NCBI GenBank assembly: GCA_018819065.1
Contig: JAHJQL010000016.1
Coordinates: 1 to 37,710 of the forward strand
Source of the DNA: Nanobdellota archaeon
GTDB lineage: Archaea > Nanobdellota > Nanobdellia > Woesearchaeales > GCA-2686295
Direction: 5' to 3'
DNA: 37,710 nt
The first letter of the stretch is position 1; the number at the start of each line of letters is the position of its first letter. Positions 1 through 37,710 of this stretch are shown in pieces. The notes under the pieces are model-generated. The model saw only the letters and a list, made by a program, of their open reading frames with translations, did no database searches and had not been told where the DNA came from. A program made the position numbers and the translations under genes.

Positions 1-75
1 CTTCATTGATTTATTTTTACGAAATCCTTTCTTAGACACATCTAATGAGCCACACATGGGACATTCCAAAGACAT
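1..75 (-). CDS. Zinc-ribbon transposase-like protein, 5' fragment (left contig end)
   Basis: The first 25 codons of a gene that runs off the left edge. The peptide begins MSLECPMCGSLDVSKKGF and continues with a basic stretch. A CPxCGS knuckle followed by KKGFRKNKS is the usual start of the zinc ribbon of IS1-like InsA proteins and related DNA-binding transposase subunits, so a mobile-element protein is likely but not proven. A GGTGATG sequence lies just upstream of the ATG as a ribosome binding site. The same 5' end occurs in inverted orientation at the right end of the window. An ordinary zinc-ribbon regulator is the main alternative. Confidence 0.5.
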   Translation of the reverse strand, partial: MSLECPMCGSLDVSKKGFRKNKSMK

Positions 76-140
76 AACGCATCACCAAGATGTTAATAGA
101 ACTAACTTATATATAAAGATGACGTTAAATAGACAATATC
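2..140. repeat. Terminal inverted repeat, left copy (139 bp)
   Basis: Positions 2-140 are the exact reverse complement of 37572-37710. The block holds the promoter and first codons of the zinc-ribbon gene, and similarity stops abruptly at 140/141. The inner boundary probably marks the end of a repeated element. The outer boundary is simply where the sequence stops. A length near 140 bp is also what an assembler leaves when it breaks at a repeat. Confidence 0.9.
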
Positions 141-236
141 ACGAAAAAGAAAATCAAGAAAGTCGCTGATGAAGTTATTCCCTTATGGGCAAGCAGCAAG
201 ACTAACTGGCAGTATAAAAAGTGGTACTGGTTTTGA
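129..236 (+). pseudogene. Possible 3' remnant of a truncated gene
   Basis: An open frame with no start codon runs from the element boundary to a TGA at 234-236. The peptide contains VADEVIPLWASSKTNW followed by QYKKWYWF, an aromatic-rich sequence that looks coding rather than random. It begins inside the terminal repeat, so it may be the tail of a gene cut by the repeated element. No family is recognised, and a chance open frame of 35 codons in AT-rich DNA is possible. Confidence 0.25.
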
Positions 237-252
237 GTAATTCTGTTATTAG

Positions 253-1113
253 TTATGGCACATAGATTACCTGATTTGCTTGACCATCAGTTGTCTCTGC
301 AGTAATAATCTCTCCATCCTTGTTTTCATATTCCATCGATAATGCAATGGTGTAACCGCCTCTTCGCTCTAAATAAGCTGCAAGATTGCAGTCAGTAAAT
401 AACACTTTGAGTGTGTCTGATTCTTCAAAGGAGCCTACAAATTCATCTGCGCAGGATCCATCCGTGTATATCTTGACATAATTTGGTGGATAGTCCAACG
501 TGTTTTTCATTGTGAATGATAGAGATGTGTCATCTGCGAAAAAGTCGTCTAGGCACTCAAAAGGTTCTGTCTTGCACATATTCTGAAGCGTTGATTCTTT
601 CCTGCATATCTCTCTTTGGTCAGGCTCACTATATTCACATACAAATTCTTTCTTATCAGTATCCCAGAAAAGATACGCACTGAATTCTTCCACAGCTTCG
701 TCTGTGTCTGGGCACTTAAATTCTTCTGCAACTAATGTTATCAGATAATAATCCTTGATATCTGGAGTCATCGATACTCCTTGTTCAGATATCTTAGTGC
801 ACTCATCTTTAAGTAATTCAAGTTCTTCTTTTGACATGCTTGAAAGTTGGTCTGCAGAAATCTTAGCAAGACATTCCTCAATGTCTGGTCTCGTTTTAGA
901 TATCTTGGCACATTTTTCTTCAAATGATATGCTTGAAAGCTCGCTGGCAGGAATCGTTCTTGCACTAAGTAAGACATTTGATGATTGTCTTTCAAACATT
1001 TTATATATGTCAGTGGCTACAGCTCTTTGTTCGGGTGTAAGATTTGTGCAACCAGCAATCAGACTAACAACTAACAATATAGATAATAATAAACTGCTCT
1101 TTGTGGTTTTCAT
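253..1113 (-). CDS. Putative lipoprotein of unknown function
   Basis: A 286-residue exported protein. The N-terminus MKTTKSSLLLSILLVVSLIAGC is a signal peptide ending in a lipobox (LIAGC), so Cys22 would be lipidated and the protein anchored on the outer face of the membrane. An acidic, cysteine-containing region follows. Residues 50-130 carry loosely repeated segments of the type ASELSSISFEEKCAKIS and SADQLSSMSKEELELLKDEC, probably degenerate helical repeats. The C-terminal third looks beta-rich. The start has a good AAGGTGAC site a few bases upstream. No family is recognised. The gene lies alone between the left terminal repeat and the tRNA-Thr locus. Confidence 0.75.
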   Translation of the reverse strand: MKTTKSSLLLSILLVVSLIAGCTNLTPEQRAVATDIYKMFERQSSNVLLSARTIPASELSSISFEEKCAKISKTRPDIEECLAKISADQLSSMSKEELELLKDECTKISEQGVSMTPDIKDYYLITLVAEEFKCPDTDEAVEEFSAYLFWDTDKKEFVCEYSEPDQREICRKESTLQNMCKTEPFECLDDFFADDTSLSFTMKNTLDYPPNYVKIYTDGSCADEFVGSFEESDTLKVLFTDCNLAAYLERRGGYTIALSMEYENKDGEIITAETTDGQANQVIYVP

Positions 1114-1190
1114 ATTTGGTCACCTTATGTGTTGTCTGGGATTAATTAATATTTAAATGTTTTTGTTGAATTAAAATGATGTTCAAGAAA

Positions 1191-1203
1191 AGCCTCTGGC
1201 GAG
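1191..1203 (-). repeat. Copy of the tRNA-Thr 3' end (distal)
   Basis: A 13 bp match to the last bases of the tRNA-Thr gene (CTCGCCAGAGGCT on the minus strand), 150 bp beyond the true 3' end. With the preceding GGC it forms a GCCTC/GAGGC hairpin followed by TTTT, so it could also act as a terminator. Confidence 0.6.
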
Positions 1204-1262
1204 GCCAGTCACGGCATAGGCGTCCGAGTGCTACGTTTCAACTTCGTTTCAGTAGCACAAAA

Positions 1263-1276
1263 AGCCTCTGGGCGAG
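1263..1276 (-). repeat. Copy of the tRNA-Thr 3' end (proximal)
   Basis: A second copy of the tRNA 3' end with one extra base (CTCGCCCAGAGGCT on the minus strand), 78 bp beyond the true tRNA 3' end and 72 bp from the distal copy. The spacing is about one tRNA length. The copies may be worn tandem tRNA duplicates or attachment-site scars. Between the two copies lies a hairpin with arms GTGCTAC and GTAGCAC. Confidence 0.6.
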
Positions 1277-1340
1277 ACAAGCAAAAATCAAAAAAAGATT
1301 TTTGGGTTTCGCCACAATCTTTCTTCGCTTCGCTTAAGAA

Positions 1341-1457
1341 AGCCTCTGGCGAGAATTGAACTCGCGACCTCGTGCTTTCTGTCACTTTTGGTTCTGAAAC
1401 TTTTTTGTCAGGGCCAAAATGTACCAAGCACGCGCTCTACCGCTGAGCTACAGAGGC
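1341..1457 (-). tRNA. tRNA-Thr (GGU anticodon) with a 45-nt intron
   Basis: The minus strand folds as a full cloverleaf. The acceptor stem is GCCTCTG with CAGAGGC, the D arm GCTC/GAGC, the anticodon stem CGTGC/GCACG, and the T arm GCGAG/CTCGC with loop TTCAATT. The discriminator base is T and no CCA is encoded. The mature anticodon loop reads TTGGTAA, giving anticodon GGT (Thr), and the mature tRNA is 72 nt. The intron occupies 1377-1421, between positions 37 and 38. It folds on itself through TTTTGG/CCAAAA and CTGA/TCAG pairings, consistent with a bulge-helix-bulge substrate of archaeal tRNA endonuclease. Confidence 0.95.
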
Positions 1458-1539
1458 AAACCCTTTCAAGAATAAGATAACTATATTTAAAGTTTACTTT
1501 AAAATCCGATGATGCAGATGTTTAAAACTTTTTGTTTAC

Positions 1540-1785
1540 TTATTTTTTTCTTGGCTTTAACTCGACGTAGACATCATAGGCAAATCCTGTGGATAGAACA
1601 ATTGAGCTTATAACAAACATGAAGTTTGAGACTAGCTCTGGCTTGTTAAAGCTATAAATTGTTGATAATATCGTTGCTGTTAAGACTATCCATCCAAACG
1701 TCTCTCTTTTGCGGGCGTATAAGTATCCTATTCCCGGCACTAAGAAGTTTAATATGGCTGCAAGGGTTGGGTTTTTCTTCTCCAT
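1540..1785 (-). CDS. Small membrane protein of unknown function
   Basis: About 81 residues, starting MEKKNPTLAAILNFLVPGIG. The first hydrophobic segment carries a LNFLVPGIGYLYARKR motif, as in many small TM2-like prokaryotic membrane proteins. Two further hydrophobic segments follow, and the tail is basic (ELKPRKK). An in-frame GTG four codons upstream would extend it. The ATG at 1785 is preferred because a TATA-like ATTTAAATATT lies about 25 bp upstream, which fits a leaderless transcript. It is divergent from the aminotransferase-like gene at 1832, and the two share this AT-rich promoter spacer. The function is unknown. Confidence 0.65.
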   Translation of the reverse strand: MEKKNPTLAAILNFLVPGIGYLYARKRETFGWIVLTATILSTIYSFNKPELVSNFMFVISSIVLSTGFAYDVYVELKPRKK

Positions 1786-1831
1786 AGTTATTTCCACTAT
1801 ATTTATTAATATTTAAATTTTTTTAAAATGT

Positions 1832-2593
1832 ATGATGGATGAATGCGAGTCTATATTAAGGGTTTTGACTAAGAAAAAGCATGTTATATTCACGAAGCGT
1901 TGTAATGAGTCTATACTTGCTTGTTTAAAACTTGCAAAACATTTGGGTTACAAGGATGTTCATATCCCTGACCAAGGGGGTTGGATTACTTACAGCCAGT
2001 ATGTCAAGAAGCTTGGACTTATTAGTCATAGTGTGAAAACTAAGAGTGGGTTGTTTGAAAAATTCTCAACTGACTCTGTTCTTTTAATGCACTCAATGCC
2101 TGCTTACGTCGCCTTGCAGGACATGAAAAAGCTAAAGGCAGGACTGCTCATAAATGATGTCTGCGGAAGCATAGGGACAAAAAATGCAAAGATTGGTGAT
2201 TTGATTGTCTGTAGTTTTGGTCGTTGGAAACCAATAAACTTTGGCAGTGGTGGAATTATTGCAACTGATAGCAAGGGCTTTTATGATTTTCTAAAGTCGT
2301 TTGAGTCTGAATTAGACTTTGAAGGTCTGCATAAGAAGTTGTTGCAGCTGCGCGAAAGGCTTGATTTTTTGAATAAAAAGGTAAGTGTGGTAAAAACTGA
2401 CTTGTCAGATTTTGATATAATTCACAAAAACGAGAATGGACTTAATGTTATTGTAAGATTTTCATCCGTTTTTGAGAAAGAAAAATTAATAAAGTACTGT
2501 CAACAGAATAATTATGAGTTTGTTGAGTGTCCAAGATATATACGGGTGCTTGACGACGCTATAAGCGTAGAGATCAAGAGGCTTGATCAATAA
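1832..2593 (+). CDS. DegT/DnrJ-like PLP aminotransferase-fold protein, short form
   Basis: 253 residues with features of fold-type I PLP enzymes of the DegT/DnrJ/EryC1 group. LLINDVCGSIGTKNA (about residues 105-119) resembles the segment carrying the cofactor-binding Asp. IVCSFGRWKPINFGSGGII (about 129-147) resembles the strand with the Schiff-base Lys, here WKP, followed by a glycine-rich turn. The protein is much shorter than the roughly 370-400 residues of normal family members and lacks most of the small C-terminal domain. The likely substrate is an amino-sugar or amino-acid intermediate, which is inference. The start is leaderless, with ATTTAAATT about 22 bp upstream. The next gene follows after 17 bp. 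Confidence 0.6.
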   Translation: MMDECESILRVLTKKKHVIFTKRCNESILACLKLAKHLGYKDVHIPDQGGWITYSQYVKKLGLISHSVKTKSGLFEKFSTDSVLLMHSMPAYVALQDMKKLKAGLLINDVCGSIGTKNAKIGDLIVCSFGRWKPINFGSGGIIATDSKGFYDFLKSFESELDFEGLHKKLLQLRERLDFLNKKVSVVKTDLSDFDIIHKNENGLNVIVRFSSVFEKEKLIKYCQQNNYEFVECPRYIRVLDDAISVEIKRLDQ

Positions 2594-2610
2594 TTATGAG
2601 GTGGTTTGTT

Positions 2611-3003
2611 ATGTCGCTTAAAATGCCTGAAAATATGGAAGAATGTGTTTATTTTACAAGACGAGTTGTTGATAATGGACGAATTGTTGCATGGGTTTTT
2701 AGAGAGCAATGCCCTAAATGTAAGGGTGCATTGATGGGAAAACCGGTTGAGAAAGGGAAGATCAAGACTAGAGCTGAAGAGTATATCTGTCCAAAGTGCA
2801 AATATACTGTTCCTAAGGAAGAATATGAAGATACATTAACTTGTAATATTCAATACACTTGTCCTGCGTGCAGATTTGAAGGAGAGATTCAGGTTCCTTT
2901 CAAGAGAAAAAAATTCAAAGGTGCTGATGCAGTTGTGTTTGAATGCGCCAAGTGCAAGGAAAAGATTCCAGTTACGAAAAAGATGAAGAGATTGAAGGAA
3001 TAA
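2611..3003 (+). CDS. Zinc-ribbon protein of unknown function
   Basis: 130 residues with four CxxC knuckles (CPKC, CPKC, CPAC, CAKC), which would form two zinc ribbons separated by charged linkers. An ATG at 2596 lies in frame but overlaps GAGGTGG at 2598-2604. That motif is an ideal ribosome binding site for the ATG at 2611, so the shorter form starting MSLKMPENMEE is chosen. Double zinc ribbons of this kind usually bind nucleic acid or act as small subunits of RNA- or translation-related complexes. No exact family is recognised. It is probably co-transcribed with the aminotransferase-like gene and converges on the regulator at 3005. Confidence 0.7.
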   Translation: MSLKMPENMEECVYFTRRVVDNGRIVAWVFREQCPKCKGALMGKPVEKGKIKTRAEEYICPKCKYTVPKEEYEDTLTCNIQYTCPACRFEGEIQVPFKRKKFKGADAVVFECAKCKEKIPVTKKMKRLKE

Positions 3004-3004
3004 G

Positions 3005-3580
3005 TTATATACTTATATTTTTTATTTTCTTTGCAACAGACAGTGCTGAGTTTTCACATGTTTTATAATTCTTGTCAAAAGTCACTATCAGTATATTGTT
3101 TTTTTCAAAGTTAAACTTGTTCATAAGCTCTTCATAGTCTTTTTTGTATTCTTCTTTAAAGTTTATTTCTGACTCCGGAATTTTCAGGTCGTCGTCATAT
3201 CTGAATATTATTGCGCTGTATGCTCCGCTTCTTATTGCTTCATCTCTTAGTTCAAAGCCTATTCTTACTTTTCCAGGATTCTTTATCAGCAGCCCGCAGC
3301 TTTTGAGTCCTTGATATGTGTTAAGCCCCAGCCTTTTTGGTCTGCTCAAATTGTTTAGGATGTCTTTTTTTTTCTCAGCGCCTTTTTTTGATAGCTGGTG
3401 TCCTTGATTGTTTGATTCCAACAATCCTTTATCTTTTAATATCTCTAGAATAGTTCTTATCGTTCCTTCTCCAAGTGATAATTTCTTCACTAGTTCTATT
3501 CTGCTTACTGGTTTTTCATCTATTAGAAGAAATGTTCTTATTACGTCTTCTTCTTTGAAGTTTGGCTTGTTTCCAACCAT
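3005..3580 (-). CDS. Winged-helix transcriptional regulator, DUF4443-like
   Basis: 191 residues. Residues 10-70 form a winged helix-turn-helix: ELVKKLSLGEGTIRTILEIL is the recognition part and LLESNNQGHQLSKKG the wing. The C-terminal half (RSGAYSAIIFRYDDDLKIPE and onwards) resembles the ligand-binding-like DUF4443 domain found behind winged helices in archaeal regulators; that assignment is from memory of the family. It is divergent from the DUF4430/ECF operon starting at 3653, and a 21 bp palindrome lies between them. A role as regulator of that operon is therefore likely. The effector is unknown. Confidence 0.7.
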   Translation of the reverse strand: MVGNKPNFKEEDVIRTFLLIDEKPVSRIELVKKLSLGEGTIRTILEILKDKGLLESNNQGHQLSKKGAEKKKDILNNLSRPKRLGLNTYQGLKSCGLLIKNPGKVRIGFELRDEAIRSGAYSAIIFRYDDDLKIPESEINFKEEYKKDYEELMNKFNFEKNNILIVTFDKNYKTCENSALSVAKKIKNISI

Positions 3581-3597
3581 TTACTGTTTTCGATAAA

Positions 3598-3615
3598 TTT
3601 ATATAGTATAAATAG
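3598..3615 (+). promoter_or_regulatory. TATA-type promoter of the DUF4430/ECF operon
   Basis: TTTATATAGTATAAATAG contains strong archaeal TATA-box sequence about 25 bp before the palindrome at 3621-3641. The transcription start would fall at or just inside that palindrome. Confidence 0.5.
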
Positions 3616-3620
3616 TTTTC

Positions 3621-3641
3621 CGTTGGATATCATATCCAACG
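3621..3641. promoter_or_regulatory. Perfect 21 bp palindrome, probable operator
   Basis: Arms CGTTGGATAT and ATATCCAACG flank a single central C. It lies between the divergent regulator (start 3580) and the operon start (3653), just downstream of a TATA box. Bound protein here would block initiation, so this is a good operator candidate for the adjacent winged-helix protein. In RNA it would also be a stable hairpin just before the ribosome binding site GGGGTG. Confidence 0.6.
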
Positions 3642-3652
3642 GGGTGTTTTTA

Positions 3653-4972
3653 TTGAAAAAATTTTTGTTGAGCATAACTATTATTCTTGCACTGTTATCT
3701 TTCTCTGTCCAAGCAGCAAACGTCGGAGTTGTCGTCCTTATACCTAACGGAACAATCTATTCTGACTGCATAACAATAAACAACGGTCAATCAGCTTATA
3801 ACGCATTCCAAAAAATGGGCTTAAATATGAAGTGGCAGAATTTTGGATTTGGATACTTCTTAGAATCAGTTGAAGGGTACTCAAGCGACAATAATGCAGG
3901 AAAGTACTGGTCTTTTTGGCACAGCAACAACCAAGGAACCAATTTTCAGGCAGCAATGGTTGGAGCAAGCGACTATGAAATATCAACTGATGATAAATTG
4001 ATTGGATTATCATTAACTGCATTTGACATTGCTTATAACCCGATAACAAGCCCGCCATTTTTTGACTATGACTCTTTATGCACGAATGCGATGAAGATAT
4101 CAAGTGTCAAATTCTACATTGACTCAGAAAGCAAATCAGTCGCAGAAGGCGACAAGATAAAAGTAAAACCAGGCTCAAACATCAAGATAATTGTAAAAAT
4201 CCAGAACATGGATACTGCTGAAGACCTGAATAACGTCGAGGTAAAAGGAGTGATATATGACCTTGATAATGACTTAGATGACTCTGATGAGACAGACATA
4301 AAGAAAGGCGATAAGGATGAATTAGAGCTGAACTTTAAGATACCGCTAGATGCAGATGATGACAAATATGATCTTGAACTGACAATAACAGGGGAAGGAA
4401 AGCTAAATTACAAAAAAACGCTAAACTACAAAGTTGATGTCAGTAAAGATAAGCACGAGCTTAAAGTATCAATTCCAAACGCTGACACTATAACTTGTGG
4501 CAGAGAATGGACCTTAAATCTGAAGGTCACAAATATCGGTGAGGAAGATGAAGATGTCACATTCAGAGTTTTCAATGTCCAATTAGGATTATTATCACAG
4601 TCCACGATGTCAATTGACAGCAGTGATGAAAAGACAAAAGCAATAATAATCAAGATTCCTTCAAACGCAAAAGGAAACTACCCAATAACAACAAACGTTG
4701 AATATTCAGGACTATCAGATGAATACACTACATCACTAACCATTAACTGTGATTCACAGGCAACAGTCATAAACACTCAAAACGCTGTGCAGCAAAACCA
4801 GCAGAATAACCCGCAGCAAACAAGTGCAGATGGTAAAACTTTAAAAGATGAGACTAAGTATGTGTTTGTAGAATCATCAGCAGACAAAAGCGGCGATGTG
4901 ACCAAAATAGTTTTACTGGTGTTTGCAAACGTCCTGCTTGTCGGATTCATAATATTTTTGGTTTTGAAATGA
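3653..4972 (+). CDS. Membrane-anchored surface protein with DUF4430-like domain
   Basis: About 439 residues from a TTG start preceded by GGGGTG; an upstream in-frame TTG at 3623 lies inside the palindrome and is unlikely. A signal peptide ends near SVQAANVG. Residues about 25-130 resemble the DUF4430/transcobalamin C-terminal fold: SAYNAFQKMGL, then GKYWSFWHSNNQG, then STDDKLIGLSLTAFD. Two beta-rich, CARDB-like domains follow (about 150-260 and 265-375). A Gln/Asn-rich linker and a C-terminal membrane helix (IVLLVFANVLLVGFIIFLVLK) end the protein. It overlaps the next gene by ATGA. With the ECF S component and the second DUF4430 protein it is probably a surface receptor for a small cofactor. 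Confidence 0.7.
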   Translation: MKKFLLSITIILALLSFSVQAANVGVVVLIPNGTIYSDCITINNGQSAYNAFQKMGLNMKWQNFGFGYFLESVEGYSSDNNAGKYWSFWHSNNQGTNFQAAMVGASDYEISTDDKLIGLSLTAFDIAYNPITSPPFFDYDSLCTNAMKISSVKFYIDSESKSVAEGDKIKVKPGSNIKIIVKIQNMDTAEDLNNVEVKGVIYDLDNDLDDSDETDIKKGDKDELELNFKIPLDADDDKYDLELTITGEGKLNYKKTLNYKVDVSKDKHELKVSIPNADTITCGREWTLNLKVTNIGEEDEDVTFRVFNVQLGLLSQSTMSIDSSDEKTKAIIIKIPSNAKGNYPITTNVEYSGLSDEYTTSLTINCDSQATVINTQNAVQQNQQNNPQQTSADGKTLKDETKYVFVESSADKSGDVTKIVLLVFANVLLVGFIIFLVLK

Positions 4973-5685
4973 CCCAACAACTAAAGCTAAAACAGAAAAA
5001 GAAACAAAAAGAGAAGCAGAAGTCAAAGCAGAAGCAAAAAGAAAAGCAAAGCACAAAAGAAAGAGTTGCTCTGCACGCACTGCAAAAACAGCTTAGTGTT
5101 TTAAATCTGCGAGAAGTTCTTATACTATTATCATTCATGTTTGGAGCAGGACTTTTAAGAGTGCCAATGCAGGCAATTCCAAGCGCAGAGCCAATAACAT
5201 TTTTTGCAATACTTGCAGGCTGGCTCTTTGGCAGGAAAAAAGGGTTTGCAGTTGGGGCAGGAGCGCTTTTTGTAAGCAACTTCTTTGTATTTGGAGGACA
5301 TGGACCATGGACTATTTTTCAAGCATTAGGATTTGGAATAGCAGGATACCTTGGAGGTTTTTTAAGAGAGAAATCTGGCTACGTAAGTGCAATTATTGTA
5401 GCAATTATTGCAACGCTGGCATTTGAAATAATAATGAACATAAGCTCAATATTTGTTTTTCCAGCCGGAGCACTACTATTATTCCTAACAGCCCTTCCGT
5501 TCACAGCGATACACTTAGTAAGTAACGTGATATTCGCACTAGGCCTTCCAAAGGCAAAGAGGTTTATATATGAGAAAGGACAGTTTAATGAGAAAGATAT
5601 TTGTAGCGAGCTTATTGATAAGCTTAAGCCTGTTCGTAAGCTGCCAGCAAAGTGGAAGTTCTGGAAGCGCGACTCTGAAATTTAA
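4969..5685 (+). CDS. ECF-transporter S-component-like membrane protein
   Basis: 238 residues. The first 35 are a strongly basic Lys/Gln-rich tail (QKKKQKEKQKSKQKQ). About five or six hydrophobic helices follow. The segments FFAILAGWLFGRKKGFAVGA and FGGHGPWTIFQALGFGIAGY are typical of ECF-type vitamin S components. No energising ATPases lie in this window. In bacteria, DUF4430 proteins commonly sit beside ECF components thought to handle cobalamin, so cobalamin or another vitamin is a reasonable but unproven substrate. The gene starts in an ATGA overlap with its predecessor. Its last 98 bp overlap the next gene in another frame. Confidence 0.7.
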   Translation: MTQQLKLKQKKKQKEKQKSKQKQKEKQSTKERVALHALQKQLSVLNLREVLILLSFMFGAGLLRVPMQAIPSAEPITFFAILAGWLFGRKKGFAVGAGALFVSNFFVFGGHGPWTIFQALGFGIAGYLGGFLREKSGYVSAIIVAIIATLAFEIIMNISSIFVFPAGALLLFLTALPFTAIHLVSNVIFALGLPKAKRFIYEKGQFNEKDICSELIDKLKPVRKLPAKWKFWKRDSEI

Positions 5686-5938
5686 CATTTTAGGAGTAAA
5701 CGAAACAGAGCAAGTAGCTTTTAATGATGAGACACTCTTGCAAATAATACAGAAAAACCACTCGGTCAAAACAAGAGAAACAGTGTATACAAAGTATGTG
5801 TTCTGCATTGATGAGGTCTGCAACGAAGGAGACCATTCATGGGTGTACTATGTCAATGGAAAACCACTTTCTTTGTCAACAGACATCTACAAGCCAAGAG
5901 ACGGCGACGTCGTAGAACTAAGGTATGGGAAGGTTTAA
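5588..5938 (+). CDS. DUF4430 lipoprotein
   Basis: 116 residues from the ATG at 5588 (an ATG at 5570 would add six residues before the signal peptide). MRKIFVASLLISLSLFVSC is a lipoprotein signal with Cys19 as the lipidated residue. The mature part is a single DUF4430 domain: HSWVYYVNGKPL and IYKPRDGDVVELRYGKV match the WxYYVNG and DGDxVxxxY signature positions. It is translationally coupled to the S component through a long out-of-phase overlap. Its last 57 bp recur as a separate fragment at 9031-9087, on the far side of a 3 kb cassette. Confidence 0.75.
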   Translation: MRKIFVASLLISLSLFVSCQQSGSSGSATLKFNILGVNETEQVAFNDETLLQIIQKNHSVKTRETVYTKYVFCIDEVCNEGDHSWVYYVNGKPLSLSTDIYKPRDGDVVELRYGKV

Positions 5939-5940
5939 TT
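5880..5940 (+). repeat. 61 bp direct repeat, copy 1 (3' end of the DUF4430 gene)
   Basis: Matches 9029-9089 with five differences. Four are silent in the reading frame and one changes Arg to Ile. This copy ends the intact lipoprotein gene. The two copies bracket the toxin-antitoxin and radical SAM/ligase genes. Confidence 0.9.
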
Positions 5941-5985
5941 TTTCTATCAATCTTTTTTTAAAAGCAGATTTCTTTTTGGGTTATT

Positions 5986-6318
5986 TCATCTTGTAAATAT
6001 TTCACAGAATTTCTCTTCAATTATCTTTATTTTTTCTTGTTTTAGTTTCCCTGCTTTGTAATCAATTCTGGATTTGTGGACGCTGAATAAGATTGTTGGT
6101 CTAATAAAACTGTCACGCTTCAAAGTGCCTTGCTGAAAATCTTTCTGAGTTATAGGTGTTGTGTCAGGATCAGGTCTTTCTTGGCTTGTAATCTGGCATA
6201 AAATTAGATTTTCATCTGTAGTGTTAGCTGCAACAAGAGCAGGTCTTTTCTTTGATTCATTAGTGTCTAAGAAAGGAAATTGAAAAACTACTATATCTCC
6301 TTTTACAAGTCTTTCCAT
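5986..6318 (-). CDS. MazF/PemK-family toxin
   Basis: 110 residues. The N-terminal GDIVVFQFPFLDTNESKKRP and ALVAAN match the conserved start of MazF/PemK endoribonuclease toxins, which form an SH3-like barrel and cut mRNA. Later segments, RDSFIRPTILFSVHKS and the C-terminal helix, fit the fold. It overlaps the upstream antitoxin gene by 16 bp, the standard type II arrangement, and has its own GAGGATG ribosome binding site. It is the first gene inside the direct-repeat-flanked cassette. Confidence 0.85.
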   Translation of the reverse strand: MERLVKGDIVVFQFPFLDTNESKKRPALVAANTTDENLILCQITSQERPDPDTTPITQKDFQQGTLKRDSFIRPTILFSVHKSRIDYKAGKLKQEKIKIIEEKFCEIFTR

Positions 6319-6560
6319 GCTTCATCCTCCTCTTTTGTATTCCATTCTTTAGCCAATACTTCTTCTGAAACTAATGCAAAAAACAGTTTCTCACTTACCT
6401 TTTTCATTGGCCTTAACTCAACTCTATCAGGATAAACTAAAATGCTTATTTTTGAGCCCTCTTTAAAGCCCGTCATAGTTCTAGCTGTATGAGGTATGCA
6501 AATCTGACCTTTGCTTGTAATTGTTACAGTTTTGATTTCTCTTATTTGGTTTGCTAACAT
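6303..6560 (-). CDS. AbrB/MazE-family antitoxin
   Basis: 85 residues. The N-terminal half, TVTITSKGQICIPHTARTMT followed by GFKEGSKISILVYPDRVELRP, is a swapped-hairpin AbrB DNA-binding domain. The acidic C-terminus (EEVLAKEWNTKEEDEAWKDL) would wrap and block the toxin. It comes first in the operon with an AAGGTGAT site. A TATA-like sequence lies at 6591-6603, and an inverted repeat just upstream of it may be the autoregulatory operator. Confidence 0.85.
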   Translation of the reverse strand: MLANQIREIKTVTITSKGQICIPHTARTMTGFKEGSKISILVYPDRVELRPMKKVSEKLFFALVSEEVLAKEWNTKEEDEAWKDL

Positions 6561-6600
6561 AATATCACCTTACAAGTAAGAAAAGTAAGAAAAATATATA

Positions 6601-6642
6601 AATGTTTTGGTTTTACATAGCAAAACCCAAACCAAAAACATT
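6601..6642. repeat. Inverted repeat upstream of the antitoxin promoter
   Basis: Arms AATGTTTTGGTTT (6601-6613) and AAACCAAAAACATT (6629-6642) pair with one bulge, and a T run follows on the plus strand. The left arm abuts the antitoxin TATA box. It could be the AbrB-type operator or a terminator for plus-strand transcripts. Confidence 0.4.
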
Positions 6643-6837
6643 TTTTTTTGTTGGCGTTACTTCCTCAGCTCTTAGGCTTCGGACTTTTCACTTTTGACCA
6701 AAACAAGATTTTGAGAGTGAAAAGGAATATAACCATATTATACGCAATTCAAAAAATATTTTTCGTTCTCATTCATTTGATAGGCTTTCAAAGAGGAATA
6801 AATTTATTTTTTCTTTATTATTAGGAGGAGGATAATA
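6643..6837. other. AT-rich spacer, no gene seen
   Basis: Nothing convincing on either strand between the inverted repeat and the small ORF. A TATA-like AAATTTATTTTTT lies at about 6799-6811 and GGAGGAGG just before 6838. They look like a promoter and ribosome binding site for the small ORF. Confidence 0.4.
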
Positions 6838-6906
6838 ATGTGTTTTCTCCACTTCGCTACGAAAACAATTTCATTTAGAAAAATTTATAACTTACTGATA
6901 TACTAA
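6838..6906 (+). CDS. Possible 22-residue small ORF upstream of the radical SAM gene
   Basis: ATG to TAA in frame, with an unusually strong GGAGGAGG ribosome binding site and a TATA-like box about 35 bp upstream. The peptide starts MCFLHFATKTISFRK. It ends 7 bp before the radical SAM start. It may be a leader peptide, a true microprotein, or the start of a gene replaced when the cassette was assembled. A TATA box inside it (about 6881-6890) probably drives the next gene without a leader. Confidence 0.35.
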   Translation: MCFLHFATKTISFRKIYNLLIY

Positions 6907-6913
6907 TAATTCT

Positions 6914-8230
6914 ATGAAATCAGATATTAGAAAAATAAAAAACAAACTGACAAAACTATATAAAAACAAAAACTGGCAAGATATTCTAAAAAACCGTCGT
7001 AATGCCGAGGAAGTATTATCAATCTATTTTAATCAAAAAAATAGGGACTTATTGAGGAATAAAAAATTATTTCCTATCAAAATTAATCCGTACTATGCCT
7101 CTTTAGTTAATAAAGTTGATGATGGAATTTGGAGACAAGCCGTCCCCCACTTAGAAGAGTTATATAATCCAAATTATTTAAAAGAAAATTTTTTAAACGA
7201 AAAGAGTGGTTTATTTAATCCCACGCCTTGTCTACTACACCGATACCCTACAAAAGCTCTTATATTTGTCAGCAATACCTGCTTTGGTCATTGCCGACAT
7301 TGTTTTAGAAATTATTCAAAATCTTCAGTTCCTGCTAACTTGAAGAATATTTTCTTAGCAATAGATTATATTGACGAATTTAATAAAGTTGTTGATGGTA
7401 GTAAAAATAGCTTTATCAAATTTAAGAACAAAAACATAAACCGATTTAAAATATCTGATAAATATATATTAAGACATAGCAAAAATGCCAAAGTTTGTAT
7501 TGAGCAAGGAGATTATAGGATACGGGACGTTTTGTTGTCAGGTGGCGACCCGTTAATGTTAGATGATGATGCTTTGGAAAAAATACTTAAAAAGATTTGT
7601 AATGTCAAAACGATTGATATAGTAAGAATAGGTACTCGTTGCCCTGTACTACTTCCTCAAAGAATTACAAAGAGATTAATAAAAATGCTTAGAAAATATT
7701 CAGACAAACCAATTTATATCGTTACACAATTCAACCACCCTGCTGAAATAACGCCTGAATCAATCAAAGCATGTAATCTTTTAAGACATGCAGGTATTTA
7801 TATTAAAAATCAATCGGTATTGCTCAAAGGTGTTAATGACGATATTAAGACTCTGAAAAAACTATTTGAAGGTCTTATAAACATTGGTGTCGACCCATAT
7901 TATGTTTTTCATCCAATGATGGCAAAAGGAACTAACCACTTAAGAATTCCTCTGTGGAAAGGTCTTTTAATTATAAGAAGTTTAAGAGGATATACCTCGG
8001 GTTTTACTATCCCAACATACATGGCCAGTGCACCTCTTGGCAAAGGCAAGGTGCCGCTTCCAGAAGGAATTTTAGAGTATTCTATAAAAGACGGTGAAGC
8101 AGTAATACAAAATTATGAAGGTAATTTTTATAAGTACTATGACCCAATAGGCTATCCGATGCCATCAAAAAAAGAGTTAAAAAAATTATTCTCTTTTGCT
8201 ATTTATAAGAAGATAATCAAGGAGTTGTAA
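6914..8230 (+). CDS. Lysine-2,3-aminomutase-like radical SAM/PLP enzyme
   Basis: 438 residues. The cluster motif CFGHCRHCFR gives Cys123, Cys127 and Cys130 for the 4Fe-4S cluster. Arg132 matches the carboxylate-binding Arg of lysine 2,3-aminomutase. Further family motifs are VLLSGGDPLML (about 206-216), VRIGTRCPVLLPQRIT (237-252) and TQFNHPAEITPES (271-283). SGFTIPTYMASAPLGKGKVP (362-381) has Lys379 at the PLP Schiff-base position. The two Asp residues that hold the substrate amine in lysine aminomutase appear replaced, by Met335 and Ser372. The substrate is therefore probably not free alpha-lysine. An insertion of roughly 25-30 residues lies near 155-190. It is followed 4 bp later by a class II synthetase-like gene, suggesting a made-then-ligated beta-amino acid. 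Confidence 0.85.
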   Translation: MKSDIRKIKNKLTKLYKNKNWQDILKNRRNAEEVLSIYFNQKNRDLLRNKKLFPIKINPYYASLVNKVDDGIWRQAVPHLEELYNPNYLKENFLNEKSGLFNPTPCLLHRYPTKALIFVSNTCFGHCRHCFRNYSKSSVPANLKNIFLAIDYIDEFNKVVDGSKNSFIKFKNKNINRFKISDKYILRHSKNAKVCIEQGDYRIRDVLLSGGDPLMLDDDALEKILKKICNVKTIDIVRIGTRCPVLLPQRITKRLIKMLRKYSDKPIYIVTQFNHPAEITPESIKACNLLRHAGIYIKNQSVLLKGVNDDIKTLKKLFEGLINIGVDPYYVFHPMMAKGTNHLRIPLWKGLLIIRSLRGYTSGFTIPTYMASAPLGKGKVPLPEGILEYSIKDGEAVIQNYEGNFYKYYDPIGYPMPSKKELKKLFSFAIYKKIIKEL

Positions 8231-8234
8231 GATT

Positions 8235-8954
8235 ATGAAAGATAATATTACGAAAATTGCAATAAAAAAGGAGATTGTTTTTCCATTTGCGAAAAATATT
8301 TGGGTTTTTACGGAAAAAGGTGCAAGAGAGATTAAAAAAATCGAAGATTCATTGACAAATATGCTAGAAAAGTATGGTTTTAAAAGATGGATAACCCCCA
8401 TTTTAATACCTACCTCTCTATTCCAAAATCACGGCCCCACTGACATTAAACCATATGAAACTAATAAAGATATGCTTTTAGATCCATTGGCGTTAGGCAT
8501 ATATCATTATTTATCATGTCAAAAAGAAAATAAATTTCCTTTTTATATTTATGAGAATAGAACTGTTTTTAGACAGGAAAAACAGAGTCAAGCATTTTGT
8601 ACTTCAGATGAGTTCAGGAGAATTGATGCTTTTTTCTTTGATTCTAGAGATAGAATAAATACAATCTACAAAATTCTATTAGATAACATTGTAATGTTTT
8701 TGGATAAAAAGCAGTTGAGAGTAAAAGTGAAGACACACAAAAGTAATAAATATCAAAAACACTCTGAAATAATTATTATTACAAGCGATAAAAGAGAGTT
8801 AGAAGTAGTAAATTTAGCTGTTGTGAATAACTTGAATTTAAAAAAATACGAGATTCCTGTTCCGGACAGAATACCAGTTCATAGTGGATATTGTTCAATA
8901 GGCATTAACAGATTGTTTTATTGTTTATTGGATAAAAAATTCTCAAAAGATTAA
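8235..8954 (+). CDS. Stand-alone class II aminoacyl-tRNA-synthetase-like ligase domain
   Basis: 239 residues, about the size of one class II catalytic core, with no anticodon-binding or editing domain. GFKRWITPILIP (48-59) resembles motif 1. ENRTVFRQEKQSQAF (107-121) followed by DEFRRIDAFFF resembles motif 2, with Arg113 for ATP. HSGYCSIGINRLFYCLL (216-232) resembles motif 3, with Arg226. The motif order and spacing recall Ser/Thr/Pro-type synthetases and the amino acid:[carrier protein] ligases. Cys95 and Cys220 could be zinc ligands as in those ligases, which is speculative. The start is 4 bp after the aminomutase stop. The likely role is activation of the aminomutase product and transfer to a tRNA, protein or carrier. 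Confidence 0.75.
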   Translation: MKDNITKIAIKKEIVFPFAKNIWVFTEKGAREIKKIEDSLTNMLEKYGFKRWITPILIPTSLFQNHGPTDIKPYETNKDMLLDPLALGIYHYLSCQKENKFPFYIYENRTVFRQEKQSQAFCTSDEFRRIDAFFFDSRDRINTIYKILLDNIVMFLDKKQLRVKVKTHKSNKYQKHSEIIIITSDKRELEVVNLAVVNNLNLKKYEIPVPDRIPVHSGYCSIGINRLFYCLLDKKFSKD

Positions 8955-9028
8955 TTTATAGTTGTCACAATTTGTTCGTTTTTGTCTGTTCTGGTTACTT
9001 TTTTGACAATGCCTTTTTTCCCTCTCAG
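8951..9028 (-). pseudogene. Possible 3' coding remnant truncated at the repeat
   Basis: The minus strand reads 25 codons ending RGKKGIVKKVTRTDKNEQIV then TTIN and a stop. This looks like a genuine basic C-terminus, and GKKGIVKKV is KOW-like. Upstream of 9028 the frame runs into the antisense of the DUF4430 fragment and the metG promoter, so it cannot be an intact gene. It may be the tail of a gene cut when the cassette formed, or chance. Confidence 0.2.
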
Positions 9029-9089
9029 CAGATATCTACAAGCCAATAGATGGTGACGTCGTAGAACTAAGATATGGGAAGGTTTAATT
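9029..9089 (+). repeat. 61 bp direct repeat, copy 2 (orphan DUF4430 3' fragment)
   Basis: Encodes the last 18 codons of a DUF4430 protein (DIYKPIDGDVVELRYGKV) and its TAA, without the rest of the gene. It matches 5880-5940 with five differences. Four of the five are at silent third positions, so this copy was under protein-level selection after it diverged from copy 1. Confidence 0.9.
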
Positions 9090-9146
9090 CTATAAAGAAT
9101 AATAAAGACAACAACCTTTAAATATACAACTATTCTTTTTGACGTC

Positions 9147-11252
9147 ATGAAAGAAGAAAAGATACTAGTCACGAGTGCATTGCCGTATGTTAATAATATT
9201 CCTCATCTAGGCACTCTTATATGTGTTTTGAGTGCTGATGTCTATACTAGATATCTGAGGCTCAGGAAAAAAAATGTCGTATCGGTGCTTGGGACAGACG
9301 AGCACGGAACTACAGCTGAAGTTAAGGCTTTAGAAGAAGGAATAACTCCAAAACAACTGGTTGACAAGTATTTTAAGATTCATACAGAAATCTATAACTG
9401 GTTTGGTTGTGACTATGACTGTTATGGTCGCACTTCTTCAAAACAAAACCATGAGATATCACAAGACATATTTCTAAAGCTTTACAAGAATGGATACATA
9501 AAAGAAGACGAGCTTGAACAAGTCTACTGCAAGAAATGCGAGAAATTCTTAGCCGACAGGTTCGTAGGAGGAACCTGTCCTCATTGTAAATATGAACATG
9601 CAAGAGGAGACCAATGTGAGAACTGCGGAAAACTACTTGACGCTGTTGAACTTCTTAATCCTAAATGTAGTGTTTGTGGTTTAAAACCAGAGATAAGAAA
9701 GAGCAAACACTTATTCATAGACTTGCCAAAGCTAGAGCCAGAACTCAGGAAGTGGATAAAAAAGACTGAGCATAACTGGTCTGAAAACGCAAAAACCATG
9801 GCTTATGGTTGGCTAAAAGAAGGAATAAGACCAAGATGCATAACAAGAGACTTGAAATGGGGTGTGCCTGTACCACTAAAAGGCTATGAACACAAAGTCT
9901 TCTACTCATGGTTTGACGCACCCATAGGATATATATCTATAACTGCAGAGGCTAAAAAGGATTGGCGTGATTGGTGGCATTCAAAAGATGTGCGTCTAGT
10001 TCAGTTCATGGGAAAAGATAACATCCCATTCCATACCATAATGTTTCCTGCGTTTTTGATAGGTGCCAAAGACAACTATACATTATTAGACTCAATAAGT
10101 GTAAATGAATTCTTGAATTATGAGACTGGACAGTTTTCAAAGTCGAGACATCAGGGAGTGTTTGGAAATGATGCTAAAGAAATTGGAATTCCAGCAGATG
10201 TGTGGAGATACTACTTGATGATAAACCGACCAGAAAAGAACGACACACAGTTCTTGTGGGATGACTTTCAAGAAAAACTGAACAATGAGCTAGTTGCAAA
10301 TATTGGAAACTTTGTCAACAGGACAATAACATTTACAAACAGATTTTTTGATGGAGTCGCTCCAAAACTTTTGAAGAAGGATTTAGATTTGAAAAACAGA
10401 TATAACGATGTGGCAAAACTTTTTGACGGGATAGAATTAAAAAAAGGACTTAAAGAAATAATGAATTTCTCAAGAACTGCAAACCAGTACTTTCAGGAAA
10501 ACGAGCCCTGGAAATTAATAAAAGAGGATAAGAAGAAAGCAGAGAATGTGATTGCAAACCTACTACTATTAACAAAAGACCTCTCAATACTAATAGAGCC
10601 ATACCTGCCAGAGACATCAAGAGAGATACAAAGACAACTAAATGTCAAAAACTTGTCATGGTCTGATTTAGGAACAGGATTATCTGCTGGTCACAAGATT
10701 AACAAAGAAAAACTATTATTTACAAAGCTAGAAGATGAAGAAGTCAAGGCTTTCAAGGAGAAATTCTCCGGAAAGAAGAAACCTAAAGAAAGTCCGTTTT
10801 CAAAGCTTAACCTTAAAGTTGCAAAGGTGCTTGATGTAAAACAACATCCAAATGCTGAGAAACTGCTTGTCATGCAAATAGACATAGGTGAGAAGCGACA
10901 ATTAGTTGCAGGCTTAAAACCTTACTACTCCTTTGACGAGTTGAAAGGAAAAAAGATAATTGTTGTAAGCAACTTACAGCCTGCAAAGCTTAGAGGTGAG
11001 GATTCTCAGGGAATGCTACTTGCTGCTCAGGAAGGAGAAAAAGTTGGAGTGCTTTTTGTTGAGAAGGCAAAGCCAGGTGAGCGTGTGTTGATTGATGGTT
11101 CAAAGCCAGGTGAAAAAGAAATAACTTTTAACGAGTTCTTAGAAATAAAACTAGAAGCAAAGAACGGCAAGGCTTTCTTTGAAGGAAAAGTCTTGAAAGC
11201 AGGAAGTGAAGAAGTAAGAGTTGATAAGGACTTGAGTGGAGATATAAGATAA
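9147..11252 (+). CDS. metG: Methionyl-tRNA synthetase with fused tRNA-binding domain
   Basis: 701 residues. The class I signature is SALPYVNNIPHLGT, with HLGT as the HIGH motif at residues 20-23. The KMSKS loop is FSKSR near residue 331. The connective peptide carries zinc knuckles (CKKCEKF, CPHCKY, CENC, CSVCG; about 127-178). WFDAPIGYISITAE and the anticodon helix-bundle domain (about 390-530) follow. From about residue 550, KLNLKVAKVLDVKQHPNAEK to VVSNLQPAKLRGEDSQGM is an EMAP/Trbp111-like OB fold that aids tRNA binding. A short extra C-terminal segment completes it. The start is probably leaderless, with TTTAAATA about 28 bp upstream. The promoter spacer contains the orphan DUF4430 fragment. 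Confidence 0.97.
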   Translation: MKEEKILVTSALPYVNNIPHLGTLICVLSADVYTRYLRLRKKNVVSVLGTDEHGTTAEVKALEEGITPKQLVDKYFKIHTEIYNWFGCDYDCYGRTSSKQNHEISQDIFLKLYKNGYIKEDELEQVYCKKCEKFLADRFVGGTCPHCKYEHARGDQCENCGKLLDAVELLNPKCSVCGLKPEIRKSKHLFIDLPKLEPELRKWIKKTEHNWSENAKTMAYGWLKEGIRPRCITRDLKWGVPVPLKGYEHKVFYSWFDAPIGYISITAEAKKDWRDWWHSKDVRLVQFMGKDNIPFHTIMFPAFLIGAKDNYTLLDSISVNEFLNYETGQFSKSRHQGVFGNDAKEIGIPADVWRYYLMINRPEKNDTQFLWDDFQEKLNNELVANIGNFVNRTITFTNRFFDGVAPKLLKKDLDLKNRYNDVAKLFDGIELKKGLKEIMNFSRTANQYFQENEPWKLIKEDKKKAENVIANLLLLTKDLSILIEPYLPETSREIQRQLNVKNLSWSDLGTGLSAGHKINKEKLLFTKLEDEEVKAFKEKFSGKKKPKESPFSKLNLKVAKVLDVKQHPNAEKLLVMQIDIGEKRQLVAGLKPYYSFDELKGKKIIVVSNLQPAKLRGEDSQGMLLAAQEGEKVGVLFVEKAKPGERVLIDGSKPGEKEITFNEFLEIKLEAKNGKAFFEGKVLKAGSEEVRVDKDLSGDIR

Positions 11253-11588
11253 TTATTTTTTCTTGTAACCAAACTTTTTGTTGTACTCTTCATGATTTAT
11301 TATGTCAATTATCAATATTATAATTTCTTCCTTTGATTCGCTTGCTATCAAGGTATATATCATTCTCCAAAAATTTGATAGTTGAACGCGAAAAAGGTTT
11401 GTGATATCATACTTAGCTTTGTATTCTTTAGGAAATAGTTTTTTTCTAATAGCTTGACCATAGACGTGTTTTTCTTTTAGAATTTCTATCTTGTTGTTTA
11501 CAGATCTAAATATCATCTGATTCTTTTTTCCTAGTCCAGAATATATCTCTTGGGCACTTTCAGACAATATTACAACTATTTTTTTCAC
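11253..11588 (-). CDS. RelE/ParE-superfamily toxin-like protein
   Basis: 111 residues. The core LFRVQLSNFWRMIYTL and the end IIDIINHEEYNKKFGY match archaeal RelE-like mRNA-interferase relatives. These carry R-x-WRMIY strands and a closing DxxxHxxYxKxFGY motif. The upstream gene at 11647-11925 encodes a winged-helix protein and is the likely partner. Transcription converges on metG, whose stop abuts this stop. Toxin activity is inferred from fold and pairing. Confidence 0.65.
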   Translation of the reverse strand: MKKIVVILSESAQEIYSGLGKKNQMIFRSVNNKIEILKEKHVYGQAIRKKLFPKEYKAKYDITNLFRVQLSNFWRMIYTLIASESKEEIIILIIDIINHEEYNKKFGYKKK

Positions 11589-11646
11589 AAATGTTTTATG
11601 TGAGAAACGGGTTTATAAGAACTCCTTAATTTTTTTCGAAATATTT

Positions 11647-11925
11647 TCAGATTCGCGTTCCTTTATTTATTGCTTCTCTTAGCCTTATGCTATCGTTTTG
11701 TATCCAGACTATCCCTTTCATGCTGACTGCAATCTTGTTGCTTTCTTCTAGGTATTCAAGGATTGTTTTCAAGATGTAATGGTTGACTTGTTTTGGTAGC
11801 TTTCTTTTGAGACCTGCAATTGTTATGATGCTTTCATCCATGTTTTTAAGAGTTTCTTCTACCATTAGGATTGTGTTTAGAGTAGGTGAATGCTTCAATT
11901 TTTGTTCTTGAACTAATAATGACAT
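11647..11925 (-). CDS. Winged-helix DNA-binding protein, putative antitoxin partner
   Basis: About 92 residues starting MSLLVQEQKLKHSPTLNTIL; a start four codons upstream (11937) is also possible. Residues 20-90 read as a winged helix: VEETLKNMDESIITIAGLKR, then the recognition helix region VNHYILKTILEYLEESNKI, then the strand IAVSMKGIVWIQND. It lies 58 bp upstream of the RelE-like gene on the same strand. Similar archaeal pairings suggest an autoregulating antitoxin, but no classic antitoxin tail is visible, so a plain regulator remains possible. Confidence 0.6.
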   Translation of the reverse strand: MSLLVQEQKLKHSPTLNTILMVEETLKNMDESIITIAGLKRKLPKQVNHYILKTILEYLEESNKIAVSMKGIVWIQNDSIRLREAINKGTRI

Positions 11926-12107
11926 ATTGATAACCAAAACTTATTGATTAATAAATAATATTTACAGACTAATATATAAATTTTTCTGTTTTTTAGACTA
12001 TTATTTAGAATTTTTCTATGTTTACTGGTTTATTTTTTTTCCCCGCAATATTTTCAGTTGACAGCTTTATTGTAAAACTATATTTTTCTAAAAAAATCTT
12101 TTAATAA

Positions 12108-15100
12108 ATGGAAAACTATTTAAGGGAAAACCTTAATAAGAACTCTTTGAAAGAGGTTTTGGACTGGATGAGACTAATACTTGTAGCGGTAATCTTACTT
12201 CTAGCAATGCCTATGGCTATTGCTATGGACGTTTCAAAAATAGAATTTTTAAGCATCGGAAAACCAATCACCACCATTTCAACAACGAACGAGATACGAT
12301 ATCTTGATTTTAGAATTACAGTTACTGGAGAAGATTTTGAAAGTTTACAAGCAGATATTTCAGAGATACACAGGAATGTTTACTTTGTGCAAACAAACAG
12401 CTACAAAACAAAAGCACCAACTAGCTGCGAAAAACAATCAGACAACACAACATTCATCTGCTACCTGAGAACATTAACACTCTGGCTCTCAAATTCAACA
12501 GTCAAAATTCCAATAACACTCTACAACACGAGCGGAGCAACAACAATTGTCAATAAGACATTCACATTCACAATAGACAATACAAGACCCTCAATTGTTA
12601 GCATAAAAACAGATAAGTGTACACAGAACAATACTTGTTATATTGCATCAGGCAAAGGCACGAGTATAATAATACAGTTTCAAGATTCTATGGCAACTTT
12701 TAATAATGAAAAAGTAAGATATTCTTTCGCTGGAAAGAACAATATTTTAGTCAAGAATTGTACTGGTATGACTTGTTATGGAAACTCAGTGACTACTTGT
12801 GCATCAGGCCAAGAAATTCCAATAAGAATTTCAACGATGGATGCAATGGATGATGCTTTCAATAAAGTTAATAAAACTTTCACATCAAGTTTTATTTGTG
12901 ATAATAGTGCGCCTTCAATAGTTAACTTGACGATAACAACTAATACTTTTGACAAAATAACTTCTGATAGCAACGTTGATGTTAAGATTATTGTCAAGGA
13001 TGATATCTCACCATCTGTGAGTGCAAAAGCCAACCTTTCAGGAGTGGGTATTAACAGTACTTCAACTGCTTCTTGTGATAAGAATAATGAGACGTTCACA
13101 TGTAAGTTTTCATTTAAAGTGAGCTGGCCAGGATATTATACTACTGATTTAAAATTCAGCATATCTGACCTTGCAGGAAATATATTAGCGATAGCGCAGC
13201 CAATTGAAGTCTTGGCTGTTGAAAACCAATCAGTTAACTTATGGAGCGTTGTATCATCAGAAACAAGTCCAAAGCAAGCACCTGCAAAAGAGTTGCAGCA
13301 CTCAACATGGCAGATATACCAATACATAAACATGAGACCATCAGTATCAGGCCAAGAGTTAGTCAGCGTGAAAAAGAAGTCTTGCGACAGAAAGAATAAT
13401 GACACCACAGCAGTTCTCGATGCAACAATCCTTAGCTTTAAAGACAAAATAATTGTGATGTATACAGTTCCAAAAGGAGTGTACAAATACACAACTCTTG
13501 AATATAACTGCACCTTTGAACTTTACACTAAGAAAGGAGAATCATTAACAAAGATTCCAGAATTAGAATCAGTTTATGTCTCATTACAACTACTAAACAC
13601 CGCTGGTTCAGAAGAAAAAGTAGTCCAAGAAATAACAAGGCTAAAAGAAAAGATTGAAGCCAGACAAGAGTCATACAACAGCTGGTTTAACACCCTAAAA
13701 ACAGTGTATACAGTGGCTGGCTATATCTGTCCGATACCAGGTCTTGCATATGGTGTTGGCGCAGTGTTTGGAATATCTCAAACTGTTTCTGCTGTTGGTT
13801 CTATTGCTGCAGATCTAATTCCCGGCGGACAAGGAGTAGCTACATCACTAAAACAAGTCGCAAGCTCATCAGATAAATCAAACAAACAGTTTACTAAGTA
13901 TGGAGAAACTATGACTTCCTATATAGGCACGGCTTGTGGTGTCTTGACATGTAAATCTCCATGGCTTACTAGTTTGGTGAGTGATAATATAAATAAAATT
14001 CCTGCCTTAGGTGACCTTAATAAAATAACTGCTGACTATGCAAAGATGATGGGATTGAACAATTCTTTTGACTTGATGGATGAGTATAAAAGTTTGCCCA
14101 TCGCCATTATAAAAACTTGTCCACCGGCTCTTTTATACCATTATATGAGAGGCACATCAATAGAGTGTAATTATCTTAATTGTATACAATCAAGAGCATC
14201 TCAAGGTTTAAATCTTGCATGGTGTCAATCAATGAAAAACTATGAAGAATGTGTTTACTCAACAGGAAGTGTTTTTCATTCAATGCCTATATTGCCAATT
14301 GTGAATAATGTTGGAAAAATGTTAGAACAAGTAGCAAAAGATCCTTATAGCGCTGGTTTGGCAGCTGCAACAACGTTTTTATGCAAACAAGACGCTCCTT
14401 CTCCAGATTCACGCTGGAACTACATATTTTATGGTGCTTGTTCAGTGCCAAAACTTTTGGAGAACGTGAATAAAGTACTTAATATCGTTGGGTTTAACAA
14501 GCAAATAAAAGAAAGACAATTTGGTCAAAGACTGGAAAACCCAGAGCAAAAAATGTGTCAATCAATTATAGAAAACACTTTAAGACTAACTTACATGAAA
14601 GACTTGGGTGGTGTTGAAATTTCAGGAGCAAACATGTATTGTGACTCGTCTGGTTGCTCATATGAAAACAAAAAATTAAGATATGATGCGGTGCTCGTTC
14701 AAACAATTTACACAGTTCAAACAAAGGATGCACAAAATAATGATAGGTTGGTCATTGTTGAACCAAACTTCGGCCATGATGAATTCTATGATGAAAGCGG
14801 TAACTTGTATTCTAAATATGCATATGAAGGTAGAATATCCAGACATGATATAACTCTTTCTGATCTCGCAAAGATTAATACACTCACGGATGCTGAAATA
14901 GAACAAAAGTTTAAAGTGAAAGCGTCTGTGTTTAGGAATATGGCGGACCAAGTTGAGAATGCTATGAAAATTAAGCGTGGGGATGATATGAAAGAACTAG
15001 GTGTCTCTGATGAGACTATAAAAAATCTTGACAATGCAGATAATAGACTCAAAGAAGCAATAGAAGAAAGTACAAAAATTCAGCATGAGAGAGACAAAAA

Positions 15101-16007
15101 AAATGGTGCACGTGATAGTTCCATTGCTGATTATAATGAAGTGATAGCTGCATTAAATAAACAAATAGAAGACATAGATAAAGAATTGACTACAATTATT
15201 ACTTCTGAAAGAGAGCAGTACTTATTAAAGACTAGAACTGAATCACTTGCGAATATAATTCATTTGAAAAAAGGTAGAGATAATTTGCCAAAAACTTATG
15301 ATGAGGAGGCTGTAAAAGCTGCAGATGAAGAAGTTGAAAAAGCAGAACAAGAATGGAAGTATTATCATAAGAATGTAATGGAAGAGATGCAGTATGGTAA
15401 TCTGGATTCGGAGGGGTTGCTCAAAGGACTTACTCACTTAACATTAGGCTTTGCAAGAACCATGGGTTTGTACAGTGGAGTTTTTGCAAGAACAGGAATC
15501 TTAGATACAACTGAAGTTATATTTAAATTTTTAGAACCAATATATGAGTTTTTTTCAATAGACGCGTTTGTAGAAAAACAGTTGTGTGACAGTAACTTTG
15601 AAGAGGTTGGTGGAAGCTTTGTGTTGACGAGATTAAATTCTGGCGAGATAACTCCTGGCGCTTTTGTGGCCGGAAGTAAGAGTTTGATAAATAAACCAGA
15701 TGGAACATCTGTGAAGAAATACTTTGTTTATGGACAAATCATTAATGCTAAGAAGGATGGATTGAAATTCAAGATATACATGACTGGAGGAGGCACTCAT
15801 GTGATTAACGAAACTGTAACTTTGAATAAAGGTCAAATGTTTCCTTCAAGCGGCTCACCTCTAGACAGGCCTTGGTTTGAAGGAAATCTAACAGGTGATT
15901 ATAATGAGGCTTGCATAGAATTCAAAACGAGTTATTTAAACGAATACTTTGACGTTGCGAACGTTGATGATAACAAGATTTGCGCTCCATTGGTGGTATT
16001 ATCATGA
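12108..16007 (+). CDS. Very large exported protein with Ig-like domains and a coiled coil
   Basis: 1299 residues, or 1279 if it starts at the ATG at 12168. A signal/anchor helix lies at about 22-39 (LILVAVILLLAMPMAIA). Three beta-rich, Ig-like repeats follow, rich in Thr/Asn and paired cysteines (about 40-370), for example CTQNNTCYIASGKGTSIIIQ. A hydrophobic region near 525-585 (AGYICPIPGLAYGVGAVFGI) may be membrane-embedded. Cysteine-rich helical parts follow, then a charged coiled coil (about 965-1090), another hydrophobic patch and a C-terminal beta domain. No family is recognised. It overlaps the next gene by ATGA, so the two are co-translated and probably form one surface structure. A TATA-like TATATTTT lies about 28 bp upstream of 12108. 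Confidence 0.7.
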   Translation: MENYLRENLNKNSLKEVLDWMRLILVAVILLLAMPMAIAMDVSKIEFLSIGKPITTISTTNEIRYLDFRITVTGEDFESLQADISEIHRNVYFVQTNSYKTKAPTSCEKQSDNTTFICYLRTLTLWLSNSTVKIPITLYNTSGATTIVNKTFTFTIDNTRPSIVSIKTDKCTQNNTCYIASGKGTSIIIQFQDSMATFNNEKVRYSFAGKNNILVKNCTGMTCYGNSVTTCASGQEIPIRISTMDAMDDAFNKVNKTFTSSFICDNSAPSIVNLTITTNTFDKITSDSNVDVKIIVKDDISPSVSAKANLSGVGINSTSTASCDKNNETFTCKFSFKVSWPGYYTTDLKFSISDLAGNILAIAQPIEVLAVENQSVNLWSVVSSETSPKQAPAKELQHSTWQIYQYINMRPSVSGQELVSVKKKSCDRKNNDTTAVLDATILSFKDKIIVMYTVPKGVYKYTTLEYNCTFELYTKKGESLTKIPELESVYVSLQLLNTAGSEEKVVQEITRLKEKIEARQESYNSWFNTLKTVYTVAGYICPIPGLAYGVGAVFGISQTVSAVGSIAADLIPGGQGVATSLKQVASSSDKSNKQFTKYGETMTSYIGTACGVLTCKSPWLTSLVSDNINKIPALGDLNKITADYAKMMGLNNSFDLMDEYKSLPIAIIKTCPPALLYHYMRGTSIECNYLNCIQSRASQGLNLAWCQSMKNYEECVYSTGSVFHSMPILPIVNNVGKMLEQVAKDPYSAGLAAATTFLCKQDAPSPDSRWNYIFYGACSVPKLLENVNKVLNIVGFNKQIKERQFGQRLENPEQKMCQSIIENTLRLTYMKDLGGVEISGANMYCDSSGCSYENKKLRYDAVLVQTIYTVQTKDAQNNDRLVIVEPNFGHDEFYDESGNLYSKYAYEGRISRHDITLSDLAKINTLTDAEIEQKFKVKASVFRNMADQVENAMKIKRGDDMKELGVSDETIKNLDNADNRLKEAIEESTKIQHERDKKNGARDSSIADYNEVIAALNKQIEDIDKELTTIITSEREQYLLKTRTESLANIIHLKKGRDNLPKTYDEEAVKAADEEVEKAEQEWKYYHKNVMEEMQYGNLDSEGLLKGLTHLTLGFARTMGLYSGVFARTGILDTTEVIFKFLEPIYEFFSIDAFVEKQLCDSNFEEVGGSFVLTRLNSGEITPGAFVAGSKSLINKPDGTSVKKYFVYGQIINAKKDGLKFKIYMTGGGTHVINETVTLNKGQMFPSSGSPLDRPWFEGNLTGDYNEACIEFKTSYLNEYFDVANVDDNKICAPLVVLS

Positions 16008-18199
16008 TGAAAAAAGGACAGATAACTATGTTTGTTGTGATGGGAATCGTATTAGTAATACTTGTAGGTTTAGTTGTTTATATCAAGTCTAGCATAGTTA
16101 CAACAGAGCCTCCTGAAACAGATATAACTGAGACTTACTCTAATGAAATAGCATCTATAAAACTTTACACTGAAGATTGTATGTACAAACTTGGAAAGGA
16201 AGCATTCATAGAACTTGGACAAAGAGGTGGTTATCTTGACACTTCATTCATCCACCCTTATGGTTTGACAGCGACAGAGAGTGATGGTTTTGAAATATTT
16301 CCAGACTCAGGAATTGTTATTCCTTTCTGGTATTATATGAAATCCAAAAATGATTGTACTGGCTGCGTTTTTGACAGCCAGAAACCTTTCTTGGCAGGAC
16401 GCACAAACAAATCTGTGACTGGTCAAGTAATATCTTATATAGAAAATAATATTGATTCTTGCCTTAAAGGCTATTCATTCATGAAAACAGAAGGATTTGA
16501 AGTTGTTGAAGGTCCTCCAAAAGTTGATATTAAACTTGGAGGCGACACAATAATAGAAATGAAGAAATCAGTAGTTATAGAAAAAGATGGCAAAACTTAT
16601 TCTATAAACTCTTTTGTTACAAGTCTAGGTCTTGATTTTAGTAGCCTGTATAGTTTTGCAACTGAAATAGTTGAACAACTAATATATCAAGGTTTCTTTG
16701 AAAATCAGGTTTTAAACGATATAACTATCTATAATTTTGGTTATGATGAAGTATCAAAACCAATCCCTCCAATACAAGGAGGAAAAGAGACTTACTTCAG
16801 CTATCCAGGCATGTATATGAAATCCATTGAAAATGTGAATAACATACTAGCAAATGAAGTCATACCTAACACAGTTTCTGGCGTCAAGGTTTCAGGTACA
16901 AGAAACGGGGTTATTTCAATGGTTATATCTGGTAAGAATGAGACTGAACTTTTCTTTGAGGAAGCTTTTCAGAATCAAAAGTTATTACAAATTTTTAATT
17001 TTGACCGTGTCGATAGAAACCAATACTCTGTTTTCTTCACTTATCTTCCTATATGGAAACCCTATCTTCGAATCAATAATAAAGCAGGATTTTTAAATGT
17101 TCAACCGGCAAAAATATTTCCTCCAATATCCTTACCTTTTGACCTTGGAAGCATATATCAGATGAATTATAATTTCTATTACGACTTAAGTTTTCCTGTC
17201 ATGATAAGGCTGTATGATGAAGAAGCGTTCAATGGTGAAGGGTACAATTTCATCTTTGGGTTTGAGTCAAACCTAAGAAAAAATACTCCTTTTAATAAAT
17301 CTGGCACAGCACCTACATTAAATGTGCAGGGCAATCAAAACGATGTATTCTGTGATTACAGAAATAGGAATTCAGGCAACATAAGTATAATTGTGAAAAA
17401 CTTCGCTACTAAACAACCGGTGAAAGGATTAGAAATAAGTTATACTTGTGGTTCATTAACATGCTTAATAGGTGCTACTGGTATGTATGATACTCCAGGG
17501 TTAGTAACAACTCTTCCTACATGTTTAGATGGTGTTATTAGTTTTTCAGATAACAATTATTATATCGATAAACCAACTTATCTGACCTCTGTTAAGGGAA
17601 AAAATCAAGCTGTTGAAATTGTTGCTTATCCGAAGAAGAAGTTAAATATTACAATACTATCAAATCCTGTGAGGAAGAATTATGATTTCTCAATACCAAA
17701 AATATTCTGGGAACCAGTGTTTTTAGAATTAACTCCTTCAATAGATGAAACTTTCTTGATAAGAGTTGAAAGGATATCTAATGATTCAAGCATTAATGAG
17801 TTTAAAAGTTTTGCTTCTTTTAATTCTGAAACTCCAGCAGCCATAGAGTTTATTCCTGGAAACTATTCAATAGAGGTCATCTCTTTATTATATCTTGGTG
17901 AGAACCGCTCAGTTGATAGGATAGTAATTCCTGAGGATGAACGATGCTACAGCGGAGAATGCTTCACGCTTCCAGAAGTCTCATTCAACGCCACATTCCC
18001 AAGCGGAGGAGTTGTTCTTAATAATGAAACCGGTTACTTTGAGATAGGCGAAGATATCTATAACAAATCAAATATAACATTTAAAGTTTTCACTATAGAC
18101 CATGCGGGGATGAAAGTCATGGAAGACTTAGAAGAGATGAATAAAATAGAATACTACTCAATGAATTATAAGTCCAACATACTTCCAGTGCTGGAATGA
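16004..18199 (+). CDS. Large surface protein with class III (pilin-like) signal
   Basis: 731 residues. The N-terminus MMKKGQITMFVVMGIVLVIL has a KKG-Q junction followed by a long hydrophobic helix. This is the layout of class III signal peptides processed by archaeal prepilin peptidase, and it recurs in large DPANN surface proteins. The ectodomain is beta-rich with cysteine pairs (CTGC, then CGSLTCLIG, then CYSGEC). Its ORF could be read from 15980, but the ATG at 16004 overlaps the stop of the preceding gene (ATGA) and gives the signal at the very N-terminus. It is probably a partner of the 1299-residue protein in attachment or a surface filament; this is inference. Confidence 0.7.
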   Translation: MMKKGQITMFVVMGIVLVILVGLVVYIKSSIVTTEPPETDITETYSNEIASIKLYTEDCMYKLGKEAFIELGQRGGYLDTSFIHPYGLTATESDGFEIFPDSGIVIPFWYYMKSKNDCTGCVFDSQKPFLAGRTNKSVTGQVISYIENNIDSCLKGYSFMKTEGFEVVEGPPKVDIKLGGDTIIEMKKSVVIEKDGKTYSINSFVTSLGLDFSSLYSFATEIVEQLIYQGFFENQVLNDITIYNFGYDEVSKPIPPIQGGKETYFSYPGMYMKSIENVNNILANEVIPNTVSGVKVSGTRNGVISMVISGKNETELFFEEAFQNQKLLQIFNFDRVDRNQYSVFFTYLPIWKPYLRINNKAGFLNVQPAKIFPPISLPFDLGSIYQMNYNFYYDLSFPVMIRLYDEEAFNGEGYNFIFGFESNLRKNTPFNKSGTAPTLNVQGNQNDVFCDYRNRNSGNISIIVKNFATKQPVKGLEISYTCGSLTCLIGATGMYDTPGLVTTLPTCLDGVISFSDNNYYIDKPTYLTSVKGKNQAVEIVAYPKKKLNITILSNPVRKNYDFSIPKIFWEPVFLELTPSIDETFLIRVERISNDSSINEFKSFASFNSETPAAIEFIPGNYSIEVISLLYLGENRSVDRIVIPEDERCYSGECFTLPEVSFNATFPSGGVVLNNETGYFEIGEDIYNKSNITFKVFTIDHAGMKVMEDLEEMNKIEYYSMNYKSNILPVLE

Positions 18200-18210
18200 T
18201 TAATTTAGTA

Positions 18211-18627
18211 TCACCATTTAGATTTAAAAATTTCTGGTACGTTTATCTTTTCACCATTAACTCTTTTTAGATCTTCAAAATCAAGTCTTATCCTATCATT
18301 ATGTAAATCAAATTTATTTATTTCAACATCAATTGTGTCCTTTGGACTTATATATAAATCTAAATAGTAATATTCTCTATTGCTGGGAAAATATGGTGAT
18401 GATTTGTGAAAAATTTTAAATCCTTCTTTTCTTAAATCAGGTTCAATTATCATTCCAATCATGCTGTATGAGCTCGTATTTTCATTTCTAGTTTCATTCT
18501 TTACAGCAACTTTTGCTATGATGAATTGATCATTTTTTGGTTGATCCTGTGCTTTGATTTCTAAAGGAGAAACTGCCATATACATTCCTACTCCGAGTCC
18601 TGCGATGTATCCTAGTGTTTTGTTCAT
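18211..18627 (-). CDS. Small exported protein of unknown function
   Basis: 138 residues. The signal peptide MNKTLGYIAGLGVGMYMAVS ends near IKAQ. The mature part is about 110 residues, mostly beta by appearance (FIIAKVAVKNETRN, then YYYLDLYISPKDTIDVEINK), and may be one immunoglobulin-like domain. No family is recognised. It converges on the large surface-protein operon and is followed upstream by two cytoplasmic-looking genes on the same strand. Confidence 0.65.
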   Translation of the reverse strand: MNKTLGYIAGLGVGMYMAVSPLEIKAQDQPKNDQFIIAKVAVKNETRNENTSSYSMIGMIIEPDLRKEGFKIFHKSSPYFPSNREYYYLDLYISPKDTIDVEINKFDLHNDRIRLDFEDLKRVNGEKINVPEIFKSKW

Positions 18628-18680
18628 TGTTTGTTGTGTTTGTTTTTTCTTTTAAATAGTTTTTGTTTTCTTAATTACTT

Positions 18681-18714
18681 AGAAGTGGTTTCTGTAAAAA
18701 ATTTAATAAAAAAA
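18681..18714 (-). repeat. Conserved 3' untranslated motif, copy A
   Basis: Just downstream of the gene at 18720. It matches copy B at 19676-19709 with only a few differences (shared core GAAACxACTTCT preceded by TTTATTAAATTTTTTA on the minus strand). It sits at the same place relative to the stop codon, so it is a shared 3' element, perhaps a terminator or RNA-stability site. Confidence 0.6.
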
Positions 18715-18719
18715 TAAAT

Positions 18720-19622
18720 TTATTTCTTCTCTTCTTTTGGCTTGTAGTCTAGTCCGTGTTTTTCTAAGTCTTTTTTTAGTATTATTGTATTTCTTATTTC
18801 GATCAGCTCATCTAGGTTTTGTGTGTAGAATTTTGTTGCGTTGTGTATATACATTCCTTGCTTGTCTAGTTCTTCTTTTAAGTAATCCATTATTAATAGT
18901 GGGTGTATGTTTCTTAAGAGTTTTTCTGCTTCTTTTTTTGTATAGTTTTTTTGAAGTATTTCTGTGTAAACCTCTTTTTTTGTGATTAAATCTCTTTTTA
19001 GTTTTCCAATGTTATAATTCTTGTCTTTAAGTGCGGTATCTATTATTTTTTTAAGTGATTGTTTGTCTTGTTCGTTTTCTTGTCCTGATATTGTTAGTTC
19101 GCTATCATAATATTGCGTTAAGATATCATATTGTTCTTCTTCATCTTTTATCTCTCGGATGATTTCATTAATTTTTGGTCTTGCAATTTTAAAATATTCT
19201 TTTAGTCCTTCGACCACTACTTTTTTTATTTCTTTTTTCTTCAGTTTTGATTCATCGTTGTTTGCAAATATTTGTTTAAAGTTGTCAATCATGACTTTAT
19301 AAAGTAAATCTTGCGCAGGTGCAAATATATTGTTAAATAAATAACTTTGTGTATCTTCATCTGAGCATTTATCATAGTGCTCAAATGCTTTTTCAACATT
19401 TTCTCTGGTTTCTTCTGAATATTTGTTTTTGTCATCAATAGATTTATTCAAGGATTGAACTTCTTTTTGTTCAATTTTTGTTTCTTTCTCTTTATAGTCG
19501 GAATTAGATTTGTTTGTTAATTCTTCATTCTCTTCATAATCAGTTTTTTTTCCTGATAGTTGTTCTATAGATGTCTTCGCAATTTTTCTTATTAATTCAT
19601 CAAGATTCTTTTCTTCTCTCAT
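18720..19622 (-). CDS. Charged helical protein of unknown function
   Basis: 300 residues, highly charged (Lys/Glu rich) and predicted almost entirely helical, with no signal peptide or membrane segment. Residues 7-18 (LDELIRKIAKTS) resemble LDAMIRKIAKAP in the unrelated-looking gene at 32184, suggesting a short shared docking or sorting motif. A low-complexity charged region (about 20-75) separates this from a helical body. No family is recognised. The 3' flank carries motif copy A. Confidence 0.6.
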   Translation of the reverse strand: MREEKNLDELIRKIAKTSIEQLSGKKTDYEENEELTNKSNSDYKEKETKIEQKEVQSLNKSIDDKNKYSEETRENVEKAFEHYDKCSDEDTQSYLFNNIFAPAQDLLYKVMIDNFKQIFANNDESKLKKKEIKKVVVEGLKEYFKIARPKINEIIREIKDEEEQYDILTQYYDSELTISGQENEQDKQSLKKIIDTALKDKNYNIGKLKRDLITKKEVYTEILQKNYTKKEAEKLLRNIHPLLIMDYLKEELDKQGMYIHNATKFYTQNLDELIEIRNTIILKKDLEKHGLDYKPKEEKK

Positions 19623-19675
19623 TTTTTTCAGGTTATGTTTTTTTATTTAAATATCTTTATCTATTTTTATTGTTC

Positions 19676-19709
19676 AGAAGTAGTTTCTATAAAAAATTTA
19701 ATAAAAAAT
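19676..19709 (-). repeat. Conserved 3' untranslated motif, copy B
   Basis: Immediately downstream of the gene ending at 19719 and homologous to copy A at 18681-18714. The coding regions of the two genes show no obvious similarity to each other. Confidence 0.6.
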
Positions 19710-19718
19710 GAATTATTC

Positions 19719-20423
19719 TTACTTTTTCGGTTTTACGTATGAATGTCTGTGGTCTTTAATGTAATTCTTAAAACTATGTCCTTGGCTGTAAATGTTGTTT
19801 ACTAATCCAGGAAGATCATCCATCGTCATACTTTCTTTTCTAAGCGAATAATCAGGTGCCAATTTTTCAACGTTTTTCACAACATGGTCTCTTAGGTATT
19901 CAAAGTTTTCATGTTTGAATAATTTAGTGCTTATTAGTCTCATGTTTGTTCCTGCAGCTCTTTCTCCAGCTGAACGTGCAAATTGTGGCAAGTATTGACT
20001 TTCAAAGATATTTTTCCTGTTATCAACAAGGTCTCTTACAAAGTCTTCTTTGCTAACACCAAATTTGTGTACCATCATTCCTTGTATGTGTGCTGGATCT
20101 TTTTTGTAAAGTTCTCCAATTCTCTTTAACTCTTCAGCATTAGCATCAGGAAATGCATAGCTTAAAAGTTGCATACCAACTTTGTTAAATATGTCTTCTG
20201 CATGTTCTACAGCATCTGCGAACTTGTGTTTTTCAGTTCCTATCTGGTACTGGTTTGGAATTCCATTCTCATCTTTTCCATGCATTCCAATAAGGAATTC
20301 ATCCATTGCTTTTGTAAATGCTTTGCTGACTCTTGTTGTTAAGTCGCCCCTTTCTTTTTGCTTTTCTGGTGCGAAATGGGATTTGTATTGTTCTAAAAGT
20401 TGTTCAAGATCTTCATTGACCAT
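19719..20423 (-). CDS. Helical protein of unknown function
   Basis: 234 residues, soluble and helical, without signal or membrane segments. Recognisable stretches include LEQLLEQYKSHFAPEKQKER at the start and a basic end (KNYIKDHRHSYVKPKK). A ribosome binding site (AGGTGAT) precedes the ATG. The gene is divergent from the nucleotidyltransferase-like gene at 20575 and shares a 150 bp promoter spacer. It has the same 3' untranslated motif as the next gene on this strand, so the two may be expressed alike. No family is recognised. Confidence 0.65.
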   Translation of the reverse strand: MVNEDLEQLLEQYKSHFAPEKQKERGDLTTRVSKAFTKAMDEFLIGMHGKDENGIPNQYQIGTEKHKFADAVEHAEDIFNKVGMQLLSYAFPDANAEELKRIGELYKKDPAHIQGMMVHKFGVSKEDFVRDLVDNRKNIFESQYLPQFARSAGERAAGTNMRLISTKLFKHENFEYLRDHVVKNVEKLAPDYSLRKESMTMDDLPGLVNNIYSQGHSFKNYIKDHRHSYVKPKK

Positions 20424-20574
20424 TTTAATATCACCTATAACAATTTTATTTTAACCATTACTCAGTCATTATATCTTAATAAAACTTTCGTTTTGAAGAG
20501 CGTGTATTTAAATCACAACTTTTATAAATCAACTTATTTTAAAAGAATCATCACATTTTCGAGGTGAAAACACT

Positions 20575-22383
20575 TTGGCAAAAAAAGAAACTAAGAAAGA
20601 AAAATCAACCCTTGATTCTCTGCCAGCTGATATTCCTGATGAGACTAAGAAGAAGCTTGAAGAGATAAAAAAGAAACTTGACAAGTTCAAAGATGCAGTT
20701 GTAGGCAAGTTTGAAGATTACATCGTAGGAGTAGCCTTAATGCCGCCTTCTAAGGATGAAAAAGAGAAAGAGAAGATAAACGTCTTAGTCCTTGTTGATG
20801 ATACTGACAGCAAGAAGATGACAAAAGAGGAGCTAAAGGAGAAACTCTCATCCATAATTCTAAAGATGGCTCATGACGTTGATAAAAAACTAAGCCCTGA
20901 AGTTATGATCATAAGTGATCTGTGGCAGTCATGCTTTGATGCAAAATACGATCTTGTGCAGATGATAGCATTATCAGCTCCAGTGTATGACAAAGGAATG
21001 CTTGCAGCGATAAAGATCTGCGAAATCCACAAGAGCATGGTCTTAAAAAAATTCGAAAAATACATAGTCTCATACGTCTTGGCAGGCTCACTAGTTCAGG
21101 GAAGGGCAACGCCTGAATCAGACATCGACGTATTCTTAGTCATCGATGATACAGATGTAAAGAAGATGACTAGAGCTGAGCTAAAAGACAAGCTAAGGGC
21201 AATAATCATAGGCATGGGTCTTGACGCTGGCAAGATGACAGGAATAGAAAACAAGCTAAACATCCAAGTATACATACTAACAGATTTCTGGGAATTTATT
21301 AAAGAGGCAAGCCCGGTAATATTCACATTCCTAAGAGATGGAATACCATTATATGACAGGGGAGTGTTCATGCCTTGGAAACAACTATTACAGATGGGAA
21401 GGGTAAAGCCAAGCTCAGAAGCAATCGACATGTTCAAATCAACTGGCGAACAGATGATTCAAAGAGTCAAGTACAAGCTAAAAGACATAGGCATGGAAGA
21501 CTTGTTCTACGCAACACTAACACCATCACAGGCAGCCCTCATGCTCTTTGGAATACCGCCACCAACACCAAAGGAAACACCTGATGTGTTAATGGACGTG
21601 TTTGTAAAAAAAGAAAAACTCTTAGAGAAAGAATACGTGGAAATACTAAAAGACATCATAAAAATGAGAAAAGATCTTGAGCACGGCACAAAAAAAGACG
21701 TGTCAGGCGCAGAGATTGACAAGCTGTTAAAAGACTCAGAAAAATATCTAAACAGGCTTAACAAGCTCTTTAAGCAGATAGAAAAGGTCAAGGAAGAAGA
21801 AATAGTAGTTCACAACTATGAAAGCGTGGTTACAGTGATAAGGGATATCTTAAGACTTGAAGGTGTAGATAGGGTTAAAGACTTAGAAATCATAGAGATT
21901 TTTGAATCTGAAGTAATCCATAAAGGCTTAATACCAGAGAAATATCTAAGAGTGCTAAAGCAGATAGTCAAAGCAAAGAAAGACTACGATGAAAAGAAAC
22001 TCTTAAAACACGACGTTGCAAAGCTAAACAAAGACTCAAGAGACTTATTAAGATTCTTAGTTGAATACATCCAGAGGAAGAGAGGAAGAGAACTGGAGAA
22101 AACAAAGATAAGAGTTAAGCATGGAAAGAAGTTTGGCGAAGTGATACTGATAGGAAAAGAAGCATTCATAATACACGACATTGACAACGAAGACAAAGAT
22201 ATAACTAAAGCAACCATAACAGAGACAGGCGCTCTCAAAGACATGAAAGAATCATCATTGGAAGAATTAGAAAAAGCATTAACTGCAATAGAGATTCCTG
22301 CCAAGGTATTCATAAAAGAACCAATCTTTGAAGACCTTAAAAGCATCTTTGGAAAAGATGTTGAGGTATTAATAAACTATTAA
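20575..22383 (+). CDS. Tandem nucleotidyltransferase-fold protein
   Basis: 602 residues from a TTG start after GAGGTGA; no better start is near. The second domain carries a clear nucleotidyltransferase signature, GSLVQGRATPESDIDVFLVI (about 174-193), with the GS and DxD residues of the pol-beta superfamily. The first domain (about 45-150) repeats the layout (VVGKFEDYIVGVAL, then INVLVLVDD, then LSPEVMIISDLW) but has lost the GS and DxD residues, so it looks degenerate. A long helical region (about 340-510) and a small alpha/beta C-terminal domain follow. The active copy probably transfers a nucleotide to RNA, protein or a small molecule; the substrate is unknown. Confidence 0.7.
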   Translation: MAKKETKKEKSTLDSLPADIPDETKKKLEEIKKKLDKFKDAVVGKFEDYIVGVALMPPSKDEKEKEKINVLVLVDDTDSKKMTKEELKEKLSSIILKMAHDVDKKLSPEVMIISDLWQSCFDAKYDLVQMIALSAPVYDKGMLAAIKICEIHKSMVLKKFEKYIVSYVLAGSLVQGRATPESDIDVFLVIDDTDVKKMTRAELKDKLRAIIIGMGLDAGKMTGIENKLNIQVYILTDFWEFIKEASPVIFTFLRDGIPLYDRGVFMPWKQLLQMGRVKPSSEAIDMFKSTGEQMIQRVKYKLKDIGMEDLFYATLTPSQAALMLFGIPPPTPKETPDVLMDVFVKKEKLLEKEYVEILKDIIKMRKDLEHGTKKDVSGAEIDKLLKDSEKYLNRLNKLFKQIEKVKEEEIVVHNYESVVTVIRDILRLEGVDRVKDLEIIEIFESEVIHKGLIPEKYLRVLKQIVKAKKDYDEKKLLKHDVAKLNKDSRDLLRFLVEYIQRKRGRELEKTKIRVKHGKKFGEVILIGKEAFIIHDIDNEDKDITKATITETGALKDMKESSLEELEKALTAIEIPAKVFIKEPIFEDLKSIFGKDVEVLINY

Positions 22384-22390
22384 TACCGAT

Positions 22391-22416
22391 GCTCAAAAAC
22401 CTTTTTTTGAGTTTTT
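22391..22416 (+). terminator. Hairpin with T run after the nucleotidyltransferase gene
   Basis: CTCAAAAA and TTTTTGAG form a short stem followed by TTTTTG, 8 bp after the stop codon. It is a plausible transcription terminator. Confidence 0.5.
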
Positions 22417-22512
22417 GTTGTTGAAGTCCTAATAAACTATTAGCTTGAATAGTCAAATAAACAACAACATTTTTAAATTCTTTTTCTTTTCATATTTAGA
22501 AAGGGTTGATTT

Positions 22513-23061
22513 ATGAAAACTGGTATAAAAGTCTTTGATGCAATGACTACAAAGCCTGTCACAGGCAAAGTCGATGATACAATAACAAACTGCGCCAAGA
22601 CTATGAAGAAGTATGGTGTTGGAAGCCTTCTAATAACTGATAAGAAACAAGTAGTTGGTATGATTACAGAGAAGGATTTCGTCTACAAAGTATTAGCCAA
22701 AGGCATAAACCCTGATGATACACTGGCAAGGGATATAATGGAGAAAAACCTATTCACAATAACCCCTGAATCAGACCTTTACGATGCAATGGTTGAGATG
22801 AGAAATAACGAAGTTAGAAGACTGCCAGTCGAAGAAGATGGAAAGATAATAGGACTCTTAACCGATAAAGACATTCTAAAGATAGAACCACAGCTCTTCG
22901 AGCTATTCGTTGAGAAGATGAGAATTCGAGAAGAGGATTCAAAACCAATAGCTGACTTTGGCAAATACGAAGAGGGCTTGTGTGAGAGCTGCGGAAACTG
23001 GTCTTACAGATTAAAAGATGTTGAAGGCTCAAAAATATGTTCCAACTGCACAGCTAATTAA
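22513..23061 (+). CDS. CBS-domain pair protein with C-terminal zinc ribbon
   Basis: 182 residues. Two CBS repeats are present: AMTTKPVTGKVDDTITNCAK to VGMITEKDFVYKVLAKG (about 9-65), and DIMEKNLFTITPESDLYDAM to IIGLLTDKDILKI (about 74-125). Together they form a Bateman module that usually binds adenine nucleotides or SAM. The tail CESCGNWSYRLKDVEGSK followed by ICSNC is a zinc ribbon (about 157-178). This layout is common in archaea as a stand-alone energy or ligand sensor; the partner is unknown. A TATA-like TTTTTAAATTC and the site AAAGGG lie upstream. Its end overlaps the convergent gene by 8 bp. Confidence 0.85.
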   Translation: MKTGIKVFDAMTTKPVTGKVDDTITNCAKTMKKYGVGSLLITDKKQVVGMITEKDFVYKVLAKGINPDDTLARDIMEKNLFTITPESDLYDAMVEMRNNEVRRLPVEEDGKIIGLLTDKDILKIEPQLFELFVEKMRIREEDSKPIADFGKYEEGLCESCGNWSYRLKDVEGSKICSNCTAN

Positions 23062-23725
23062 CATCTAAAAAAGTTGTGTAAGCATCAATATTTTCTTTAG
23101 GAATCTCTCCAAAAGCACAATTCTTGCAAGTCCAGTCAAGATAAACCCATCCATCCCTCTTATACTTGTTTAAAGCTTCTGGAATCTTTGCTCGAATAAA
23201 CGCGTGGCCAGGAATAAACACTAACTGAGTGTCAATACCAACAGCTTCAAGCAAGTTAGCCAAAAAAAGCGTTCCAGACTCACAATCACCACCACCGCCG
23301 ACCATGAAGTCTTGAGGCATCTCAACGTATTCAAAATTAACAGGGTCAGCAATGTAATCAAAGTTATCCCTGACAAAGTAATATATCGCTTTTGCATGAC
23401 ACACCCGCTCACCCTGACAAGCAATTGAAACTATCTTGTTTGCAGTAGTCTTAACAAAAGGACTCTGAGGAACCACAAAGTCCAAAAAATCCTCCCTGCT
23501 CTTTAAAGTCCTAGTCTCATTAGACAAGTTGTAATCAAAAACCATCACTTCCTCTAATGTAGGAACCTTGTCAGGCCTAGGATCAAGCTTCACCCCGTAA
23601 TGAGGAAATATCATCACTGAAAGCAATAATATCAAAAAGACGGCGATGATGTAAATTAAAGGGCTTTTCCCCCTTTTACCATCATCATCGTATAAATTAT
23701 CTTCATAAATTTCTTTCTCGTGCAT
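23054..23725 (-). CDS. Membrane-anchored transglutaminase-like cysteine peptidase
   Basis: 223 residues. One N-terminal membrane helix (about 23-41, LIYIIAVFLILLLSVMIFP) anchors an outside-facing domain. The transglutaminase-like core has Cys148 in GGGGDCESG, His174 in PGHAFIR and Asp197 in VYLDWT. These form a complete Cys-His-Asp triad with the family's spacing. Such archaeal proteins are thought to be proteases or crosslinking enzymes of the cell surface. The start has no strong ribosome binding site but a TATA-like ATTTAAATATT lies about 25-30 bp upstream, consistent with a leaderless transcript. Confidence 0.8.
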   Translation of the reverse strand: MHEKEIYEDNLYDDDGKRGKSPLIYIIAVFLILLLSVMIFPHYGVKLDPRPDKVPTLEEVMVFDYNLSNETRTLKSREDFLDFVVPQSPFVKTTANKIVSIACQGERVCHAKAIYYFVRDNFDYIADPVNFEYVEMPQDFMVGGGGDCESGTLFLANLLEAVGIDTQLVFIPGHAFIRAKIPEALNKYKRDGWVYLDWTCKNCAFGEIPKENIDAYTTFLDVN

Positions 23726-23781
23726 TAATTTTATTATCTTATTACAAAATATTTAAATATTACTTTAATTTTTAAACCTTA

Positions 23782-24495
23782 ATGATGAAAGGAACAGACA
23801 ATCCTGTGCCAAGACACATAGGTGTGGTACTTGACGGTAACAGGCGATTTGCAAAGAAACTGATGTTAAAGCCCTGGAAAGGACATGAGTGGGGTGCAAA
23901 AAAAGTTGAAAACCTCTTAAACTGGGCTAAAGACTTAGGAATAAAAGAACTGACTATTTACTCTTTCTCTATCCAGAACATGAACAGGCCAAAAGAAGAG
24001 TTTAACTTCTTAATGAACTTATTCAAAAAAGAATTCACACGTCTATTACATGATAAAAGAATAATGAAAGACGGTATAAGAATAAATATAATAGGAAGGA
24101 TACAACTACTGCCAAAAGACTTGTACGAATTGTTCCAGGAACTAATGGAGAAAACCAAAGACAACAAAGAATACATTATAAACTTTGCAATAGCATACGG
24201 TGGCCGAGAAGAAGTAATTGATGCAATCATGAAGCTTGGAGCAGATTTAAAAAGTGGAAAACTTGATGTTAACAAGATAAACGAGGAAGTATTTCAGAAT
24301 TACTTATACACTCCTGATGAGCCTGACTTAATAATAAGAACAGGAGGAGATCGTCGAACCTCAAACTTCCTAATATGGCAGTCCAATTATTCAGAATGGT
24401 TCTTCTTAGAAAAGACGTGGCCAGAGTTTGAAAAAGAAGATTTGATAAGAATAGTGGAAGATTTTCAAAATCGAGAAAGAAGATTTGGAAAATAA
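23782..24495 (+). CDS. uppS: cis-Prenyltransferase (undecaprenyl/dolichyl diphosphate synthase)
   Basis: 237 residues covering the whole family. HIGVVLDGNRRFAKK (12-26) contains the catalytic Asp and first conserved region. ELTIYSFSIQNMNRP and the C-terminal LIIRTGGDRRTSNFLIWQS, then YSEWFFLEKTWPEF, complete the signature. The enzyme extends an allylic diphosphate with isopentenyl units in cis geometry to make the long lipid carrier for glycans. The neighbouring convergent gene makes the allylic primer, so the pair belongs together metabolically. A TATA-like TTTAAATATT lies about 27 bp upstream, and the transcript is probably leaderless. Confidence 0.95.
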   Translation: MMKGTDNPVPRHIGVVLDGNRRFAKKLMLKPWKGHEWGAKKVENLLNWAKDLGIKELTIYSFSIQNMNRPKEEFNFLMNLFKKEFTRLLHDKRIMKDGIRINIIGRIQLLPKDLYELFQELMEKTKDNKEYIINFAIAYGGREEVIDAIMKLGADLKSGKLDVNKINEEVFQNYLYTPDEPDLIIRTGGDRRTSNFLIWQSNYSEWFFLEKTWPEFEKEDLIRIVEDFQNRERRFGK

Positions 24496-25575
24496 TCAGA
24501 TTTTTCTGCTAATAAAATAATCTGCAATCGCTGATAAGAATTCTTCATTCTCACTCTTAAGACCTACTTTTTTAAGCCACTCCTTGCCATTGTTAACTTT
24601 TTGCTTGCAGAAATCATGACAGTACTTCACAGCACCGGTTTTATGCATAACCTTGACAACTTCTAAAACTTCTTTTTTAGAAGCATCAGATAGTCCAAGC
24701 ACCTTAAGAATCTTTCTTTTATCATCAGAATTCGCTCTTTCTAAAGCTTTTATTATCACCAAAGTCTTTTTTCCCTGCCTAATATCAGAGCCAAGCTCGT
24801 GGCCTTTATTTGCACTTTTACTAATATCCATTAAGTCATCATGAACCTGAAACGCGATTGTAATATCATTTGCAAACCTAGACAGTGCTTCAAGCTGTGG
24901 CTTATTAGCGCCTCCAAGAACACATCCAATATTAACACATGTTTTGATTAAAAAAGCAGACTTCCCCTCAACCATACGAAGATATTCCTCCTCACTAACA
25001 GTTTTCTTCTTCTCAAAACTCAAATCGTAGAACTGCCCTTCATTAACCCTTATCATAGCATCATTATAAAGTTTAAGGCAATCATTGACTATATCCTTCT
25101 TAAAAGAACTCCTCAGTATGCATCGCTCTCCAAAGGCGTATAGGATGTTTGCAAGAATCATAGAGTTAGAAACAGCAAATTTTGAAGACTGCCGGTCAAA
25201 CAAAGAACCCTTATATCTAATCTCAGAATGGTTTCTTAAAAAGTTATCCTTGAAAACCTTGTGTATCGTCGGCTTGTTTCTTCGAGACTCATCCTCATCC
25301 ATCACATCATCTTCAATGAGTGTAAAGTTGTGGAAGAACTCAACAGATAAAGACTGCCTCAAGATATCTTTTGTTCCTCCAAGACCTTTATAGGTTTCAA
25401 GAATAATAATTGGCCTTAGTCTTTTGCCTCCTTCAAGCAAGAACCTGAGCAGCAGGTCATACTCTTTCTTCATAGAAGTTTTCACCTGCTCTTTTTCTGA
25501 AAAGAACCTTAATATCTCCATGTCAATCTCTAACTTGTAATTAGAAATTGTCCTATGAAATGAGTCTTCATCCAT
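24496..25575 (-). CDS. trans-Polyprenyl diphosphate synthase (GGPP synthase-like)
   Basis: 359 residues. The family motifs are complete: GGKRLRPIIILE, the first aspartate-rich motif DDVMDEDESRR, and the second, FQVHDDLMDI. They bind the Mg-diphosphate of the allylic and isopentenyl substrates. In archaea this enzyme makes geranylgeranyl or farnesylgeranyl diphosphate for ether lipids. The exact chain length cannot be read from the sequence. The gene ends one base after uppS on the opposite strand and is followed upstream, with 3 bp between, by the unknown gene at 25579, so those two are probably co-transcribed. Confidence 0.92.
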   Translation of the reverse strand: MDEDSFHRTISNYKLEIDMEILRFFSEKEQVKTSMKKEYDLLLRFLLEGGKRLRPIIILETYKGLGGTKDILRQSLSVEFFHNFTLIEDDVMDEDESRRNKPTIHKVFKDNFLRNHSEIRYKGSLFDRQSSKFAVSNSMILANILYAFGERCILRSSFKKDIVNDCLKLYNDAMIRVNEGQFYDLSFEKKKTVSEEEYLRMVEGKSAFLIKTCVNIGCVLGGANKPQLEALSRFANDITIAFQVHDDLMDISKSANKGHELGSDIRQGKKTLVIIKALERANSDDKRKILKVLGLSDASKKEVLEVVKVMHKTGAVKYCHDFCKQKVNNGKEWLKKVGLKSENEEFLSAIADYFISRKI

Positions 25576-25578
25576 TAT

Positions 25579-26286
25579 CTAACATATTAGAATTAGTTCT
25601 TGATTTAAATAGTTTTTTTTTCCAAACACACGCTCTTTCATCTTCAAACCTATATCTCTTCTTCTCTTCCAGTAACTAGCAACATTTATTCCTATTCCTT
25701 CAACACCAAATCCAGCGTAAGCCTTCTTGTTCCTCTTAGCAAGATAAATCCTTGTAAGATTTCCAGCAGCAATAAAGCCTGATAATCCAAGACTGACATA
25801 GCTATCGTCAGCTTCTGGCAAGAAGTACTTGACAATTGCAGTCCCCATATTGCTGTACAAAGCATACTGCGGAGAAAGAGCTATACCAATCCACGCGTTT
25901 CTAACAGTCAACTCGTAAGGTTTTTTATTAGCAGTCAATGCAAACAAGTTCTGATCCTTGCGGTTCATAGCCCCTCCAAAGTACCCCTGCACGAGCCAAT
26001 CAACGCTATGAGCTACGTTGTCAAGCTTTTCCTTCTTATCTTCCTTGTTATCATTTATCAAGACAGTTTCCAAGAACCTGTCAACTCCCTTAGTGAACCT
26101 ATCAGATTTTAAGAACCAATAAGACTTTATAAGAACATTATTTGGAAAACCACTGTTAGCCTTGATATACTGCATGAACACCTCTCTTGCTTCATTCTCT
26201 CGGCCATAGTTTATCCCAGTCTTCTCCTCGTTTAAGAGCTTTTTTTCCTGCAACACACTTTCAAGGTCAACATTCTTATAATTCAT
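25579..26286 (-). CDS. Unknown protein co-transcribed with the prenyl synthase
   Basis: 235 residues. The N-terminal half is helical and charged (YGRENEAREVFMQYIKANSG). The C-terminal half contains weakly hydrophobic glycine-rich segments (AWIGIALSPQYALYSNMGTA and VSLGLSGFIAAGNL) that might associate with the membrane, then a basic tail. No family is recognised. Its stop lies 3 bp before the prenyl synthase start, and the synthase ATG has no other visible promoter, so an operon is likely. A lipid-related role is only suggested by position. Confidence 0.65.
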   Translation of the reverse strand: MNYKNVDLESVLQEKKLLNEEKTGINYGRENEAREVFMQYIKANSGFPNNVLIKSYWFLKSDRFTKGVDRFLETVLINDNKEDKKEKLDNVAHSVDWLVQGYFGGAMNRKDQNLFALTANKKPYELTVRNAWIGIALSPQYALYSNMGTAIVKYFLPEADDSYVSLGLSGFIAAGNLTRIYLAKRNKKAYAGFGVEGIGINVASYWKRRRDIGLKMKERVFGKKNYLNQELILIC

Positions 26287-26351
26287 TGTGGATGAACGAG
26301 AATGATTGAGTATTATATAAACCTATCAGCAAACCCCAAGGAGATGCAGTC

Positions 26352-26405
26352 ATGAAGCTTGGAATAAAGAGCAACAATCTAATGGAAAGAAATAAAAACT
26401 GCTAG
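26352..26405 (+). CDS. Possible 17-residue small ORF
   Basis: ATG to TAG with AAGGAG about 8 bp upstream. The first bases (GATGCAGTCATGAAGCTTGG) nearly repeat a stretch inside uppS (24230-24249). It lies 16 bp before the M20 peptidase start. It could be a leader peptide or a fragment copied from uppS; the support is weak. Confidence 0.2.
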   Translation: MKLGIKSNNLMERNKNC

Positions 26406-26421
26406 TGATTAATCTTTGTTC

Positions 26422-27474
26422 ATGAAGAAAGAAGAGCTGGTTAAAACTACAAAGGAGCTCATCGCTATAGAGAGCTGCACAAGTGATAAGGATAAAATAG
26501 TTCAAGCCCTAGAATACGTCAAAACTTTTTTTTCAAAAACAAACTTTATAATCAAAGAATTTGAATTCAAAGGCGTCAAGAGCTTGCTAGTAACATTAAA
26601 ATCTGAGAACCCTGCATTATTGTTGCATGGACACATAGACGTTGTTCCAGCTCCAAAAGAATTGTTCAAACCAATTGTTAAAGACGGAAAAATCTTTGGC
26701 AGAGGAGCAATTGATATGAAGTCAGGCCTTGCAGTCTTAATGCATGTAATTAGAGATTTATCAACAGAAAATAAAAAAGTAGATGTTGGGCTGCTAATAA
26801 CAACAGATGAGGAGATAGGAGGCTATAACAGCACAGGAGAACTTTCTGAAATTTTAAAACCAAAGTTTGTGTTATCAGCAGAGCCTACAAACCTGTTAAT
26901 TGGAAATAACGCAAAAGGAGTGTTGCAGCTAGAATTATCAGTTACCGGCAAATCCGCGCACGCCGCGTACCCTTGGGAAGGAGAAAACGCGATACTAAAA
27001 ATGGTAGATATGATTGCAAAAATAAAAGAGTTGTTTCCAAAGAAAGGTGATTACTACACAACAATAAATTTTAGCAAGATAAACGCGGGAGACGTGCTAA
27101 ACAAGGTGCCAGACCAATGCACAGCATGCGTTGACATAAGATTTGTTCCAGAAGAAGACCCAAAAAAGATAATCAAAAATATAGAGTCGCTAGGATTATT
27201 AGTCAAAGTCATAACAACTAGCAATTCTTCAACCTGCGACAAAAATAATGCATTTGTCAAGAAGCTTCAGAAATCTTTGAAAAAAAACAAGTTAAAAACT
27301 GACTTTATTAAGAAGCACGGAGCATCAGATATTAGGCACTTCACAAAAAAAGGAGTTCCTGGCGTAACCTTTGGACCAACAGGCAAAGGAATGCACGCAC
27401 CAGACGAAAGCGTCGAAATAGAATCATTAGATAATCTTTACAAAGTCATAAAAGATTTTTGTCTGACAACATAA
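26422..27474 (+). CDS. M20-family metallopeptidase/deacylase
   Basis: 350 residues from the ATG at 26422 (a TTG two codons upstream is less likely). Metal and catalytic motifs of the ArgE/DapE/carboxypeptidase G2 family are present: LLLHGHIDVVP, then GRGAIDMKSGLAVLM, then TTDEEIGGYNS with the catalytic Glu pair, then SAEPTN. The dimerisation lid starts near GKSAHAAYPWEGENA, and the closing GMHAPDESVEIESL carries the last metal His. These enzymes hydrolyse an N-acyl or peptide bond of amino-acid derivatives using two zinc ions. The substrate cannot be assigned. It is convergent with the AMMECR1 gene. Confidence 0.88.
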   Translation: MKKEELVKTTKELIAIESCTSDKDKIVQALEYVKTFFSKTNFIIKEFEFKGVKSLLVTLKSENPALLLHGHIDVVPAPKELFKPIVKDGKIFGRGAIDMKSGLAVLMHVIRDLSTENKKVDVGLLITTDEEIGGYNSTGELSEILKPKFVLSAEPTNLLIGNNAKGVLQLELSVTGKSAHAAYPWEGENAILKMVDMIAKIKELFPKKGDYYTTINFSKINAGDVLNKVPDQCTACVDIRFVPEEDPKKIIKNIESLGLLVKVITTSNSSTCDKNNAFVKKLQKSLKKNKLKTDFIKKHGASDIRHFTKKGVPGVTFGPTGKGMHAPDESVEIESLDNLYKVIKDFCLTT

Positions 27475-27475
27475 A

Positions 27476-28030
27476 TCATTCTGAGAACACATCAGCCTGA
27501 AACTTGTATATTTGACAGTTGTTAATATCTTGCCAGGCATGAAACGGCAGACCTGCCTTTTGACATAAAGCGTTTAAGAACTGATCAACAGTAAAGTCGT
27601 GCTCAGTAGCAACTTGTGGCAACAACAAGCCCGAGCCTCTTTTGCTCCTGATTATAAGTCCGTCTTCTCCAATAATAATTCTCCTCCTGTAATCACCTGA
27701 CTCATCAACCTCTATAACTTTAGGAATAGTCAAGACTGATACCTCGATATGAATGCTTCTTAACTCCTCTTTTTCAAGCATGGGAAATCTATGATCGTTA
27801 AAAGCCGCGCTTCTAGCAGCTTCAATTATTGCCTTGTAAAGAGGCATGACTGGCTCAGGGTAACCAATGCATCCCCTAAGCTGCTTGTTCTTATGAATTG
27901 TTACAAAAACACCTTGGTTCTTATCAAAGTGCATCACACCACTCACATCAGGCTCCTGTCCTTTTGAGAAAAATGTTTCTATAGAATCCCTTGCAAGCTT
28001 TAACAACAATTTTTTATCATTATCATTCAT
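27476..28030 (-). CDS. AMMECR1-domain protein
   Basis: 184 residues matching the AMMECR1 family from end to end. The hallmark LRGCIGYPEPVMPL lies near residues 51-64, followed by AARSAAFNDHRFPMLEKEEL, EVSVLTIPKVIE and GSGLLLPQVATEHDFT. AMMECR1 proteins occur across archaea and eukaryotes. Archaeal copies are often associated with radical chemistry genes, but the activity is not settled. The gene is probably monocistronic, with a TATA-like TTTAAAAACTT upstream of the start. Confidence 0.92.
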   Translation of the reverse strand: MNDNDKKLLLKLARDSIETFFSKGQEPDVSGVMHFDKNQGVFVTIHKNKQLRGCIGYPEPVMPLYKAIIEAARSAAFNDHRFPMLEKEELRSIHIEVSVLTIPKVIEVDESGDYRRRIIIGEDGLIIRSKRGSGLLLPQVATEHDFTVDQFLNALCQKAGLPFHAWQDINNCQIYKFQADVFSE

Positions 28031-28082
28031 GGTTATTAATTATATTAGAAACAAGTTTTTAAATCTTATCAAAAAAAATGTT

Positions 28083-28367
28083 TTAGAGGGCTTTATTAAA
28101 TTTAGAAGCTAAGTCTTTATTCTTCTTCTTAAGCCTGTCAATAGCATCAAGAACAGCAGTGCGCGCATCTTTTTTGCCTGCAGAAGTCTCAACTATCACT
28201 CTTGGAATACCTATTAACGGGTGCTCCACGTTATAAGCTGCTACCTTTACGTCCTCATCATTCCAAAGTTCTTTCTTCAAAGAATTCGCTAACGTGTGGC
28301 TTGTACCTTTTATGTCAAAGATTACTTTGTACTTTGTATCCTCAATGAATTTGATTTCCATAGTCAT
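28083..28367 (-). CDS. rpoL: DNA-directed RNA polymerase subunit L (Rpo11)
   Basis: 94 residues. HTLANSLKKELWNDEDVKVA and VEHPLIGIPRVIVET are the conserved elements of archaeal Rpo11, the partner of Rpo3 in the alpha-like assembly platform of RNA polymerase. The reading frame is open back to 28454, but the ATG at 28367 is chosen. A TATA box (TTTATAAATAAA) ends about 13 bp upstream, matching a leaderless start, and conservation begins there. It follows the METTL5-like gene on the same strand with a 25 bp gap, which holds its own promoter. Confidence 0.93.
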   Translation of the reverse strand: MTMEIKFIEDTKYKVIFDIKGTSHTLANSLKKELWNDEDVKVAAYNVEHPLIGIPRVIVETSAGKKDARTAVLDAIDRLKKKNKDLASKFNKAL

Positions 28368-28392
28368 GATGAAAAAGTGTTTATTTATAAAG

Positions 28393-29025
28393 TTATTCTT
28401 TAAACTTTTTTGCAAAACCGTTTTTGTGCTTCTTGATGCGCCAACAACCCACACTTATTTTCTCAACCTTCTTTTTATGATGATCCATTGTTTTCTTTAA
28501 CGGGAAGTCAAATTCGAAGTAGTGAGTCATGTCAAATTTTAGCTGGTCTATTTTTTTGTTGACGAATCTCTTAGTCTCTGATTTGTGAAATGAATAAACT
28601 ATCTTTGCAAGGCTTGTTGCTTTCTCCAAAAACTTTATGTCTGCACCTGCTTCTTTTGTTCCAAAAGGAGGGTTTTGTATCACAACGTCGCATTTCTTTT
28701 TGAAATCATTAATATCTTTGTTTATAATCTCATAATTCTTCGTATCTAATTTTTCAAGATTTTTCTTAAGAATGTTTACTGCTTCTTTGTCTTTCTCAAC
28801 AAAAAAAACTTTTTTTGCACCTAGAAGAAGCGCTCCAATCCCAAGAATGCCTGTTCCTGCTCCAGAGTCTGTTATAATATTCCCTTCTATATCTTCATTC
28901 ATGTAAGCAAACCACAAAATCTCTGCAGCAATCTCTGAATCAGTAGAGTACTGCTCGTTTTTCATGTCTGGAGACTTGAATGTTTCAAGTTTTGAGAGAA
29001 ATATCGCTAAATCTTTTTGACCCAT
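28393..29025 (-). CDS. METTL5-like RNA adenine methyltransferase
   Basis: About 210 residues from the ATG at 29025. The SAM-binding motif is DSGAGTGILGIGALLLGA. The catalytic NPPFGTKEAGADIKFLEKAT segment carries NPPF, typical of amino-methylases of adenine. VYSFHKSETKRFVNKKIDQL and YFEFDFPLKKTMDHHKKK then match METTL5, which makes m6A in the small-subunit rRNA decoding region in eukaryotes. The archaeal homologue probably acts on 16S rRNA; this is by homology. It is the first gene of a likely pair with rpoL. Confidence 0.85.
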   Translation of the reverse strand: MGQKDLAIFLSKLETFKSPDMKNEQYSTDSEIAAEILWFAYMNEDIEGNIITDSGAGTGILGIGALLLGAKKVFFVEKDKEAVNILKKNLEKLDTKNYEIINKDINDFKKKCDVVIQNPPFGTKEAGADIKFLEKATSLAKIVYSFHKSETKRFVNKKIDQLKFDMTHYFEFDFPLKKTMDHHKKKVEKISVGCWRIKKHKNGFAKKFKE

Positions 29026-29160
29026 CACGTCACTTATTAGCCTACTGTTTTTAAATTTTTTTAATTAAAACTTTTTTTGATAAAAAAATATTTATCTATA
29101 CAAATATTCAAACACTGCAATATATGAATTGTTAGTATAACAATATTTAAAAAAAGTTCG

Positions 29161-29733
29161 TTGCAAATATTTTGTGGGGTGATAACAATTTTTAGCAGTA
29201 AAAAAGTAACAGTGTTAACAAATGATTTTGTTTTATTGTCAAAGGATTTTAGCTTGTTAAGAAACAATCTTAAATCTGCGTTTTCATCGGTAAAAGACGA
29301 GTTGGACATGCATCTTGACTCTATAAATCAGAGCACTAATGAGATACAATCAAATTATGAATATTTGATGGCACTTGATGCAAAGATAGAGAAGCTTACC
29401 GATAAGGTTGACGAGCTTCAGATGCAGATAAACCCTGATTTTTGCCAGCCAGACTTCTCTGATATTCTGCTTTCAAAGAGAGAACAGGAATTATTCTTGA
29501 ATATTTACACAGTTGAAGACAGGATTTCTATGTCTGGTCTTGCCAGGAAGTGTGGCTTGACTTTAGAGATGTGTGATTCTTTGCTGAGAGCTTTAAGCTC
29601 TAAAAAAATACCAATAATTAAGCAGTTGGTCGACGGCGTTATTTTTGTGTCTTTAGAGTATAACTTTAAAGATATGCAGGCGAGGAAGAATATTTTAAAG
29701 ATTGATACTACTATTTCTCAGATGATTAATTAA
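29161..29733 (+). CDS. Coiled-coil winged-helix protein of unknown function
   Basis: Up to 190 residues. Positions 30-90 form a coiled coil (VKDELDMHLDSINQSTNEIQ, then KIEKLTDKVDELQMQI). Residues 110-170 read as a winged helix (RISMSGLARKCGLTLEMCDS). The layout suggests a dimeric DNA-binding protein. The start is uncertain. TTG at 29161 and GTG at 29179 lie upstream of or inside a strong ribosome binding site (GGGGTGAT, 29176-29183), while the codon at ideal spacing is ATT at 29188, giving a protein beginning FSSKKVTVL after the start. The first residues of the listed extent may therefore not be translated. Confidence 0.65.
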   Translation: MQIFCGVITIFSSKKVTVLTNDFVLLSKDFSLLRNNLKSAFSSVKDELDMHLDSINQSTNEIQSNYEYLMALDAKIEKLTDKVDELQMQINPDFCQPDFSDILLSKREQELFLNIYTVEDRISMSGLARKCGLTLEMCDSLLRALSSKKIPIIKQLVDGVIFVSLEYNFKDMQARKNILKIDTTISQMIN

Positions 29734-29855
29734 TTCTTTTTTTCATAAACATCCTATTTTAAAATTCTTAAATGAATTCTAAAAGTTTTAGTTTTTGCTT
29801 GAATTATTTGAAACACAATTTTTTGTATGATTTATAGGTTATCCAATAGATAGAA

Positions 29856-29896
29856 CAACCAATATGTTGTTGAAGCTATATATTTTTCAACCAATA
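29856..29896. promoter_or_regulatory. Probable operator at the PadR promoter
   Basis: CAACCAATA occurs at 29856-29864 and again at 29888-29896, 32 bp apart. TTGTTGAA at 29867-29874 faces TTCAACCAA at 29886-29894 as an inverted repeat. A TATA box (AATTTATAAAC) follows at once. The repeats are well placed for autoregulation by the PadR-type protein. Confidence 0.5.
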
Positions 29897-29928
29897 AATT
29901 TATAAACATATTTCACTCTACAAAATTA

Positions 29929-30291
29929 GTGCCAGGGAAGAATATGAAGAGACCTCAGAGACTGGAATCACAGTACTTGGAGTTGAGAGGTTTTTTGAGT
30001 TTTCTCATACTCCATGAAGTTGGGCTAAGAAAGCTTTGTGGTGAGGATTTGGCGAAAAAAATTGGGAGACGAAAGGGGGCGATGCTTCTTACACCAGGAA
30101 CTATTTATCCTGCCCTAAAAGAGTTGAGAAAAAAGAAGTTAATCAAGTATAAGAAGAATGGGCGGAAAAAGATCTATGAGTTGACTGATGAAGGGAAGAA
30201 AGAATTGAGTGTTCTTTACAAATTATTCAGCAATTACTTTTATGGCCTGAAACACAGGATAAAAAGAATGGACTATATTTCAAAAGAATAA
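29929..30291 (+). CDS. PadR-family transcriptional regulator
   Basis: 120 residues from GTG at 29929, or 115 from ATG at 29944. The winged helix is typical of PadR: LSFLILHEVGL, then the recognition region LTPGTIYPALKELRKKKLIK, then the wing GRKKIYELTDEGKKEL. The C-terminal helix would make the dimer. A TATA box ends about 22 bp before the GTG, so the transcript is probably leaderless. Repeats overlapping the promoter suggest self-repression. The target and effector are unknown. An isolated regulator in this stretch fits control of itself and perhaps distant genes. Confidence 0.85.
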   Translation: MPGKNMKRPQRLESQYLELRGFLSFLILHEVGLRKLCGEDLAKKIGRRKGAMLLTPGTIYPALKELRKKKLIKYKKNGRKKIYELTDEGKKELSVLYKLFSNYFYGLKHRIKRMDYISKE

Positions 30292-30342
30292 AATATTTCA
30301 ACTCCGCTTAAAATATCTAGAATGTGTTTTGATTTTGTCAAT

Positions 30343-30678
30343 TCACAATTTTTTTGTTTCCTGGAGATATGATGTGATACTTTTTAGGAATGTTTGCTCG
30401 TATTCTATCTTTGGATTTTCAAGATTGTTGTATCCTTGGAACTGAACCCAGAAAAAATTCTGGTTTTCCATCTTTTTCATGGTTACGAAGAATTTGATTC
30501 CGATTCCTGCCCTGTACTCCATCCTGCTATCTTTTAGCAGATCTTCGATTCCTAGGCTTTGAAGATACCTTCTATCATTTTCAAAAGTGTCAAAACTGTA
30601 TGCATCTGCGAACTTGTAGAATATCTTAACTAAGTCATCTGCGTTAAGTTCTTCTTTTATCAAAAACTCAATTAGCAT
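30343..30678 (-). CDS. Small protein of unknown function
   Basis: 111 residues, mixed alpha/beta, no signal or membrane helix. The N-terminus is acidic and helical (MLIEFLIKEELNADDLVKIF). The middle holds beta-like strands rich in aromatics (GIGIKFFVTMKKMENQNFFW, then VQFQGYNN). No family is recognised. It lies between the PadR gene and the dif-like site, convergent with PadR. The start lacks a strong ribosome binding site. Confidence 0.5.
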   Translation of the reverse strand: MLIEFLIKEELNADDLVKIFYKFADAYSFDTFENDRRYLQSLGIEDLLKDSRMEYRAGIGIKFFVTMKKMENQNFFWVQFQGYNNLENPKIEYEQTFLKSITSYLQETKKL

Positions 30679-30800
30679 AAGGTTTGGGAATGTCTTTTTG
30701 TTATTAAAGCTATTTTTTCTTCAAAAACCCTGGCTTTTTTGCTTAAACTATACCTTCTAAACGTGCTTCTCGTCGAAGAACCAAAAAATTTAAATACCGG

Positions 30801-30828
30801 ACTTCGCATAATATATCTTATACGAAGG
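30801..30828. other. dif: dif-like Xer recombination site (28 bp, 11-6-11)
   Basis: Left arm ACTTCGCATAA, centre TATATC, right arm TTATACGAAGG. This is the exact 11-6-11 layout of Xer dif sites, with the conserved CATAA and TTAT edges next to the centre. The E. coli left arm is GGTGCGCATAA. The inner 10 bp of the arms are inverted repeats with one mismatch, and the outer parts also resemble loxP arms. It lies 270 bp upstream of the xer gene and immediately downstream of a TATA box at about 30788-30796. Recombination activity is inferred from structure and position. Confidence 0.75.
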
Positions 30829-30853
30829 TTTTAACGCTTTGTGAGGTGATTTG

Positions 30854-31096
30854 ATGAAAGAAAACATGACTGAAAGAAGAAAAATGGCACTTTTAGGCAA
30901 AGAAGTAATTGTTGGAGTGTTGTGTTTAGGATTTGGCGGTTACAGCCTTTTAGCGCAATACGGGGTTATAAGACAAGCATTTGAACTCCCACAGATGATA
31001 GCAAACATATTGCTAACACTTGCAGGGCTATTCTTACTATTGCAAGCTTTCAAGCTGACAAGGTATGAATATAGAAGAAGCAGATTCTTAGGTTAA
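30854..31096 (+). CDS. Small membrane protein between the dif-like site and xer
   Basis: 80 residues with two membrane helices (VIVGVLCLGFGGYSLLA, then ANILLTLAGLFLLLQAF) and a basic tail (RYEYRRSRFLG). GAGGTGAT lies just before the ATG at 30854; a TTG one codon upstream is unlikely. The TATA box at 30788-30796 would start transcription within or next to the dif-like site. The gene ends 1 bp before the xer ATG, so the two are almost certainly co-transcribed. The function is unknown, but the linkage may indicate a membrane partner for terminus processing. Confidence 0.7.
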   Translation: MKENMTERRKMALLGKEVIVGVLCLGFGGYSLLAQYGVIRQAFELPQMIANILLTLAGLFLLLQAFKLTRYEYRRSRFLG

Positions 31097-31097
31097 T

Positions 31098-31904
31098 ATG
31101 CTTGAAAAACTTGAAACTGAGCTTAGGCTCAGGGGATATAGTTTTGAGACTGTCAAGGCCTATCTTAGATTTAACAAGGATTTCTTACTTTTCATAAGAA
31201 AACCTGAACCAGAGGTTGGGGTTGATGATGTCAAGGCTTACTTAGGCCATCTCATATTAGATAGAAAATTGTCTCCAAGAACCTTAAATTTAACCAGAGC
31301 AGCATTGTTATTCTATTATAATGCGGTGTTTCACAAGGGAATTACAGGGGTTTTAACTCCTAAAATCTCAAGAAAGCTGCCTGTTGTGCTGACAAAAGAG
31401 GAAGTTCATAGAATTATTGATAATGCTGGCTCCTCCAAAAGCAGGTTAATGATCCAGATGCTATATGCTTCAGGAATCCGTGTCTCTGAGCTTGTCAGCA
31501 TGAAGGTTGATGACCTTGAACTAGATCAAAAAACTGCTTGGGTTAGAAGCGGAAAAGGCTCAAAAGACAGACTCGTGATTCTTTCGGAAAAGCTCGTAAT
31601 AGAACTTAGAAAATATCTTGAAAGCTATGATTCAGAATATTTATTTTCTGGAAGGCAAGGCTCACTCACAACAAGAAATGTACAACAGATTGTTGGTCTT
31701 GCAGCAAAGAATGCAAAGATAAAAAAAATAGTTACACCACACACCTTAAGGCATAGTTTTGCAACTCATCTGCTTGATAACGGAACAGACATAAGACTAA
31801 TCCAGGAGCTGCTTGGACACGCTGATTTGTCGACGACACAGATATACACTCATGTTTCTGATGAGGCTAAGAGGAAGGTTAAGAGTCCGCTTGATATAAT
31901 CTGA
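31098..31904 (+). CDS. xerA: Xer-type tyrosine recombinase (XerA)
   Basis: 268 residues, the normal length for archaeal Xer. The N-terminal core-binding SAM-like domain spans about 1-85. The catalytic residues are all present: Arg128 in ASGIRVSEL, the beta-hairpin Lys of SGKGSKDR (about 151-158), His215 and Arg218 in HTLRHSFATHL, His241 in LLGHADLSTT, and the nucleophile Tyr250 in QIYTHV. Archaeal XerA acts alone on dif to resolve chromosome dimers. A dif-like site 270 bp upstream supports that role here. A phage-type integrase is less likely because of the length and motif fit. Confidence 0.92.
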   Translation: MLEKLETELRLRGYSFETVKAYLRFNKDFLLFIRKPEPEVGVDDVKAYLGHLILDRKLSPRTLNLTRAALLFYYNAVFHKGITGVLTPKISRKLPVVLTKEEVHRIIDNAGSSKSRLMIQMLYASGIRVSELVSMKVDDLELDQKTAWVRSGKGSKDRLVILSEKLVIELRKYLESYDSEYLFSGRQGSLTTRNVQQIVGLAAKNAKIKKIVTPHTLRHSFATHLLDNGTDIRLIQELLGHADLSTTQIYTHVSDEAKRKVKSPLDII

Positions 31905-31920
31905 TTTTTATAAAAACACT

Positions 31921-31943
31921 TTTCTAAAACTTTTAAGCAAAAA
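31921..31943 (+). repeat. 23 bp direct repeat, copy 1, downstream of xerA
   Basis: Exact match to 32031-32053, 110 bp away (core CTAAAACTTTTAAGC). The spacer between the copies is very AT-rich and holds the palindrome ATTGGAATTCCAAT and flanking TTTATTGG/CCAATAAA arms. Confidence 0.85.
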
Positions 31944-31984
31944 TTACAGTTTTTATAATTTATTTTTTGTATTTTTTATTATTT

Positions 31985-32018
31985 ATTGGAATTCCAATAT
32001 ATTGATAATCCAATAAAT
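31985..32018. repeat. Nested inverted repeats in the xerA downstream spacer
   Basis: ATTGGAATTCCAAT is a perfect 14 bp palindrome. Its left side also pairs, as TTTATTGG, with CCAATAAA about 20 bp further on. The block lies midway between the two 23 bp direct repeats. No ORF covers it convincingly. Confidence 0.6.
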
Positions 32019-32030
32019 TGTGTTTTTTTG

Positions 32031-32053
32031 TTTCTAAAACTTTTAAGCAAAAA
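32031..32053 (+). repeat. 23 bp direct repeat, copy 2
   Basis: Second exact copy of the 31921-31943 sequence. It lies before a terminator-like hairpin and the accessory gene cluster. Confidence 0.85.
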
Positions 32054-32078
32054 CTAAAAAAATTAGTGTGTGTTTTTT

Positions 32079-32110
32079 CGGAAAAAACCGCGATTTTTCC
32101 GGTTTTTTTT
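32079..32110 (+). terminator. Strong hairpin with T run
   Basis: CGGAAAAA and TTTTTCCG form a stem around ACCGCGA-type loop bases, followed by eight T. It separates the xerA operon and repeat spacer from the gene at 32184. Confidence 0.5.
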
Positions 32111-32183
32111 GGGTAACTCACTTTAAAGGCATTCACCATAGCTTTTACTAGCAAAAAATAAACGAACAGGGGTGTTTGTAAAA

Positions 32184-32999
32184 ATGGTAAATAACTATGT
32201 TGGATCGATTGATGCGTATGTGTCTGCAGGAAGCATTGCAGCATACAACATGCCTTTCTCAGATTTTTTGAAAGGCAAGATGCAAAGAATAAAGGATTGT
32301 GTATTTGGAGGAAACAATCCTAGCAACGAAGGCAGCCTTGATGCAATGATAAGAAAGATTGCAAAGGCACCAATTAATGGATCTGTGCAGTCTGAATATT
32401 TGTTGACTGAGAACAAACAAGCAGCAGTTGGTGATAAGCTTTACACTAGTCGTGATGTTGATGGGGCAAGAAGTAAAAGTGTCTCAGACATTGTGAATGG
32501 TGAAAGAGGGCGAGTTGCAAAAGAAATATCTGATATTTACAAGAACGAAGTAGACAACTATAACAAACAAGAGTCTCAAACGAAGAAGTCAATTTTAGGA
32601 AGACTTTGTAAAAAGGTTGGTGATGATGTTCAATGGTATTTAGGCATTGAGGAGACGCCTGTTTCTTTTAGAGCGCCTGGTTTTTCTGAGCCGCCAACTG
32701 CTTATGGACGGCTGACCAAGAAGATTAGAAATGAAGTTGAGAATTTTCTCGGAATTGAAGAAACACCAAACTTCCTAAAGACTGAATATGTGCCAAGAGA
32801 AGTGCCAGATGTTGCTAATATGAATAAAGAGGAACTCATGAATCTCTACAAAAGTGGAGACTACACATATAATGAAATACAGTCCGCTGTCGATCACGTT
32901 TTATCTCAAAAGATTAACGCTGAGATGAAAAAAAATTTAGATAGAATTCATCTTAAGGATATTTCAAATTTGTATTCTTCGCTTCATAGAGGTAATTAA
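32184..32999 (+). CDS. EETPNFL-repeat protein, long form
   Basis: 271 residues from the ATG at 32184, 10 bp after GGGGTG. The N-terminus (NNYVGSIDAYVSAGSIAAYN) is followed by LDAMIRKIAKAP, a motif shared with the gene at 18720. The middle holds two copies of a roughly 35-residue unit: CKKVGDDVQWYLGIEETP and then KIRNEVENFLGIEETPNFLK. The C-terminus is helical. The first unit is nearly identical in DNA to one in the gene at 34258. No signal peptide or membrane helix is seen. No family is recognised. It is the first gene of a cluster of four, with the next start 1 bp after its stop. Confidence 0.6.
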   Translation: MVNNYVGSIDAYVSAGSIAAYNMPFSDFLKGKMQRIKDCVFGGNNPSNEGSLDAMIRKIAKAPINGSVQSEYLLTENKQAAVGDKLYTSRDVDGARSKSVSDIVNGERGRVAKEISDIYKNEVDNYNKQESQTKKSILGRLCKKVGDDVQWYLGIEETPVSFRAPGFSEPPTAYGRLTKKIRNEVENFLGIEETPNFLKTEYVPREVPDVANMNKEELMNLYKSGDYTYNEIQSAVDHVLSQKINAEMKKNLDRIHLKDISNLYSSLHRGN

Positions 33000-33000
33000 G

Positions 33001-33504
33001 ATGACAACTGATACTAATTTAGAGGAGAAGGTAGAAAACAGCGGTTTTCTTGGACGATTTTCTCCAAAGAAAATATATTATGGGCTTGTTCAAAGACTTG
33101 AAGAATCTAATGAGCGACTTAAAGAGGATTACAAAATTGCTCAAAAAAAACGTATAGAAAAATACAACAAGCTCATAGAACAACAGAATTATGAGGCTGC
33201 AGAAATAGATCAGGAAAATGCTGAAAAATGGGTTGAACATGAAAATATCATGGCTGAGAAATCTAAGTACCTCGCTGAGTTAAACGAAAAAGTTGAGAAT
33301 ATGAGAAATACTAGGCTTGCGAAAGAATCAATGTATATGGAGAAGATTGCTGATATGGAGAAGCGAAATAAAGAGCTTGAAAAAGAGATTTACAGCAAAG
33401 AACTAGCTATTGAGAGTATAAAGCTGGATGGTCGAAAGGCTAGGGATGAATACTACAAAAAAAGAATTGAATTGCTTAGACAAAATAATTACAGATTTGT
33501 TTAG
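33001..33504 (+). CDS. Coiled-coil protein of unknown function
   Basis: 167 residues. A short head (ENSGFLGRFSPKKIYYGLVQ) is followed by a continuous charged coiled coil to the end, for example ENAEKWVEHENIMAEKSKYL and KRNKELEKEIYSKELAIESI. The head resembles those of the next two genes (pattern F-x-x-I/F-G/S-x-K-x-x-x-Y-x-GL), suggesting one family. GAGGTAATT precedes the ATG, and only 1 bp separates it from the previous stop. Cytoplasmic by appearance. No family is recognised. Confidence 0.6.
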   Translation: MTTDTNLEEKVENSGFLGRFSPKKIYYGLVQRLEESNERLKEDYKIAQKKRIEKYNKLIEQQNYEAAEIDQENAEKWVEHENIMAEKSKYLAELNEKVENMRNTRLAKESMYMEKIADMEKRNKELEKEIYSKELAIESIKLDGRKARDEYYKKRIELLRQNNYRFV

Positions 33505-33680
33505 ATAATTGACGTCGCTCAACGTTGTTTTTTTCTATTTTTTTGTCTTTTTCTTTTTAGTTATGTTATTCTTTTAGTTGTGCTAAAAACTCTTTTTTCG
33601 GAAGATTTTCGGCTTTTAAACCGAAACATTTAAATATTCATAACCACTAAGTAGTAGCAAAACAATTAAGAGGTTATAAA

Positions 33681-34238
33681 ATGACTGACTCAAACACCAA
33701 ACCTGAAAATTCAGAAGAACAACAAAAACTTATTCAAAATAACACCACAGAGGAATACAAAACTTCTGTTTTTAAGCTAATTGGTTCAAAACTTAAAAAT
33801 TCCTATAACGGACTGAAAACATATATTGCAAACAATACTAAACTATCAGTTGAAAAAGGAAAAATTAAGATTGCTGATAAAAATGAGAAAGCAAGTTATA
33901 AACTTCAAGAAATTGTAGTAAAAGCAAACGCAGATTCAACCAAACAAAATTTAGAATCTCAAAAAGTAAGGCTAGAATATTTAAAGACACAATCAGCAAA
34001 TGAAGTAGACCTTAAAAATCTCTACAATGAAATAAGTCAGGTTGCAGGTTTAATACAAGATGAAAGAAACAGTTCAAATATATCTGTTGAAAATATAAAA
34101 ACTAAGCAAGCATCTATTAAAACAACACAAGATCAAATTTATGCTAAGCAAGCAGACATCAATAAAACCAACTTAGAGGAAATGGTTGCTAGAGAGAATT
34201 TTCATAGACAAATAAGAGACCAATTTAAATACAATTAA
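33681..34238 (+). CDS. Coiled-coil protein, paralogue in the 33-35 kb cluster
   Basis: 185 residues. Head segment TSVFKLIGSKLKNSYNGLKT, then a long helical region rich in Gln, Asn and Lys (ENIKTKQASIKTTQDQIYAK). The head is clearly related to the gene at 34258 (ENIGPKVKNIYDGLKV). It has its own promoter (ATTTAAATATTC at about 33628-33639) and an AGAGG site before the ATG. No membrane segment. The function is unknown; a structural or scaffold role would fit the composition. Confidence 0.65.
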   Translation: MTDSNTKPENSEEQQKLIQNNTTEEYKTSVFKLIGSKLKNSYNGLKTYIANNTKLSVEKGKIKIADKNEKASYKLQEIVVKANADSTKQNLESQKVRLEYLKTQSANEVDLKNLYNEISQVAGLIQDERNSSNISVENIKTKQASIKTTQDQIYAKQADINKTNLEEMVARENFHRQIRDQFKYN

Positions 34239-34257
34239 TAAAATAAGAGGTGAAAAA

Positions 34258-34953
34258 ATGATATCTTCAGAAAATAAGCATCAAGAAACAGATCATAACC
34301 TTGTTTATCTTATATTTGAGAATATTGGTCCAAAAGTGAAAAATATTTACGATGGATTAAAAGTAAATGTTGAAAACAGCACTATACGTTCTCGTAGAAA
34401 AAAGAGACTTAATATTACTAACAAAATAAGTGAAACTAATCATAACATGATGAGTGATTTGGAAAAAGCTAAGGTAGAAGAATCAAATAATGAGTTAAAT
34501 AGTGTTAAGAAACAAACAGAATACATAGCTAATCAAGAACGAAACATAGGTGAAATTGTAACAAATTATCAAAAACAAAATAGTTCATTAGATTCAATAG
34601 AAAACAATTTAACTACTGAATCAACCTATCTAAATGTAATATCTGAAAAGCAGGAAAGAATAAATAAATTGCAAACAGGAGTTGACCAGAAAAAATTAGG
34701 ACTTAAGAAACAAAAAGCTCAAGCGAAGAAATCAATTTTAGGAAGACTTTGTAAAAAGGTTAGTGATGATGTTCAATGGTATTTAGGCATTGAGGAGACG
34801 CCTAATTTTTTGAGGACGCCTAGTTTTTCAGAGCCTGCTAGTGCTTATAAGAGATTTGGTAATAAGGTTGGCGAGAATGTTAGAACTCTTTTTGGCGTTG
34901 AAGAAACACCTAATTTCCTAAAAACTAATTATACTCCAAGAAATTATAATTAA
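34258..34953 (+). CDS. EETPNFL-repeat coiled-coil protein
   Basis: 231 residues. The head (VYLIFENIGPKVKNIYDGLK) is paralogous to the preceding gene. A coiled coil follows (about 60-155). The C-terminus holds two EETPNFL units: CKKVSDDVQWYLGIEETPNF and then KVGENVRTLFGVEETPNFLK. A 80 bp stretch (34724-34803) is identical at 78 positions to 32581-32660 in the first gene of the cluster. The gene therefore looks like a fusion of the coiled-coil family with the repeat domain. AGAGGTGA precedes the ATG. No known family. Confidence 0.65.
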   Translation: MISSENKHQETDHNLVYLIFENIGPKVKNIYDGLKVNVENSTIRSRRKKRLNITNKISETNHNMMSDLEKAKVEESNNELNSVKKQTEYIANQERNIGEIVTNYQKQNSSLDSIENNLTTESTYLNVISEKQERINKLQTGVDQKKLGLKKQKAQAKKSILGRLCKKVSDDVQWYLGIEETPNFLRTPSFSEPASAYKRFGNKVGENVRTLFGVEETPNFLKTNYTPRNYN

Positions 34954-34971
34954 ATCTTTTTTTTTTAACTT

Positions 34972-36219
34972 TTACGGTCGGACAGCCATTAAGTTTTTTA
35001 TTTGACTAAATAAGTGGTGGTCTATTGTTTGCATGCGCCCTTCTGTGTATAATATCTCGTTTAGCAGCCTTTCTTCGTGCTTTATCTCGTTGATTATCTC
35101 TTTTACCAGGTGGGCTGCTTCTGCTACATTGTTTCTTCTAAGGCTCGCTATTACATGTTCTGTGTTTGTTCGTATTCTGGACTCGTATTTGTGATCTCTT
35201 CGCACGAAGTTTTCAAGCCTCTTTGTCAAGTTTATTAGCAAGCTTGCGTTGTGCTTTGCATCAGCAACAACTCTTTTTGCATGGTTTAGGTCTCTTGTTG
35301 TTCCTCCAAGATTGTGTAGTGCCTCTGCTATCTGATCAGAGTTTGATTCAATGAGTGCTTTTAGCCTTCTTTCTTCATGCTCATCATGTGACAGTAAATG
35401 CATTAGCTTTTCGTTTATGTGGTTTTGTTTGTCTTCTCGTCTCATAAGAGTCATTGCTTCTGCTATTAACTGGTCTCTTATCTGTTGTCCTGCAGGTGTT
35501 GATATTGACTCTATTTTTGACATTCTGTGAAGGAGGTTTTCCCACTTCTTTTCCTCGCTTCTTGCTAAGTCTTTTTCTTCATGTGTTAGTTGTTCTAGGT
35601 GTTGTATTGCGTGGTCTTCTCTTTTTAGTATCTGCCTTTCTTTGTTGACTTCATCATGAATCTTCTTGTTTGCAAGGTTAATCTTCGCACTCTCAGCACC
35701 TACCTTGTTGGCCTCTGCAAATCCCCTTCCAGAGTATCTGATGATGAACCAGAATAGCACTATGAACAGTGCAAATAGTGCGATTGCTACTAGCGTTGAT
35801 AAGTAGACTCTTATGAATTCGTAAACGTATATTGATATTGGTGAGAAAAAAACTACTAGTATTGCAAAAGCCACTGCAAAGGCCTTTCTAGGACCTTGTG
35901 ATTTTGCGTCTTTAAATGGTGGTATAAATCCTGTTGCTGGGTAGATTAATGCAAATAATAGGATGAATGTTAGCAATAAGGCTAATGCTGATGTTGTGCC
36001 GTGCCTTGGCAGGTTAACAGTTGCTTCTGCAAGCCTTAAAAGCGTGTTTATTGCTATTTGGATTGGGTTGCTAATAGCACTTGCAATACTATCACCGCTG
36101 CTGCTTCCACCAGAATTAACCCACCAGTTGTCTTGTGCTAGTGTAAAGCTTGAAGAAATAGACAATAGTATAACTAAAAGTATAAGCATACTTATGCTTC
36201 TTCTGTTAATAATTAGCAC
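34972..36219 (-). CDS. Exported membrane/coiled-coil protein, paralogue 1
   Basis: 415 residues from a GTG start 9 bp after GAGG. A signal peptide ends near SSSFTLAQ. Three hydrophobic helices follow: TSALALLLTFILLFALIYPA (about 75-94), KAFAVAFAILVVFFSPISIY (about 110-130) and LSTLVAIALFALFIVLFWFI (about 138-160). The rest is a charged, histidine-rich coiled coil of about 240 residues. It aligns along its length with the gene at 36267. The topology suggests a membrane-anchored rod; the side on which the coil lies cannot be told. The function is unknown. Confidence 0.7.
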   Translation of the reverse strand: MLIINRRSISMLILLVILLSISSSFTLAQDNWWVNSGGSSSGDSIASAISNPIQIAINTLLRLAEATVNLPRHGTTSALALLLTFILLFALIYPATGFIPPFKDAKSQGPRKAFAVAFAILVVFFSPISIYVYEFIRVYLSTLVAIALFALFIVLFWFIIRYSGRGFAEANKVGAESAKINLANKKIHDEVNKERQILKREDHAIQHLEQLTHEEKDLARSEEKKWENLLHRMSKIESISTPAGQQIRDQLIAEAMTLMRREDKQNHINEKLMHLLSHDEHEERRLKALIESNSDQIAEALHNLGGTTRDLNHAKRVVADAKHNASLLINLTKRLENFVRRDHKYESRIRTNTEHVIASLRRNNVAEAAHLVKEIINEIKHEERLLNEILYTEGRMQTIDHHLFSQIKNLMAVRP

Positions 36220-36266
36220 TTTTAAAATCCTCTTTTAAAAAAATTGAATAAAAAAAATTTAGGTAT

Positions 36267-37490
36267 TTATTTTCTTGCTCTGTGAAGCTGGGTAACTTCA
36301 AGTCGCACTAGTTGTATAGCTTTATTTATTAGTTGTTCTATCTGTTGGTCATCTGATTTTTCTTTTTGAATTTCTGCTCTTATTTTACCAATCATGCTGC
36401 CTGCTTCTTTGAACCTCGCATTTCTTATGAGATTTCCAACTTCGTTTGACATTCTTCTGACTTCTGATTGATATTTTAGGTTAGCAGCGTTGATAGTCTC
36501 AATTCTTTTGATTATGTTAGCTGCTTCTCTAGCATCTGCTAGTGCTTTGGCTATGAACCGGTTTGCTTCATCAGTACTCAGACTCATATTTTTCTTAATA
36601 CTGTCTGTCAGTTTTTTATCACGTGTTAAGCCTGCAACTTCTTGTATTGTCTCCTTGCTAAGCACACTTGTTATCCGTTCAATATGTGTCTGAATTTCTG
36701 CTTCTTGTGATTCTTCTCCCATGAGGTTTGCAATTACATTTAGGATTTGCTGGCCACGTTGTAGTGCTTGTTCGGTTCTTAAAGCGCCCATGTTTGCTAA
36801 TTCATTTTGTATACTTCTCCACTTAGCATCTATGTCTCCCTCTATGCTTATTGCATTCCTTTCAATATTTGCTAATTGTCTTAACGCAGTATCTTCTCTC
36901 CTACCCATCTGTTCTTCCATTCTAACGTCTCTTTGTACTTTCCTGTTTTCATTTTGTAGTGTGGTTGCTTTAGCGCCAAGCTGGTTGACCTTTGCAATTC
37001 CAAATCCAGTTCCTCTAACCATCCACCAAAAACCAAGTATTAGTAGTACGACAAGTCCGATTTGCAGTAAGCTGCTCATATAGCTAAGCATCACTGTTGT
37101 CAAGATTATTGGTATTGGTGAGAAGAAAGCAATAAGCAGTGCCAAAGCGACTGAGAATGCTTTTCGAGTGCCTGTTGATTCACCTGATTTAAATAATGGG
37201 ATGTAACCCGCAGCAGGGTATACCAATGCGAATAAGACTATGAATACAAGAATCAAAGTCAGCATATTTGTTTGTTGACTATCAATTCCAGGCCATTTAA
37301 TAGGCATCGTAAATTGTATAGTTGCTAGCTGGTTGATAAACTTTGCAAGGCCAGTGACGATACCTGAGAATATTCCTTTATCACCAAACATGTCTTCTCC
37401 GATGTTGCCCGTCTGAGCAACGACTACTGATGAGAAAATCGTCATTAAAAACATTGTTAGAATTAAAACGCTGAAAACTTTTTTGTTCAT
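36267..37490 (-). CDS. Exported membrane/coiled-coil protein, paralogue 2
   Basis: 407 residues from the ATG at 37490, which has GGAGGTA at ideal spacing; an ATG five codons upstream overlaps that site and is rejected. The signal peptide MNKKVFSVLILTMFLMTIFS ends near VVVAQ. Hydrophobic helices match paralogue 1 in order (TLILVFIVLFALVYPAAGYI, then KAFSVALALLIAFFSPIPII, then a third near 150-170), followed by a coiled coil. Shared signatures are FALVYPAAGYIP versus FALIYPATGFIP, and RKAF-A/S-VA. The two genes are 47 bp apart and probably form an operon. No known family. Confidence 0.7.
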   Translation of the reverse strand: MNKKVFSVLILTMFLMTIFSSVVVAQTGNIGEDMFGDKGIFSGIVTGLAKFINQLATIQFTMPIKWPGIDSQQTNMLTLILVFIVLFALVYPAAGYIPLFKSGESTGTRKAFSVALALLIAFFSPIPIILTTVMLSYMSSLLQIGLVVLLILGFWWMVRGTGFGIAKVNQLGAKATTLQNENRKVQRDVRMEEQMGRREDTALRQLANIERNAISIEGDIDAKWRSIQNELANMGALRTEQALQRGQQILNVIANLMGEESQEAEIQTHIERITSVLSKETIQEVAGLTRDKKLTDSIKKNMSLSTDEANRFIAKALADAREAANIIKRIETINAANLKYQSEVRRMSNEVGNLIRNARFKEAGSMIGKIRAEIQKEKSDDQQIEQLINKAIQLVRLEVTQLHRARK

Positions 37491-37571
37491 ATATATTACC
37501 TCCAAAAAGGATTTTGTTTATATTTTTATATTGTTTCTGCTGTTAATAGTATTTAAAGTTTTCTATGTCAA

Positions 37572-37710
37572 GATATTGTCTATTTAACGTCATCTTTATA
37601 TATAAGTTAGTTCTATTAACATCTTGGTGATGCGTTATGTCTTTGGAATGTCCCATGTGTGGCTCATTAGATGTGTCTAAGAAAGGATTTCGTAAAAATA
37701 AATCAATGAA
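37572..37710. repeat. Terminal inverted repeat, right copy (139 bp)
   Basis: Exact reverse complement of 2-140. It contains a TATA-like TTTATATATAAG, a GGTGATG site and the first codons of the zinc-ribbon gene reading outwards. Similarity to the left end stops at 37571/37572. Confidence 0.9.
37637..37710 (+). CDS. Zinc-ribbon transposase-like protein, 5' fragment (right contig end)
   Basis: 24 complete codons starting MSLECPMCGSLDVSKKGF, identical to the left-end fragment and running off the right edge. The out-of-frame ATG at 37630 gives only a short frame. The two copies read outwards from the window. Confidence 0.5.
   Translation, partial: MSLECPMCGSLDVSKKGFRKNKSM

Follow-up and report, generated by a model that had tools for sequence, protein, structure and literature searches.

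In bacteria, EpmB, an aminomutase-like enzyme, and EpmA, a LysRS-like ligase, carry out the β-lysylation of EF-P. In lysine 2,3-aminomutase (LAM), the 2a5h structure contains two aspartates, Asp293 and Asp330, which bind the side-chain amine of lysine. In the structures of type-2 (methanogen) SerRS (SerRS2) and of amino acid:carrier-protein ligases (aaCPLs), a zinc ion grips the α-amino group of the substrate. The aa:CP ligases are zinc-dependent (PMC9437257). The two genes described here resemble the EpmB and EpmA pair in combining an aminomutase-type enzyme with a class II core that has no tRNA-binding domain. They differ in that the ligase is not LysRS-like, the lysine pocket is lost, the genes are adjacent and the archaeal host has deoxyhypusine synthase. 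The pair is plausibly a variant of the EpmA/EpmB logic that is a member of neither family.

The window is the whole stretch of 37,710 nucleotides that was analysed, from a host genome of 1.52 Mb in 93 contigs (~95% complete) that looks like one of a DPANN-type archaeal order with small genomes. Positions refer to the window and to its + strand unless stated otherwise. The first gene (6914..8230) encodes a KamA-family radical SAM/PLP aminomutase-like protein of 438 aa (P0001), as assigned from its translation, the family model, alignment and an AF2 model. The second (8235..8954) encodes a stand-alone class II synthetase-like core of 239 aa (P0002), as assigned from its translation, PF00587, and profile and pairwise alignments. 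Both reading frames are intact, and the coordinates and the 4-bp stop-to-start gap of the preliminary description were confirmed on the sequence. A putative TATA-like box is located 25 bp 5' of the aminomutase ATG (6884..6889), and the aminomutase gene likely has a leaderless start. The Shine-Dalgarno AAGGAG of the ligase, read from the sequence, lies inside the 3' end of the aminomutase gene (8219..8224). Because the TATA-like box precedes the first gene and the ligase Shine-Dalgarno lies within it, the two genes are likely co-transcribed as a two-gene operon.

The pair is located in an AT-rich, 3.1-kb insert (interval 5941-9016) between two copies of a 73-bp direct repeat. The left copy (5868..5940), at the 3' end of a DUF4430 gene, matches the right copy at 88%, and the right copy forms the insert boundary (9017..9089; repeat alignment). 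PemK/MazF-like toxin and MazE-like antitoxin genes are also inside the insert (5986..6560, - strand) and are thought to stand outside the pathway proposed below. The GC3 of the insert genes is 0.24-0.26; the host genes on the flanks, from 3005 up to MetRS, have 0.32-0.45. In the congener G002, where the flanks are syntenic, the interval is instead occupied by a gene of the metallo-beta-lactamase fold and a small gene, so that it looks like a variable site carrying foreign cargo. The preliminary description had proposed a search for the same pair in other genomes with conserved spacing and had counted its absence beforehand as a refuting sign; no second genome with the pair was found in 99 relatives, 353 genomes of the order and a class sample of 378. 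Likewise, capped searches and a motif scan beyond the order, covering plasmids, phages, viral contigs and GTDB genomes, gave no orthologous pair; the query of the motif scan was P0001 with artificial rows fixing chosen motifs, and the scan would miss orthologues lacking both motifs. The low GC3, the repeat bounds, the neighbouring toxin-antitoxin pair, the single genome and the long branch of the aminomutase would fit non-functional passengers, that is, decaying genes of a mobile insert; AT-richness with such a branch can be seen in decaying or foreign genes alike. However, both reading frames are complete and retain every catalytic motif, their Shine-Dalgarno and TATA-like signals are good, and third positions are almost as rich in A and T in the host genes at 12108-18199 and 18720-19622, which makes decay quite unlikely. 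The ORFs at 12108-16007 (1299 aa) and 15980-18199 (739 aa) are very large and have no Pfam match at 1e-5.

The aminomutase matches the lysine 2,3-aminomutase 2a5h with an E value of 1.4e-73. Of the family models tried, the only one whose cut-off it clears is that of the broad KamA subfamily, TIGR00238 (246 bits against 199.2). Its scores are below the equivalog cut-offs for AblA (315.9 vs. 525.4), glutamate and arginine 2,3-aminomutases (300/650 and 274/600) and EpmB (186/369). The lysine 2,3-aminomutase-like cluster, family motifs and PLP lysine noted at the outset are all kept: the CxxxCxxC motif (C123, C127, C130; 7280..7303; translation and alignment), Arg132, the counterpart of the carboxylate Arg R134 of LAM, and the PLP lysine Lys379 (LAM K337; 8048..8050; alignment). 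Together with the family model, these residues place the protein in the KamA superfamily. The AF2 model (pLDDT 82.5, pTM 0.87) has the LAM fold, and its best PDB match is 2a5h (E 3.7e-28; 34% identity in the structural alignment). The differences from 2a5h are ~45 extra residues at 155-201 (7376..7516), a segment of low model confidence that LAMs do not have, and the substrate pocket.

In the pocket, alignment confirmed the reported replacement of both lysine-binding aspartates and hence a changed substrate site, with Met335 (7916..7918) at the position of LAM Asp293 and Ser372 (8027..8029) at that of Asp330. A phylum sample searched with the aminomutase alone contained a KamA protein in 24 of 371 genomes, and the pocket codes of the other 23 proteins are D/D (21/23) and R/M (2/23). 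Nearly all of 53 viral KamA loci are D/D, the exceptions being R/I, D/Y and one truncated locus, and none is M/S. The best 80 of 317 GTDB KamA relatives, retrieved with P0001-specific motifs, have R/S, D/D, E/D, R/A or K/S and again no M/S. Since M/S is absent from the phylum (23), viral (53) and GTDB (80) sets, the M/S pocket is, as judged from these sequences, beyond chance. As a source of Ser372, the R/S KamA clade was ruled out, its pocket sequence being different throughout. In the tree the aminomutase is a solitary long branch; the AU test for its placement inside the local LAM clade gave p 0.33, so it may belong to that clade.

The ligase matches PF00587 with an E value of 1e-5 and 26.2 bits, under the gathering cut-off of 29.3. 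It contains class II motif 1, motif 2 (R113, E115; region FRQE ... DEFRRID, 8568..8627) and motif 3 (R226; SGYCSIGINR, 8883..8912) and no other domain, consistent with the earlier account of a catalytic core lacking a tRNA-anticodon domain. The only match is of the PF00587 type (G, H, P, S, T), with none to LysRS or EpmA, so the claim that the ligase is unlike LysRS held; its description as Ser/Thr/Pro- or carrier-ligase-like was right and is better specified as type-2 SerRS/aa:CP-ligase-like. The canonical PF00587-class synthetases seem to be present as separate genes in the host genome, so the ligase would be extra to the canonical set. Its AF2 model has a pLDDT of 31.

An order-wide search (353 genomes) retrieved a full-length relative of the ligase in genome G247 (BLASTP 42 bits), which in turn led to three further relatives with 52-55% identity to the G247 protein. 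The four proteins (genomes G247, G208, G007 and G082, all of the same order) are stand-alone type-2-SerRS/aaCPL-like cores of 269-332 aa; the G247 protein scores 127 bits with NF002120, 5e-21 with PDB 3w3s and 4e-10 with the aaCPL model. The ligase is very divergent from the four (identity 21-24%). Pairwise Smith-Waterman z values to them are 8-15, a range that includes the 11.6 scored by one SerRS2, and the profile of the four scores it at 26.7 bits, a value that some ordinary class II synthetases reach as well. D83-P84-L85, N225-R226 and Y229 of the ligase are common to the four relatives, and SerRS2 differs at these positions save for the Arg. These comparisons point weakly to the four stand-alone SerRS2/aaCPL-like cores as the closest full-length relatives.

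The best NCBIfam match of the ligase is PylS_Cterm (21.3 bits, E 1.4e-4; equivalog cut-off 178 bits), and its z value to M. mazei PylRS is 8.9, compared with 2.8 for M. alvus PylRS, ≤6.2 for HisRS and ~4 for ThrRS and ProRS. A PylRS-like system charging a tRNA with an amino acid new to translation would agree with the PylS_Cterm match and the M. mazei value. However, in 39 of 42 other genomes class II synthetases also match this model, reaching 36 bits at most and never passing the cut-off, so the match is non-specific. The low M. alvus value, the lack of the N-terminal helices or C-terminal tail, the absence of a tRNA near the pair in ARAGORN and Rfam searches and the absence of a suppressor-type anticodon among those read in the host tRNA candidates, an incomplete set, also speak against such a system and make it extremely improbable. 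A PylRS identity was dropped, as the model is non-specific and the full-length alignment is better with the stand-alone SerRS2-like cores. The sole tRNA of the window is an intron-containing tRNA-Ser (1341-1457, - strand), whose gene the default tRNA scan missed.

The zinc ligands were mapped by alignment to M. barkeri SerRS (2cim, with a 20-residue tag offset). The ligands C306, E355 and C461 fall on Cys, Glu and Cys in the G247 protein, and this set is kept in all four relatives. At the same positions the ligase carries Leu87 (8493..8495; profile alignment), Asp131, which ends the motif 2 region, and Tyr219 of motif 3, and it lacks the Cys, Glu, Cys set of a type-2 SerRS/aa:CP ligase. R113, E115, E190 and R226 are intact, being invariant across the four relatives too, and because of this adenylation by the ligase is plausible. 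Without the zinc site, the ligase may anchor the amino group in another way or may have lost its function.

The ligase shares with the aaCPL/type-2 SerRS core the motif 2/3 layout, and this is its closest class II branch by way of the four relatives; like aaCPL, it has no tRNA-binding domain. It differs in its replaced zinc ligands, its length of 239 aa and the absence of a carrier protein: no PP-binding carrier domain was found in the ~95% complete host genome (PF00550, E 0.1), whereas 11 of 14 control genomes, M. acetivorans included, were positive. An ordinary aa:carrier-protein-type ligase for an α-amino acid, beside an aminomutase serving another purpose, would agree with the SerRS2/aaCPL-like relatives and their zinc ligands. 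The missing carrier domain, the lost zinc ligands and the tight coupling of the two genes make this distinctly improbable. The search for a small acceptor co-occurring with the pair, suggested in the preliminary description, returned no acceptor protein, carrier protein or nearby tRNA.

Deoxyhypusine synthase is present in the host genome and in all relatives sampled. Replacement of EF-P/aIF5A by the pair is excluded on this ground, in agreement with the earlier view that the pair is not such a substitute. The same observation bears on an archaeal EpmA/EpmB equivalent that would place β-lysine on a translation factor. Such a system would follow the same logic of a KamA-family enzyme with a class II ligase lacking a tRNA-binding domain, but both lysine-side-chain aspartates are replaced, the EpmB and AblA model scores are far under their cut-offs and the ligase is unlike LysRS, so it is very improbable.

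We tentatively favour a horizontally acquired two-step cassette, in which a non-lysine β-amino acid would be made, then adenylated and passed to an acceptor; we hold this at somewhat less than an even chance. In the first step, the KamA-type enzyme, with [4Fe-4S]/SAM and PLP, would shift the amino group from C2 to C3. Because the α-carboxylate Arg is kept and the Asp pair for the side-chain amine is lost, the substrate would be a non-lysine α-amino acid, probably with an uncharged side chain. In the second step, the SerRS2/aaCPL-like core would bind the β-amino acid, make the aminoacyl-adenylate, as its intact class II motifs suggest, and hand the aminoacyl group to the acceptor, likelier a protein or small-molecule amine than a tRNA or the thiol of a carrier protein. 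The loss of the zinc site fits a β substrate, because zinc grips an α-amino group and the amino group of this substrate would be on C3. From this single pair we infer that the two enzymes form one pathway; the strongest argument is the coincidence of an amino group that would be shifted by the first enzyme with the loss of the α-amino anchor in the second. Both enzymes would then appear to have lost a matching substrate grip. If the proposal is true, the locus provides a testable enzyme pair for a β-amino acid other than β-lysine and a naturally occurring class II core adapted to the adenylation of β-amino acids, useful for β-peptide and genetic-code work. It is doubtful that this is the first natural archaeal β-aminoacylation cassette, in which a non-lysine β-amino acid, made by an aminomutase of new specificity and activated by a zinc-less core, would be put on protein or RNA.

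Similar arrangements occur elsewhere in the order. In G247, G208 and G007 the gene of the ligase relative is directly followed by a radical SAM gene, which in G247, where the model was run, is TIGR04100-like (105 bits). A TrmB-type regulator, whose identity was tested in G247, is on the other side of the ligase gene; in G082 the regulator is beside the ligase relative and there is no adjacent radical SAM gene. These SerRS2/aaCPL-like ligase modules, with zinc ligands intact, are located at L240:6050-7550, L271:2016-3664, L272:4957-6584 and L273:5534-6532. The L239/L240, L271 and L272 modules share with the present pair a stand-alone class II core adjoining a radical SAM gene and, in their ligases, the D83-P84-L85, N225-R226 and Y229 positions. 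They differ in their non-aminomutase radical SAM protein, retained zinc ligands and adjacent TrmB-type regulator. A literature search for TIGR04100 or ligase-radical SAM pairs found nothing relevant, and the stand-alone SerRS2-like ligase with a TIGR04100-type radical SAM protein is, on these gene neighbourhoods, apparently an undescribed module of this order.

In addition, five LAMs of the order (L013, L024, L025, L026 and L028) are fused to a D-Ala-D-Ala-ligase-type ATP-grasp domain in proteins of ~700 aa, as checked with Pfam on L013 and L026 and by similarity on the other three. Given the ligase-radical SAM adjacency in three of four genomes and these five fusions, radical enzymes are repeatedly linked with amino-acid activation in this lineage; stand-alone SerRS2-like ligases with radical SAM neighbours, together with the LAM-ATP-grasp fusions, would be a wider, apparently undescribed habit of the order. 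The fusions, the insert-like setting and the lack of a macromolecular acceptor gene nearby also agree with a small-molecule pathway, in which a β-aminoacyl amide or dipeptide (an osmolyte or natural product) would be made as by the LAM-ATP-grasp fusions with another ligase. This is unlikely, as the insert has no further tailoring or transport gene and the usual acceptor of a class II core is a macromolecule. For the separate β-amino-acid system first suggested, and for the two-step cassette favoured here, the changed pocket, the stand-alone non-LysRS core, the zinc loss and the recurrent pairing stand in support, while the expected second genome and acceptor did not appear. Among other KamA proteins, a K/S pocket occurs in an Actinomycetota MAG and E/D pockets in proteobacterial and deltaproteobacterial MAGs (L104:3555-4865; L107, L108, L109, L112), and these proteins may be additional, as yet unassigned aminomutases.
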